Shown piece after piece: positions 1 to 64,000 of a stretch of DNA of 64,000 bases. Source of the stretch: Streptomyces collinus. GTDB taxonomy: Bacteria; Actinomycetota; Actinomycetes; Streptomycetales; Streptomycetaceae. Position 1 is the first letter of the stretch, and each line of letters opens with the position of its first letter. The stretch is from positions 1,550,001 to 1,614,000 of the forward strand of contig NZ_CP133771.1 in the NCBI RefSeq assembly GCF_031348265.1, written 5' to 3'. The notes beneath the pieces were generated by a model. That model had not been told where the DNA came from. It searched no databases and saw only the letters and a program-made list of their open reading frames with translations. Made by a program: the position numbers and the translations under genes.

Positions 1-726
1 GGCGAGCGCCCCGCGCCCGGAGGCCAGCGTCGCGGCGACGGCCCGGGCCAGCTCATCGCTCCACTGCGGCCCGGGCAGCGCGTTCCACACGGCCCGGGGC
101 GCTCCACCCGAGGCCAGCGACGCCAGGAAGGCCGCTCCCCGCTCGTAGCGCTGCCAGGATGCCGCCTCGGGCGCGGGGGGCGGTGGCAGCGGCTGTGGGG
201 AGGGCCGCTGCTCGGCTCGGGCGTTGCGCGGTGGCACGGCGAGCTGCAGGACGTCGGCGAGGCTGCCCGCGTACCGGTCGGCGACCGCCCGGGCCAGCCC
301 CAGCAGTTCCTCGCTGAGCACCTGCTCGGGCGACACGACCTGGGCGAGGGCTGCCAGCGGCCCGGAGTAGTCGGACTCGGCCAGCCGCTCGACGAGGAAC
401 CCGTCGATCAGTCCGCCGCCCTCGCGCCGTCCGTCCCGCACGCGATGCCGCCCGGCCCCGAACCGCACGCGCACCCGCACGCCCGGCCGGGCGTCCGCGT
501 CCAGCTCCTCGGGCACGGCGTAGTCGAAGTACCGGTCGAGATGGAGGACGCCCTTGTCGACGAGGACGCGTGCGACGGGGAGCTCCTTGGCGAGCGCGGC
601 CCCCCGCCAGGTGCGCGGTTTGGCCCGGGGCGTCCTGGCCTTGCGCACGCTGTCCCGGATGAGCGCGAGCTGCTCGGGCGGCGCACCCTCGGCCCCGCCG
701 CCCGCCTGTTCGTTCTCGCTGCTCAC
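1..726 (-). CDS. priA: Primosomal protein N' (PriA), 5' part; gene runs off the window's left edge
   Basis: The first 242 codons are visible, in frame from a GTG at 724-726 to base 1. PriA recognises stalled replication forks and helps reload the replicative helicase; actinobacterial members are generally regarded as having a degenerate helicase core. The visible part matches the N-terminal 3' DNA-binding region: about residues 50-92 read like the PriA segment carrying FDYAVPEEL followed by PGVRVRVRFG. An alanine/proline-rich linker follows. The helicase and zinc-binding parts lie outside the window, so nothing can be said about them. The start has only a weak purine-rich upstream stretch. 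The tRNA-like element at 781-893 lies on the same strand, 54 nt upstream of the start codon. Confidence 0.85.
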   Translation of the reverse strand, partial: MSSENEQAGGGAEGAPPEQLALIRDSVRKARTPRAKPRTWRGAALAKELPVARVLVDKGVLHLDRYFDYAVPEELDADARPGVRVRVRFGAGRHRVRDGRREGGGLIDGFLVERLAESDYSGPLAALAQVVSPEQVLSEELLGLARAVADRYAGSLADVLQLAVPPRNARAEQRPSPQPLPPPPAPEAASWQRYERGAAFLASLASGGAPRAVWNALPGPQWSDELARAVAATLASGRGALA

Positions 727-780
727 GCTTGCATTCTTACCAAACACCACTGACAGGCGGAGGCGCCCGAGGTCCCTCGT

Positions 781-893
781 GGTGACGGCGCGCACTCGCC
801 TTGGACCACTCGGCCACGCCACCGGGCACGGCCCGGCCGACGGCGGGATTCGAACCCGCGGGGGCTGCATCGAGCCCAGAAGTATCCGTCACC
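781..893 (-). ncRNA. Permuted tRNA-like element (T arm before D arm)
   Basis: Read on the minus strand (893 to 781), all parts of a class II tRNA are present except an anticodon loop, in the order 3' half then 5' half. A closing 8-bp helix (893-886 with 788-781) is followed by a variable-arm hairpin (877-862, 5 bp), a T arm (859-843, 5 bp, loop TTCGAAT), an acceptor 3' strand (842-836), a 12-nt spacer (835-824), an acceptor 5' strand (823-817), a UG linker (816-815) and a D arm (814-798) containing GAGTGG. The acceptor strands and spacer form one hairpin of 11 bp with a single bulge and a 3-nt loop. In the usual tRNA register the acceptor has 6 of 7 pairs, two of them G-U. A second possible helix (TACTT with GAGTG) sits inside the closing helix. 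No U33-containing loop or anticodon can be assigned. It could be a permuted tRNA gene, a cis-acting tRNA mimic in the priA leader, or a relic of a duplicated tRNA. Confidence 0.6.
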
Positions 894-901
894 TTCGCAC
901 C

Positions 902-917
902 GGGCGCCCCGGCGCCC
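902..917 (-). other. 7-bp GC inverted repeat just upstream of the tRNA-like element
   Basis: GGGCGCC and GGCGCCC flank a 2-nt centre and end 8 nt before the tRNA-like closing helix. It could be part of a longer precursor RNA or a simple GC palindrome. The possible -10 hexamer TACGGT lies immediately upstream at 921-926, but I see no good -35 partner. Confidence 0.35.
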
Positions 918-1005
918 TCCACCGTAGAGAGCGGCCGCCACCGTCCGCGAGCCGTTTTGAAGGCCCGCAGGGCAGAAAGGGGCCCGCGCGGGACGGGGCG
1001 GCAGG

Positions 1006-1123
1006 AGACGGGAGCGGCCCGCACACGGCGGGAGCCGGCCCCGACCAGGCCCGGAGCGCACGCGGAGACGGAAGCGGCCGCGCCAGCCGTGAGCAGGCCC
1101 CCACGAGGCCCGGAACGCACGCC
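1006..1123. repeat. Diverged 60-bp tandem duplication downstream of metK
   Basis: Two copies begin with AGACGG at 1006 and at 1066 and stay in register without gaps. Both end in a shared block of the form GGCCCGGA(G/A)CGCACGC. By eye about three quarters of positions agree. The repeats are outside any gene, between the metK terminator and the tRNA-like element. Confidence 0.6.
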
Positions 1124-1124
1124 C

Positions 1125-1156
1125 GAGGCCCGGCTCCCCGAAGGGTGCCGGGCCTC
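1125..1156 (-). terminator. metK terminator hairpin
   Basis: A perfect 10-bp stem (GAGGCCCGGC with GCCGGGCCTC) with a 12-nt loop starts 25 nt after the metK stop codon. No U-tract follows, which is usual in Streptomyces. Confidence 0.7.
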
Positions 1157-1180
1157 ACGCGATGCCCCGAGGGACGGGTC

Positions 1181-2389
1181 TTACTGCCCCGCGGCCTTGC
1201 GCAGCGCGTCCACGCGGTCCGTCCGCTCCCAGGTGAAGTCGGGCAGCTCACGGCCGAAGTGGCCGTACGCGGCGGTCTGGGAGTAGATCGGGCGGAGCAG
1301 GTCGAGGTCGCGGATGATGGCGGCCGGACGGAGGTCGAAGACCTCGTCGATCGCCCTCTCGATCTTCTCCGTTTCGATCTTGGCGGTGCCGAAGGTCTCG
1401 ACGAACAGGCCGACCGGCTCGGCCTTGCCGATCGCGTACGCGACCTGGACCTCGCAGCGGGTGGCGAGGCCCGCGGCCACGACGTTCTTCGCGACCCAGC
1501 GCATCGCGTACGCCGCGGAACGGTCGACCTTGGACGGGTCCTTGCCGGAGAACGCGCCACCGCCGTGACGGGCCATGCCGCCGTAGGTGTCGATGATGAT
1601 CTTGCGGCCGGTCAGGCCGGCGTCACCCATCGGGCCGCCGATCTCGAAACGGCCGGTCGGGTTGACCAGGAGACGGTAGTTCTCCGTGTCGAGCTTGATG
1701 CCCTCGTCCAGCAGCGCCTTGAGCTCCGGCTCGACGACGAACTCCTTGATGTCCGGAGCCAGGAGCGAGTCCAGGTCGATGTCGGAGGCGTGCTGGGAGG
1801 AGACCACCACGGTGTCCAGGCGGACCGCCTTGTCACCGTCGTACTCGATGGTGACCTGCGTCTTGCCGTCCGGGCGCAGGTAGGGGATCGTGCCGTTCTT
1901 GCGCACGTCGGACAGGCGCTTCGACAGGCGGTGCGCCAGGAAGATCGGCAGCGGCATCAGCGTCGGCGTCTCGTCCGTCGCGTAGCCGAACATCAGGCCC
2001 TGGTCGCCCGCGCCCTGCTTGTCGAGCTCGTCGTCGTCACCCTCGACACGGTTCTCGTACGCCGTGTCCACGCCCTGGGCGATGTCCGGGGACTGCGCGC
2101 CGATCGACACCGACACGCCGCAGGAGGCGCCGTCGAAGCCCTTCTTGGAGGAGTCGTAGCCGATTTCGAGGATCTTGTTCCGGACCAGCGTCGCGATGTC
2201 CGCGTACGTCTTGGTCGTGACCTCGCCGGCCACGTGCACCAGGCCGGTCGTGATCAGGGTCTCGACGGCGACCCGGGATGACGGGTCCTCGCGCAGAAGC
2301 GCGTCGAGAATGGTGTCGCTGATCTGGTCAGCGATCTTGTCGGGGTGACCCTCGGTGACGGACTCCGAGGTGAACAGACGACGGGACAC
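1181..2389 (-). CDS. metK: S-adenosylmethionine synthetase
   Basis: The product (402 aa) makes S-adenosylmethionine from methionine and ATP in the cytoplasm. The N-terminal motif TEGHPDK is at residues 12-18, and the phosphate-binding loop [19 protein letters not shown] is present further on; the length is normal for the family. The open frame continues far upstream, but homology begins at the GTG (2387-2389), which has an AGGGAG ribosome-binding site. The coaBC gene lies upstream on the same strand, separated by a 236-bp gap with its own promoter-like sequence, and a terminator follows metK. In Streptomyces SAM level is linked to antibiotic production and differentiation (general knowledge, not shown by the sequence). 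Confidence 0.97.
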
Positions 2390-2625
2390 AACGCTCCCTG
2401 AGGTTGCAGCGGCTGCTGGCTGATCATTGGCGGACGGCGGGGGCTGCACCCGGCGCCGTCCGTGGAACAGTTTACGGGTCACGCTTCGGCCACGGTCCCC
2501 CCGTCTCGCCACTCGGGAGTGCTGTGACCTGCGGCACGGGCATTCTGCCCAATACCGAGTGACGTTGGCCAGAGGCGCCACGCCCGGATCCGCCCACTTT
2601 CGCGTGGTACGCGGCCCATGAGCCG
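2390..2625 (-). promoter_or_regulatory. metK upstream region with -10 hexamer and leader hairpin
   Basis: On the minus strand a TAAACT hexamer (2474-2469, TANNNT type) is followed within a few bases by a 9-bp hairpin, CGGACGGCG with CGCCGTCCG (2462-2431), and then about 40 nt to the metK GTG. A leader of roughly 75 nt is implied. No convincing -35 box is seen. The hairpin does not resemble a SAM riboswitch core. Confidence 0.4.
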
Positions 2626-3828
2626 TCAGCCCAGGCGCTCGGCCACCAGGTCCCACACGGTTTCGGCCAGGGCTTCCTTGGGTCCGTGCGCCACCGCGGT
2701 CTCGCTGCCGTCGGCGCCCAGCACGACCGCCTCGTTCTCCTCGGAACCGAAGGTTTTCCGCTCCCCCACCTCGTTCACGACCAGGAGATCGCAGCCCTTG
2801 CGCTTGAGTTTGGCGCGGCCGTTGGCCAGGACGTCGTCCGTCTCCGCGGCGAATCCGACGATCACCTGTCCGGGGCGGGCCCGGTCGGCCGAGATCTCCG
2901 CGAGAATGTCCGGATTCCGCACCAGGGTGACCGGCTCCGGCTCCTGGCCGTCCTTCTTCTTGATCTTCCCTGACGCGTAGGCCGCCGGGCGGAAGTCCGC
3001 CACCGCGGCCGCCATCACCACGGCGTCGGCCTCCGGGGCGGCCCGCAGCACCGCCTCGCGCAGCTCCACGGCGGTGCCGACCGGCACGACGTCGACGCCC
3101 GCGGGGGCCGGCAGGGTGCTGTTGGCCGCGACCAGCGTGACGCGGGCGCCGCGGGCTGCGGCGGTGCGGGCGAGGGCGTAGCCCTGCTTGCCGGAGGAGC
3201 GGTTGCCGAGGAAGCGGACGGGGTCCAGGGGCTCGCGGGTGCCGCCGGCGCTGACGACGACGTGCCGGCCCACGAGGTCGGGCTCGGTGACGCCCCGGGC
3301 CAGGACACGGCGGCAGACCTCGAAGATCTCGCCCGGGTCGGGCAGCCGGCCCTTGCCGGTGTCGACGCCGGTGAGGCGGCCGACGGCCGGTTCGATGACG
3401 AGGGCGCCGCGGCGGCGCAGCGTCGCCACGTTCTCCTGGGTGGCCGGGTGCTCCCACATCTCCGTGTGCATGGCGGGGGCGAAGACGACCGGGCAGCGGG
3501 CGGTGAGCAGGGTGTTGGTGAGGAGGTCGTCGGCGAGGCCGTGGGCCGCCTTGGCGAGCATGTCGGCGGTGGCGGGGGCGACGACGACCAGGTCGGCCCG
3601 CTGCCCGATGCGGACGTGCGGGACTTCGTGCACGTCGTCCCAGACCTCGGTGGAGACGGGGTGGCCGGAGAGCGCGGACCAGGTGGCGGCGCCGACGAAG
3701 TGCAGTGCGGACGCCGTGGGGACCACCCGCACCTCGTGGCCCGACTCCGTCAGCCGCCGCAGCAGCTCACAGGCCTTGTAGGCGGCGATGCCCCCGCTGA
3801 CCCCCAGAACGACCTTCGGCTTGTCCAC
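2626..3828 (-). CDS. coaBC: Bifunctional phosphopantothenoylcysteine decarboxylase / phosphopantothenate-cysteine ligase
   Basis: This enzyme (400 aa) carries out two steps of coenzyme A synthesis. The N-terminal flavin-dependent CoaC half begins [18 protein letters not shown] and has PAMHTEMW; the C-terminal CoaB ligase half has [12 protein letters not shown] and AAAVADFRP. The segment [16 protein letters not shown] lies where E. coli Dfp has its active-site ACGD motif, so the usual cysteine is missing. I recall the same in mycobacterial CoaBC, so this looks like an actinobacterial feature and not damage. The start is the GTG at 3826-3828 behind GGGGAG, not the longer open frame. It follows rpoZ, separated by that gene's terminator. 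Confidence 0.93.
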
Positions 3829-3878
3829 GTCTCTCCCCGGACCTCGGCAACCGGCACACCGTACGACTCCATGACACA

Positions 3879-3913
3879 CCACAGGCCCGGCAGTCGGCCT
3901 GCCGGGCCTGTGG
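3879..3913 (-). terminator. rpoZ terminator hairpin
   Basis: A perfect 15-bp stem (CCACAGGCCCGGCAG with CTGCCGGGCCTGTGG) around a 5-nt loop starts about 30 nt after the rpoZ stop. It separates rpoZ from coaBC. Confidence 0.8.
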
Positions 3914-3942
3914 ATAAGTCAGCGTCAAGCTGTAAATCTTAC

Positions 3943-4215
3943 TTACTGCGCCGGGCCCTCGACGGCCTCGGACGTCAGGAGCCCCGCGTTGATCTCGCGG
4001 AGGGCGATCGAGAGCGGCTTCTCGTGGACGTGGGTGTCGACGAGAGGACCGACGTACTCGAGGAGGCCCTCGCCGAGCTGCGAGTAGTACGCGTTGATCT
4101 GGCGGGCACGCTTGGCCGCGTAGATCACGAGGCTGTACTTCGAGTCGGTGGCCTCGAGGAGCTCGTCGATCGGCGGGTTGATGATGCCCTCGGGCGCGGA
4201 GATGGAAGAGGACAC
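3943..4215 (-). CDS. rpoZ: RNA polymerase omega subunit
   Basis: The 90-aa product matches the omega subunit, which helps assemble and stabilise the beta' subunit of RNA polymerase. The conserved helix segment [17 protein letters not shown] is at about residues 25-41, followed by a short actinobacterial C-terminal tail. The gene lies just downstream of gmk on the same strand, the arrangement also found in many other bacteria, and ends at a strong terminator. Confidence 0.97.
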
Positions 4216-4283
4216 GCTCTACCTTCCGATGGATGGGAAAGAATTTGTCGGGCTGATCGGCCGACCGTAACGATCGGCGATGG

Positions 4284-4877
4284 TCACACGACGTCCATCA
4301 AGGCTAGCAGCTCGCGTGCTACGTCCTCGACGGAGGTGTTGACCAGGGTGGTGTCGAACTCCGGCTCCGCCGCGAGTTCGATCTTCGCCGCTTCGAGCCG
4401 GCGCTCGATCACCTCGGGCGGTTCGGTGCCCCGCCCGGTGAGTCGGCGCACGAGCTCCTCCCAGGAGGGAGGAGCGAGGAACACCAGCTGGGCCTCGGGC
4501 ATCGACTCGCGGACCAGGCGGGCGCCCTGCAGGTCGATCTCCAGGAGGACGGGCTCGCCGTTCTCCAGGCGCTCCTGCACGGCCGCACGCGGCGTGCCGT
4601 AGCGGTTGCCGGCGAACTCGGCCCACTCCAGCAGCTCCCCGTTGGCGATCAGCTTGTCCATCTCGTCGTCGGAGACGAAGAAGTAGTGGACTCCGTGCTG
4701 CTCGCCGGGGCGGGGCTTGCGGGTCGTCGCCGACACCGAGAGCCAGACCTCGGGGTGCTCCTTGCGCATATGAGCGACGACCGTGCTCTTGCCGACCCCG
4801 GAGGGGCCGGAGAGCACGGTCAGCCGCGGACGTACGTCCGGGGGTACGGGGGACGTCCCCCGGGGTGTTGCAGCCAT
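4284..4877 (-). CDS. gmk: Guanylate kinase
   Basis: The 197-aa product phosphorylates GMP (and dGMP) to the diphosphate. The P-loop [10 protein letters not shown] is near residues 23-32, followed by [11 protein letters not shown] and the GMP-binding region with GVHYFFVS. An in-frame TTG 18 nt further upstream could extend the protein by six residues, but the ATG at 4875-4877 gives the length and N-terminus I know from Streptomyces Gmk. Neither start has a strong ribosome-binding site. The sIHF gene is upstream and rpoZ downstream on the same strand. Confidence 0.95.
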
Positions 4878-4935
4878 GCAGCGATTATCCAGCAATCGCG
4901 GAGTGCCCGGGACTCGCTTCCCCGGAGCTCCCGAT

Positions 4936-5259
4936 TCAGGAGCCGGTGCTGCCGAACTCGCGCTCCAGGGAGGCGATCTGGTTGGAACCGAGACCCCGCA
5001 CGCGGCGGCTCTCGGAGATGCCGAGTCGCTCCATGATCTGCTTGGCGCGGACCTTGCCCACGCCGGGCAGCGACTCGAGGAGGGCGGAGACCTTCATCTT
5101 GCCGATGACGTCGTTCTCCTGACCCTGCTTGATGACCTCGTGAAGGGAGGCGCCGGAGTGCTTGAGTCGATTCTTGACCTCGGCCCGCTCCCGGCGAGCC
5201 GCGGCGGCCTTTTCGAGCGCGGCTGCGCGCTGTTCAGGGGTAAGGGGCGGAAGAGCCAC
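4936..5259 (-). CDS. sihF: Actinobacterial integration host factor (sIHF / mIHF type)
   Basis: This 107-aa basic protein is the actinobacterial nucleoid-associated factor that binds DNA without sequence specificity and, in Streptomyces, affects topology, sporulation and antibiotic output. A long N-terminal charged helix ([20 protein letters not shown]) is followed by the helix-hairpin-helix-type DNA-binding segment [20 protein letters not shown]. The start is the GTG at 5257-5259 with GAGGTGA 7 nt upstream; the longer open frame has no family similarity. It sits 5' of gmk, as in other Streptomyces and in mycobacteria. It is unrelated to enterobacterial IHF. Confidence 0.95.
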
Positions 5260-5368
5260 GCCTACGTCACCTCGGATGTCGAACTGTCGGATACGGACCG
5301 GTGAGGAACCTAGTCGCCCCACACCTGGGGAGCCACGAGCAACACACGCTTGCCCGTTCTCTCGTCGG

Positions 5369-5397
5369 AGACTAGCGGGCAAGTCCGCCAGAGTCAG
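5369..5397 (-). promoter_or_regulatory. Candidate housekeeping promoter for the sIHF gene
   Basis: On the minus strand CTGACT (5397-5392) and TAGTCT (5374-5369) are separated by exactly 17 nt, a good match to the TTGACN / TANNNT pattern of the main Streptomyces sigma factor. It predicts a leader of about 100 nt before the sIHF start. Confidence 0.45.
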
Positions 5398-5536
5398 CGA
5401 GAACAGCGGAAAAGTCCTGGTCAGCCTTCATCTGAACGGACATTTAGGACATACTGCCCCGGATTTGAGGATGTATTCAGACTCAAGCGGCCCCCTGACC
5501 ACTCATCGGAGGTCTCGCGGTAAGGTCTGGACCGCC

Positions 5537-6382
5537 TCACGAGGGCGTCACGGCGTGCCGGATCTCCTCCGCGAAGCGCTCCGCGGCGTCACGCAGAGCG
5601 ACCGCGTCGGGACCGTGGCGTAGCACTCCCCGGCTGACGTTCGGCACGACGTTGCGCACCGCCGCACCGAAGACCCCGGGAAGATCGGCCGGCGTGGCGC
5701 CCTGGGCGCCGATGCCGGGTGCGAGGAGCGGGCCGTTGATGTCCAGGTCGTACGTCGACAGATCACCGAGGGTGGCGCCGACGACCGCGCCGAACGACCC
5801 CAGGGGCTCCTCCCCCGTGTTCTCGGCGGCCAGGTGCGCCAGCATCGTCGCTCCGACGTTCCGGCCGTCGGAGCGCACGGCGTGCTGGACCTCGCCGCCC
5901 TCCGGGTTGGACGTCAGGGCCAGTACGAAGAGTCCCGCACCGTTCTCCCGGGCCAGCGCGACGGCCGGGCTGAGCGATCCGTAGCCGAGGTACGGCGAGA
6001 CCGTCAGGGCGTCGGAGAACAGCGGCGCGTCCTTGTGCAGGAAGGACTCGGCGTAGGCGGCCATGGTCGAGCCGATGTCGCCGCGCTTGGCGTCCATGAC
6101 GACCAGTGCGCCCGCCGCGCGGGCCTCGGCGACCGACTTCTCCAGGACGGCGACGCCGCGCGAGCCGAAGCGCTCGAAGAACGCGCTCTGCGGCTTGAGC
6201 ACGGCGACCCGGTCGGCCACCGCCTCGACGACCGTGCGGCTGAACCGCTCCAGGCCCGCCACGTCGTCGTTCAGGCCCCACTCGGCGAGCAGGGAGGCGT
6301 GCGGGTCGATGCCGACGCACAGCGGGCCGCGCTCGTCCATGGCGCGGCGCAGGCGCGCGCCGAAGGGTTCGAGACCACTCAT
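5537..6382 (-). CDS. pyrF: Orotidine 5'-phosphate decarboxylase
   Basis: This 281-aa enzyme converts orotidine monophosphate to UMP, the last step of the pathway. The catalytic segment VVMDAKRGDIGST, with its Asp-Lys-x-x-Asp pattern, is near the middle, and the start CVGIDPHASLL fits the longer class 2 PyrF type found in mycobacteria and Streptomyces. The ATG overlaps the pyrD stop codon by 4 nt (ATGA), which implies translational coupling. It is the last gene of the pyr operon. Confidence 0.96.
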   Translation of the reverse strand: MSGLEPFGARLRRAMDERGPLCVGIDPHASLLAEWGLNDDVAGLERFSRTVVEAVADRVAVLKPQSAFFERFGSRGVAVLEKSVAEARAAGALVVMDAKRGDIGSTMAAYAESFLHKDAPLFSDALTVSPYLGYGSLSPAVALARENGAGLFVLALTSNPEGGEVQHAVRSDGRNVGATMLAHLAAENTGEEPLGSFGAVVGATLGDLSTYDLDINGPLLAPGIGAQGATPADLPGVFGAAVRNVVPNVSRGVLRHGPDAVALRDAAERFAEEIRHAVTPS

Positions 6383-7485
6383 GCCGTCTTCCTCACGTCG
6401 GCGCCCACCGCGTCGGCGAGCGTGGCGTAGGGGCTCGTGGCCAGGCGAGCGGCGAGCCCCTTGTGGATCGCGCGGCCCCAGAAGGGCCCCTCGTAGATGA
6501 AGGCGCTGTAGCCCTGGACCAGCGTGGCGCCGGCCAGGATGCGCTGCCAGGCGTCCTCGGCGTTCTCGATGCCGCCGACGCCCACCAGGGTGATCCGGTC
6601 GCCCACGCGCGCGTAGAGGCGCCGCAGGACCTCCAGGGAGCGGTTCTTCAGGGGCGCTCCGGACAGGCCGCCGGTCTCCTTGACCAGGGTGGGGTCTGAC
6701 TTCAGGCCGAGGCCCTCGCGCGCGATGGTGGTGTTCGTGGCGATGATCCCGTCCAGACCGAGCTCCACGGCGAGGTCGGCGACGGCGTCGACGTCCTCGT
6801 CGGCGAGGTCCGGTGCGATCTTGACGAGGAGCGGGACGCGGCGGGCCGACGCCGTGCGGTCGGCGGCCTCGCGGACGGCGCTCAGCAGGGGGCGGAGCGC
6901 CTCCGTCGCCTGGAGGTTGCGCAGGCCCGGCGTGTTCGGCGAGGAGACGTTGACGACCAGGTAGTCGGCGTACGGCGCGAGCCGCTCGGCGGACTTCACG
7001 TAGTCCGCGACGGCCTCCTTCTCGGGGACGACCTTGGTCTTGCCGATGTTCACGCCGACGACCGGCTTGAAGACCGGCGTGCGCGAGGCCAGGCGGGCGG
7101 CGACCCGGAGCGAGCCGTCGTTGTTGAAGCCCATGCGGTTGATCAGCGCCCGATCCTTGACCAGGCGGAACAGCCGCCGCTTGGGGTTGCCGGGCTGTGG
7201 CTCGCCGGTCACCGTGCCGATCTCGACGTGGTCGAAGCCGAGCATGGCCATGCCGTCGATGCCGACGGCGTTCTTGTCGAAGCCCGCGGCGAGCCCGAAG
7301 GGGCCGTGCATGCGCAGGCCCAGGGCCTCGGTGCGCAGCTCCTTGTGGCGGGGCGCGAGGGCGGCCGCGAGGAAGGTGCGCAGCACGGGCACGCGGGCGG
7401 CCAGGCGGATCCAGCGGAAGGCCAGGTGGTGGGCCTGCTCCGGGTCCAACCTCTTGAAGACGAGTCGGAAGAAGTATTTGTACAT
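6379..7485 (-). CDS. pyrD: Dihydroorotate dehydrogenase (quinone), class 2
   Basis: The 368-aa flavoprotein oxidises dihydroorotate and passes electrons to quinone at the membrane. Class 2 is shown by the N-terminal extension ([18 protein letters not shown]) and by [11 protein letters not shown], which carries the catalytic serine. The chosen ATG (7483-7485) has GAGGA just upstream. That ribosome-binding site and ATG are duplicated in tandem (7482-7519), so a second ATG 19 nt upstream opens a three-codon reading frame. A strong hairpin lies between carB and this gene. Confidence 0.95.
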
Positions 7486-7519
7486 GGTGTCCTCACGAAG
7501 ACATGGCGTCCTCACGAAG
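7482..7519 (-). repeat. 19-bp tandem duplication of the pyrD ribosome-binding site and start codon
   Basis: Two copies (7482-7500 and 7501-7519) differ at one base. Each carries GTGAGGAC, then ATG. The upstream copy starts Met-Ser-Ser-stop, and its TGA lies within the ribosome-binding region of the real pyrD start. Confidence 0.85.
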
Positions 7520-7520
7520 A

Positions 7521-7546
7521 GGGGGACACCGTTTCCGGTGTCCCCC
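7521..7546 (-). terminator. Hairpin between carB and pyrD
   Basis: A perfect 10-bp stem, GGGGGACACC with GGTGTCCCCC, closes a 6-nt loop 10 nt after the carB stop. It could be a partial terminator or an RNA-stability element that lowers pyrD-pyrF expression relative to carAB. Confidence 0.6.
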
Positions 7547-7555
7547 TCGGGGCTG

Positions 7556-10856
<3,301 letters not shown>

Positions 10857-10864
<8 letters not shown>

Positions 10865-11999
10865 GCTGGCCCTCCATCAGGGATACGAAGCGGTCGAACA
10901 GGTAGGCGGCGTCGTGCGGGCCGGCTGCCGCTTCGGGGTGGTACTGGACGCTGAAGGCGGGGCGGTCGAGGAGCTGGAGCCCCTCCACCACGTTGTCGTT
11001 CAGGCAGACGTGGGACACCTCGGCGCGGCCGAACGGGGTCTCGGAGACCTGGTCGAGCGGGGCGTCGACGGCGAAGCCGTGGTTGTGCGCGGTGACCTCG
11101 ACCTTGCCGGTCGTGCGGTCCTGCACCGGCTGGTTGATGCCGCGGTGGCCGTACTTCAGCTTGAAGGTGCCGAAGCCGAGCGCGCGGCCCAGGATCTGGT
11201 TGCCGAAGCAGATACCGAAGAGCGGGGTGCCGCGCTCCAGGACGCCCCGCATCACGGAGACGGGGTGGTCTGCGGTGGCCGGGTCGCCCGGGCCGTTGGA
11301 GAAGAACACGCCGTCCGGGTTGACCGCGTACACGTCCTCGACGGTCGCGGTCGCCGGGAGTACGTGCACCTCGATGCCGCGCTCGGCCATGCGGTGGGGG
11401 GTCATGCCCTTGATGCCGAGGTCGACGGCGGCGACGGTGAACTTCTTCTCGCCGATGGCCGGGACGACGTAGGGCTCGGTGGTGGCGACCTCAGCGGAGA
11501 GGTTCGCGCCCTTCATCTGGGGGGCTTCCTGGACGCGGGCCAGCAGCGCGGCGTCGTCCTGGACGGCGCCGCCGCTGAAGATGCCGACGCGCATGGCGCC
11601 CCGCTCGCGCAGGTGGCGGGTGAGGGCGCGGGTGTCGATGCCGCTGATGCCGACGACGCCCTGGGCGTCCAGCTCTGCGTCCAGCGTGCGCCGGGAGCGC
11701 CAGCTGGACGGCACGCGCGCGGGGTCGCGCACGACGTAGCCGGAGACCCAGATCCTCTTCGACTCCATGTCCTCGTCGTTCACGCCGGTGTTGCCGACGT
11801 GCGGCGCGGTCATCACCACGACCTGGCGGTGGTACGAGGGGTCGGTGAGGGTCTCCTGGTAGCCGGTCATGCCGGTGGAGAACACCGCTTCGCCGAAGGT
11901 CTCCCCCACGGCCCCGTAAGCACGGCCGCGAAAGATCCGGCCGTCCTCCAGGACGAGTACGGCGGGAGTTTTGGCGGCTCCCCTGGTGGAGGTGGTCAT
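10857..11999 (-). CDS. carA: Carbamoyl-phosphate synthase, small (glutaminase) subunit
   Basis: The 380-aa subunit hydrolyses glutamine and feeds ammonia to CarB. The N-terminal CarA domain contains [14 protein letters not shown]; the class I glutamine amidotransferase domain has the nucleophile in [15 protein letters not shown] and the His-Glu pair in QYHPEA. The ATG at 11997-11999 overlaps the preceding membrane-protein gene by 4 nt, so the operon is translationally linked at this point. Confidence 0.97.
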
Positions 12000-12565
12000 C
12001 GTTCGGCGCCTTCCCTGGTGTTCGTTTCGATCATGGAGTTGATGGCTACGACCCACTCGTTGTGCTCGGCCGCGTGGTCGGAGCGGAAGCCTGAGTCGAT
12101 CAGCCGGTCGCCGTGCTCCCAGGTGACGATCAGCAGGCCGCCCTCGGTGAGGACCTTCCCGGCGATGCCCTTGTCGAGCCGGGCCTCGCGCAGCTGTGCG
12201 ACCGGGACGAAGAAGTCGCTCGCCCCGGGGCGTACGACATCGAGGCCGGCGTCCGTGAGGGTGAGCTCGGCCCGGCTGCGGGTGCCCAGGCCCCGGGCGA
12301 CGATGCGGTCGAGCCACTGACCGGCGGTGGTGGAGCCGTGGTAGCGGCCGCTCAGGCTCAGCTTCTCGGGGCCCCGGTCGTCCGGGGCGGCGGGCAGCTC
12401 GGGCAGGTCGCCCTGGAGGGTGCCGCGCCACTTCCAGCCCTCGCGCATCAGCCAGTAGACGAGCGCGACGAACAGGGCGAGGCCGACGACCCAGCCGATG
12501 CGGGCGGCCCAGTCGGTCACTTGCGCCGATTCCTTCTCGGCGGCCAGCAGGAGTACAGGTGTCAC
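11996..12565 (-). CDS. Small membrane-anchored protein of the pyr operon, function unknown
   Basis: The 189-aa product has one clear membrane segment near residues 23-42 ([17 protein letters not shown]), followed by a basic stretch and a soluble domain of about 140 residues. That domain resembles the PH-like domains often annotated at this position in Streptomyces, but I cannot name a ligand. The GTG start (12563-12565) overlaps the pyrC stop by 4 nt and its own stop overlaps carA by 4 nt. Such tight coupling on both sides suggests it is made in proportion to PyrC and CarA. It has no known step in pyrimidine synthesis. Confidence 0.85.
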
Positions 12566-13848
12566 GTGAGCTTCCCGTCGACGAGCGTGGCCTTGCCCCG
12601 CAGCCACGTGTGCGTCACACGGCCCGGCAGCTCACGCCCCTCGTAGGGGGTGTTGCGGCTGCGCGAGGCGAAGCCCGCGGGTTCCACGAGCCCACGGTAT
12701 GCCGTGTCGACCAGGGTGAGGTTGGCGGGCTCACCTGCCGAGACGGGTCGTCCGTGGCCCGTGGCCTGTCCGATCTGCGCGGGCTTGACGGACATGCGGT
12801 CGGCGACGCCGGCCCAGTCCAGCAGACCCGTGTCGACCATGGTCTCCTGCACCACTGACAGCGCGGTCTCCAGGCCGACCATGCCCATGGCGGCCGCGGC
12901 CCACTCGCAGTCCTTGTCCTCGTGCGGGTGCGGGGCGTGGTCGGTGGCGACGATGTCGATCGTGCCGTCGGCGAGCGCCTCGCGCAGGGCCATGACGTCG
13001 CGCTCGGTGCGCAGCGGTGGGTTGACCTTGTAGACGGGGTTGTAGGTGCGCACCAGCTCATCCGTGAGGAGGAGGTGGTGCGGGGTGACCTCGGCGGTGA
13101 CGGCGATGCCGCGGGACTTGGCCCAGCGGACGATCTCGACGGAGCCGGCGGTCGACAGGTGGCAGATGTGGACGCGGGAGCCGACGTGGTCGGCGAGCAG
13201 GACATCCCGGGCGATGATCGATTCTTCGGCCACCGCGGGCCAGCCCCCGAGCCCCAGTTCCGCGGAGACGATCCCCTCGTTCATCTCGGCGCCCTCGGTG
13301 AGCCGTGGCTCCTGCGCGTGCTGCGCGACGACACCGCCGAAGGCCTTCACGTACTCCAGGGCGCGGCGCATGATCACGGCGTCGTGGACGCACTTGCCGT
13401 CGTCGGAGAAGACGGTGACGCCGGCGGCGGACTCGTGCATGGCGCCCAGCTCGGCGAGCTTCCTGCCCTCCAGGCCGACGGTGACGGCGCCGATGGGCTG
13501 GACGTCGCAGTAGCCGTGCTCCTTGCCGAGCCGCCAGACCTGCTCGACGACACCGGCGGTGTCGGCGACCGGGAAGGTGTTGGCCATGGCGAAGACGGTG
13601 GTGAAGCCGCCGGAGGCGGCGGCGCGCGTGCCGGTGAGGACGGTCTCGGAGTCCTCGCGGCCGGGCTCGCGCAGATGGGTGTGCAGGTCGACCAGGCCCG
13701 GCAGCAGCACCTTGCCCCCGGCCTCGACGACCTCGGCGCCCTCGGCGGCCAGCCCGCTGCCCACCTGCGCGATGGTTCCGCCGTCGATCAGCACGTCCTG
13801 CGGCTCGCCGCCGAGCACCTTCGCACCACGGATCAGGATCTTGCTCAT
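12562..13848 (-). CDS. pyrC: Dihydroorotase
   Basis: This 428-aa enzyme cyclises carbamoyl aspartate to dihydroorotate. The zinc-binding [10 protein letters not shown] motif is at about residues 54-63 and the late catalytic ATDHAPHP motif is present, placing it in the type I amidohydrolase branch. The initial ATG follows closely on pyrB (5-nt gap). Length and motif order are normal. Confidence 0.97.
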
Positions 13849-13853
13849 CTGTC

Positions 13854-14831
13854 TTACTTCTCCTCGGTACGGGGGTGGGTGACGGCGGGCTCGTTGCCCC
13901 CGAGCAGCAGGTACAGGACGGCCATCCGGATGGACACTCCGTTTGCGACCTGCTCGACGACGGTGCAGCGGTCGGAGTCGGCGACCTCGGCGGTGATCTC
14001 CATGCCGCGGACCATCGGGCCGGGGTGCATCACGATGGCGTGCTCGGGCATCCGCGCCATGCGGTCGCCGTCGAGGCCGTAGCGGCGGGAGTACTCGCGC
14101 TCGGTCGGGAAGAACGCGGCGTTCATGCGCTCGCGCTGGACGCGCAGCATCATCACCGCGTCGGACTTGGACAGCGTGCTGTCGAGGTCGTAGGAGACCT
14201 CGCAGGGCCAGGTCTCGATGCCGACCGGCAGCAGGGTCGGCGGGGCGACGAGGGTGACCTCGGCGCCGAGGGTGTGCAGCAGGTCGACGTTGGAGCGGGC
14301 GACCCGGCTGTGCAGGACGTCGCCGACGAGCGTGATGCGCTTGCCTTCGAGGTCCTGGCCGAGTCCGGCGTCCGGGCCGATCAGGCGGCGGCGCATGGTG
14401 AAGGCGTCCAGCAGGGCCTGGGTGGGGTGCTGGTGGGTGCCGTCGCCGGCGTTGACGACGGCGGCGTCGATCCAGCCGGAGTTAGCGAGGCGGTACGGGG
14501 CTCCGGAGGCGCCGTGCCGGATGACCACGGCGTCGACGCCCATGGCCTCCAGGGTCTGGGCGGTGTCCTTCAGGGACTCGCCCTTGGAGACGCTGGAGCC
14601 CTTGGCGGTGAAGTTGATGACGTCCGCGGACAGCCGCTTCTCGGCGGCCTCGAAGGAGATCCGGGTCCGTGTGGAGTCCTCGAAGAAGAGGTTGACGATC
14701 GTGCGGCCGCGCAGGGTCGGCAGCTTCTTGATCGGCCGGTCGGCGACCCGGGCCATCTCCTCGGCGGTGTCGAGGATCAGGACGGCGTCGTCGCGGGTGA
14801 GGTCGGCGGCCGAGATGAGATGACGCTGCAT
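13854..14831 (-). CDS. pyrB: Aspartate carbamoyltransferase, catalytic chain
   Basis: The 325-aa enzyme transfers the carbamoyl group to aspartate. It shows the carbamoyl-phosphate motif [13 protein letters not shown] at about residues 50-62 and the [10 protein letters not shown] motif of transcarbamylases. No regulatory-chain (pyrI) gene is nearby, which fits the B. subtilis-like arrangement regulated through PyrR. A 102-bp spacer with a 7-bp hairpin (14905-14925) separates it from pyrR. Confidence 0.97.
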
Positions 14832-14933
14832 CTGTCAGGCTCCGTAAGGCAGTTCATTCGGGAGGTTCGGGGCAGACGGGCGCGCGGGGGCGCGCACTGA
14901 GCCGGCGTACGACAGCGGCGTACGCCTGGAGCG
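14832..14933 (-). other. pyrR-pyrB spacer with small hairpin
   Basis: On the minus strand a 7-bp stem, GCGTACG with CGTACGC (14905-14925), lies 8 nt after the pyrR stop. It may act as an attenuator or processing site. Nothing else is evident, and no PyrR-type loop is seen before pyrB. Confidence 0.35.
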
Positions 14934-15546
<613 letters not shown>

Positions 15547-15565
15547 CGTCGGGATTGCGCCATAC

Positions 15566-15571
15566 ACGGTA
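15566..15571 (-). promoter_or_regulatory. Candidate -10 element of the pyr operon promoter
   Basis: TACCGT on the minus strand fits TANNNT and lies about 65 nt before the pyrR start, just upstream of the PyrR-type hairpin. The -35 region is weak. Confidence 0.35.
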
Positions 15572-15667
15572 GCAGGTCCCCGTTGTCGCTCCGATGGCCC
15601 CCTCGGATCACCCGCTCGGCCTAACGGAACGCCGATATCACGGAAGAGTCGGTGCGGACCATTCGGC

Positions 15668-15710
15668 TTGACGCGGCAGAGTAACGCTGCGTAACCTCAC
15701 AGTGAGTTAC
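15668..15710 (+). promoter_or_regulatory. bldD promoter with overlapping BldD operator
   Basis: TTGACG (15668-15673) and TAACCT (15692-15697) are 18 nt apart. An imperfect palindrome, with CTCAC-A-GTGAG at its core and GTAA/TTAC arms (15691-15710), covers the -10 box. This matches the known autoregulated bldD promoter, where BldD represses its own gene. The start codon is about 60 nt downstream of the predicted transcription start. Confidence 0.8.
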
Positions 15711-15766
15711 CAGCCGCGCGGCCTGGCACCCACGCCAGACGCGTCGACACAGTGCCGGGGAGCTAT

Positions 15767-16270
15767 ATGTCCAGCGAATACGCCAAACAGCTCGGGGCCA
15801 AGCTCCGGGCGATCCGCACCCAGCAGGGCCTTTCCCTCCACGGTGTCGAGGAGAAGTCCCAGGGACGCTGGAAGGCGGTCGTGGTCGGTTCGTACGAGCG
15901 CGGCGACCGTGCCGTGACCGTACAGCGTCTTGCCGAGCTGGCGGATTTCTACGGCGTTCCGGTGCAGGAACTGCTTCCGGGCACGACCCCGGGCGGGGCC
16001 GCGGAGCCGCCGCCGAAGCTGGTCCTGGACCTGGAGCGGCTGGCCACGGTGCCGGCCGAGAAGGCGGGCCCTCTTCAGCGCTACGCGGCCACGATCCAGT
16101 CGCAGCGCGGTGACTACAACGGCAAGGTGCTGTCGATCCGCCAGGACGACCTGCGCACACTCGCCGTCATCTACGACCAGTCGCCGTCCGTCCTCACGGA
16201 ACAGCTGATCAGCTGGGGTGTCCTGGACGCGGACGCGCGCCGCGCGGTGGCGTCCCACGAGGACGCCTGA
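15767..16270 (+). CDS. bldD: BldD, c-di-GMP-responsive repressor of development
   Basis: The 167-aa DNA-binding protein represses many sporulation genes during vegetative growth when dimerised by tetrameric c-di-GMP. The N-terminal XRE-type helix-turn-helix spans about residues 5-70, with the recognition region around VVGSYERGDRAVTVQRLAELA. The C-terminal domain has the paired c-di-GMP signature RGD and RQDD within RGDYNGKVLSIRQDDLR. The ATG at 15767 has GGGGAG 6 nt upstream; a slightly longer frame has no support. It is transcribed away from pyrR and ends at a very strong terminator. Confidence 0.98.
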   Translation: MSSEYAKQLGAKLRAIRTQQGLSLHGVEEKSQGRWKAVVVGSYERGDRAVTVQRLAELADFYGVPVQELLPGTTPGGAAEPPPKLVLDLERLATVPAEKAGPLQRYAATIQSQRGDYNGKVLSIRQDDLRTLAVIYDQSPSVLTEQLISWGVLDADARRAVASHEDA

Positions 16271-16297
16271 CCCGCTGGGCGGGCCCAGCAGAAACGT

Positions 16298-16344
16298 GCC
16301 GCCGGGGTGGCCGAAACCGTAGGGTTCTCGGCCACCCCGGCGGC
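16298..16344 (+). terminator. bldD terminator
   Basis: A perfect 17-bp stem (16298-16314 with 16328-16344) has a loop that can itself pair AACC with GGTT. It starts 27 nt after the bldD stop. Confidence 0.85.
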
Positions 16345-16392
16345 GTTGTGCGGCTCTGGCATCCCTGCGCCGCACCGAGGACGTACGGAAAC

Positions 16393-16432
16393 GCCGGAGG
16401 GCCCGCAGCAGTCACGCTGCGGGCCCTCCGGC
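16393..16432 (-). terminator. nusB terminator
   Basis: A perfect 17-bp stem (16393-16409 with 16416-16432) with a 6-nt loop lies 13 nt beyond the nusB stop. It sits back to back with the bldD terminator between convergent genes. Confidence 0.85.
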
Positions 16433-16444
16433 ATGTGGTCCGTC

Positions 16445-16879
16445 TCAGACCTCGTCGCGGCGGAGCGAGGGCTTGAGCTCCTTGAGCCGGCCGAGCAGGC
16501 CGTTCACGAACGAGGGCGACTCGTCCGTGGAGAACTCCTTCGCCAGCTGCACCATCTCGTCGAGGACGACGGCGTCCGGCGTCGCATCGACCCAGATCAG
16601 CTCGTAGGCGCCGAGCCGCAGGATGTTGCGGTCGACGACGGGCATCCGGTCCAGCGTCCAGCCGACGGAGTACTGCGCGATCAGCTCGTCGATGCGCTTC
16701 GCGTGCTCCGCGTAGCCCTCGACCAGCTCCATCGTGTACTCGCTGACCGGCGGCTGCCGGGTGTCCGCCCGGGAGAGCCGGACCCAGTCCGCGAGGACGG
16801 TCAGCACCTCGACGCCGCGCTGGTCCCCCTCGAAGAGGATCTGGAAGGCGCGCTTACGGGCCGTGTTGCGGGCAGCCAC
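16445..16879 (-). CDS. nusB: Transcription antitermination factor NusB
   Basis: The 144-aa all-helical protein binds boxA RNA, with S10, in antitermination of ribosomal RNA transcription. Typical NusB segments are present: RNTARKRAFQILFE at the start and the C-terminal ILRLGAYELIW and VVLDEMVQLAKEFSTDESPS. The GTG start is 2 nt after the efp stop, so it is co-transcribed with efp. Confidence 0.96.
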   Translation of the reverse strand: MAARNTARKRAFQILFEGDQRGVEVLTVLADWVRLSRADTRQPPVSEYTMELVEGYAEHAKRIDELIAQYSVGWTLDRMPVVDRNILRLGAYELIWVDATPDAVVLDEMVQLAKEFSTDESPSFVNGLLGRLKELKPSLRRDEV

Positions 16880-16881
16880 GG

Positions 16882-17448
16882 TTAGCTGTTCACCCGGCCG
16901 AGGTAGTCGCTGCTGCGGGTGTCGACCTTGATCTTCTCACCGGTGGTGATGAAGAGCGGCACGTTGATCTGGTGGCCGGTCTCCAGGATGGCGGGCTTGG
17001 TGCCGCCGGTGGAGCGGTCGCCCTGGACGCCCGGCTCGGTCTCCTGGATGACGAGCTCGACGGCGGCCGGCAGCTCGACGAAGAGCACCTCGCCCTCGTG
17101 CTGCGCGACGGTGGCGGTGAAGCCCTCGATCAGGAAGTTCGCGGCGTCGCCGACGGCCTTGCGGTCGACGTGCAGCTGGTCGTAGGTCTCCATGTCCATG
17201 AAGACGAAGTACTCGCCGTCCATGTAGGAGAACTGCATGTCGCGCTTGTCGACGGTGGCCGTTTCGACCTTGACGCCGGCGTTGAAGGTCTTGTCGACGA
17301 CCTTGCCGGAGAGCACGTTCTTGAGCTTGGTGCGCACGAAGGCCGGGCCCTTGCCGGGCTTGACGTGCTGGAACTCGACGACGGACCAGAGCTGGCCGCC
17401 TTCGAGCTTGAGCACCATGCCGTTCTTGAGGTCGTTCGTGGAAGCCAC
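16882..17448 (-). CDS. efp: Elongation factor P
   Basis: The 188-aa factor enters the ribosomal E site and relieves stalling at consecutive prolines. The three-domain length is normal. The domain I loop reads [12 protein letters not shown], i.e. the lysine sits in a PGKGP palindrome; this form is described for actinobacterial EF-P that works without lysine modification. No epmA/epmB-type modification gene is seen nearby. The GTG start lies close to the M24 peptidase gene and upstream of nusB. Confidence 0.97.
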
Positions 17449-17501
17449 GGTTGCGGAATCTCCTGGACTGACGTACGACCCCGGGGCACGCGCCTGCCTG
17501 G

Positions 17502-18617
17502 CTACAGGGCGAGCAGCTCCTTGGTCGTGATGGTGAGTAGCTCGGGTCCGCCGTCCGCCTCGGGGCGGACGACGAGCGTGTCATCGATCCGGACGCCGCC
17601 CCGGCCCGGGAGGTGGACCCCCGGTTCGACGGTGACCGGCACGCAAGCGTCCAGTTTACCCATGGCCGCGGGGCTCAATTGAGGGTCCTCGTCGATTTCG
17701 AGCCCCACGCCGTGTCCGGTCAGGACCGTGAGGCCCTCCGTGTACCCCGCGGAGTCCAGGATCTGGCGTGCGGCGCGGTCGACGTCCCGGCAGGCGGCGC
17801 CGGGTACCAGGCTCTCACGCCCGGCCCGCTGGGCCGCGAAGACCAGGTCGTAGAGCTCGATCTGCCAGTCCGCGGGAGCGGTGCCGATGACGAAGGTGCG
17901 GCCGATCTCGCAGCGGTAGCCGCGGTACGTGGCACCGAGGCAGACGGAGAGGAAGTCGCCCTCCTCGACCCGGCGGTCGCTGGGCCGGTGGCCGGGACGG
18001 CCGGCGTTCGGCCCGGTGGCCACCGACGTCGGGAAGGCCGGCCCGTCCGCCCCGTGATCGACGAGCCGCCGCTCCAGTTCCAGGGCGAGGTGGCGCTCGG
18101 TGCGGCCCACGAGGATCGACTCCAGGAGCTCGCCGAGGGCCTGGTCGGCGATCTCGGCGCCGATGCGCAGACAGGAGATCTCCTCCTCGTCCTTGACGAC
18201 CCTGAGCTGCTCGACGGCGCTGCCGAGCCCGGTGAGCCGCAGCCGGGGGGCGACCGAGCCGAGGGCCCTGTGCCGGGCCACCGTGAGGTGGTGCTCCTCC
18301 ACCGCGAGGGAGTCCGCGCCCTGGCCCGCGGCGAGACGCGCGGCCGCGACGGCCGGGTCACCACCGCCGGCTGCGGGCAGGGTCTGTACGCGCAGGGCCT
18401 CGTCGGGACGCTCCTGCGTGGGGCGGTCGGCCGTGGGCCCGGCACGGACCAGGAGGTCCTGCTCCTCGGTCCTGCCCAGGAGCAGAACGGCGCCGTGCGG
18501 GGCGGCGCCCGCGAGATAGCGCACGTTGGCGGGGCGGGAGACCAGCGCCGCCGCGCTGCCGCCCGCGTTGCAGTGATCCCTCAGACGCGTCCGGCGGGCC
18601 GCGTACACCTCTGACAT
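17502..18617 (-). CDS. M24 (Xaa-Pro aminopeptidase-like) protein with altered metal ligands
   Basis: The 371-aa product has the creatinase-type N-terminal domain (about residues 1-135) and a C-terminal pita-bread domain. The M24 landmarks are present, but three of five usual metal ligands differ: Cys226 where the first Asp is expected (SVCLGA), Glu237 in place of the second Asp (CEIGRTF), and Asp345 in place of the last Glu (GGVRIDDT). His302 ([13 protein letters not shown]) and Glu331 ([12 protein letters not shown]) are kept. Di-metal peptidase activity is therefore uncertain. It is co-directional with efp and nusB, upstream of efp. Confidence 0.85.
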
Positions 18618-18745
18618 GACCCGAGCGTATGAGCTCCGCCGGTTTTGCGCTGGTTGAGGGCGTCTGAGTGGGCGGTACCTGAGATGTCCGGGCGGGGAGG
18701 GGTGCCGTTCGGGGCTGTGTGCCGTCAGCGCGTGTGCGGGCGCTT

Positions 18746-18764
18746 GTCGCGCAGTTCCCCGCGC
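18746..18764. repeat. Streptomyces dispersed intergenic repeat
   Basis: The string GTCGCGCAGTTCCCCGCGC is one I recognise as very frequent between Streptomyces genes, usually near gene ends. Here it lies downstream of the P-loop protein gene. Confidence 0.55.
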
Positions 18765-18793
18765 TGAGGGGCGCTTACCTGAGGGGCGCTCAC
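18764..18793. repeat. 15-bp tandem duplication covering a stop codon
   Basis: CTGAGGGGCGCTTAC (18764-18778) is followed directly by CTGAGGGGCGCTCAC (18779-18793), one mismatch. The second copy contains the stop codon of the minus-strand P-loop protein. Confidence 0.8.
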
Positions 18794-19647
18794 CACTGGG
18801 GTGGGCTGGCGATGGAGCGGGACAGGACGTCGTTCAGGACCTGGGCCGTCTGCGGGATGTCGAGCTGGGAGTTGTCGATGATCGGCAGGCCCGAGCCGTA
18901 CCAGCCCGCCATGCGGCCGTGTATGCGGGCCACCTCGTCGTCGGTGAGGCGGCGGTTGCCGGAGCGCTCTGCGTTGCGCTCCAGGACGATCTCCAGGCCC
19001 GGCAGGAGGACGACCGGCAGCAGGCCCGGCCCGACGTGGCGCTTCCAGCCGCCGAGGCCGACGACCGGGCGGTCGGGGAAGACCGCGTCGTCCAGGATGC
19101 ACGAGATGCCGTTGGCCAGGAAGTTCCGCGCGGCGAAACCACACGTGCGGCGGGCCAGGCGGTACTGCGCCTCGGAGTTGTCGTTCCACCCGGACTGGGG
19201 GTCGGCGAAGCCGGAGCGGACCCACTCGCGCACGTCGTCGAGGCTGATGTGGGCCGTGGGGACCCGGCGATGGTCCGCCCAGTACTTGGCGACGCTGGTC
19301 TTGCCCGCGCCCGCGGGGCCGATGAGCAGCACCGCGAGCGTCGTGCCGGCGGGGTCGGGAACGGTCGCGGCGGGCGGGGCCATCGGCATGGCGACCGGGC
19401 CGCCCGGCGGAAGCGGCACGTGCCCGGTGGTCTCCGGCGTCGGCGGGAGGGACGTCGCCGCCGGTCCCGGTCCGGGCGGGGGCGCCGGGTATCCCGGTGC
19501 CGGGGGCGGCGGGGGCACGGGCACGGGGCCCGGGTGCGCGCCCGCGTTCGGCGGGACCGGGTGTTGTGCGGCCGGCGACCAGCCGGTGGCCGGTCCGTGC
19601 CCCGGCTGATGGGGCGGCGGCAGCGGAGAACCCACTGCGTGCTGCAT
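18790..19647 (-). CDS. P-loop ATPase/kinase-like protein with proline-rich N-terminus
   Basis: The 285-aa product begins with about 100 residues dominated by proline, glycine and alanine, then a nucleotide-binding domain with the Walker A motif LLIGPAGAGKTSVAKYWADH. The domain resembles AAA/zeta-toxin-like small kinases (SLDDVREWVRSGFADP, later ILDDAVFPDR), but I cannot assign a substrate. The ATG at 19645-19647 has only a modest ribosome-binding site; the open frame continues into the aroB region by chance. It is conserved beside aroB in Streptomyces as far as I recall. Confidence 0.75.
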   Translation of the reverse strand: MQHAVGSPLPPPHQPGHGPATGWSPAAQHPVPPNAGAHPGPVPVPPPPPAPGYPAPPPGPGPAATSLPPTPETTGHVPLPPGGPVAMPMAPPAATVPDPAGTTLAVLLIGPAGAGKTSVAKYWADHRRVPTAHISLDDVREWVRSGFADPQSGWNDNSEAQYRLARRTCGFAARNFLANGISCILDDAVFPDRPVVGLGGWKRHVGPGLLPVVLLPGLEIVLERNAERSGNRRLTDDEVARIHGRMAGWYGSGLPIIDNSQLDIPQTAQVLNDVLSRSIASPPQW

Positions 19648-19720
19648 CCGGTGCCACTCCGTCTCGTACAGGCGATGGGCGCTGACAGCGGGGCGGAACC
19701 CGCTTGCTACCGAACGGTAC

Positions 19721-19756
19721 CGCCCCCGGTCGTCGATGTGTGAACGGCCGGGGGCG
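19721..19756 (-). terminator. aroB terminator hairpin
   Basis: CGCCCCCGG (19721-19729) pairs with CCGGGGGCG (19748-19756) around an 18-nt loop, 55 nt after the aroB stop. Confidence 0.6.
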
Positions 19757-19811
19757 GCCCGAAGTGCCCGGCTCCGTAAGGTGATTTCGGGCGGAAGGAG
19801 CGTCCGGGGAC

Positions 19812-22596
<2,785 letters not shown>

Positions 22597-22737
22597 CGGT
22601 GCTCCTCAGTGCTCGCGCTCTGGTACTGCCCTGCGTACGCGCCTCGTCGCGTACGGCGACGGCGCGACCGGGTGCGCGGCCCGGTCCGCCATCTCCGATC
22701 CTCCCACGCCGGGGCCGTTCGCCCGGCGGCCGGTCCA

Positions 22738-23139
22738 TCAAGCGGACGCGTTCGCGGACGGGCCGTCGCCCTGGCGCTGCTGGGGCGCGTACGCCCCGAG
22801 GAAGTCGGCACCGCTCGGCTGCTGCGCGGGCTGGGCCTGCGGGGCGTAGGCCCCCAGATGGTCGGCCCCGCTGCCCTGCTGCTGCGCCTGCTGAGGTGCG
22901 TACTCCCCGAGGTAGTCCGCTCCGCGCCCCTGCCCGTACCGGGCCGCCGCGTGGACCGGCTGTCCGCTGCGGACGGCACGCCGGTGGGCGATCTTGCGCT
23001 TGATCTTGACGGCCCAGGACGCCACGACGGCGAGCACGATCAGGGCGAGCACCGTGATCTGCACCCAGTCGGGCAGGAATCCGAGCAGGGACTCGAATAT
23101 CTGGGACTTGACGGACGCCTGAGGCAGGCCTGCGGACAT
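22738..23139 (-). CDS. Small membrane protein with three GAD-x-LG-x-YAPQ repeats
   Basis: The 133-aa product is unrecognised. One membrane segment (about residues 27-45) is followed by a basic patch (KIKRKIAHRR) and a Gln/Ala-rich tail. The tail holds three copies of G-A-D-[YHF]-L-G-[EA]-Y-A-P-Q, starting at residues 73, 91 and 110. The tail is probably disordered and, by the positive-inside rule, cytoplasmic. It lies between aroC and aroE on the same strand with normal spacing, so it is likely co-transcribed. Confidence 0.8.
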   Translation of the reverse strand: MSAGLPQASVKSQIFESLLGFLPDWVQITVLALIVLAVVASWAVKIKRKIAHRRAVRSGQPVHAAARYGQGRGADYLGEYAPQQAQQQGSGADHLGAYAPQAQPAQQPSGADFLGAYAPQQRQGDGPSANASA

Positions 23140-23190
23140 GACGGACGTTCCCCTCCCCTGTTCCGCCCCCTGCGGAACCGAGAGCGGATA

Positions 23191-24030
23191 CTAGCGTTCG
23201 GCGAGCGCCTGTTCGCCCGCTTTTCGCATGGCGTCCAGGGGCGCCGGGGCCAGCCCCGTCATCTGCTCGACCTGGAGCACGGCCTGGTGCACCAGCAGGT
23301 CGAGACCGCTGACGACGGCACCGCCGTACGCCGACCAGCGCGCGGCCAGGTCGGTGGGCCAGGGGTCGTACAGGACGTCGAAGAGGGCAGCCGGGCGCTC
23401 CGGCACGGACCGGGCGAGGGCGTCGGTGACGCCGGCCGGCGTGGTGCTGATCACCAGAGGGGCATGCAGGGCCTGCTCGGCGTCCGCCCAGTCGGCGATA
23501 CGGACGTCGACGTCGAGCCGCTCGGCCCACTGCCGCATCTCGGCGGCCCGGGCCTCACTGCGCACGTACACGGCGATCTCACCCGGGCAGATCCGGGACA
23601 GCGCGGCCAGCGCGGAGGAGGCGGTGGCGCCGGCGCCGAGGACGGCGGCGGAGTCGACCTCGTCGATGCCGTGCTCGCGCAGGGCGGCGACCATGCCGGG
23701 GATGTCGGTGTTGTCGCCGATGCGGCGGCCGTCCTCGGTGAACACGACGGTGTTCACCGCCTCCACCGACGCGGCGGTCTCGCTGACCTCGTCCAGCAGC
23801 GGGATGACGGCCCGCTTCAGCGGCATGGTCAGCGACAGCCCGGCCCACTCGGCACCGAGCGACTCGAAGAACGCGGGCAGCCCGGCCTCGCCGACCTCGA
23901 ACCTGTCGTACGTCCAGCCGGCCAGGCCCAACTCCTGGTAGGCGGTGCGGTGCAGCACCGGGGAGAGGGAGTGGGCGATGGGGCTGCCGAGCACTCCGGC
24001 GCGGCGGACGTCAGTTGCCCGAGCTGGCAT
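23191..24030 (-). CDS. aroE: Shikimate dehydrogenase
   Basis: The 279-aa enzyme reduces 3-dehydroshikimate with NADPH. It has the substrate-binding segment PIAHSLSPVLH, the catalytic lysine in TMPLKRAVIP, NTDIPG and a cofactor loop LGAGATASSA (normally GAGGAA). The start overlaps the 3' end of mltG by 20 nt, an unusually long overlap that suggests coupling of the two genes. Confidence 0.95.
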   Translation of the reverse strand: MPARATDVRRAGVLGSPIAHSLSPVLHRTAYQELGLAGWTYDRFEVGEAGLPAFFESLGAEWAGLSLTMPLKRAVIPLLDEVSETAASVEAVNTVVFTEDGRRIGDNTDIPGMVAALREHGIDEVDSAAVLGAGATASSALAALSRICPGEIAVYVRSEARAAEMRQWAERLDVDVRIADWADAEQALHAPLVISTTPAGVTDALARSVPERPAALFDVLYDPWPTDLAARWSAYGGAVVSGLDLLVHQAVLQVEQMTGLAPAPLDAMRKAGEQALAER

Positions 24031-25744
24031 CGAACTTTTCCTTCAGCTTCAGGAACTGCGCATGGGTCTTGGCGAACTCGGTCTTGCTCACGCCGTCGGT
24101 CGCCACGAAGTAGATCCAGCCGTCCTTCGTGGGGTTGAGAGCCGCCTGCAACGCGACGTCGCCCGGATTGCCGATCGGACCGGGCGGCAGGCCCTTGTTG
24201 GTGTACGTGTTGTACGGGTCCTTGTTGCTGTTGATCTCGGACTCGCTGATGTGAATGTTGCTCTCGTTCTTCAGGTAGTTGAAGGACGAGTCGAACTGGA
24301 GCAGCTGGTTGGTCTCCGTGTTGGTGGGCTTGAGGCGGTTGTAGACCACCTCGGCCATCTTCCGGAAGTCGTCGTGCGTCTTGCCTTCGGCCTGGACGAG
24401 GCTCGCGACCGTGATCAGCTGCCACGGGTTCTCGAGTCCGAGGCTCTCGGCCTTCTTCTCGACACCGGCCTTCTTGTATGTCGCGGCGGCCCGGGCCACC
24501 ATCTGCTTGAGCACGGCCTCGGGCTTCTGACCCTTGCTGACGCCATAGCTGGACGGGTAGAGGAATCCTTCGAGCGGATCCTTGACATCCGGATGGTTCA
24601 GCGCCCAGGCGGGCAGGCCCAGCTTCTTGTAGTCCTTCTCGGCGACCGCGGCGGTGGTGCCCCCCTTGACGCCCAGCCGCTTGTCGATGAGCCGGTAGAC
24701 GTCGGCGTTGCGCTTGCCTTCCGCGATGATCAGGTTGTCGCGGCTCTTGGGACTGAGCATCAGTTCGACCGCGCTCTCGGCCGACATTTGCTTCTGCAGC
24801 GTGTACACGCCGTCCTGGATGCTCTTGCCCTCGGGGTTGCTCTGCTGGGCCGCGACGAAGGCGTCGACGCTCTTGACGACCCCCGCGCTCTTCAGCACCT
24901 GACCGATCTTGTACCCGAGTGCACCCTCGGGGATCTCGACCGTCACCTGCTGCCCGTTGCCCTCACCCGCGAAGTCCGGGGCGTCGCCGAAACGATCCTG
25001 GTAGAACTGGTAGCCGAAGTAGCTGACGCCGGCCAGACCTCCCCCGAGGATCACGACGACCAGGAGGCAGGCCATGCCGTTGCGGCGCTTCTTCGGTTTG
25101 CCGCCGCCGCGCCCGCGCTTGTCCTCGCGCCCGCGGCGCTGCCCCGGCTCGTCGCCGTCGTCATCGTCGTCACCGCCCGCGAAGAAGGCGTGTTCGCCCT
25201 GGTCGGGGCCCGGATCCCAGTCGGTCGCCGGTTCCTGGGCGGGCTCCTGAGCAGGCTCGACCCCGCGCCGGCCGGGCGGCTCCGGGGGTGGGTACGCGTC
25301 AGGCGTGCCGTAGTACTCCTGCTGGCCCCCGCCGTACGCAGGGGTCTGCTGTCCGTACGGATCCCCCGCGTCGCCGGGGTACGGGAGCTGCTGGTGGGGG
25401 TCGTTGGCCCAGCCGCCGGTGTCGTACTGCTGCTGGTGGTAGCCCTGGGCCTGCTGATGTCCGGGGTCCTGCTGCCCCGGGTACTGCTGGTGTCCGTGGG
25501 CCTGTGCCGCGTAATGCTGCTGGTCGTACGGGTACTGCTGCTGCGCCTGACCGTATCCGGCCTGCTCACCGGTGCCCCAGTCGCCGTACTGCTGCTGCGG
25601 CTGCTCTGGATAGTGCTGCGGCTGGCCGCCGTAGGGGGACTGCTGACCCTGATGGGCCTGCTGTCCGCCCCATCCGCCGTCCCCGTACAACGGGTCCTCC
25701 GGATGCCACGGTTCGGAGCCTTGGCCCCGGCCATACTCAGTCAT
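24011..25744 (-). CDS. mltG: Endolytic murein transglycosylase (MltG/YceG family) with long Gln/Tyr/Gly-rich tail
   Basis: The 577-aa protein probably cleaves nascent peptidoglycan strands at the membrane. Residues 1-210 form a low-complexity Gln/Tyr/Gly/Pro-rich tail, ending in an acidic run of five Asp and a very basic patch. One membrane helix lies near 224-246. The extracellular part carries a LysM-like region and the YceG catalytic domain, with the probable catalytic Glu near residue 453 in TVASLVQAEGK. The ATG at 25742-25744 fits the tail; longer frames have no support. ruvX lies upstream and aroE downstream. Confidence 0.92.
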   Translation of the reverse strand: MTEYGRGQGSEPWHPEDPLYGDGGWGGQQAHQGQQSPYGGQPQHYPEQPQQQYGDWGTGEQAGYGQAQQQYPYDQQHYAAQAHGHQQYPGQQDPGHQQAQGYHQQQYDTGGWANDPHQQLPYPGDAGDPYGQQTPAYGGGQQEYYGTPDAYPPPEPPGRRGVEPAQEPAQEPATDWDPGPDQGEHAFFAGGDDDDDGDEPGQRRGREDKRGRGGGKPKKRRNGMACLLVVVILGGGLAGVSYFGYQFYQDRFGDAPDFAGEGNGQQVTVEIPEGALGYKIGQVLKSAGVVKSVDAFVAAQQSNPEGKSIQDGVYTLQKQMSAESAVELMLSPKSRDNLIIAEGKRNADVYRLIDKRLGVKGGTTAAVAEKDYKKLGLPAWALNHPDVKDPLEGFLYPSSYGVSKGQKPEAVLKQMVARAAATYKKAGVEKKAESLGLENPWQLITVASLVQAEGKTHDDFRKMAEVVYNRLKPTNTETNQLLQFDSSFNYLKNESNIHISESEINSNKDPYNTYTNKGLPPGPIGNPGDVALQAALNPTKDGWIYFVATDGVSKTEFAKTHAQFLKLKEKFDASSGN

Positions 25745-25865
25745 CGATCCCCTAGAGCCGCGAGGCGGCGGTCGCGCGGCTTCCGGCCCGGCGCTCGTCC
25801 CGCCTCTTGCTGTGCGGCGGCTGTTCGAATGCCGTCGCATCGCGCGGAACGTTACCGTATCGCGA

Positions 25866-26330
25866 TCAGATGACCACTTCGACGCCTTCGCCGGGTGCTT
25901 TACCTGACACCCGTTCGGATTCGAGGGCCTGTTGCAGGATGACGACAGCCGCTGCCTGGTCGATGACGGACCGGCCCTTCCTGGATTTCACGCCCGAGGC
26001 GCGCAGCCCCTGACTGGCCGTCACCGTCGTCATGCGTTCGTCGACGAGTCTCACCGGAATCGGGGAGATCATGCGGGCCAGTTCCTGGGCGAAGCCCCGG
26101 ACCTTGACCGCGGCCGGGCCCTCGCCCCCCTTGAGGGAGCGCGGGAGACCGACGATGACCTCGAGGGGCTCGTACTCCTCGACGAGTTGCTTCAACCGTC
26201 GCTGAGCTGCGGGGATGTCACGCCCCGGGACCGTCTCCACCGGGGTGGCGAGGATCCCGTCGGGGTCGCACGAGGCGACCCCGATGCGGGCGTCCCCGAC
26301 GTCGATCGCGAGTCGACGTCCTCTGCGCAT
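25866..26330 (-). CDS. ruvX: Putative pre-16S rRNA nuclease / Holliday junction resolvase-like protein (YqgF)
   Basis: The 154-aa RNase H-fold protein begins LAIDVGDARIGVAS, the first acidic catalytic motif, and has the later VRLVDERMTT and SVIDQAAAVVIL segments of the family. YqgF in E. coli processes the 5' end of 16S rRNA; a role in recombination has also been proposed. It follows alaS with 17 nt spacing, a very common alaS-yqgF-mltG arrangement. Confidence 0.93.
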   Translation of the reverse strand: MRRGRRLAIDVGDARIGVASCDPDGILATPVETVPGRDIPAAQRRLKQLVEEYEPLEVIVGLPRSLKGGEGPAAVKVRGFAQELARMISPIPVRLVDERMTTVTASQGLRASGVKSRKGRSVIDQAAAVVILQQALESERVSGKAPGEGVEVVI

Positions 26331-26347
26331 GCCGTTCGACCCGTCTC

Positions 26348-29020
26348 TTACTTGGCCGTCTCGGTGACCAGGCGCTCCACGGCGTCCACGGCGTCGCCGA
26401 TGGCGGCCGGGTTCTGGCCGCCGCCCTGGGCGACGTCCGGCTTGCCGCCACCGCCGCCGCCGAGGGTCTTGGCGGCCGTGCGGACCAGGTCGCCGGCCTT
26501 CAGACCACGCTCGCGGGCGGCCTCGTTGGTGGCGATGACCGTCAGCGGCTTGCCGTTCGCCACCGTGAACAGGGCGACCACGGCGGCACGCCCGCCCTGG
26601 ATGCGTCCGCGCACGTCGAGGACGAGCTTGCGCAGGTCGTCGGCGGTCGTGCCGTCCGGGACCTGACCGGTCACGACAGCAACGCCACGGATGTCCTTGG
26701 CCGACTCGGCGAGGCCGGCGGCGGCCTGGAGGACCTTCTCGGCGCGGAACTTCTCGATCTCCTTCTCGGCGTCCTTCAGCTTGCCGAGCATGGCGGAGAC
26801 CTTCTCCGGGAGTTCCTCCGGGCGACCCTTGATCAGCTCCTGGAGCTGGGCGACGACCGTGTGCTCCCGGGCGAGGAAGTTGTAGGCGTCCACGCCGACC
26901 AGGGCCTCGATGCGGCGCACACCCGAGCCGATGGAGGACTCACCGAGCAGCTTCACCAGGCCGAGCTGGGCGGTGTTGTGCACGTGGGTGCCGCCGCACA
27001 GCTCCTTGGAGAAGTCGCCGATGGTGACCACGCGGACGCGCTCGCCGTACTTCTCGCCGAACTCGGCGATGGCGCCCTGCTTCTTGGCCTCGTCGATGCC
27101 CATGACGTCGGCACGGACGTCCAGGTCGCGGGCGAGCACCTCGTTGATCTTCTGCTCGACATCGGTCATCACGGCCGTCGGGACGGCGGACGGGGAGCCG
27201 AAGTCGAAGCGGAAGCGGCCGGGCTGGTTCTCGGAACCGGCCTGGGCGGCCGTCGGGCCGAGGGCGTCGCGCAGGGCCTGGTGGGTCAGGTGCGTGGCCG
27301 AGTGGGCGCGGGCGATGGCCTTGCGGCGGCGGTCGTCGATGGAGGCGTGGGCCTTGGCGCCGACGGTGACCTCGCCGACCTGGACGACGCCCTTGTGGAC
27401 GTACACACCCGGGACCGGCTTCTGGCAGTCACGGATCTCGATGACGGCACCGGAGTCGACCTTGATCTTGCCGGTGTCGCCGATCTGGCCACCGCCCTCG
27501 GCGTAGAAGGGGGTGCGGTCGAGGACGATCTCGACCTCGTCGCCCTCGGTGGCGGCCGGGGAGGAGGCGCCGTCGACGAGGATGCCGACGATCGTGGACT
27601 CGCTCTCGGTGTCGGTGTAGCCGATGAAGTCGGTGGCACCGGCCTGGTCGGCGATCTCACGGTAGGCACCGGCGCCGGCGTGGCCGGTCTTCTTGGCCTG
27701 GGCGTCGGCCTTGGCGCGCTCCCGCTGCTCCTTCATCAGGCGGCGGAAGCCGTCCTCGTCCACGGAGAGGCCCTGCTCGGCGGCCATCTCCAGGGTGAGG
27801 TCGATCGGAAAGCCCCAGGTGTCGTGGAGCAGGAAGGCCTTGTCGCCGGCCAGGACGGTGCCGCCGGCGGCCTTGGTGTCGGTGACGGCCGTGTCGAGGA
27901 TGTTGGTGCCGGCCTTCAGCGTCTTGAGGAAGGCGTTCTCCTCGGCGAGGGCGACCTTCTCGATGCGCTCGCGGTCGGTGATGAGCTCGGGGTACTGCTG
28001 GCCCATCATCTCGATCACGGTGTCGACCAGGTCCTTCACGACCGGACCGGTGGCGCCGAGCAGGCGCATGTTGCGGATGGCGCGGCGCATGATGCGGCGC
28101 AGCACATAGCCGCGGCCCTCGTTGCCGGGCGTGACGCCGTCTCCGATGAGCATCACGGAGGTACGCATGTGGTCGGTGACCACGCGCAGGGAGACGTCCG
28201 AGTCGTGGGCGTCGCCGTAGCGGACGCCGGTCAGCTCGGTGGCCTTGTTGATGACGGCCATCGAGGTGTCGATCTCGTACATGTTCTGCACGCCCTGCAG
28301 AATCATGGCGAGGCGCTCGAGGCCGAGGCCGGTGTCGATGTTCTTGCTGGGCAGTTCGCCGAGGATCTCGAAGTTGTCCTTGCCGATGCCCTCGCCCCGC
28401 TCGTACTGCATGAAGACGAGGTTCCAGATCTCCACGTACCGCTCGTCGTTGACGGCGGGGCCGCCCTCGACGCCGAACTCGGGGCCGCGGTCGTAGTTGA
28501 TCTCGGAACACGGGCCGCAGGGGCCGGGGACGCCCATGGACCAGTAGTTGTCCTTCATGCCGAGGCGCTGGATGCGCTCCTTCGGCACGCCGACGACCTC
28601 GTGCCAGATGCGCTCGGCCTCGTCGTCGTCCTTGTAGACCGTGATCCACAGACGCTCGGGGTCGAGGCCGTAACCGCCCTTGTCCTGGGCGCTGGTGAGC
28701 AGCTCCCAGGCGAGCTTGATGGCGCCTTCCTTGAAGTAGTCGCCGAAGGAGAAGTTGCCGCACATCTGGAAGAACGTGCCGTGCCGGGTGGTCTTGCCGA
28801 CCTCTTCGATGTCCGGCGTGCGCACGCACTTCTGCACGCTGGTGGCGCGGTCGAAGGGCGGCTTGACCTCACCCAGGAAGTAGGGCTTGAAGGGCACCAT
28901 GCCGGCCGGGACGAGGAGCAGAGTCGGGTCGTCCGCGATGAGCGACGCCGAAGGGACGACGGTGTGACCGCGCTCCTCGAAGAAGCTCAACCAGCGGCGG
29001 CGAATCTCAGCCGACTCCAT
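26348..29020 (-). CDS. alaS: Alanyl-tRNA synthetase
   Basis: The 890-aa enzyme charges tRNA-Ala. The class II catalytic core begins [20 protein letters not shown]. The editing domain has [11 protein letters not shown] and the C-terminal [13 protein letters not shown] zinc/editing motif, then the C-Ala region ending in a Gly-rich stretch. Its ATG overlaps the preceding gene's stop by one base (TGATG). The large plus-strand frame opposite is a shadow. Confidence 0.98.
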
Positions 29021-29373
29021 CAGTGGTCCTCATTCCGGTTGTACGGGTACGTCTGGTACGCCGAACCCTCGACGTACTTCGGGTTGTTGCGGTTCTCGAT
29101 GGCGATGTGACGCCGGGGTGCGGGGAGTTCGGGATTCTCGTTGATCCCGAGTGCGTCGCCCAGTTCGGCCTCCCGGACGGCCATGTTGTCGCGGACGTCG
29201 AGTGCGAAGCCCACGGCACGGTCCTTGATGCGGTGACCGGCCTCGATCGCCTTGTTCCCGGCGGTTCTGGCGAGGCTCTCGGGGGTCAGCTGCTTCAGCT
29301 TGCGATTGACCTTGGTGGTGGCCCACACACCGGCGGCGACGCCCGTGGTGAACCAGAAGGTGCGGCGGAACAT
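29020..29373 (-). CDS. Small membrane-associated protein upstream of alaS (DUF6167-like)
   Basis: The 117-aa product starts with a short hydrophobic stretch ([15 protein letters not shown]) followed by a basic, helical region and a polar C-terminus rich in Asn and Tyr. I recognise it only as a protein conserved next to alaS in Streptomyces. It is coupled to alaS by a 1-nt stop/start overlap, which points to linked expression and not necessarily to linked function. Confidence 0.85.
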
Positions 29374-29382
29374 CGCTGGCTC

Positions 29383-29823
29383 TCAGTCCCTCTTCCCTCG
29401 GGCGCTGCGCCGGGTGACCGTGCGGCCCACGATCACGGTACGCCTGGACGCCTTGGCGGGCACGTCCTCCTTGCGGCCGCCCAGGGCCCGGCGCACGCCG
29501 TAGCCGAAGGCCGCGACCTTGACCAGGGGGCCGCCGAAGGTGGAGGCGACGGTCGTCGACAGCGCCGAGGCGTTCGACGTGACCTCCTGGACGTCGGAGG
29601 CGATCGAGTCGACCCGGTCGATCTGGGTCTGCGCGGAGCGCACCGCCGTGGAGGCGTCCGCCAGCAACGGGACGGCCTGGTCGGTCACGTCCGCCACGAG
29701 CTTGGTGGTCGCCTTGAGCGTCTGGGCCACCCTCGCCAGCGCGACGGCGAGGAAGGAGACCAGGATCGCCCAGAAGACGGCCACCAGGATCCCGGCAACC
29801 TCTCCACCGGACACTGTGTGCAC
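29383..29823 (-). CDS. DUF948 family membrane protein
   Basis: The approximately 146-aa product has an N-terminal membrane helix (GILVAVFWAILVSFLAVALARVA) followed by a heptad-like helical stretch (about residues 30-90) and a basic C-terminus. DUF948 proteins resemble the helical linkers of chemoreceptors and general stress proteins, function unknown. GTG at 29823 or 29814 could be the start; AGGGAG lies 3 and 12 nt before them, so neither spacing is ideal. It ends 9 nt before the next gene. Confidence 0.8.
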   Translation of the reverse strand: MHTVSGGEVAGILVAVFWAILVSFLAVALARVAQTLKATTKLVADVTDQAVPLLADASTAVRSAQTQIDRVDSIASDVQEVTSNASALSTTVASTFGGPLVKVAAFGYGVRRALGGRKEDVPAKASRRTVIVGRTVTRRSARGKRD

Positions 29824-29930
29824 CCGCTCCCTGAAACGTGCCTGAACATCAAAAAGTCGTGCGCCGAGCCTATCGCGCCGGAGGTTGCGCTCCGTACCGG
29901 TTTCCCGCGCGGGAGCAGGGGAATCGCGAG

Positions 29931-29975
29931 AGCCCGCCGTCTCGCCCACCCGGACGGGTGGGGAGACGGCGGGCT
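29931..29975 (-). terminator. rpsD terminator
   Basis: A stem of about 20 bp with one bulged base (AGCCCGCCGTCTC and CCCACCC arms) closes a 4-nt loop 25 nt past the rpsD stop. Confidence 0.85.
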
Positions 29976-29999
29976 GGGGTACCGCGTGCCTGCCGAGGA

Positions 30000-30614
30000 T
30001 CAGCGGGCGTAGTACTCGACGACGAGCTGCTCGTCGCAGATCACCGGGATCTCCTTGCGGTTCGGCTCACGGTCCAGGCGGAACGCCAGGGCCTTGAGGT
30101 TCACCTGGAGGTAGCGCGGGGTCTCACCGTCGGGGGCAAAGCCACCCTCACGAGCGATCGTGAAGAGGGTCTTCTCCTTGGAACGCTCGCGAACCTGCAC
30201 GACGTCGTCCGGACGGACACGGAAGGAGGGCTTGTCGACCTTCTTGCCGTTGACCGCGATGTGGCCGTGGACGACCATCTGGCGGGCCTGGTAGATCGTG
30301 CGGGCGATGCCCGAACGCAGAACCAGGGCGTCGAGACGGCGCTCCAGCTCGATGATCAGGGCCTCACCGGTCTTGCCCTGGACCTTGGAGGCACGCTCGT
30401 AGGCGCGGACGAGCTGACGCTCGGACACGTCGTACTGCGCGCGCAGACGCTGCTTCTCGAGCAGACGGACCTTGTAGTCCGAGTTCTGCTTGCGGCCGCG
30501 GCCGTGCTCACCCGGCGGGTAGGGGCGGGCCTCGAAGTACTTGACGGCCTTCGGGGTCAGCGCGATGCCGAGGGCACGCGACTTCTTGACCTTGGGGCGG
30601 GACTGGTTCGCCAC
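30000..30614 (-). CDS. rpsD: 30S ribosomal protein S4
   Basis: The 204-aa protein is a primary 16S rRNA-binding protein. It has the S4 N-terminal domain and an S4 RNA-binding fold ([21 protein letters not shown], then [20 protein letters not shown]). No zinc-binding Cys motif is seen near the N-terminus, so it is the Cys-minus form. The GTG at 30612-30614 is the homologous start. As in Bacillus, rpsD stands alone, outside the large ribosomal operons, with a long leader upstream. Confidence 0.97.
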
Positions 30615-30932
30615 TGTCTTCTTCTCTTTCCTGGTTTCCGGCTCGTCAGGGTTGAGGGAGGTCGCATCCGCAGCCGGGGAAACCCTCCTCGGTCCTGGTG
30701 GACCGCGGTGGGCAGCCGCTCCCCTGGTCTGGGCACATACGTGCAGCACGCGAGTGGCCCACCGACCCGTTCCGTCGTGCGACGGTGGTGGTGGGCTGCC
30801 CGCGACACCGTTCGACGGTGCGCGACGCTCCTGGAGCCGATCCCGGAGGGCTGTGCCCCCCGGACTGGCTCCGGCCGACTGTCCCGTTCTGACTGCACGG
30901 GACGCGGCACTCCGGACGAGTTTACAGGGTGC
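30615..30932 (-). promoter_or_regulatory. 318-bp rpsD leader with candidate promoter and hairpins
   Basis: No gene is supported. On the minus strand TAAACT (30924-30919) with a 4-of-6 -35 match (TCGAAA, 18 nt away) predicts a leader of about 300 nt. It contains two clear hairpins: 30758-30795 (CCGTCG with CGACGG, extended by CCCACC/GGTGGG) and 30806-30820 (CACCG with CGGTG). In Bacillus S4 represses its own mRNA through a structured leader; a similar role here is inference. Confidence 0.45.
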
Positions 30933-32285
30933 TCAGGACCGCTTTCGACCGAGGTTCTTCCGGGTCCACTCCACCGCGTCCGCGTAGCGGGCCTCCGCGC
31001 CGTGCCGGGTCGGCTCGTAGTACTCGCGGTCCTTCAGTTCGTCGGGGGCGTACTGCTGGGCCGCGATGCCTTCGGGCAGGTCGTGCGGGTAGGTGTAGCC
31101 CTGTCCGTGGCCGAGCTTGGTCGCGCCCTTGTAGTGGCTGTCGCGCAGGTGCGCGGGAACGGGACCGGCCAGACCCTTGCGTACGTCGGCCAGGGCGGCG
31201 CCGATCGCCGTGGTCGCGGCGTTGGACTTGGGGGCCAGGGCGAGGGCGATCGTGGCGTGGCTGAGGGTGAGGGCGGCTTCGGGGAAGCCGATCATGGCGA
31301 CGGCCTGGGCGGCGGCGACGGCCGTCTGCAGAGCGGTCGGGTCGGCCAGGCCGATGTCCTCGCTGGCGGAGATCATCAGGCGCCGGGCGATGAAGCGGGG
31401 GTCCTCGCCGGCCTCGATCATCCGGGCCAGGTAGTGCAGGGCCGCGTCGACGTCGGAGCCGCGGATGGACTTGATCAGGGCGCTGGCCACGTCGTAGTGC
31501 TGGTCGCCGTCCCGGTCGTACTTCACGGCGGCCCGGTCGACCGTCTCCTCCAGGGTGGTCAGGCCGATCTCCGCCTCACCCTTGTCGAGGGCGGCTCCGG
31601 CGGCCGCCTCCAGGGCGGTCAGGGCACGCCGGGCGTCGCCGCCGGCGATGCGCAGGAGGTGGCTCTCGGTCTCCTCGGGGAGGGTGACGGCCTCCTTGAG
31701 GCCGCGCTCGTCGGTGAGGGCGCGGCGCACGAGGCTCCTGATGTCCTCGTCCGTGAGCGGTTCGAGGGTGAGCAGCAGGGAGCGGGACAGCAGGGGGGAG
31801 ATCACCGAGAAGTAGGGGTTCTCGGTCGTCGCCGCGATGAGCGTCACCCAGCGGTTCTCCACGGCCGGGAGCAGGGAGTCCTGCTGGGCCTTGCTGAAGC
31901 GGTGGATCTCGTCGAGGAAGAGGACGGTCTCCTTGCCGTAGCCGCCGGAGGCGCGGCGGGCGCCGTCGATGACCGCGCGGACCTCCTTGACGCCCGCGGT
32001 GATCGCGGACAGCTCCACGAAGCGGGCGTCCGTCGCCTTGGAGACGACGTAGGCCAGGGTGGTCTTGCCGGTGCCGGGCGGGCCCCAGAGGAGCACCGAG
32101 GAGGGGCCGGCCGGGCCGGAGGCCTCCCCGACCAGTCTGCGCAGGGGTGAGCCCGGCTTCAGCAGGTGCTGCTGGCCCACGACCTCGTCGAGGGTGCGCG
32201 GGCGCATCCGCACCGCCAGGGGGCTGCTGGACGGCTCCTTCTCCTGGCGTTCTTCGGCTGCGGCGGTGAACAGATCGGGCTCCAC
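30933..32285 (-). CDS. rarA: Replication-associated recombination protein A (RarA/MgsA)
   Basis: The 450-aa AAA+ ATPase is related to clamp-loader subunits and acts at stalled forks. It has [21 protein letters not shown] (Walker A), [15 protein letters not shown] (Walker B), the sensor TTENPYFSV and the C-terminal oligomerisation domain with [16 protein letters not shown]. The GTG start at 32283-32285 gives MEPDLF, a usual RarA N-terminus. Confidence 0.95.
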
Positions 32286-32341
32286 GTCAGAAACCCTAAA
32301 TCACGGCACCGACAATCCGGCCGGGCCCCGGAACCGGGGGC

Positions 32342-33001
32342 TCAGCTGAGCCAGAAGTCCCACCAGCGGGTCAGGACCAGCATGCCGATGATGCCGATGT
32401 GCAGGACGGGCATGACCCACGTGAACTCGCCGAAGAAGCTCTTGAGCCAGCTCGGGGCGGGCAGGAAACCCTTGCGGATGTTGAACGACGTCACGTACCA
32501 GAACATCAGGATCGTGGCGACCCAGGCCAGGCTGCACCACAGGCAGAGCGCGTTGATCCGGTACAGGGACTGGAACGTCAGCCAGGCGCAGAAGCTCACA
32601 CCGAAGAGGCAGCCGGCGTTGAAGGTGAGCCAGTACCAGCGCGGGAAGCGGGCGCCGGCGAGCAGGCTCATGCCGACGCCGATGACGATGGCGTAGGCGG
32701 CGAGGCCGAGCATCGGGTTCGGGAAGCCGAAGACCGCGGCCTGCTTGCTCTCCATGACGCTGCCGCAGGAGACCACGGGGTTGAGGCTGCAGCCGGGCGT
32801 GAACGTCGTGCCCGCGACCTTGGCCTCGAGGATCTTGAACTTGTCGATCGTGATGACCCACGCGGCGAGCAGTCCGGCCGCGCCGGTGATCACCAGCAGC
32901 AGGGCCAGGGCCCGGCTGCCGCCCTCGGCGCGGGACGCGGTCTCGGCACGCTCCGGCTCGGACTCGGTGGAGACGTCCCTGGCTGTCGTCTTGCTGCTCA
33001 T
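32342..33001 (-). CDS. Vitamin K epoxide reductase (VKOR) family protein
   Basis: The 219-aa integral membrane protein probably recycles disulfide-forming enzymes by passing electrons to quinone. Four to five membrane segments are visible. The loop cysteines are in [13 protein letters not shown] and the active-site CxxC is NALCLWCSL. The N-terminal 35 residues are polar. The ATG at 32999-33001 is chosen; an ATG 48 nt upstream also lies in frame without a ribosome-binding site. No thiol oxidase gene is adjacent. Confidence 0.9.
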
Positions 33002-33143
33002 CACGCCGATTCCGTCACTTGAGACCTGCGCATCTTCGGACAGGGCCATTGTGCCGCACAGGTGCCCTCGTCCACCGTTCGGTGGACATAAGGATGGCCG
33101 CCCGGCCGTCCCTGAGGGTTGCGTTCCGGCCGACGCTCGTCGC

Positions 33144-34016
33144 ATGACAGCACAGAGGTACGAACTCGCCGTGCACGTACGGGGACTGCGCAAGCGCTAC
33201 GGGGGCGTGACCGCCGTGGACGGCATCGATCTCGGCATCCGACGGGGTGAGGTGTTCGGCCTGCTGGGACCCAACGGCGCGGGCAAGAGCACCACGGTGG
33301 AGATCCTCCAGGGCAACCGGGACCGGGACGCGGGCGAGGTGTCCGTCCTCGGGTCGGACCCGGCGACCGGCACGCGCGCGTGGCGGTCGCGCGTCGGGAT
33401 CGTCTGGCAGGACGAATCGGCGCCCGCGGAGCTGACGGTCCGGGAGACCGTGCGGCACTTCGCCCGCTATTACCCCCGGCCGCGTGACCCGGAGGAGGTC
33501 ATCGCCCTGACCGGTCTGGAGGCGAAGGCGGACAGCCGGATCAAGGCGCTGTCGGGTGGCCAGCGCAGGCGTCTGGACGTGGCGCTCGGCGTCATCGGAG
33601 GTCCCGACCTGCTGCTTCTGGACGAGCCGACGACCGGGTTCGATCCGGCGGCCCGGCGCCGATTCTGGTCGCTGATCCGCGCCCTGGCCGACGACGGCAC
33701 GACCATCGTGCTGACCACGCACTACCTGGAGGAGGCGGAGGCCCTGGTGCACCGGCTGGCCGTCGTCGCACGGGGCCGGATCGTCGCCGAGGGCGAGCCC
33801 GGAGCGCTGCGGGGGCGGTACGGCACCGAGGCCACCGTCGCGTGGACCGAGCCGGACGGCACCCCGCGCGCGGAGCGCACCGGGACACCGGCCCGGACCG
33901 TCGCGGGGCTCGTGCGACGCCTCGGCGGCGAGATCCCCGGGCTGACGGTGACCCGCCCCACGCTGGAGGACGTCTACCTCCGGCTGACCGGACAGGCCGA
34001 GGAGGACGCGCGATGA
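33144..34016 (+). CDS. ABC transporter ATP-binding protein (drug-export type)
   Basis: The 290-aa subunit powers an exporter. All ABC motifs are present: Walker A GPNGAGKSTT, Q-loop VWQDE, signature LSGGQRRRLD, Walker B LLLLDEPTTGFD and the H-loop TTH. A C-terminal extension of about 80 residues is typical of the DrrA/CcmA-like drug-resistance type. The stop overlaps the permease start by 4 nt. It opens a plus-strand cassette between two minus-strand core genes. Confidence 0.93.
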   Translation: MTAQRYELAVHVRGLRKRYGGVTAVDGIDLGIRRGEVFGLLGPNGAGKSTTVEILQGNRDRDAGEVSVLGSDPATGTRAWRSRVGIVWQDESAPAELTVRETVRHFARYYPRPRDPEEVIALTGLEAKADSRIKALSGGQRRRLDVALGVIGGPDLLLLDEPTTGFDPAARRRFWSLIRALADDGTTIVLTTHYLEEAEALVHRLAVVARGRIVAEGEPGALRGRYGTEATVAWTEPDGTPRAERTGTPARTVAGLVRRLGGEIPGLTVTRPTLEDVYLRLTGQAEEDAR

Positions 34017-34858
34017 GCACGAGCGTCGTCCGGGAGCGCGGTGCGGTGGGTACCGGGCGGCTGCCCGGTGCGTGGGGGCTCGGGCTGCGGCGGGGCGGCC
34101 TGGAGATCAGGCAGTTCTTCCGGCAGCGCGATCAGGTGGTGTTCACGTTCGCCTTCCCCGTCGTCCTGTTGTTCCTGTTCGCGTCGATCTTCCGGGACGA
34201 CGTGGAGGGCGCGGGCATCACCGCCTCACAGCTGTACGTGCCGGCGATGATGGCCGCCGGGATCATGTCGACGAGCTTCCAGGCGCTCGGCATCTCGATC
34301 GCGATCGAGCGGCAGGACAAGGTGCTGCGCCGGCTGCGGGGCACCCCGATGCCGCCGGCCGCGTACTTCCTCGGGAAGATCTGGCTGGTTCTCTTCACCG
34401 GTGTGCTGGAGACGGTGATCCTGCTCCTCGTCGGCACGACCTGTTACGGCGTGGACCTGCCCTCGGACGCGGGCCGCTGGTTCGACCTGGTGTGGATCTT
34501 CGTGCTGGGCATCACGGCCTGCGCCCTGCTCGGCATCGCGATCAGCTCGGTCCCGGACTCCGCGAACAGCGCGGGCTCGGTGGTGGTCCTGCCCTTCCTG
34601 GTGCTGCAGTTCGTCTCCGGGGTGTACATCGCCGTCGGCACCATCCCGGACTGGATGCTGACCGTGGGTGCGCTGTTCCCGCTGAAGTGGATGTGCCAGG
34701 GGCTGCGCGGGGTGTTCCTGCCGGAGTCGGCGCAGGTGCTGGAGCAGGCGGGGAGCTGGGAGTCGGGACGCGTGGCTCTGGTGCTGGCCGCGTGGTGCGT
34801 CGGAGGATTGGCGCTGTGTCTGCTGACGTTCCGCTGGAAGGACCGGCGCACCGGATGA
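34013..34858 (+). CDS. ABC-2 type transporter permease
   Basis: The 281-aa protein has six membrane segments in the ABC-2 pattern, including VVFTFAFPVVLLFLFASIF and VLPFLVLQFVSGVYIAVG. With the upstream ATPase it probably forms a homodimeric or two-component efflux pump; the substrate cannot be told from the sequence. Overlaps of 4 nt with both neighbours mark a translationally coupled operon. Confidence 0.92.
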   Translation: MSTSVVRERGAVGTGRLPGAWGLGLRRGGLEIRQFFRQRDQVVFTFAFPVVLLFLFASIFRDDVEGAGITASQLYVPAMMAAGIMSTSFQALGISIAIERQDKVLRRLRGTPMPPAAYFLGKIWLVLFTGVLETVILLLVGTTCYGVDLPSDAGRWFDLVWIFVLGITACALLGIAISSVPDSANSAGSVVVLPFLVLQFVSGVYIAVGTIPDWMLTVGALFPLKWMCQGLRGVFLPESAQVLEQAGSWESGRVALVLAAWCVGGLALCLLTFRWKDRRTG

Positions 34859-36003
34859 GCGATGCCGCGAGCGCCTACCACTGGGAGCGCTCGTTCCGGC
34901 TCTGGGACACGTACTTCGCGCTGATCTGGGTGGCGACGGTGGCCTACGTGCTGGCCACGGAGCAGCCGGGCTGGCCGCTGCGCGCGGTCGCGGCGGCGCT
35001 GCTCGTCCCGCTCGTCCCGCTGTACGTGGTGGCCGGGCGGCGGCTGATCCGGGGCGATCCGCCCGACCAGCGGCAGGCGATCGGCTATCTGGCGGCGGCT
35101 CTGGCGCTGTTCCTGCCGTCGGCGGTGCTCGCCGGTGAGACGCGGGTGCTGACGTTCGCGCTGATCCCGCAGTGCTTCATGACACTGCGGATGCGCTCGG
35201 CGCTGGTGGCGGTGGCCGTGATGAACCTCGTGCCCGTGGCGGGCTGGGCCCTGCTGTGGTGGCCCGGCGCCCGGGAGGTCGCGTTCGACGTGCTGTTCTC
35301 GGTGGTCACCCTGGTGTTCTCGGTGGCCGTCGGCAGCTGGGTCATCCGGATCATCGAGCAGAGCCGGGAGCGCGCGGAGTTGATCGCGGAGCTGGACGCC
35401 AGCCGCCATGAGGTGGGCCGGTTGTCCGAGGCCCACGGGGCGCTGGCCGAGCGGGAGCGGCTGGCCCGGGAGATCCACGACACGCTGGCGCAGGGGTTCA
35501 CCAGTGTGGTGATGCTGATCCAGGCGGTCGAGGCGGAGCTGGACCACGACCTGCCCGGGGCGCGGCGTCATCTGCGGCTGATGGACGAGACGGCCCGGCA
35601 GAACCTCGCCGAGGCCCGGGCCCTGGTCGCCGGGGGCGCGCCCGCCGACCTGGACGGGGCGTCCCTGCCGGACGCGCTGGGGCGGCTCGCCGCGCGCCAT
35701 GACGCGGCGCTGGAGGTGACCGGCCCGGTGCGCACGCTGCCCGCGGGCCCGGAGGTGGTCGCGCTGCGGTCCTGCCAGGAGGCGCTGGCCAACGCCCGGA
35801 AGCACGCCGGGAGTTCGGCGACGGTCGGCGTGTCACTGGCGTACGCGGACGACTCGCTGACGGTGTCGGTACGGGACGACGGCCGCGGCTTCGATCCCTT
35901 CGCCGCCTGCGGCGGGTACGGTCTCGCGGGTCTGCGGCCCGGGCCGCCGAAGTGGGCGGTACCACCGAGGTGCGCAGTGCCCCGGGCGACGGCACGGTCG
36001 TGA
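34855..36003 (+). CDS. Sensor histidine kinase (NarL-partner type), probably frameshifted near the 3' end
   Basis: Five or so N-terminal membrane helices are followed by a HisKA_3 dimerisation domain with the phospho-accepting His in LAREIHDTLAQGF, then the ATPase domain with EALANARKHAG (N box), RDDGRGFDP (G1) and GYGLAGLR (G2). After GLAGLR, at about 35935-35943, the frame runs into an unrelated proline-rich end and stops at 36003. One extra G there would restore the family ending (RARAAEVGG ... GDGTVVTVRLP) and give a stop at 36039-36041 that overlaps the regulator start by 4 nt, as elsewhere in the cassette. A sequencing error or a recent mutation are both possible. Confidence 0.85.
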   Translation: MSDAASAYHWERSFRLWDTYFALIWVATVAYVLATEQPGWPLRAVAAALLVPLVPLYVVAGRRLIRGDPPDQRQAIGYLAAALALFLPSAVLAGETRVLTFALIPQCFMTLRMRSALVAVAVMNLVPVAGWALLWWPGAREVAFDVLFSVVTLVFSVAVGSWVIRIIEQSRERAELIAELDASRHEVGRLSEAHGALAERERLAREIHDTLAQGFTSVVMLIQAVEAELDHDLPGARRHLRLMDETARQNLAEARALVAGGAPADLDGASLPDALGRLAARHDAALEVTGPVRTLPAGPEVVALRSCQEALANARKHAGSSATVGVSLAYADDSLTVSVRDDGRGFDPFAACGGYGLAGLRPGPPKWAVPPRCAVPRATARS

Positions 36004-36037
36004 CCGTCAGGCTGCCGGTCCTGTGGAGGCGGACATC

Positions 36038-36664
36038 GTGATCCGGATCATCCTGGCCGACGACCATCCCGTCGTACGGGAGGGACTGCGGGCGATGCTC
36101 AGTGCGGAGTCCGACCTGGAGGTCGTCGCCGACGCATCCAGCGGGCCGCAGGCGGAGGCGCTGGCGGCGCGGTTGCGGCCCGACATCGTGCTGATGGATC
36201 TGCGGATGCCGGGTGGCGGGGGCGTGGACTCCATCGCGCGGATGGCCGGGGCCGGGCTGCCCTGCCGCGTGGTGGTCCTGACGACGTACGAGATGGACCG
36301 GGACATCCTGCGGGCGGTGGAGGCGGGGGCGGCGGGCTACCTCCTGAAGGACCTGCCGCGGGCGGAGCTGGCGGACGCCGTGCGGGCCGCCGCCCGCGGC
36401 GAGACGGTGCTGGCCCCGTCCGTGGCGGCCCGGCTGGTCGACCGGCTGAGGACGAAGCCGGAGCGGCCACGCCTGTCGGAACGCGAGACGGCCGTGCTGC
36501 GGCTGGTCGCCGAGGGGTGCACGAACGCGGAGATCGGGCGCCGGCTGTTCATCGGGGAGTCGACCGTGAAGACGTATCTGCTGCGCGTCTTCGGCAAGTT
36601 GGGGGTGGCCGACCGGACGGCGGCCGTGACGAACGCGATGCGGTTCGGGCTCCTGGAGGAGTGA
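36038..36664 (+). CDS. Response regulator, NarL/LuxR family
   Basis: The 208-aa regulator has a receiver domain with acidic pair DDHP near residue 7 and the phosphorylation site in DIVLMDLRMPG near residue 53, then a LuxR-type helix-turn-helix (LSERETAVLRLVAEGCTNAEI). The GTG at 36038 has GGAGG 8 nt upstream and would overlap the frame-corrected kinase stop. It probably controls the transporter genes of the same cassette. Confidence 0.93.
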   Translation: MIRIILADDHPVVREGLRAMLSAESDLEVVADASSGPQAEALAARLRPDIVLMDLRMPGGGGVDSIARMAGAGLPCRVVVLTTYEMDRDILRAVEAGAAGYLLKDLPRAELADAVRAAARGETVLAPSVAARLVDRLRTKPERPRLSERETAVLRLVAEGCTNAEIGRRLFIGESTVKTYLLRVFGKLGVADRTAAVTNAMRFGLLEE

Positions 36665-36691
36665 GGAAGGCGCCGTGCTCCGGCGCCTTCC
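36665..36691. terminator. Terminator between the response regulator and hisS
   Basis: A perfect 10-bp stem (GGAAGGCGCC with GGCGCCTTCC) and a 7-nt loop start right after the regulator stop. The genes converge here, so it may serve both. Confidence 0.75.
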
Positions 36692-36702
36692 ACCCCGGTG
36701 CC

Positions 36703-37965
36703 TCAGCCGAGCCGTGCCTCCAGCTCCGCCACGATCTCGTTCACGCCCACCGCCGTCTGCTCGCCCGACTCCATGTCCTTGAGCTGGACGACACCCTCGG
36801 CGAGGTCGCGTTCGCCGGCGACGACCGTGTAGCGGGCGCCGCTGCGGTTGGCGTTCTTCATCGCGCCCTTGAGGCCCTTGCCGCCGTAGGAGAAGTCGGC
36901 CGCGATGCCGTTCTTGCGCAGCTCGGTGACCTTGGCGAACAGGACGCGGCGGGCCTCCTCGCCGAGCGGGACGGCGAACACGCTGGTGGTGGCGGGCAGT
37001 TCGAGCTCGACGCCCTCCGCCTCCAGGGCGAGGACCGTGCGGTCGACGCCGAGGGCCCAGCCGACGGACGGCAGCGCGGGGCCGCCGATCATCTCGGAGA
37101 GGCCGTCGTAGCGGCCGCCGCCGCCCACCGCGGACTGCGAACCGAGGCCGTCGTGGACGAACTCGAAGGTGGTACGGGTGTAGTAGTCCAGGCCGCGGAC
37201 CAGCTTCGGGTCGTCCTCGAAGGCGACGCCCGCCGCCGTGATCAGCTCGCGGACCTCCTCGTGGTACGCCTTGCACGCGTCGCACAGGTAGTCACGCAGC
37301 AGCGGCGCGTCCCCGAGCTGCTTCTGGACCGACTCGCGCTTGTCGTCCAGGACGCGCAGCGGGTTGATCTCGGCGCGGCGCAGGGTGTCCTCGTCCAGGT
37401 CCAGGCCGCGCAGGAACTCCTGCAGCGCCGACCGGTACACCGGGCGGCACTCCTGGTCGCCGAGGCTGTTGAGCAGGATCCGGAAGTTGCTCAGGCCCAG
37501 CGAGCGGTACGCCTGGTCGGCCAGGATGAGCAGTTCGGCGTCCAGCGCCGGGTCCTCGGCACCGATCGCCTCGGCGCCCACCTGGGAGAAGTGGCGGTAA
37601 CGGCCCTTCTGGGGGCGCTCGTAGCGGTAGTACGAGCCGGAGTACCAGAGCTTGACCGGGAGGTTGCCGGCCTTGTGCAGGTTGGCCTCCAGCGCGGCAC
37701 GCAGGACGGAGGCCGTGCCCTCGGGACGCAGGGCGAGCTTGTCGCCGCCCTTGGTCTCGAAGGCGTACATTTCCTTGGTCACGATGTCGGTGGACTCACC
37801 GACCCCGCGCGCGAAGAGTTCGACGTTCTCGAAGCCGGGCGTCTCGATGTAGCCGTAGCCGGAGTTGCGCAGCGGAGCGGCGATCGCCTCACGGACGGCG
37901 AGGTACTTGGCGCTGTCCGGGGGGATCAGGTCGTACGTGCCCTTGGGGGCCTTGAAGGTGCTCAC
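36703..37965 (-). CDS. hisS: Histidyl-tRNA synthetase
   Basis: The 420-aa class II enzyme charges tRNA-His. It has the histidine-binding [14 protein letters not shown] and [15 protein letters not shown], and the HisA motifs [16 protein letters not shown] and GGGGRYDGL. The GTG at 37963-37965 begins [16 protein letters not shown], the typical N-terminus. It follows the hydrolase gene with 11-nt spacing. Confidence 0.96.
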
Positions 37966-37976
37966 GGAAGGTCTCG

Positions 37977-38684
37977 TCACATTCCTCGTCGGGGAGCCCG
38001 AGCGGGTCCCTGGCCGGCGGCCACCTGCCGCAGATACGGGTTGGTGGAACGCTCCTGGCCGATGGTCGTCTGGGGGCCGTGGCCGGACAGCACCACGGTC
38101 GAGTCGTCGAGCGGCAGGCACACGCGGGCCAGCGAGTCGAGCATCTCGGCCATGTCACCGCCGGGCAGGTCGGTGCGTCCGATGGAGCCGGCGAACAGCA
38201 GGTCGCCCGAGAAGAGGATCGGCGGGATGTCCGCCGCCTCGGGCATGCCGAAGGTCACCGACCCCTTGGTATGGCCGGGTGCGTGCGCGACGGACAGCTC
38301 CAGGCCCGCCAGCTCCAGCCTCGCCCCGTCGGCCAGCTCCTTGACGTCGTCGGGCTCCCCCACGGTCAGCTCGCCCAGCAGCGGCATGCCGATGGAACGG
38401 CCGATCCCCTTCTCGGGGTCGCTCATCATGTACCGGTCGTCGGGGTGGATCCAGGCCGGCACGTCGTGTGCGCCGCACACCGGGACGACCGAGGCCACGT
38501 GGTCGATGTGGCCGTGGGTGAGGACGACGGCGACGGGCTTGAGCCGATGCTTCCTGACCGCTTCCGCGACGCCGTCGGCGGCCTGATGGCCGGGGTCGAT
38601 GATCACGCACTCCTCACCGGCGGCGGGGGCGACGAGGTAGCAGTTCGTCCCCCAGGCCCCGGCGGGGAACCCGGCAATGAGCAC
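37977..38684 (-). CDS. Metallo-beta-lactamase fold hydrolase (glyoxalase II-like)
   Basis: The 235-aa product carries the metal-binding motif [11 protein letters not shown], the later [24 protein letters not shown] and SGHGPQT, i.e. all ligands of a dinuclear hydroxyacylglutathione-hydrolase-like site. Streptomyces lacks glutathione, so the natural thioester may differ (mycothiol-derived or unrelated). It is directly upstream of hisS on the same strand. Confidence 0.9.
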
Positions 38685-38851
38685 GATCGTCCTTCGTTGT
38701 GTCGATACGGGCGGCTACGGCTGCTCACAGAGCCTACCGGCGCTGCCGATTCCTCAGCGAACCCATATACGGTACGGGGCACACGCAGGCGGTCGGCACA
38801 CAGGACGCACGCGTACCGGTCGACGTTCGAGACCCATGAGGAGAGAACCCG

Positions 38852-39685
38852 GTGGTCAGCCAGGAACAGCGGCGGCGTCAGCTCGCCCGGGAGAAGTTCT
38901 TGCGGCAGCAGCAGCGACGCACTGACGCGCGACGCAAGGCCCGTATCCGCAACTCCGTGATCGCCTCGGCTCTCGGCGTGATCGTGGTGCTCTCGGTGAC
39001 GGTCTTCCTGACCAAGCCGTTCGAGGACGACGGCAAGACGGAGAACGCGAACGCGGACGTCACACCGAGCAAGGCCCCGGACCCGTGCGAGAAGCCGGCT
39101 CCGGGCAAGGTCAAGTCGGAGACCTGGAAGAAGGAACCGGCGATGACCATCGACGAGTCGGCGAAGTACACGATGAAGCTGGACACAACCTGCGGCGAGA
39201 TAGACGTCGCGCTGAAGGCGTCGGCGGCGCCGCACACGGTGAACTCGTTCACCTTCCTTCTCGGCAAGGGCTACCTGGACCACAGCAAGTGCCACCGGCT
39301 CACCAGCCAAAACATCTACGTCCTGCAGTGCGGTGACCCGAAGGGCACCGGCATGGGCGGGCCGGGCTACACCATCCCGGACGAGAACCTCAAGGACAAG
39401 AGCCTCAAGGGCGGGGTGTACCCGGCGGGCACGGTCGCGATGGCGAACCAGTACAACGCCCAGACGAAGCAGGGCCGCAACAGCGGCGGGAGCCAGTTCT
39501 TCCTCGTCTACCAGGACAGTCAGCTGCCGCCCGACTACACACCGTTCGGTACGGTGTCCGAGGCGGGCATGAAGGTTCTGCAGAAGATCGCCAAGGCCGG
39601 GGCGCAGGCACCGGACCCTCAGACGGGCAATACGGCGCCCAACGCGACGGTCGTGATCAACAAGGCCACGATCACGAAATCCTGA
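38852..39685 (+). CDS. Membrane-anchored cyclophilin-type peptidyl-prolyl isomerase
   Basis: The 277-aa protein has a basic cytoplasmic start, one membrane segment (about residues 34-53, SVIASALGVIVVLSVTVFL) and an extracellular cyclophilin domain from about residue 105. The catalytic Arg lies in KCHRL, and the conserved GGPGY and GSQFFLVY are present. The usual aromatic pocket segment GFMIQ reads NIYVLQ, a moderate change. A ribosome-binding site GAGGAG precedes the GTG. Confidence 0.9.
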   Translation: MVSQEQRRRQLAREKFLRQQQRRTDARRKARIRNSVIASALGVIVVLSVTVFLTKPFEDDGKTENANADVTPSKAPDPCEKPAPGKVKSETWKKEPAMTIDESAKYTMKLDTTCGEIDVALKASAAPHTVNSFTFLLGKGYLDHSKCHRLTSQNIYVLQCGDPKGTGMGGPGYTIPDENLKDKSLKGGVYPAGTVAMANQYNAQTKQGRNSGGSQFFLVYQDSQLPPDYTPFGTVSEAGMKVLQKIAKAGAQAPDPQTGNTAPNATVVINKATITKS

Positions 39686-39822
39686 CCCCTCAACTGCGAA
39701 ATTTCGGTCGCGCGGGATGCGGACAGGCCCCCCGCCGGTCGCCTATGTTGGCCGTGACGAAACTGTGGACGATGCCCGGGGGAGCTTCAGGCCCCTCGCA
39801 GGCATCATGTGGAGGAGGCGCT

Positions 39823-41052
39823 GTGAGCAGCGACCCGTGGGGCCGCGTCGACGAGACGGGGACCGTGTACGTGCGTACGGCCGAGGGCGAGCAGGTCGTC
39901 GGTTCCTGGCAGGCAGGCTCCCCCGAGGAGGCGCTGGCCTATTTCGAGCGCAAGTACGAGGGCCTGGTTGTCGAGATCGGCCTCCTCGAGAAGCGAGTGA
40001 AGACCACCGACCTGTCGGCCAAGGACGCCCAGGCCGCCATCGACCACATCCGGGAGCAGGTCGACGCGCACCACGTGGTGGGCGACCTGGACGCCCTGCG
40101 GGTCCGGCTGGACAAGCTCGTGGAGCTGGTGGAGGCGCGCCGCGAGGAGCGCAAGGCGCAGCGGGCGAAGCAGTCCGACGAGGCGCGCAGGTCGAAGGAG
40201 GCTCTGGTCGCCGAGGCGGAGGAGCTGTCGCAGTCCGACCAGTGGCGGGCGGCCGGTGAGCGGCTGCGGGCGCTGGTGGACACCTGGAAGGGTCTGCCGC
40301 GCCTGGACCGCAAGTCCGACGACGAGCTGTGGCACCGGTTCTCGCACGCGCGGTCGGCGTTCTCCAAGCGGCGCAAGCAGCACTTCGCGCAGCTGGACGC
40401 TCAGCGCGAGGAGGCCCGCAAGACCAAGGAGCGGCTGGTCTCCGAGGCCGAGGCGCTGTCGAACTCGACGGACTGGGGCGTGACGGCGGCGCGCTACCGC
40501 GAGCTGATGTCCGAGTGGAAGGCCGCGGGCCGCGCCCAGCGCGAGCACGAGGACGACCTGTGGAACCGCTTCCGCGGCGCCCAGGACGTGTTCTTCGCGG
40601 CCCGCAGCTCGGTCTTCGCCGAGCGGGACGCCGAGCAGTCGGAGAACCTCAAGCTCAAGGAGGAGCTGGCCGAGGAGGCCGAGAAGCTCCTGCCGATCAC
40701 GGACCTCAAGGCGGCCCGGGCCGCGTTCCGGCACGTGAACGAGCGCTGGGAGGCCATCGGCCACGTGCCGCGCGACTCCCGGCCGAAGGTCGAGGGCCGG
40801 ATGCACGCGGTCGAGCGGGCGATCCAGGAGGCCGAGGAGGCCGAGTGGCGCCGGACGAACCCCGAGGCACGCGCCCGTGCCGAGGGGCTGACCGGCCAGC
40901 TCCAGGCCGCCGTGGACAAGCTGCGGGGCCAGATCGAGCAGGCCCGCGCGCAGGGCAACAACGCCAAGGCCGACAAACTCCAGCGTGAGCTGGACGGCCG
41001 GCAGGCGCTGCTGGACCAGGCGCTGAAGGGTCTGCAGGAGTTCGGCGGCTGA
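39823..41052 (+). CDS. DUF349 repeat protein
   Basis: The 409-aa, highly charged, mainly helical protein contains three DUF349 units (roughly residues 120-180, 190-260 and 265-330), each with a W-x-x-[AL] and D-[ED]-L-W-x-R-F type core. A coiled-coil ending follows. The function is not established; bacterial proteins of this family have been linked to ribosome or nucleic-acid binding only loosely. The GTG at 39823 has GGAGGAGG upstream. Confidence 0.88.
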   Translation: MSSDPWGRVDETGTVYVRTAEGEQVVGSWQAGSPEEALAYFERKYEGLVVEIGLLEKRVKTTDLSAKDAQAAIDHIREQVDAHHVVGDLDALRVRLDKLVELVEARREERKAQRAKQSDEARRSKEALVAEAEELSQSDQWRAAGERLRALVDTWKGLPRLDRKSDDELWHRFSHARSAFSKRRKQHFAQLDAQREEARKTKERLVSEAEALSNSTDWGVTAARYRELMSEWKAAGRAQREHEDDLWNRFRGAQDVFFAARSSVFAERDAEQSENLKLKEELAEEAEKLLPITDLKAARAAFRHVNERWEAIGHVPRDSRPKVEGRMHAVERAIQEAEEAEWRRTNPEARARAEGLTGQLQAAVDKLRGQIEQARAQGNNAKADKLQRELDGRQALLDQALKGLQEFGG

Positions 41053-41067
41053 GCAGCGGTCGATCGT

Positions 41068-41104
41068 AAAGGGGCTCCCGTACACGGTGTACGGGAGCCC
41101 CTTT
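41068..41104. terminator. Bidirectional terminator between the DUF349 gene and relA
   Basis: An 18-bp perfect stem (41068-41085 with 41087-41104), flanked by AAA and TTT, lies between convergent genes. Confidence 0.9.
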
Positions 41105-41138
41105 CGTGTGGTCGGAGGTGACGACCGCTGACGAGCGG

Positions 41139-43661
<2,523 letters not shown>

Positions 43662-43782
43662 GAGGGCTCCTCGTGCGCGATCCGGTTCCCCCGGTCAGGC
43701 TCCGGACCCCCATGGTAGCGATCCCGGGCCCCGGGATCGCCTTCAGGCCAATGTGAGGACCGTCTACCCGGGAAACGCACGA

Positions 43783-43811
43783 GGCGGGCACCGGATCGTC
43801 CGGTACCCGCC
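43783..43811 (-). terminator. apt terminator
   Basis: A 13-bp stem with one mismatch (GGCGGGCACCGGA with TCCGGTACCCGCC) and a 3-nt loop lies downstream of apt. Confidence 0.75.
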
Positions 43812-43854
43812 TGCGCGGTGTCGTGCCGGTGCCCACCGGCCCGCTGCTCGGCTG

Positions 43855-44394
43855 CTACACCGTGAGCAGGGCCTCCAGCGGGGCGCCGTTCAGGGACGGC
43901 TCCAAGCGGACGCGGCCGCTCAGGAATCCGAGTTCCATGAGGACGGCGAGGCCGGCGACCTCGGCGCCGGCCCGGCGGATGAGCTGGACCGAGGCCTCGG
44001 CGGTACCGCCCGTGGCCAGGACGTCGTCGACGATCAGGACGCGGTCCCCGGCGGTGAGGTCCTCGGCGTGCACCTCGATCTCCGCCGAGCCGTACTCCAG
44101 GTCGTAGGCCTGGGCGAGGGTCGCTCCGGGGAGCTTGCCCGCCTTGCGCACGGGGATGAAGCCGAGCCCCGCGCGGACGGCGACCGGGGCGCCGAGGATG
44201 AAGCCGCGGGCCTCCAGGCCGACGACCTTCGTGGCGCCGGTGCGCTCGGCGATCTCGGCGAGTGCGTCGGTCAGGGCGGTGAACGCCGCCGGGTCCGCCA
44301 GGAGCGGGGTGATGTCCTTGAACATCACGCCCGGCTCCGGGTAGTCGGCCACGTCACGGATGCGGCGGAGCAGCAGCTCCCTGATCTCGGTCAT
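43855..44394 (-). CDS. apt: Adenine phosphoribosyltransferase
   Basis: The 179-aa salvage enzyme makes AMP from adenine and PRPP. It shows FKDITPLLADP, VGLEARGFILGAPVA and the PRPP loop RVLIVDDVLATGGTA. The ATG at 44392-44394 overlaps secF by 4 nt, and relA follows. The secDF-apt-relA order is common in Gram-positive bacteria. Confidence 0.96.
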   Translation of the reverse strand: MTEIRELLLRRIRDVADYPEPGVMFKDITPLLADPAAFTALTDALAEIAERTGATKVVGLEARGFILGAPVAVRAGLGFIPVRKAGKLPGATLAQAYDLEYGSAEIEVHAEDLTAGDRVLIVDDVLATGGTAEASVQLIRRAGAEVAGLAVLMELGFLSGRVRLEPSLNGAPLEALLTV

Positions 44395-45503
44395 CGGCGC
44401 TTCCCCGAGGGACGGCCGCGGCCCCGTGTGCGCGAGGCGGGCTGGTTGCGCGGCCCGACCACCGCGGGTGCGGCGTCCTCGGGCTCGTCGGCGTACGTCT
44501 CCTCGTCGTGGGCCTCGGCCCCTCCCTGGGCGGCGGTCTGGGCCCGCTTGGCCAGGACGCGCTTCTTCAGGGCCTTCATCGCCGGCTCGCGCTCCTTGAG
44601 GTCGGCGACGAGCGGCGTGGCGATGAAGATCGAGGAGTACGCACCGGCGGCGAGACCGACGAACAGCGACAGCGAGATGTCGTTCAGCATGCCGGCGCCG
44701 AGGACGCCGCCACCGATGAACAGCAGGCCCGCGACCGGCAGCAGCGCGACGACCGTGGTGTTGATGGAGCGGACCAGGGTGCTGTTGATCGAGCGGTTGG
44801 CGACGTCGCTGTAGGTCCAGCGGGTCTGTTTGGTGAGGTCCTTCGTCTGTTCCTTGAGGCTGTCGAACACCACGACCGTGTCGTAGAGCGAGTAGCCGAG
44901 GATGGTCAGCAGACCGATGACCGTGCCCGGTGTGACCTCGAAGCCGACGAGGGCGTAGATGCCGACCGTGATGGTGATGTCGTGGATCAGCGCGACGAAC
45001 GCGGCGACCGCCATGCGCCATTCGAAGGCGATCGCCAGGTAGATCACCACGAGCACCAGGAAGATGCCGAGGCCCTGCCACGCCTTGTTGGCGATCTGCT
45101 CACCCCAGCTGGGGCCGACCAGCTCGGCGTTGATCTGCTCCGAGTCGATCTTGAGGTCGTCGGCGAGCGTGCTCTTGATCTCGTTGGCCGCGCTGGTGTC
45201 GATGCCGGCGACCTGGATGCGCAGGCTGCCGTCGCCGAGCTTCTGGACGATCGCGTCGTGGCCGGAGGCCGCTTCCGCGTACTCCTCCGCCTGGGACACC
45301 GAGGCGGTGGTGTTCTTCGGGGTGTTGAAGACGGCGCCGCCCTGGAACTCGATGCCCATGTTCAGCCCGCGGACCGCCAGGCCGGCGATGGCCAGGATGG
45401 TGATCAGGATGGAGAGGCCGTACCAGATCTTGCGGTTCTTGACGAAGTCGTAGCCGATCTCGCCACGGTGCAGTCGGGCGCCGAGGGTGCCGAGTTTCGA
45501 CAT
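44391..45503 (-). CDS. secF: Protein translocase subunit SecF
   Basis: The 370-aa membrane protein joins SecD to pull proteins across the membrane with the proton gradient. The N-terminal helix is followed by an extracellular domain and five further helices with SIVIGSLLTILGYSLYDTVVVFD-like motif (here VIGLLTILGYSLYDTVVVFD). The C-terminus is a long charged tail. It starts 1 nt after the secD stop. Confidence 0.96.
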   Translation of the reverse strand: MSKLGTLGARLHRGEIGYDFVKNRKIWYGLSILITILAIAGLAVRGLNMGIEFQGGAVFNTPKNTTASVSQAEEYAEAASGHDAIVQKLGDGSLRIQVAGIDTSAANEIKSTLADDLKIDSEQINAELVGPSWGEQIANKAWQGLGIFLVLVVIYLAIAFEWRMAVAAFVALIHDITITVGIYALVGFEVTPGTVIGLLTILGYSLYDTVVVFDSLKEQTKDLTKQTRWTYSDVANRSINSTLVRSINTTVVALLPVAGLLFIGGGVLGAGMLNDISLSLFVGLAAGAYSSIFIATPLVADLKEREPAMKALKKRVLAKRAQTAAQGGAEAHDEETYADEPEDAAPAVVGPRNQPASRTRGRGRPSGKRR

Positions 45504-45504
45504 C

Positions 45505-47265
45505 TCAGGCCTCCTTCGGGTCGACGGGGCGGCGGGTACGGCGCAGCGGCGGCTGGGCGCCCAGGCTCTTCGGGTCGAGGCCGGACCACTTGTGGCCGTT
45601 CGCGAAGAACGGGCGACGGGCCATCAGGGTGAGCAGCGGCTTGGTGAAGAGGAACACGACGACCACGTCGAGCAGGGTGGTCAGGCCGAGCGTGAACGCG
45701 AAGCCCTGGACCTTGCCGACCGTGACGAGGAAGAGCACCGCGGCGGCCAGGAACGACACGAAGTCGGAGACCAGGATGGTCCGCCGGGCGCGCGGCCAGG
45801 CCCGCTCGACGGCGGGGCGCAGCGAACGGCCCTCGCGGATCTCGTCGCGGACGCGTTCGAAGTACACGATGAACGAGTCCGCCGTGATGCCGATGGCGAC
45901 GATGGCGCCGCACACGGCCGGCAGGTTCAGCGCGAAGCCGATGGCCGGGCCGAGCAGGGCCATGAGCGTGTAGGTGAGGGCGGCGGAGACCAGCAGCGAG
46001 AGGATCGCGATGAACGACAGGCCGCGGTAGTAGGCCAGCAGGTAGATGACCACCAGCGCGAGCCCGATCGCACCGGCGATCAGACCGGCCTGCAGCTGGT
46101 CACCGCCCAGCGCTGCGGTCACGGTCGTCATGCTGTCCACCTTGAAGGTGAGCGGCAGCGCACCGTACGACAGCATGTTGGACAGTTCCTGGGCGGACTG
46201 CTGGTTGAAGTTGCCGGAGATCTCGGCGTTGCCGCCGGTCAGGGCCTGCCGGACGTACGGGTCGGAGACGACCTCGCCGTCCAGGACGATCGCGAACTGG
46301 TTCTGCGGGGACTGGTTCTGCGCCAGCTTGCCGGTGATGTTCGCGAACTTTTTGGCTCCGGCGTCCGTGAAGTCCATCGTGACGGTCCAGCCGGCACCGG
46401 TCTGGGTGTTCAGGACGGCCTGGGCCTTGTCGACGTCCGTGCCGTCGACCTCGGCGGGGCCGAGGATGTACTTCTGCCACTGGCCCTGCGCGTTCTTGCC
46501 GCACGCCAGCGTCGGCTCGGAGGCCTTGACGCCGTCACCCACGCTGGAGCGGGTCTTCTCGTCGGTGCAGTCGAGCTTGGCGTACTTGGCCTGCAGCGCG
46601 TTCGCGTCGCCCTCGGCGGTGCCGCCGCTGCCCGACGGGGAGGGGCCGGCCTTGTCGCCCTTGTCGGAGGCGCTCGCGGAGGGCGTCGCGTCGGCCTTCA
46701 GCGCGTCCGTGACCGCACGGCCCTGCGTGCTGGCAGAGGCGGAGGGGGACGCGGAGCCCTTGTCGGTGGCCTCGGGCTTGTCGGTGGCCTTGCCGGACGG
46801 CTTGTCCGTGGGGCTGCCGGTGGGGCTCGGGGAGGGGCTGGCCGTGCCCTTGCCGCCGGCGATCTCGGTGGCGATGACCGGGCGGAAGTAGAGCTTGGCG
46901 GTGGTGCCGACCTGCTTGCGGGCCTGCTCCGAGTTGGTGCCCTTGGGAATGTTGACGATGATGTTTTCCCGGCCCTGCGTCTGGACCTCGGACTCGGAGA
47001 CGCCCAGACCATTGACACGGCGCTCCATGATGGAGACGGCGGTGTCCATGTTGGTCTTGTTGATCGCCGCCTCGTTGCCGGCCTCGGGGACCGCGCGGAG
47101 CGTGATGCTCGTACCGCCGGCAAGGTCGATGCCGAGACGGGGCTTCGTGTGCCCCGAGGCGAACATCCCACCGGTGAGCGCCGCGATGGCGATCAGGATC
47201 AGGGCCAGCGAGCGCCCCGGCTTGCTCTGGGCGCTCGCGTTCCTGCCCTTTTTAGGTGTGGCCAC
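45505..47265 (-). CDS. secD: Protein translocase subunit SecD
   Basis: The 586-aa subunit has the first helix near residues 20-36, LGIDLAGGTSITL, a large extracellular domain and five C-terminal helices with AIGITADSFIVYFERVRDE. Residues about 138-220 form a Ser/Pro/Ala/Asp/Lys-rich insertion with TDKP repeats inside the extracellular domain, probably disordered. The GTG at 47263-47265 begins MATPKKGRNA; the longer frame is not supported. Confidence 0.95.
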   Translation of the reverse strand: MATPKKGRNASAQSKPGRSLALILIAIAALTGGMFASGHTKPRLGIDLAGGTSITLRAVPEAGNEAAINKTNMDTAVSIMERRVNGLGVSESEVQTQGRENIIVNIPKGTNSEQARKQVGTTAKLYFRPVIATEIAGGKGTASPSPSPTGSPTDKPSGKATDKPEATDKGSASPSASASTQGRAVTDALKADATPSASASDKGDKAGPSPSGSGGTAEGDANALQAKYAKLDCTDEKTRSSVGDGVKASEPTLACGKNAQGQWQKYILGPAEVDGTDVDKAQAVLNTQTGAGWTVTMDFTDAGAKKFANITGKLAQNQSPQNQFAIVLDGEVVSDPYVRQALTGGNAEISGNFNQQSAQELSNMLSYGALPLTFKVDSMTTVTAALGGDQLQAGLIAGAIGLALVVIYLLAYYRGLSFIAILSLLVSAALTYTLMALLGPAIGFALNLPAVCGAIVAIGITADSFIVYFERVRDEIREGRSLRPAVERAWPRARRTILVSDFVSFLAAAVLFLVTVGKVQGFAFTLGLTTLLDVVVVFLFTKPLLTLMARRPFFANGHKWSGLDPKSLGAQPPLRRTRRPVDPKEA

Positions 47266-47397
47266 CTTCTCGTACTCCCTCTCGGGCCACCTCGCTCCGG
47301 ATCGGCGGACGGGCGGCCATGACATGGTGTCGGGACTCCGTGCGAGCTGGGCGTGTCCCGGGGCGCGCGGGCAGGACCCGCGCACCCCGGGACACGA

Positions 47398-47889
47398 CTA
47401 CTTCGCCTCGGAGTCGCCGTCGGTCTTCTTCGGCTCTGCGTCCGGCTTGGCCTCGGCCGCCTCGTCGGCCGGTTCCCCGGCCGCGTCCTTCTTGCCGAGG
47501 TCGACGGCCTTGTCGTCAGCGGGGGCGTCGGAGGCGGAGTCGTCGGTCTCGGTGAGGGAGGAGGCGTCGTCCGGGACGATGTCGGCGTCGGACTTCAGGT
47601 CGTGCTCGATGCCGTGGACGATGCGGTTGTACTCGTCGTCGGTGAGGACGGCACCGATGGCGTTCTTGGCGAAGAGGAGGTCGACGCCGGGACCGGCGTC
47701 GACGAGGACGGTGTCCTCGTTCACTTCCTTGACCGTGGCGTACATGCCCCCGATGGTGCGGACACCGCTGCCGGGCTGCATCTGGTTCCGCATGTCGGCG
47801 GCCTGCTGCTGCTTCTTCTTGGCCGACCGGGTCATCAGGAACATGGCCCCGATGAGCACGATGAACGGGAGGAGGGTCAGGAGACTCAC
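47398..47889 (-). CDS. yajC: YajC, preprotein translocase accessory subunit
   Basis: The 163-aa protein has one N-terminal membrane helix (LLTLLPFIVLIGAMFLMTR), the conserved basic/Gln stretch AKKKQQQAADMRNQM and the PGSGVRTIGGMYATV core. The last 70 residues are an acidic tail, longer than in E. coli. It precedes secD in the usual yajC-secD-secF order. Confidence 0.93.
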   Translation of the reverse strand: MSLLTLLPFIVLIGAMFLMTRSAKKKQQQAADMRNQMQPGSGVRTIGGMYATVKEVNEDTVLVDAGPGVDLLFAKNAIGAVLTDDEYNRIVHGIEHDLKSDADIVPDDASSLTETDDSASDAPADDKAVDLGKKDAAGEPADEAAEAKPDAEPKKTDGDSEAK

Positions 47890-48074
47890 GGGTCGGTACT
47901 TCCTTCACACGACCGCGCTGTGAGCGGCCAGATGGTTGGGGGTGTGTACGCCGCCGACAAAGGCGGCATCGGCGGAGTCTAAGCGAGTCCGCGCGCATGG
48001 AACAACGCTCAGCATGGCACCGGGGTTCCTGCTCCGGCCACTGACCTCGACGCCCCGGAGCCGTGACGGCGCCG

Positions 48075-49145
48075 TCACGCCCCGAACAGGTCCTGTTGTC
48101 CGTTTCCGGCGGTCTGGGACCGTGGCGGGGTGAGGCCGAGATGCGCCCATGCGGCGGGCGTCGCGACCCGGCCGCGGGGGGTCCGGGCCAGCAGACCCTC
48201 CCGGACGAGGAAGGGTTCGGCGACCTCCTCCACGGTCTCACGTTCCTCCCCGACCGCGACAGCGAGTGTGGACAGGCCGACCGGACCGCCGCCGAACAGC
48301 TTGAGCAGGGCTTCCAGCACACCCCTATCGAGGCGGTCGAGACCGCGCGCGTCCACCTCGTACACGGCGAGGGCCGCCGCGGCGATGTCCCTGGTGATCA
48401 GGCCGTCGGCCTTGACCTGCGCGTAGTCGCGGACGCGGCGCAGCAGGCGGTTGGCGATGCGGGGCGTGCCGCGGGAGCGTCCGGCGATCTCGGCGGCGCC
48501 CTCCGGCTCGATCTCGACTTCGAGGAGGTCGGCCGAGCGGTGGATGACCCGCTCCAGTTCGGCCGGCTCGTAGAACTCCATGTGCGCGGTGAAGCCGAAG
48601 CGGTCGCGCAGCGGTGGCGGCAGCAGGCCGGCCCGGGTGGTGGCTCCGACCAGGGTGAAGGGGGGCAGCTCCAGGGGGATGGCCGTGGCGCCGGGGCCCT
48701 TGCCGACGATGACGTCGACGCGGAAGTCCTCCATCGCCATGTACAGCATCTCCTCGGCGGGCCGGGACATGCGGTGGATCTCGTCGAGGAAGAGGACCTC
48801 GCCCTCCTGGAGGGAGGAGAGGATCGCGGCGAGGTCGCCGGCGTGCTGGATGGCGGGGCCCGAAGTGATGCGGATGGGGGCGCCCATCTCGGCCGCGATG
48901 ATCATCGACAGGGTGGTCTTGCCGAGGCCGGGGGCGCCGGAGAGCAGCACGTGGTCGGCTGTCGCGCCACGCGCGCGTGCGGCGCGCAGTACGAGGTCGA
49001 GCTGCTCGCGGACCTTCTCCTGGCCGATGAACTCGTCCAGGTCCTTGGGGCGCAGGGCGGCCTCGACGGCCTGGTCCTCACGGTCGGCGACGGAGTCCAC
49101 CAGCCGCTCGGCGGCGTCGGCGTCGGTGGTGTCGTCCCAGTTCAT
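48075..49145 (-). CDS. ruvB: Holliday junction DNA helicase RuvB
   Basis: The 356-aa AAA+ motor drives branch migration. Walker [13 protein letters not shown], Walker [10 protein letters not shown], sensor GATTRAG and the C-terminal winged helix with [18 protein letters not shown] are all present. It follows ruvA by 45 nt. Confidence 0.97.
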
Positions 49146-49190
49146 GGAGTGTGCCTCGGAATCTCGGTACGGGGGTGCGGACGGCTCGGT

Positions 49191-49796
49191 CTAGCGGGCG
49201 CGGTTCAGCGTCTGCAGGGCCGCCTTCAGCAGCTGCCCCACCTGGGGTGTGCCCTCGGCGGCCTCGGCCTGCGGGGTCACGGCGGTCACGGCTTCGTCGG
49301 CCTCCCGGGTCGCGTACCCGAGGCCGATCAGGGCCGCGTGCAGCTGATCACGCCAGCCGCTGCTGACCGGTGCGCCGACGGCGGGTGCACCGACCGGCGC
49401 GCCGAGCCGGTCCTTCAGCTCCAGGAGCAGTTTCTGCGCGCCCTTCTTGCCGATGCCGGGGACGGCGGTGAGGGCCTTCTCGTCTGCGGTGGCGACGGCC
49501 CGGCGCAGGGCGTCCGGGCTGTGCACGGCGAGCATGGCCTGGGCGAGGCGGGGGCCGACGCCGCTGGCCGTCTGGAGCAGCTCGAAGACCTGCCGCTCGT
49601 CGTCGTCCGCGAAGCCGTACAGGGTGAGGGAGTCCTCGCGGACGACCAGGGAGGTGTGCAGCTTGGCCGGCCGGCCCATGCGGAGCGTGGAGAGCGTGTT
49701 CGGCGTGCACTGGACGGCCATGCCGACACCGCCGACCTCGACGACCGCGGCGTCGGGAGCGAGTGCGGCCACTGTGCCGCTGACGAAGGCGATCAT
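49191..49796 (-). CDS. ruvA: Holliday junction DNA helicase RuvA
   Basis: The 201-aa protein binds the four-way junction. It has the OB-fold N-terminus ([15 protein letters not shown]), two helix-hairpin-helix motifs ([32 protein letters not shown]) and the RuvB-binding C-terminal domain. The ATG overlaps the ruvC stop by 4 nt. Confidence 0.97.
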
Positions 49797-50332
49797 GCCG
49801 TCCGGCCTTTCGGTGCTTTGGCGGTGTGCAGGGCGACGGCCTGCTGGAGTCGGTTCTGCGCGGGGGCGCGCCAGATGTGGCAGATGGCGAGGGCGAGGGC
49901 GTCGGCCGCGTCGGCGGGCTTGGGCGGGGCGCTGAGCCGGAGCAGGCGGGTGACCATGGCGCCCACCTGTGCCTTGTCGGCGCGGCCGCTGCCGGTGACG
50001 GCTGCCTTGACCTCGCTCGGGGTGTGCAGCGCGACGGGGATGCCGCGGCGGGCGGCGCAGAGCATGGCGACGGCGCTGGCCTGGGCCGTGCCCATCACCG
50101 TACGGACGTTGTGCTGGCTGAAGACACGCTCGACGGCGACGAACTCGGGCCGGTGCTCGTCGAGCCACTGCTCGATGCCCTGCTCGACGGCGACGAGGCG
50201 GTGGCCGAGGTCGGCGTCCGCGGGCGTGCGGACGACTCCGACGCCGATCATCGTGAGCGGCCGTCCGGCGACGCCCTCGACGACGCCGACACCACACCGG
50301 GTCAGCCCCGGGTCCACCCCCAGTACGCGCAC
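49793..50332 (-). CDS. ruvC: Holliday junction resolvase RuvC
   Basis: The 179-aa endonuclease resolves junctions. Catalytic acids are visible in [25 protein letters not shown] and the C-terminal [12 protein letters not shown]. The GTG start begins MRVLGVDPG. Gene order ruvC-A-B is the classical one. Confidence 0.97.
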
Positions 50333-50475
50333 GCGCCCCTCCCCTTTTGGCGGCTAAACCGCCGCCGCTCTCGCGGACCTGGCTGAGCACCGTCGTGGTT
50401 CCTCAATTGACGGTCGCGGTCCGTGGACGGTGATCTTTGGCTACGCCAGGCTATCGGCTGCCACCGACAACGACA

Positions 50476-50507
50476 GCGGGCCGGAAGACGTGTGTCCCCC
50501 GGCCCGC
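50476..50507 (-). terminator. Terminator after the yebC-family gene
   Basis: A 9-bp stem (GCGGGCCGG with CCGGCCCGC) with a 14-nt loop lies 25 nt past the stop. Confidence 0.65.
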
Positions 50508-50531
50508 CGAGATCGCGGCATTCGCGGCGCG

Positions 50532-51284
50532 TTACGCGTCGACCTTCTCCATGACCTCGTCGCTCACGTCGAAGTTGGCGAAGACGTTCTGCACGTCGTC
50601 GCTGTCCTCCAGCGCGTCGATCAGCTTGAAGATCTTCTTGGCGCCCTCTTCGTCCAGCTCGACCTGGACGGACGGCACGAAGCTGGAGTCGGCGGAGTCG
50701 TAGTCGATGCCGGCGTCCTGGAGGGCGGTGCGGACCGCGACCAGGTCGGTGGCCTCGCTGATGACCTCGTAGGACTCGCCGAGGTCGTTGACCTCCTCCG
50801 CGCCCGCGTCCAGAACGGCCGTGAGGACGTCGTCCTCGGTCAGCTCACCCTTGGGGACGATGACGACGCCCTTGCGGCTGAACATGTACGACACCGAACC
50901 CGGGTCGGCCATCGAGCCGCCGTTGCGGGTCATGGCGACACGCACGTCGGAGGCGGCGCGGTTGCGGTTGTCGGTGAGGCACTCGATGAGCACCGCGACA
51001 CCGTTGGGGCCGTAGCCCTCGTACATGATCGTCTCGTAGTCGGCGCCGCCGGCCTCGAGGCCGCCGCCGCGCTTGACCGCGGAGTCGATGTTCTTGTTCG
51101 GGACGGACTGCTTCTTCGCCTTCTGGATGGCGTCGTAGAGAGTGGGGTTGCCCTCGATGTCGACGCCGCCCATCCGGGCAGCCACCTCGATGTTCTTGAT
51201 CAGCTTCGCGAAGAGCTTGCCGCGCTTGGCGTCGATCACGGCCTTCTTGTGCTTCGTCGTAGCCCATTTAGAGTGGCCGGACAT
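50532..51284 (-). CDS. YebC/PmpR family transcriptional or translational regulator
   Basis: The 250-aa protein has the TACO1/YebC N-terminus [22 protein letters not shown] (split here as [13 protein letters not shown] and [13 protein letters not shown]), with [20 protein letters not shown] in the middle. Family members act as DNA-binding regulators or as factors easing ribosome stalls. It stands beside ruvC, the order seen in many bacteria. Confidence 0.94.
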
Positions 51285-51332
51285 CTGCCTGTCTCCTTCG
51301 CGTAACCCATCTCAGCAACGAACGCAGGAATC

Positions 51333-51941
51333 CTACAAGGATCCGGCTGTCCGGTTGGCCCGCACCATGTCGACGAACAGGGCGTGGACGCGGTGGTCGC
51401 CGGTCAGTTCCGGATGGAAGGACGTGGCCAGCGCGGTGCCCTGACGGACCGCGACGATGTGGCCGTCGTGCTCGGCGAGCACCTCGGCCGCGGCGCCGAC
51501 GGACTCGACCCAGGGGGCGCGGATGAAGACGCCCTCCACCGGGTCGCCGTCGATGCCCTGGATGGCGACGGCGGCCTCGAAGGACTCGTTCTGCCGGCCG
51601 AAGGCGTTGCGGCGCACGATCATGTCGATGCCGCCGAGGGTCTCCTGGCCCGAGCGCGGGTCGAGGATCTTGTCGGCGAGCATGATCATGCCGGCGCAAG
51701 TGCCGTAGACGGGCATGCCGGCCCGCACGCGTGCGCGCAGGGGCTCCATCAGGCCGAACAGGACGGCCAGCTTGGAGATGGTGGTGGACTCGCCGCCGGG
51801 GATGACGAGGCCGTCGACCTCGGCGAGTTCTTCGGGGCGCCGCACCGGCCTGGCCACGGCATCGGCCGCGGCCAGGGCGACGAGGTGCTCCCGTACGTCG
51901 CCCTGGAGGGCCAGGACGCCTATGACGGGGGTGTCGCTCAT
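51333..51941 (-). CDS. pdxT: Pyridoxal 5'-phosphate synthase, glutaminase subunit
   Basis: The 202-aa subunit supplies ammonia to PdxS. It begins [14 protein letters not shown] and has [11 protein letters not shown], the nucleophile Cys in [11 protein letters not shown], and the His-Glu pair in SFHPELTGD. It follows pdxS after 13 nt. Confidence 0.96.
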
Positions 51942-51954
51942 GGATTCCTGTGCC

Positions 51955-52860
51955 TTACCAGCCGCGGTTGGCGTAGCGCTCGGCCTCGGGGAGGGTGTCG
52001 CAGTTGATGCCGACCATGGCCTCGCCCAGGTTGCGGGAGGCGTCCGCGATGATCTTCGGGTCGTCGTAGAAGGTGGTGGCCTTCACGATGGCGGCGGCGC
52101 GCTTGGCCGGGTCGCCGGACTTGAAGATGCCGGAGCCGACGAAGACGCCCTCGGCGCCGAGCTGGCGCATCAGGGCCGCGTCGGCCGGGGTGGCCACGCC
52201 GCCGGCGGAGAACAGCACCACGGGGAGCTTGCCGAGCTCGGAGACTTCCTTGACCAGCTCGTACGGGGCGCGCAGGTCCTTGGCGGCGGCGTACAGCTCG
52301 TTGTTGTCGAAGCCGCGCAGCTTGGCGATCTCGTTCTTGATCTGGCGCAGGTGGCGGACGGCCTCGACGACGTTGCCGGTGCCGGCCTCGCCCTTGGAGC
52401 GGATCATCGCGGCGCCCTCGGCGATGCGGCGCAGGGCCTCGCCCAGGTTGGTGGCGCCGCAGACGAAGGGGGTGGTGAAGGCGAACTTGTCGCTGTGGTT
52501 GACCTCGTCGGCCGGGGTGAGGACCTCGGACTCGTCGATGTAGTCGACGCCGAGGGACTGCAGGACCTGGGCCTCGACGAAGTGCCCGATGCGGGACTTG
52601 GCCATGACCGGGATCGAGACGGCGTCGATGATGCCCTCGATCATGTCCGGGTCGGACATGCGGGCGACGCCGCCGTCCTTGCGGATGTCGGCGGGGACCC
52701 GCTCCAGGGCCATGACGGCCACGGCGCCCGCGTCCTCAGCGATCTTGGCCTGCTCCGGCGTGACGACGTCCATGATGACGCCGCCCTTGAGCTGCTCGGC
52801 CATGCCGCGCTTCACCCGGGCGGTACCGGTCTCGGGAGCCTGGTTTTCGGAGATGGACAC
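51955..52860 (-). CDS. pdxS: Pyridoxal 5'-phosphate synthase, lyase subunit
   Basis: The 301-aa enzyme builds PLP directly from ribose 5-phosphate, glyceraldehyde 3-phosphate and ammonia. Key lysines lie in GGVIMDVV-adjacent positions and in [11 protein letters not shown]; the phosphate site has GEAGTGNVV and [13 protein letters not shown]. The GTG at 52858-52860 has GAGGT upstream; longer frames are not supported. Confidence 0.97.
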
Positions 52861-52995
52861 GGGTGACCTCGCTGATGGGAAAGGGGGTTTCTGCAGCACT
52901 GAGGAAACGTGAGAGAACCAGGCCACATCAAGGGCCAATGGGAACGCCGTGGATCCTTTTGCGACGGACGGCCGGAAAACGACAGGTGAACGGGG

Positions 52996-53538
52996 TCAGG
53001 CGGCCCGGTCCACCAGGGCCGCCGGAGGCTCGTCGTCCATCTCGAAGGCCATCGGGAAGGGCGCGTGACCGGCCAGGCGGAACCAGCGCACCTTGCGGTG
53101 CCGTCGCAGGGCCCGGGCCGCCCGTACGGCGTCGTTGTGGAACCGGCGGGCCATCGGCACCCTGCGGACGGCCTCGGTGAGTTCCCGGGCCGCCTCCTCT
53201 CCCCCGGGTGCCTCGCGTACCGCCTCCACCTGCGGGGCCTCCCCGAAGACGGCCCGCAGCGCCTGGCTCAGTTCGCTCTCGGCGATCTCCCGTTGCTCCT
53301 GCTCGGCCTGCCGGGCGGCGTGCGCGGCCTCGTACAGCACGATCGAGGCGGCCGGGTCGAGGACCCCGGAGGTCGCCAGTTCCTGCGCCACCGAGGCACG
53401 CCGCAGCAGCTGGGCGTCCAGGGCCGCGCGGGCGGCGTCGATCCGGGCGTGGAGACGGTCGAGCCGGCCGGCGGTCCAGCTCAGGTAGAGCCCGATCGCG
53501 ACCAGGGCGACGGCGATCCAGATGAGAGTGGTGGTCAC
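52996..53538 (-). CDS. LemA-like membrane-anchored protein, tentative
   Basis: The 180-aa product has a membrane helix at residues 3-22 and then a long helical segment (LDRLHARIDAARAALDAQLLRRASVAQELA). A C-terminal part reads RRFHNDAVRAARALRRHRKVRWFRLAGHAPFPMAFE. The helix order and the N-D-A-V and F-P ending recall LemA family proteins, but the match is loose. The GTG at 53536-53538 lacks a clear ribosome-binding site; a TTG 9 nt upstream is an alternative. Confidence 0.65.
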   Translation of the reverse strand: MTTTLIWIAVALVAIGLYLSWTAGRLDRLHARIDAARAALDAQLLRRASVAQELATSGVLDPAASIVLYEAAHAARQAEQEQREIAESELSQALRAVFGEAPQVEAVREAPGGEEAARELTEAVRRVPMARRFHNDAVRAARALRRHRKVRWFRLAGHAPFPMAFEMDDEPPAALVDRAA

Positions 53539-53849
53539 GGGCGGCAAGGCTAGCGGCCCGCGCGGCCACCCCGTTCACCCCGCCCCGCCGGTGACCGGCG
53601 GCGACAGGCGACTCCGGCCGGTCCGGCCCGGGCCAGGGGGCAGCCCGTCGGCCCGGCCTGCCCTCGGACCCGGGCGGACCCGGGCCGGCCCCGGCCCGAC
53701 CATCACCAGCGGCTGGTTCGGGCGCCGTCGAGCCATCCCTCCAGAACCGGCTGGTAGTCCGGGCGCCGTCGGCCCAGCCCCCAGGAACGACCAGCCCAGG
53801 CCCCGGCCGGCCCCGCACCCCGGAACCGGCCGGCCCGCCGTCCCCGCTC
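53539..53849. repeat. 311-bp GC-rich gap with imperfect direct repeats
   Basis: No gene is supported. The gap has many CCGG/GGCC runs and two related blocks, 53711-53734 and 53749-53775, each reading GGCTGGT, a few bases, then GGGCGCCGTCG. It separates pimA from the LemA-like gene. I see no clear promoter or terminator. Confidence 0.5.
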
Positions 53850-55013
53850 TCAGTCCCGGGCGAACCCCAGCCGCCCCCACAGCCCGGTCGTCCGCTCGTC
53901 CTCGGCGACCGCCGCCGCTCCGGCCGTGACCGTCTCGTAGACGGACAGGATGTCCGCGCCGACGGTCGACCAGTCGAAGCGCCGCACATGGGCACTCCCC
54001 CGCTCGCGCAACTCCGCCAGCCGTTCCGGGTCGGCCAGGAGCCGTACGGCCGCGTCGGCGAGGGCGTCGGCGTCCTCGTTGGGGAACAGCTCGCCGGCCG
54101 CTCCCCGGTCCAGGACCTGGGCGAAGGCGTCCAGGTCGGAGGCGAGGACGGGGGCCGACGCGGACATGGCCTCGACGAGGATGATGCCGAAGCTCTCGCC
54201 GCCGGTGTTGGGCGCGACGTACAGGTCGACGCTGCGCAGGAAGCGGGCCTTGTCCTCGTCGCTGACCATGCCGAGGAACTCGACGCGGGAGCGCAGCTCG
54301 GTCGGCAGGGACTCGACGGCCTCCTTCTCGTCGCCGCGCCCGGCGACCAGGAGCCGGGTCTGCGGACGCGCGGCGAGGATCTTCGGCAGGGCCTTCATCA
54401 GCACCGGGAGTCCCTTGCGGGGCTCGTCGATGCGCCCTATGAAGCCGATCGTGTCGCCCTGCCATTCGGCCTTGGGCTCGGCGTCGGCGAAGAAGTCGAC
54501 GTCGACGCCGTTGGGGATCACGACCGCGTCGCCGCCGAGGTGCTCCACCAGCGTGCGGCGGGCGTACTCGCTCACCGCGATCCGGGCGCTGATCTTCTCC
54601 AGGGCGGCCTGGAGGATCGAGTACGCGGCGATCATCGCGCGGGAGCGCGGGTTGGACGTGTGGAACGTCGCCACGATCGGTCCCTGGGCGGCCCAGCAGG
54701 TCAGCAGGCCCAGCGACGGGGAGGTCGGCTCGTGGATGTGGATCACGTCGAACGCGCCGTCGTGCAGCCAGCGGCGCACCCGGGCGGCGCTCAGGAAGCC
54801 GAAGTTCAGCCGGGCCACCGAGCCGTTGTACGGCACCGGCACCGCACGCCCGGCCGAGACGACGTACGGCGGCAGCGGGGTGTCGTCGTCGGCCGGGGCC
54901 AGGACGGACACCTCGTGGCCGAGGCGGATGAAGTACTCGGCGAGGTCCCGGATGTGGAACTGGACGCCACCCGGTACGTCCCAGGAGTACGGGCAGACGA
55001 TGCCGATCCTCAC
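53850..55013 (-). CDS. pimA: Phosphatidylinositol alpha-mannosyltransferase (PimA type)
   Basis: The 387-aa GT4-family enzyme adds the first mannose of phosphatidylinositol mannosides at the inner membrane face. It has the N-terminal GIVCPYSWDVPGGVQFHI and the EX7E-type sugar-nucleotide motif GGESFGIILVEAMSASAPV. The GTG overlaps the acyltransferase stop by 4 nt. It is the third gene of the PI-mannoside cluster. Confidence 0.93.
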   Translation of the reverse strand: MRIGIVCPYSWDVPGGVQFHIRDLAEYFIRLGHEVSVLAPADDDTPLPPYVVSAGRAVPVPYNGSVARLNFGFLSAARVRRWLHDGAFDVIHIHEPTSPSLGLLTCWAAQGPIVATFHTSNPRSRAMIAAYSILQAALEKISARIAVSEYARRTLVEHLGGDAVVIPNGVDVDFFADAEPKAEWQGDTIGFIGRIDEPRKGLPVLMKALPKILAARPQTRLLVAGRGDEKEAVESLPTELRSRVEFLGMVSDEDKARFLRSVDLYVAPNTGGESFGIILVEAMSASAPVLASDLDAFAQVLDRGAAGELFPNEDADALADAAVRLLADPERLAELRERGSAHVRRFDWSTVGADILSVYETVTAGAAAVAEDERTTGLWGRLGFARD

Positions 55014-55918
55014 GTGGATCCCTTCGCTGGATCGAGGTCGGCGAGCCACAGGCGCTGCAGCATGTGCCAGTCCTCCGGATGGTCGGCGATCCCGGTGGCG
55101 AAGGCGTCGGCCAGCGCCTGTGTCATGACGGACGTCTTCTCGGCGCGCGTACCCGACCCGGGCACCTCGACCGGCGGGTGGAGGCGGCCGCGCATCACGG
55201 GCGAGTCGTCGTACCAGAGGGTCACCGGCAGCAGCAGGGCGCCGGTCTGCTGGGCGAGCAGGGCCGGTCCGGCCGGCATCCGGGCCGTGTCGCCGAAGAA
55301 GTCCACCTCGACGCCCGAGGCGGACAGGTCGCGGTCGGCGACCAGGCAGACCAGACCGCCGTCGCGCAGCCGCCGGGCCAGGGTGCCGAAGGCGGTGCCG
55401 CCGCTGTGCGGCAGGACCTCCATGCCGAGGCCCTCGCGATAGGCGACGAACCGGTCGTAGAGCGTCTCGGGCTTCAGCCGCTCGGCGACCGTGGTGAAGG
55501 GGATGCCGAGCTTCGTGGTGACCCAGGCGCCGGCGAGGTCCCAGTTGGCGAGGTGCGGCAGGGCGAGGACGACGCCCTTGCCAGCGGCCAGGCCCTCGGT
55601 GAGGTGGTGCAGGTCCTTGGCCTCGAAGCCGCCCTTGATCCGGTCCTCGCTCCAGGCCGGGAGGCGGAAGGACTCCATCCAGTAGCGCAGGTAGGAGCGC
55701 ATGCCCGCGCGGGACAGTTCGGCCAGGCGCTCGGGGCTCGCGTCCGGCACCACGCGCGCGTAGTTGCTCTCCAGGCGCTGGACGCCCTTGCCGCGCTGCT
55801 TCCAGGCCAGATCGGCGATGGTCCGGCCGAGGCGTACGGCGGCCGGCTCGGGGAGCTTCTTGACCGTGCCCCAGCCGAGGCCGTACAGCGCGTCCGTCAG
55901 CCGGTCCTGTGTGCTCAT
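55010..55918 (-). CDS. Phosphatidylinositol mannoside acyltransferase (PatA-like)
   Basis: The 302-aa membrane-associated acyltransferase of the LpxL/HtrB superfamily has the catalytic HxxxxD motif in ALPHLANWDLAGAW. In mycobacteria the homologue acylates the mannose of PIM. The start overlaps the preceding PI-phosphate synthase stop by 4 nt. Confidence 0.92.
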   Translation of the reverse strand: MSTQDRLTDALYGLGWGTVKKLPEPAAVRLGRTIADLAWKQRGKGVQRLESNYARVVPDASPERLAELSRAGMRSYLRYWMESFRLPAWSEDRIKGGFEAKDLHHLTEGLAAGKGVVLALPHLANWDLAGAWVTTKLGIPFTTVAERLKPETLYDRFVAYREGLGMEVLPHSGGTAFGTLARRLRDGGLVCLVADRDLSASGVEVDFFGDTARMPAGPALLAQQTGALLLPVTLWYDDSPVMRGRLHPPVEVPGSGTRAEKTSVMTQALADAFATGIADHPEDWHMLQRLWLADLDPAKGST

Positions 55919-56616
55919 GTGGCCGCCTCGCTCCCGTGGGAGGCGCTGTGCTGCTCGTCCCCATCATCCTGCTCGCCCTGCTCGGCCGCCTCGGCCTCCG
56001 CGGACTCCCTGCGGACCGTGACGACCCGCTGGATCAGCGTGACGAGGCTGCCGACGGCGACGATCCACAGGGCCACGGGCAGCAGGTACTGGATGCCGGG
56101 CACACCGAACGCGTGCAGGCCCGCGAGCCCGGCCGCCACCAGCGAGATCACCAGGCGCTCGGCGCGCTCGACGAGCCCGTTGACCGCGACCGGCAGGCCG
56201 ATCGACTCGCCCCGGGCCTTGGTGTACGACACCACCTGGCCGCTGGCCAGGCAGAAGATCGAGACGGCGCACAGGACGAGATCGTCGCCACCACCGGCGT
56301 ACCACAGGATGAAGCCGCCGAAGATCGCGCCGTCGGCGACCCGGTCGAGGGTGGAGTCCAGGAAGGCGCCCCAGCGGCTGGAGCGGCCGAGCTGACGGGC
56401 CATGTTGCCGTCGACGAGGTCGGAGAACACGAACAGCGTGATCACGACCGTGCCCCAGAAGAACTCGCCCATGGGGTAGAAGACCAGCGCGCCCGCGACC
56501 ACACCGGCGGTGCCGATGAGCGTGACCGTGTCGGGGCTGACGCCCCGCCGGATCAGAAACGCGGCGAACGGTGTGAGGACACGCGTGAAGAATGCACGCG
56601 CGTACTTGTTCAGCAT
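55915..56616 (-). CDS. Phosphatidylinositol phosphate synthase (CDP-alcohol phosphotransferase)
   Basis: The 233-aa integral membrane enzyme joins CDP-diacylglycerol and inositol phosphate. The complete CDP-alcohol motif is present: SDLVDGNMAR, then GAFLDSTLDRVAD. Six membrane segments are visible, with an acidic C-terminal tail. I chose the ATG at 56614-56616 (MLNKYARAFFTRV); an ATG about 57 nt upstream in frame is possible. It starts the PIM cluster, running into the acyltransferase and pimA. Confidence 0.92.
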   Translation of the reverse strand: MLNKYARAFFTRVLTPFAAFLIRRGVSPDTVTLIGTAGVVAGALVFYPMGEFFWGTVVITLFVFSDLVDGNMARQLGRSSRWGAFLDSTLDRVADGAIFGGFILWYAGGGDDLVLCAVSIFCLASGQVVSYTKARGESIGLPVAVNGLVERAERLVISLVAAGLAGLHAFGVPGIQYLLPVALWIVAVGSLVTLIQRVVTVRRESAEAEAAEQGEQDDGDEQHSASHGSEAAT

Positions 56617-56891
56617 GGCCTTCCCGAGGGTCGGTGTCGCCGTCTGGCCCCTGCTGGCCACCGGCTGGCCCATCGTAGTCACGCGCGCGCGTGGGCGAGG
56701 TGCGGGCACCCTGACCCCTTTCGGGGGAACCCGCGGGCCGCTGGTGGGCGGTGGGATCACGTCGTTCGTATGGACGCACCGTGACGGGAGTGGGAAGGTC
56801 GAATGACCGCGGGCGTCGCCGGAGCCGCACCGCACGCGGATTCCGCGTGTCCGCGCCCACAGTGACCTCACCGTGCACGGGAGGCAGGATC
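56617..56891. other. Divergent intergenic region between the PI-phosphate synthase and EF-G-like genes
   Basis: 275 bp with no gene. It should hold both promoters, but I find no pair of boxes good enough to name. The plus-strand side ends with GGAGGCAGG before the EF-G-like ATG. Confidence 0.4.
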
Positions 56892-59090
56892 ATGGGCGAC
56901 AAGGCACAGACACACCCTGGGGCCGCCGGCAGGGCACAAGCGGCCGACCACCCTCAGTCCGTACGGAATGTGGTGCTGGTCGGCCACTCCGGATCGGGAA
57001 AGACCACGCTGGTCGAAGCCCTCGCACTCACGGCGGGGGCGGTGAACCGGGCGGGCCGCGTCGAGGACGGCGGCACCGTCTCCGACTACGACGACATCGA
57101 GCACCGGCAGCAGCGCTCGGTACAGCTCTCCCTGGTGCCCGTCGAGTGGGACGGCATCAAGGTCAACCTTCTCGACACCCCCGGATACGCCGACTTCGTC
57201 GGTGAGCTCAGGGCCGGTCTGCGCGCGGCGGACGCGGCCCTCTTCGTCGTCTCGGCCTCGGACGGCGTGGACGGCTCGACCCGCATGGTGTGGGAGGAGT
57301 GCGCGGCCGTGGGCATGCCCCGGGCCATCGTCGTCACGCACCTGGAGTCGGCGCGTTCCGACTTCGAGGAGATGACGCGCAGCTGCGCCGAGGCCTTCGG
57401 CGCGGACGACCCCGACGCGGTCCTGCCGCTCTACCTGCCGCTGCACGGCCCCCAGGCGCCCGACGGGCACGCGCCCGTGACCGGGCTGATCGGGCTGCTG
57501 TCGCAGAAGCTGTTCGACTACTCGACCGGCGAGCGCAAGGAGTCCGAGCCGGGCGAGGACCAGCTGCCGCTGATCGAGGAGGCCCGCAACCGGCTCATCG
57601 AGGGGATCATCGCGGAGAGCGAGGACGAGACCCTCATGGACCGCTACCTCGGCGGGGAGCCGGTCGACGTCAGGACGCTCATCGAGGACCTGGAGCGGGC
57701 CGTCGCGCGCGGGGTCTTCTTCCCCGTCCTGGCCGCCGCCCCGGCGGGTGAGGGCGCCCGGCAGGGGATCGGCACCCTGGAACTGCTGGAGCTGATCACG
57801 CGGGGCTTCCCGACGCCGCTGGAGCACGAGACGGTGCGGGTGACGACCATCGACGGCAAGCCGCGCGAGCTCAAGCCGTGCGACCCGGACGCCCCGCTGG
57901 TCGCGGAGGTCGTGAAGACCTCCTCGGACCCGTACGTGGGCCGGCTGTCGCTGATCCGCCTGTTCTCCGGCACCCTGCGCGCCGACCAGACGGTCCACGT
58001 CTCCGGGCACGGGCTGGCCGACCGCGGGCACGAGGACCACGACGTCGACGAGCGGATCGGCGCCCTGTCCACGCCGTTCGGCAAGCAGCAGCGCCCGGTG
58101 TCGCACGTCATCGCGGGCGACCTGGCCTGCGTGGCGAAGCTGGGCCGCGCCGAGACCGGCGACACCCTGTCCGCCAAGGACGACCCGCTGCTCATGGAGC
58201 CGTGGCAGATGCCCGACCCGCTGCTGCCGCTGGCCATCCAAGCGCACAGCAAACCCGACGAGGACAAGCTGTCCCAGGGCCTGGCCCGGCTGGTGGCCGA
58301 GGACCCGACGATGCGGCTGGAGCAGAACCAGGACACCCACCAGGTGGTCCTGTGGTGCCTGGGCGAGGCGCACGCCGACGTCGCCCTGGAGCGGCTGCGC
58401 AGCCGGTACGGCGTCCAGGTCGACGTCGTCCCCCACCGGGTGTCCCTGCGCGAGACGTTCGCGGACAAGTCGGCCGGCCGCGGCAGGCACGTCAAGCAGT
58501 CCGGCGGGCACGGGCAGTTCGCGATCTGCGAGATCGAGGTCGAGCCGCTGCCCGGCGGGTCCGGCATCGAGTTCGTCGACAAGGTCGTGGGCGGCGCGGT
58601 GCCCCGGCAGTTCATCCCGTCGGTGGAGAAGGGCGTACGGGCCCAGGCGGCCAAGGGGGTCGCGGCCGGGTATCCGCTGATCGACGTACGGGTGACCCTC
58701 CTGGACGGCAAGGCGCACTCGGTGGACTCCTCCGACGCCGCCTTCCAGACGGCCGGCGCGCTCGCGCTGCGGGAGGCCGCGGCCGACGCGAGGATCCATC
58801 TGCTGGAGCCGGTGGCCGAGGTGTCGGTGCTGGTCGGCGACGACTTCGTGGGCGCCGTGATGAGTGACCTGTCGGGACGGCGCGGCCGGGTGCTCGGCAC
58901 CGAGCAGACACCGGGCGGGCGCACCCTGATCCGGGCCGAGGTGCCGGAGATCGAGATCGGCCGGTACGCGATCGACCTGCGGTCGATGGCGCACGGCACG
59001 GCGGGGTTCAGCCGCCGGTACGCGCGCCACGAACCGATGCCGCAGCAGGTAGCGGACCGGGTGCGTGAAGGGGAGCGCAAGGCCTCGTAG
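56892..59090 (+). CDS. EF-G-like GTPase (EF-G2 type) with altered G4 and switch I
   Basis: The 732-aa protein has the five-domain layout of elongation factor G: G1 GHSGSGKTT (residues 31-39), G3 DTPGYADF (95-102), then domains II to V. The G4 motif NKxD reads THLE (149-152), and the switch I segment that normally holds RGIT reads QRSVQ. Guanine recognition and GTP hydrolysis are likely changed. Similar EF-G2 proteins of mycobacteria bind guanine nucleotides but lack ribosome-stimulated GTPase. It is therefore not the main translocase. Confidence 0.92.
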   Translation: MGDKAQTHPGAAGRAQAADHPQSVRNVVLVGHSGSGKTTLVEALALTAGAVNRAGRVEDGGTVSDYDDIEHRQQRSVQLSLVPVEWDGIKVNLLDTPGYADFVGELRAGLRAADAALFVVSASDGVDGSTRMVWEECAAVGMPRAIVVTHLESARSDFEEMTRSCAEAFGADDPDAVLPLYLPLHGPQAPDGHAPVTGLIGLLSQKLFDYSTGERKESEPGEDQLPLIEEARNRLIEGIIAESEDETLMDRYLGGEPVDVRTLIEDLERAVARGVFFPVLAAAPAGEGARQGIGTLELLELITRGFPTPLEHETVRVTTIDGKPRELKPCDPDAPLVAEVVKTSSDPYVGRLSLIRLFSGTLRADQTVHVSGHGLADRGHEDHDVDERIGALSTPFGKQQRPVSHVIAGDLACVAKLGRAETGDTLSAKDDPLLMEPWQMPDPLLPLAIQAHSKPDEDKLSQGLARLVAEDPTMRLEQNQDTHQVVLWCLGEAHADVALERLRSRYGVQVDVVPHRVSLRETFADKSAGRGRHVKQSGGHGQFAICEIEVEPLPGGSGIEFVDKVVGGAVPRQFIPSVEKGVRAQAAKGVAAGYPLIDVRVTLLDGKAHSVDSSDAAFQTAGALALREAAADARIHLLEPVAEVSVLVGDDFVGAVMSDLSGRRGRVLGTEQTPGGRTLIRAEVPEIEIGRYAIDLRSMAHGTAGFSRRYARHEPMPQQVADRVREGERKAS

Positions 59091-59134
59091 TTGGCGCCGG
59101 GCGCCACCAAGTGCCCTCCTGACGGCTCCCCTCC

Positions 59135-59171
59135 GCGGGGGCGGGCGGCTTGACAGGCCGCCCGCCCCCGC
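59135..59171 (+). terminator. Terminator after the EF-G-like gene
   Basis: A perfect 15-bp stem (59135-59149 with 59157-59171) closes a 7-nt loop, 44 nt after the stop codon. Confidence 0.85.
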
Positions 59172-59273
59172 CTGCCGGTCGGGACGGATACGCTGATGAC
59201 CTGATCAACAGGTGTGCGGAGCGCGGAAGTCGGGAAGGCCGCAGATGCGGATGCGGCAGCGATGGGGGCGGCA

Positions 59274-60929
59274 GTGACGGACGGATTCGACTTCAGCCCG
59301 GGAGCCCAGGTGCCCCTGGCGGGTGCGAGCGGCCAGACAGCGGCGACCTATGCGCTGGCAGCGGCGGCGTACCGGGACGACGAGGTCACCAAGATCCTGA
59401 ACGCCGACAACGAGTGGCACCAGTCCAAGGTGACTCCCCCGCGCCCGTGGGCGAAGATCTTCCGCCCCCGGTTCGGCGAGGCCTTCTCCCGCGCGGTGAT
59501 CGACCGGATGCTGGGGGCCGGGCGCAAGCCGGTCATCCAGTCCTTCGGCATCGAGCCCCAAGTCGTCGTGGAGCACTGCCTGGCGGCCCACCGCATCCGC
59601 CGCGACCGCGACAACTGGCTCTCGGCGATCACGGTGATCTGCGGGGTGCTCTTCCTGCCCGGCTTCCTCGTGTGGCTGCTGGTGTTCACGCTGCGCACCA
59701 CCATGGCCAAGCGCGAGGACAAGCGCGCGGGCGCCCTCGCCACGACGCTCCTGGTCGCCGTGGGCGCGCTGGCCGTGCTGTTCCTGATCCGCATGCCGTT
59801 CACCGGATTCTGGGCCCTGTACGGACGCGCGGCGGTGATCATGCCGGTGGTCGGCTGGTTCTGGGCCAAGCAGATCTGCGAGCGGACCGCCCGCGACCTG
59901 CGGGAGCGCTGGTCGAGCCTGCTGTCGGGCGGTGGCGTGGGCGCCAAGATCCCCGAGGCCGTCCCCGGCAACCCCGGTGACGCGGCCGAGCAGGTCCGCA
60001 AGGAGCTGGCCCGCCTCGCCGCCGAGCAGCGGTCCAACTCGGTCTTCTACGCCGGTCCCAAGGGCATACTCGGCATGGGCACACGCTGGGGCAGCTGGCA
60101 GCTGGCCGAGGAGCTGGTCTCCGCCGAGCCGGGCAAGGATTTCCACCCGTTCCGCAGCTGGGACGTCATCGTGGCGATCCAGGGCGGTCTCGGCATGCTG
60201 GAGCGCACGTCGATCAATACCGGCGGCTTCCCCAAGCCGTCCATCACGCACTGGATCGTCTCGCCGATCGGCGAGAAGGCGACGGAGGTGTCCCGGCCGA
60301 GCGGCACGGACGTCGACGCGTACACGGTCCGGACGCACGCCGTACAGGACATCTGCAACAAGCAGCAGTTCGGCAGCGGTGACCGGCACTACCTGGGCGT
60401 GCAGTGGACCCTGTGGGACGGGCATCTGGTGATCACGATGCTGATCACGGTGACCGTGCTGCACGACACGCTGCGCATCGAGGTCACCGGGCACGCCCTG
60501 GGGCCGGTCAACCCCCTCTTCAACGAGAAGCCGGCGGCCAAGGAGAAGGCGGTGCAGAAGGCCCTCCGGTTCTGGGAGACCCGCACCGTGAAGCTCCCGC
60601 TGATCGACGCCGACGAGGTGGTGCGGCTGGCCGCGCGCGCCCCGCTGACCTGGTACCCGCCGCTGCTGAAGTGGCTCGGCGGCAGCCTGACGCTGCCGGA
60701 GCCGTTCGGTCTGCGGCACGCGTGGGCCGACCAGCCGTGGCGGCACCGGTTCATGGCCGACGACGCGCTGCGGGCGGCGACGCCCGTGCTGCGGGTGGTG
60801 CATGCGGCGGCACTGAAGGTGCTGCGGGAGAACGGGGTGGACGTGGAGAAGTTCGGGTCCAGGTCGGCGGCGCTCAGCGGGGCGGTTCAGGATGCGGCGC
60901 CGAAGAAGGCCGACGTCTACGACGCGTAG
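59274..60929 (+). CDS. Large hypothetical membrane protein
   Basis: The product (about 551 aa) is unrecognised. A soluble N-terminal region of about 115 residues precedes three to four membrane segments (residues ~120-230, including SAITVICGVLFLPGFLVWLLVF and AVIMPVVGWFWAKQ). A soluble central domain and another hydrophobic strand (LVITMLITVTVLHDTLRIEV) follow. GTG at 59274 with GGGGG upstream is my choice; an ATG at 59262 and a GTG at 59214 are also in frame. Confidence 0.8.
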   Translation: MTDGFDFSPGAQVPLAGASGQTAATYALAAAAYRDDEVTKILNADNEWHQSKVTPPRPWAKIFRPRFGEAFSRAVIDRMLGAGRKPVIQSFGIEPQVVVEHCLAAHRIRRDRDNWLSAITVICGVLFLPGFLVWLLVFTLRTTMAKREDKRAGALATTLLVAVGALAVLFLIRMPFTGFWALYGRAAVIMPVVGWFWAKQICERTARDLRERWSSLLSGGGVGAKIPEAVPGNPGDAAEQVRKELARLAAEQRSNSVFYAGPKGILGMGTRWGSWQLAEELVSAEPGKDFHPFRSWDVIVAIQGGLGMLERTSINTGGFPKPSITHWIVSPIGEKATEVSRPSGTDVDAYTVRTHAVQDICNKQQFGSGDRHYLGVQWTLWDGHLVITMLITVTVLHDTLRIEVTGHALGPVNPLFNEKPAAKEKAVQKALRFWETRTVKLPLIDADEVVRLAARAPLTWYPPLLKWLGGSLTLPEPFGLRHAWADQPWRHRFMADDALRAATPVLRVVHAAALKVLRENGVDVEKFGSRSAALSGAVQDAAPKKADVYDA

Positions 60930-60974
60930 GCCTCCGGCGGTCGAGCCGATCAGCCGCGGGCCGGCGGTGGCTGG

Positions 60975-61047
60975 TGTCCCTGGGGGCTTCGCCCCCGGGC
61001 CCCCTTCGGCCTGAACGGCCTTGTCCTCAAACGCCGGACGGGCTGGG
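60975..61047. repeat. Streptomyces REP-like intergenic element
   Basis: GGGGGC-TTC-GCCCCC (60982-60996) is followed by the hairpin GGCC-TGAAC-GGCC (61008-61020) and TCAAACGCCGGACGGGCTGG. I recognise this composite as one of the most frequent intergenic repeats in Streptomyces genomes. It sits between convergent genes and may end transcription of both. Confidence 0.65.
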
Positions 61048-61067
61048 GGCCGCCGCACCCGCCGGGA

Positions 61068-61616
61068 TCAAGCAGTCGGCCAGCTCTCCGCCAGCATCTT
61101 CCGCGTGTCCGCCAGCAGCTGCGGCAGCACCCGCGTGTGCCCCACCACCGGCATGAAGTTCGTGTCCCCGCCCCAGCGCGGCACGATGTGCTGGTGCAGG
61201 TGCGCCGCGATGCCCGCGCCGGCGACCGTGCCCTGGTTCATGCCGATGTTGAAGCCGTGCGCGCCGGAGGCCCTGCGCAGGGCCGTCATGGCCTGCTTGG
61301 TGAGTTCGCCGAGCTCGGCGGTCTCCCCCGCCGTGAGGTCGGTGTAGTCGGCGACGTGCCGGTAGGGCACGGTCATCAGGTGCCCGCCGTTGTACGGGTA
61401 GAGGTTGAGCACCGCGTAGACCTGCTCGCCGCGCCGGACGACGAGCCCGTCCTCGTCGGACTTGGCCGGGATCGAGCAGAAGGGGCAGCCGTCGCCGGCG
61501 CCCGGGCCGGTGGGCTTGTTCTCGCCCTGGATGTAGGCCATCCGATGCGGCGTCCACAGACGCTGGAACGCGTCCTGCGTCCCCACTCCCAGCTGCTGCT
61601 CCGGCTCACTCGTCAT
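61068..61616 (-). CDS. HIT family hydrolase
   Basis: The 182-aa protein contains the histidine triad HLHQHIVPRW and a zinc-binding-type CPFC near residue 45, with LNLYPYNGGHLM in the nucleotide site. It belongs to the HIT branch that hydrolyses dinucleoside polyphosphates or nucleotidyl conjugates (AP4A phosphorylase-like). The ATG at 61614-61616 is chosen. It is downstream of thrS, beyond a terminator. Confidence 0.92.
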   Translation of the reverse strand: MTSEPEQQLGVGTQDAFQRLWTPHRMAYIQGENKPTGPGAGDGCPFCSIPAKSDEDGLVVRRGEQVYAVLNLYPYNGGHLMTVPYRHVADYTDLTAGETAELGELTKQAMTALRRASGAHGFNIGMNQGTVAGAGIAAHLHQHIVPRWGGDTNFMPVVGHTRVLPQLLADTRKMLAESWPTA

Positions 61617-61655
61617 GCAGTGCAGCATATGGCGTCGAGCTGGGGGGACGGCAAA

Positions 61656-61680
61656 GGCCCCCGGGATCTCCCCGGGGGCC
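61656..61680 (-). terminator. thrS terminator
   Basis: A perfect 10-bp stem (GGCCCCCGGG with CCCGGGGGCC) and a 5-nt loop begin 14 nt after the thrS stop. Confidence 0.8.
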
Positions 61681-61694
61681 CGAACGCCGCGTGA

Positions 61695-63671
61695 TCAGAC
61701 CTGCGCGCGCTCCTCGACGATCTTCTGGATCTTCGCGATGGCCTCGTCGAAGGGGATGCCGTTCTCCTGCGAGCCGTCGCGGTAGCGGAAGGACACGGAC
61801 GCGTGGGACATGTCCTCGTCGCCCGCGATGACCATGAAGGGCACCTTCTGCTTCTGGGCGTTGCGGATCTTCTTCTGCATGCGGTCCGAGGAGGAGTCGA
61901 CCTCGACGCGCAGGCCCTTCCTCTTGGCCGCGGCGGCGAACTTCTCCAGGTACTCGACGTGCGCGTCACCGATCGGGATGCCGACGGCCTGGACGGGGGC
62001 GAGCCACGCCGGGAAGGCACCCGCGTAGTGCTCCAGGAGCACCGCGAAGAAGCGCTCGATCGAGCCGAACAGCGCGCGGTGGATCATGACGGGGCGCTGC
62101 TTGGAGCCGTCGGGGCCCGTGTACTCCAGGTCGAAGCGCTCCGGCAGGTTGAAGTCGAGCTGGATCGTCGACATCTGCCAGGTGCGGCCGATGGCGTCCT
62201 TGGTCTGGACGGAGATCTTCGGGCCGTAGAAGGCGGCGCCGCCCGGGTCGGGCACCAGGGGCAGGCCCTGCTTCTCGGCGACCTGGCGCAGCGTCTCCGT
62301 GGCCTCCTCCCAGGCCTCGTCCGAGCCGACGAACTTCTCCGGGTCCTTGGTGGACAGCTCCAGGTAGAAGTCGGTCAGGCCGTAGTCGCGCAGCAGGCCG
62401 AGGACGAAGGTGAGCGTCTTGTCGAGCTCCTCCGACATCTGCTCGCGCGTGCAGTAGATGTGCGCGTCGTCCTGGGTGAAGCCGCGGGCCCGGGTCAGGC
62501 CGTGCACGACGCCCGACTTCTCGTACCGGTACACCGTCCCGAACTCGAAGAGGCGCAGCGGCAGTTCACGGTAGGAACGCCCGCGCGCGTCGAAGATCAG
62601 GTTGTGCATCGGGCAGTTCATGGGCTTGAGGTAGTAGTCCACGCCCTCGTCGAGCTGCATGGGCGGGTACATGCCGTCGGCGTACCAGTCCAGGTGGCCC
62701 GAGGTCTCGAAGAGCTTCCCCTTGGTGGCGTGCGGGGTGTAGACGAACTCGTAGCCCTCTTCCTCGTGGCGGCGCCGCGAGTAGTCCTCCATGACCCGGC
62801 GGATGATGCCGCCCTTGGGGTGGAAGACGGCGAGGCCGGAGCCGATCTGCTCCGGGACCGAGAACAGGTCGAGCTCGCTGCCCAGCTTGCGGTGATCGCG
62901 CTTCTCGGCCTCGGCGAGGAACTCCAGGTGCGCCTTCAGCTCGTCCTTGGTGGGCCAGGCGGTGCCGTAGATGCGCTGGAGCATGGGGTTCTTCTCGCTG
63001 CCACGCCAGTAGGCGGCCGCGTTGCGCATCAGCTTGAACGCCGGGATGGCACGGGTCGACGGCAGGTGGGGGCCCCGGCAGAGGTCCTTCCAGCACAGGT
63101 CGCCGGTCTTGGCGTCCAGGTTGTCGTAGATCGTCAGCTCGCCGGCGCCGACCTCGACGTCCGCGCCGTCGTCGGACGACGCGGAACCCTTGAGGCCGAT
63201 CAGCTCCAGCTTGTAGGGCTCGTCGGCCAGCTCGTCACGGGCGGCCTCGTCGGTCACCACGCGGCGGGAGAAGCGCTGCCCGCGCTTCTGGATCTCCTGC
63301 ATCTTCTTCTCGATGGCCTTGAGATCCTCGGGCGTGAACGGCTTCTCGACATCGAAGTCGTAGTAGAAGCCGTCCTTGACGGGCGGGCCGATGCCCAGCT
63401 TGGCCTCGGGGAAGAGCTCCTGCACGGCCTGCGCCATGACGTGCGCGGTGGAGTGGCGCAGGATGTTCAGGCCGTCCTCGGAGGAGATCTCGACGCCCTC
63501 GACCTCGTCGCCCTCGGACAGGGCGTACGACAGGTCCCTGAGCTCGCCGGCCACGCGCGCGGCGATGATCGAGCGCTCGCCGGCGAAGAGCTCGGCGGCC
63601 GTAGTGCCCGTCGTCACCACGCGTTCTTCCCGCTCGGAATCGCGCTGGATGATCACACGGACGTCTGACAC
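61695..63671 (-). CDS. thrS: Threonyl-tRNA synthetase
   Basis: The 658-aa class II enzyme charges tRNA-Thr and edits serine mischarging. It has an N-terminal TGS domain, the editing domain with [12 protein letters not shown], and the catalytic core with KPMNCPMHN and [15 protein letters not shown]. The GTG at 63669-63671 has AGGAGAG 4 nt upstream. No T-box or tRNA-mimicking operator is seen in the 90 bp upstream. Confidence 0.97.
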
Positions 63672-63763
63672 CGGTCTCTCCTGACTGAAGGGGGCCGCGG
63701 GCGCCATACCGGAGCGCGCGCACGAGTAAGGATCGTACCGACCCGGGACCGCCCTTCGCGAAA

Positions 63764-64000
63764 TCAGTCCCCGCAGTCCCCTCCGCAGGCCTCCTCGAAG
63801 AAGGCCGCCACCCCGGCGTTCTCCTGCAGCGCCTTCATCAGCCGGTCCCGCTCGGCGTCGTCGAGCTGTACGGGGACGACCCCGTGGGCGCCGGTGAGGC
63901 GGCGGAATCCGCCCCGGCTCTCCAGCCGCCCCTGCACCCGCACCGGGAGCCCGACGAGGTGGGCGTGCCCGGCGATCCGGTAGGCCTCCTCGTCGAGGGT
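63764..64000 (-). CDS. Hypothetical protein, C-terminal 78 residues; gene runs off the right edge
   Basis: A minus-strand frame without stops from 64000 ends at the TGA at 63764-63766. The visible end includes [19 protein letters not shown] and [14 protein letters not shown], then a Cys-containing tail (CGGDCGD). Codon use is typical for the region. The beginning lies outside the window, and I cannot name a family. Confidence 0.7.

What the first reader, a model, noticed from the sequence alone, without database searches (positions are those of the whole stretch)
781..893. Circularly permuted tRNA-like structure in a bacterial intergenic region
On the minus strand a tRNA 3' half (variable arm, canonical T arm with loop TTCGAAT, acceptor strand) comes before a tRNA 5' half (acceptor strand, UG, D arm with GAGTGG). 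A 12-nt spacer joins the acceptor strands, and an exact 8-bp complement (781-788 and 886-893) closes the whole 113-nt unit. This is the layout of permuted tRNA genes known from some algae and archaea. I know of no such case in Streptomyces. The mature anticodon cannot be identified: the possible anticodon stem (TACTT with GAGTG) leads to loop bases without U33.
Basis: partly seen in the sequence, partly recalled or inferred. Interest (0 to 1): 0.88.

Follow-up and report, generated by a model that had tools for sequence, protein, structure and literature searches.

The report
tRNA-mimicking bacterial Y RNA gene
The "permuted tRNA" between metK and priA in this Streptomyces is a small non-coding Y RNA: a stem predicted to bind the ring protein Ro60 carries a tRNA look-alike, so it cannot serve as a tRNA, but it shows that Streptomyces species carry sets of Y RNAs imitating different tRNA types.

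Summary
The sequence observation holds: on the minus strand, a variable arm, T arm and acceptor strand precede an acceptor strand and D arm, and an exact 8-bp helix (781-788/886-893) closes the unit. The full unit is about 757-914. This is the anatomy of a bacterial Y RNA of the YrlA kind, not of a permuted tRNA gene. A covariance model built only from 30 homologous RNAs lying next to Ro60 (TROVE) genes in Streptomyces finds 757-914 at 62.5 bits, E = 6.7e-12. Those RNAs match Rfam YrlA (up to 59 bits, E = 5e-11). In 101 Streptomyces genomes, RNAs of this kind (50 bits or more) occur in 58 of 60 genomes with a TROVE gene and in 0 of 41 without. The metK-priA copy is conserved in at least 19 species with compensatory changes. 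There is no anticodon loop, no CCA and no splicing motif. New here, as far as I could check: an orphan copy far from its Ro60 gene, and a module imitating a class II (Ser/Tyr-like) tRNA. Expression and Ro60 binding are inferred, not shown.

The parts
757..914 (-). whole Y RNA (YrlA-type) gene, about 158 nt
   Evidence: R1 full-length match 1-151/151, 62.5 bits, E=6.7e-12; 19 orthologs in metK-priA
921..951 (-). promoter-like element CTCGCG-N19-TACGGT (hexamers 951-946 and 926-921)
   Evidence: same element at 19 of 29 TROVE-linked arrays against 0.04 expected in mononucleotide shuffles, and upstream of 5 of 19 metK-priA arrays against 0.07; the generic sigma-70 consensus scan finds nothing
901..908 (-). 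outer helix, 5' strand GGCGCCCG (pairs with 762-769)
   Evidence: helix 1 of the R1 family has double changes at 7 of 12 pairs
894..900 (-). internal-loop strand GTGCGAA (GTGCGAAGG with the next two bases), candidate Ro60-binding motif
   Evidence: GTGCG followed by AG invariant in 30 of 30 TROVE-linked RNAs
879..884 (-). conserved TACTTC following the inner helix
   Evidence: invariant in 30 of 30 TROVE-linked RNAs; ACTT may pair with GAGT (797-794) as an anticodon-stem equivalent
862..877 (-). long variable arm GGGCT-CGATGC-AGCCC (class II tRNA feature)
   Evidence: 3 of 5 pairs with double changes in 9 orthologs
843..859 (-). T arm GCGGG-TTCGAAT-CCCGC
817..842 (-). acceptor stem closed as a hairpin (CGTCGGCCGGGC-CGT-GCCCGGTGGCG, one bulged G), no CCA end
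   Evidence: acceptor helix 99.5% paired, 5 of 7 pairs with double changes, in the R1 family
798..814 (-). D arm GCC-GAGTGGTCCAA-GGC, Ser/Tyr-tRNA-like
   Evidence: best similarity to tRNA-Ser and tRNA-Tyr genes of the same genome
781..788 (-). inner helix, 3' strand CCGTCACC
770..780 (-). 3' side of the asymmetric internal loop, ACGAGGGACCT
762..769 (-). outer helix, 3' strand CGGGCGCC
1184..2389 (-). metK (S-adenosylmethionine synthetase), upstream flanking gene; not part of the RNA
1..734 (-). priA (primosomal protein N'), 5' part, downstream flanking gene; not part of the RNA
   Evidence: my naming from the sequence; orthologous neighbour

Best explanation
757-914 (minus strand) is a gene for a bacterial Y RNA of the YrlA kind. 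The two ends of the RNA pair into a two-part stem (outer 8 bp, asymmetric internal loop with GTGCGAAGG, inner 8 bp) that should bind the genome's Ro60/Rsr-type TROVE protein, encoded about 520 kb away. Where a plain Y RNA would have its loop, this one carries a tRNA-like module (anticodon-stem remnant, V arm, T arm, acceptor hairpin, D arm). Because the module hangs on the stem at the place of the anticodon loop, its halves read in permuted order. Most likely the RNA is transcribed from its own promoter as a stable non-coding RNA, is held by Ro60, and uses its tRNA-like head to dock a protein that recognises tRNA-shaped RNA, or to gate Ro60. By analogy with Deinococcus, PNPase is the prime candidate partner. 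Shown here: anatomy, homology, conservation, co-occurrence with TROVE. Inferred: transcription, Ro60 binding, partner, role.
For: Model R1, from 30 TROVE-adjacent RNAs and excluding this locus, matches 757-914 end to end: 62.5 bits, E=6.7e-12. R1's source RNAs match Rfam YrlA at up to 59 bits, E=4.7e-11, full length. In 101 genomes, R1 at 50 bits or more occurs in 58 of 60 TROVE genomes and 0 of 41 others (Fisher p=2.7e-26). 91 of 107 such RNAs lie 563-1163 bases from a TROVE match. This genome has a TROVE gene with its own Y RNA pair just upstream (163.8 bits). R1 helices covary: 22 of 41 pairs with double changes, 93% paired, 0 of 500 shuffles. At metK-priA, 19 species have the tRNA-like form, often next to a second Y RNA without the tRNA module. 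Nine close orthologs: 97.2% paired, double changes mostly in the V arm. A promoter-like element is shared with the TROVE arrays.
Against: Rfam YrlA itself gives only 14.6 bits (cut-off 69) for the window copy; membership runs through the Streptomyces intermediates. The TROVE-adjacent intermediates tested also stay below the Rfam cut-off. The locus is not next to the TROVE gene. The anticodon-stem equivalent is weak in this copy. The inner and outer helices show only few double changes among the nine closest orthologs. No expression or binding data.
Confidence: 0.92

Rival explanations
1. A true circularly permuted tRNA gene: the transcript ends are joined, the acceptor spacer is removed and a decoding tRNA results.
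For: Order of halves, canonical T and D arms, a short spacer between the acceptor strands.
Against: No anticodon loop: the junction region is two helices and a Ro-motif loop conserved across the family, while the bases between D arm and inner helix vary in length and sequence. No CCA; the acceptor strands are one hairpin extended beyond 7 bp. No bulge-helix-bulge, which permuted pre-tRNAs need (PMC3978253). Ordinary tRNA genes exist (68 matches). Same architecture is tied to Ro60 genes.
Confidence: 0.02
2. Remnant of two tandem tRNA genes (3' half of one, 5' half of the next).
For: A real tandem tRNA-Asn pair does trigger R1 at 48.5 bits over 132 nt, so such pairs are a genuine look-alike.
Against: Window copy scores 62.5 bits and has inner and outer stems and the Ro motif on both sides; no tRNA outer halves are present; 19 species keep it with compensatory changes.
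Confidence: 0.01
3. A Y RNA pseudogene: a stray copy that has lost function in this strain.
For: One copy (L188/G007) looks like a fusion of two neighbouring Y RNAs and has a broken outer helix; several metK-priA regions carry no Y RNA or only fragments; weak anticodon-stem equivalent here.
Against: In the window copy both helices are perfect (8/8 and 8/8), the Ro motif, T loop and D loop are intact and a promoter-like element is kept.
Confidence: 0.1
4. A cis-acting leader of priA (tRNA-like regulator) rather than a free RNA.
For: It lies directly upstream of priA and no intrinsic terminator is found.
Against: Most homologs lie upstream of TROVE genes, a different gene; other orphan copies lie at loci without metK or priA; a conserved stretch (TGTCAGTGG...GGTAAGAATG) follows the RNA and precedes priA also in species without the Y RNA.
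Confidence: 0.06

Closest known systems
YrlA bacterial Y RNA (Rfam RF02553; Salmonella structure 6CU1, described in PMC8394870)
   Same: Stem made of the two ends of the RNA; tRNA-like D, T and acceptor arms inside it; same order of arms; homologs of this RNA next to a Ro60-type gene match the Rfam model full length.
   Different: Long class II variable arm and Ser/Tyr-like D arm; an orphan locus between metK and priA; too divergent for the Rfam model itself (14.6 bits).
Tandem Y RNA arrays upstream of TROVE genes in Streptomyces, described here
   Same: Same stems, Ro motif, TACTTC, promoter-like element; R1 finds both.
   Different: The TROVE-linked tRNA-like copies carry a class I (GTAGCTCA) or a Leu-like class II module.
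Circularly permuted tRNA genes of algae and Thermofilum (PMC3978253)
   Same: 3' half before 5' half, with a spacer between the acceptor strands.
   Different: No anticodon loop, no CCA, no bulge-helix-bulge; a bacterium; tied to Ro60 genes.
tmRNA, including two-piece permuted tmRNA (from memory)
   Same: A tRNA-like domain in a larger bacterial RNA.
   Different: No tag-peptide frame sought or seen; no open acceptor end; Rfam tmRNA gives no match here.

Membership tests
Bacterial Y RNA, YrlA type | long stem formed by the 5' and 3' ends of the RNA | tested here: met
   outer 8/8 bp and inner 8/8 bp; full-length R1 match
Bacterial Y RNA, YrlA type | tRNA-like module with D, T and acceptor arms inside the stem | tested here: met
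Bacterial Y RNA, YrlA type | conserved Ro60-binding motif in an internal loop of the stem | tested here: inconclusive
   GTGCGAAGG present and the GTGCG..AG pattern invariant in the family; that this is the Ro60 contact is recalled from the animal and Deinococcus literature, not tested
Bacterial Y RNA, YrlA type | genome encodes a Ro60/Rsr (TROVE) protein | tested here: met
   TROVE gene at G000:C1:2073376, Pfam 52 bits, with VWA-like part and solved relatives; 58/60 against 0/41 genomes
Bacterial Y RNA, YrlA type | linkage to the rsr gene (usual, not obligatory) | tested here: not met
   window copy is 522 kb from the TROVE gene; the paralog in the same genome is adjacent to it
Bacterial Y RNA, YrlA type | match to Rfam RF02553 above its cut-off (a practical, not a biological criterion) | tested here: not met
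   14.6 bits against 69; TROVE-linked relatives tested reach 30-59 bits
Bacterial Y RNA, YrlA type | binds Rsr in the cell | not testable with these tools
   needs co-purification
Permuted tRNA gene | intact anticodon loop after re-joining the halves | tested here: not met
   no conserved 7-nt loop or anticodon; junction is the Y stem
Permuted tRNA gene | bulge-helix-bulge at the pre-tRNA termini | tested here: not met
   7-nt/11-nt internal loop between two 8-bp helices instead; definition from PMC3978253
Permuted tRNA gene | separate acceptor ends with CCA, encoded or added | tested here: not met
   acceptor strands form one closed hairpin without CCA

The most novel reading that the evidence does not exclude
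Streptomyces Y RNAs have diversified into a set of isotype-specific tRNA mimics (class I, Leu-like class II, Ser/Tyr-like class II), each recruiting or decoying a different tRNA-handling protein, with the Ser/Tyr-like form kept at its own locus outside the Ro60 operon.
Probability: 0.2. Interest if true: 0.68.

Novelty: new variant of a known kind. Interest (0 to 1): 0.42.

Why it matters
Y RNAs are the partners of Ro60, a major autoantigen. In the papers I could read, function was studied only in Deinococcus and Salmonella. Streptomyces turns out to carry tandem Y RNA arrays of up to three units, closely tracking the Ro60 gene, and a second chromosomal home at metK-priA. The variety of tRNA modules on one shared stem is a natural experiment on what the tRNA-like head recognises. 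It also shows that tRNA-half searches in bacteria will raise false permuted tRNAs at such loci.

Tried and rejected
Thermodynamic folding alone (z = -0.11) says nothing in DNA this rich in G+C. A tRNA-Sec match at 24.8 bits (cut-off 47) is explained by the shared T arm and long V arm. The recurring 45-48.5-bit R1 matches of about 132 nt were suspected, and in one case shown, to be tandem tRNA pairs, so 50 bits was used as threshold; this threshold was chosen after seeing the scores. MAFFT misaligned the 3' part of the 19-row alignment A2, because one subtype has an extra hairpin after the D arm; helices were therefore checked by hand-anchored pairing (which failed for two rows, L179 and L193) and on the nine-row A3. 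The key YrlA papers (RNA 2014, Structure 2018, the 2018 review) are not held, so whether class II modules or Streptomyces Y RNAs were already described could not be checked; the paper searches found none.

Full report
Observation. The stated interval is too short. Outside it lies a second exact 8-bp helix, GGCGCCCG/CGGGCGCC (901-908 and 762-769). Between the two helices is an asymmetric internal loop whose 5' side is GTGCGAA(GG). ARAGORN finds no tRNA in the window and Rfam at gathering scores finds only the Streptomyces-metK RNA at 2394-2509. With permissive thresholds the locus gives weak tRNA-Sec (24.8 bits) and YrlA (14.6 bits) matches. Folding energy does not exceed shuffles.

What it is. 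A DNA search of 101 genomes of the genus gave two close relatives in the same place (L003, L004) and about twenty more distant ones elsewhere. Most of those elsewhere proved to be arrays of up to three small RNAs that share GTGCG[AC]AGG, a following TACTTC and two-part closing stems; some carry a permuted tRNA-like module and some only a short loop. The arrays sit directly upstream of a TROVE-domain (Ro60/Rsr) gene. The window's own genome has such an array: a plain Y RNA and a tRNA-like one just upstream of a 527-aa TROVE protein. That protein matches Pfam TROVE at 52 bits, has a VWA-like part with an intact DRSGS motif (my reading), and has solved relatives called TROVE domain-containing protein. 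The tRNA-like members match Rfam YrlA over its full length at up to 59 bits, E = 4.7e-11, below the curated cut-off of 69. YrlA is the bacterial Y RNA with a tRNA-like domain and a basal stem that binds Rsr (PMC8394870).

Test of membership without circularity. Thirty TROVE-adjacent tRNA-like RNAs, none from metK-priA, were aligned (A1). The named structure has 93% of cells paired and 22 of 41 pairs with changes on both sides, above all 500 shuffles and far above slid versions. It includes a 5-bp anticodon-stem equivalent, in which all five pairs have double changes, and the acceptor, T and D stems. The model R1 built from A1 finds the window locus from end to end, 757-914, at 62.5 bits, E = 6.7e-12; the next match in the window has 14.3 bits.

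Co-occurrence. With R1 at 50 bits or more, 58 of 60 genomes with a TROVE gene have such an RNA and none of 41 without (Fisher p = 2.7e-26). Species are not independent, so the p value overstates the case. Of 107 such RNAs, 91 lie within 1.2 kb of a TROVE match; 16 are orphans, the window copy among them. The 50-bit line was set after seeing that tandem tRNA genes can reach 48.5 bits; one such case was verified as a tRNA-Asn pair. R1 matches also occur in other genera of the order.

The metK-priA locus. A pattern scan of named genomes and a 394-genome DNA search, with tblastn for flanking genes, give 19 species, window included, with the tRNA-like form in this position; among them S. massasporeus, S. 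albiflavescens, S. fuscichromogenes, S. rhizosphaerihabitans, S. tibetensis and S. cyaneochromogenes. In 70 sampled loci, nearly all covering this region, Y RNAs with or without the module appear in a minority, and none of the ten genomes without TROVE that were included shows one. Many copies are preceded by a second Y RNA without a tRNA module; the window lineage has lost it. Nine close orthologs keep 97.2% of pairs; double changes fall mainly in the V arm. Over all 19, most inner helices pair 7 or 8 of 8 with changed sequence, for example GGTGACGG/CCGTCACC, GGCGACGG/CCGTCGCC and GGCCGCGG/CCGCGGCC (two rows were not resolved by the script). One copy (L188) has a broken outer helix and looks like a fusion of two neighbouring units.

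Expression signal. A bipartite element, TCG[CT]-N17-21-CTANN[GC]T, precedes 19 of 29 TROVE arrays against 0.04 expected in mononucleotide shuffles, and 5 of 19 metK-priA arrays against 0.07; the window has it with the same 19-base spacing (CTCGC...CTACGGT) as the TROVE array of the same genome. It would start transcription near 914. A generic sigma-70 consensus scan finds nothing, so this remains an inference.

Flavours of the module. In the TROVE arrays the module is either class I (GTAGCTCA...GAGC, short variable region) or Leu-like class II (GTGGCGGAA, long variable arm); at metK-priA it is Ser/Tyr-like class II. A simple local alignment to the class II tRNA genes of the own genome agrees: the window D half scores best with tRNA-Ser and tRNA-Tyr genes, the Leu-like one with tRNA-Leu(GAG). 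This is a crude measure.

Why not a permuted tRNA. Permuted tRNA genes are known from six algae and one archaeon and mature through a bulge-helix-bulge at their termini and a circular intermediate (PMC3978253). Here the termini form two helices with a 7/11-nt loop, no anticodon loop can be named, the acceptor strands are one closed hairpin without CCA, and the genome has 68 tRNA matches of the ordinary kind.

Mechanism. In Deinococcus, Y RNA tethers Rsr to PNPase, and YrlA is a substrate of the tRNA-modifying enzymes DusA and TruB (PMC8394870, PMC7790460). The most likely reading is the same here: Ro60 on the stem, a tRNA-recognising partner on the head. Only anatomy, homology, conservation and co-occurrence are shown; transcription, binding and partner are inferred. 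Novelty is limited to the variant: an orphan, class II tRNA-mimicking Y RNA with its own conserved locus. Whether this was described before could not be checked, because the main YrlA papers are not held.

Noticed in passing
window 2394-2509 (-): Streptomyces-metK RNA (Rfam RF03063, 112.1 bits) in the leader of metK; a known family.
   Followed up: no
L112:2840-2971 (G007): A tandem tRNA-Asn pair scores 48.5 bits with a YrlA-type model: tandem tRNAs are a systematic false positive for permuted-tRNA and YrlA searches.
   Followed up: yes
L183 (S. cyaneochromogenes, = L003/G049), about 993-1200: A 49-bp direct duplication of the 5' part of the Y RNA (Ro motif to V arm) upstream of the intact copy.
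   Followed up: no
L101-L111 (G052, G063, G033, G016, G097, G065, G095, G011, G032, G062, G055): Further orphan Y RNAs at loci without metK, priA or TROVE; their neighbours were not identified.
   Followed up: partly
L177, L180, L190, L191 and L016 at metK-priA: A subtype with an extra G+C-rich hairpin between D arm and inner helix (e.g. GCGCCCTCAGGGCGT); role unknown.
   Followed up: partly
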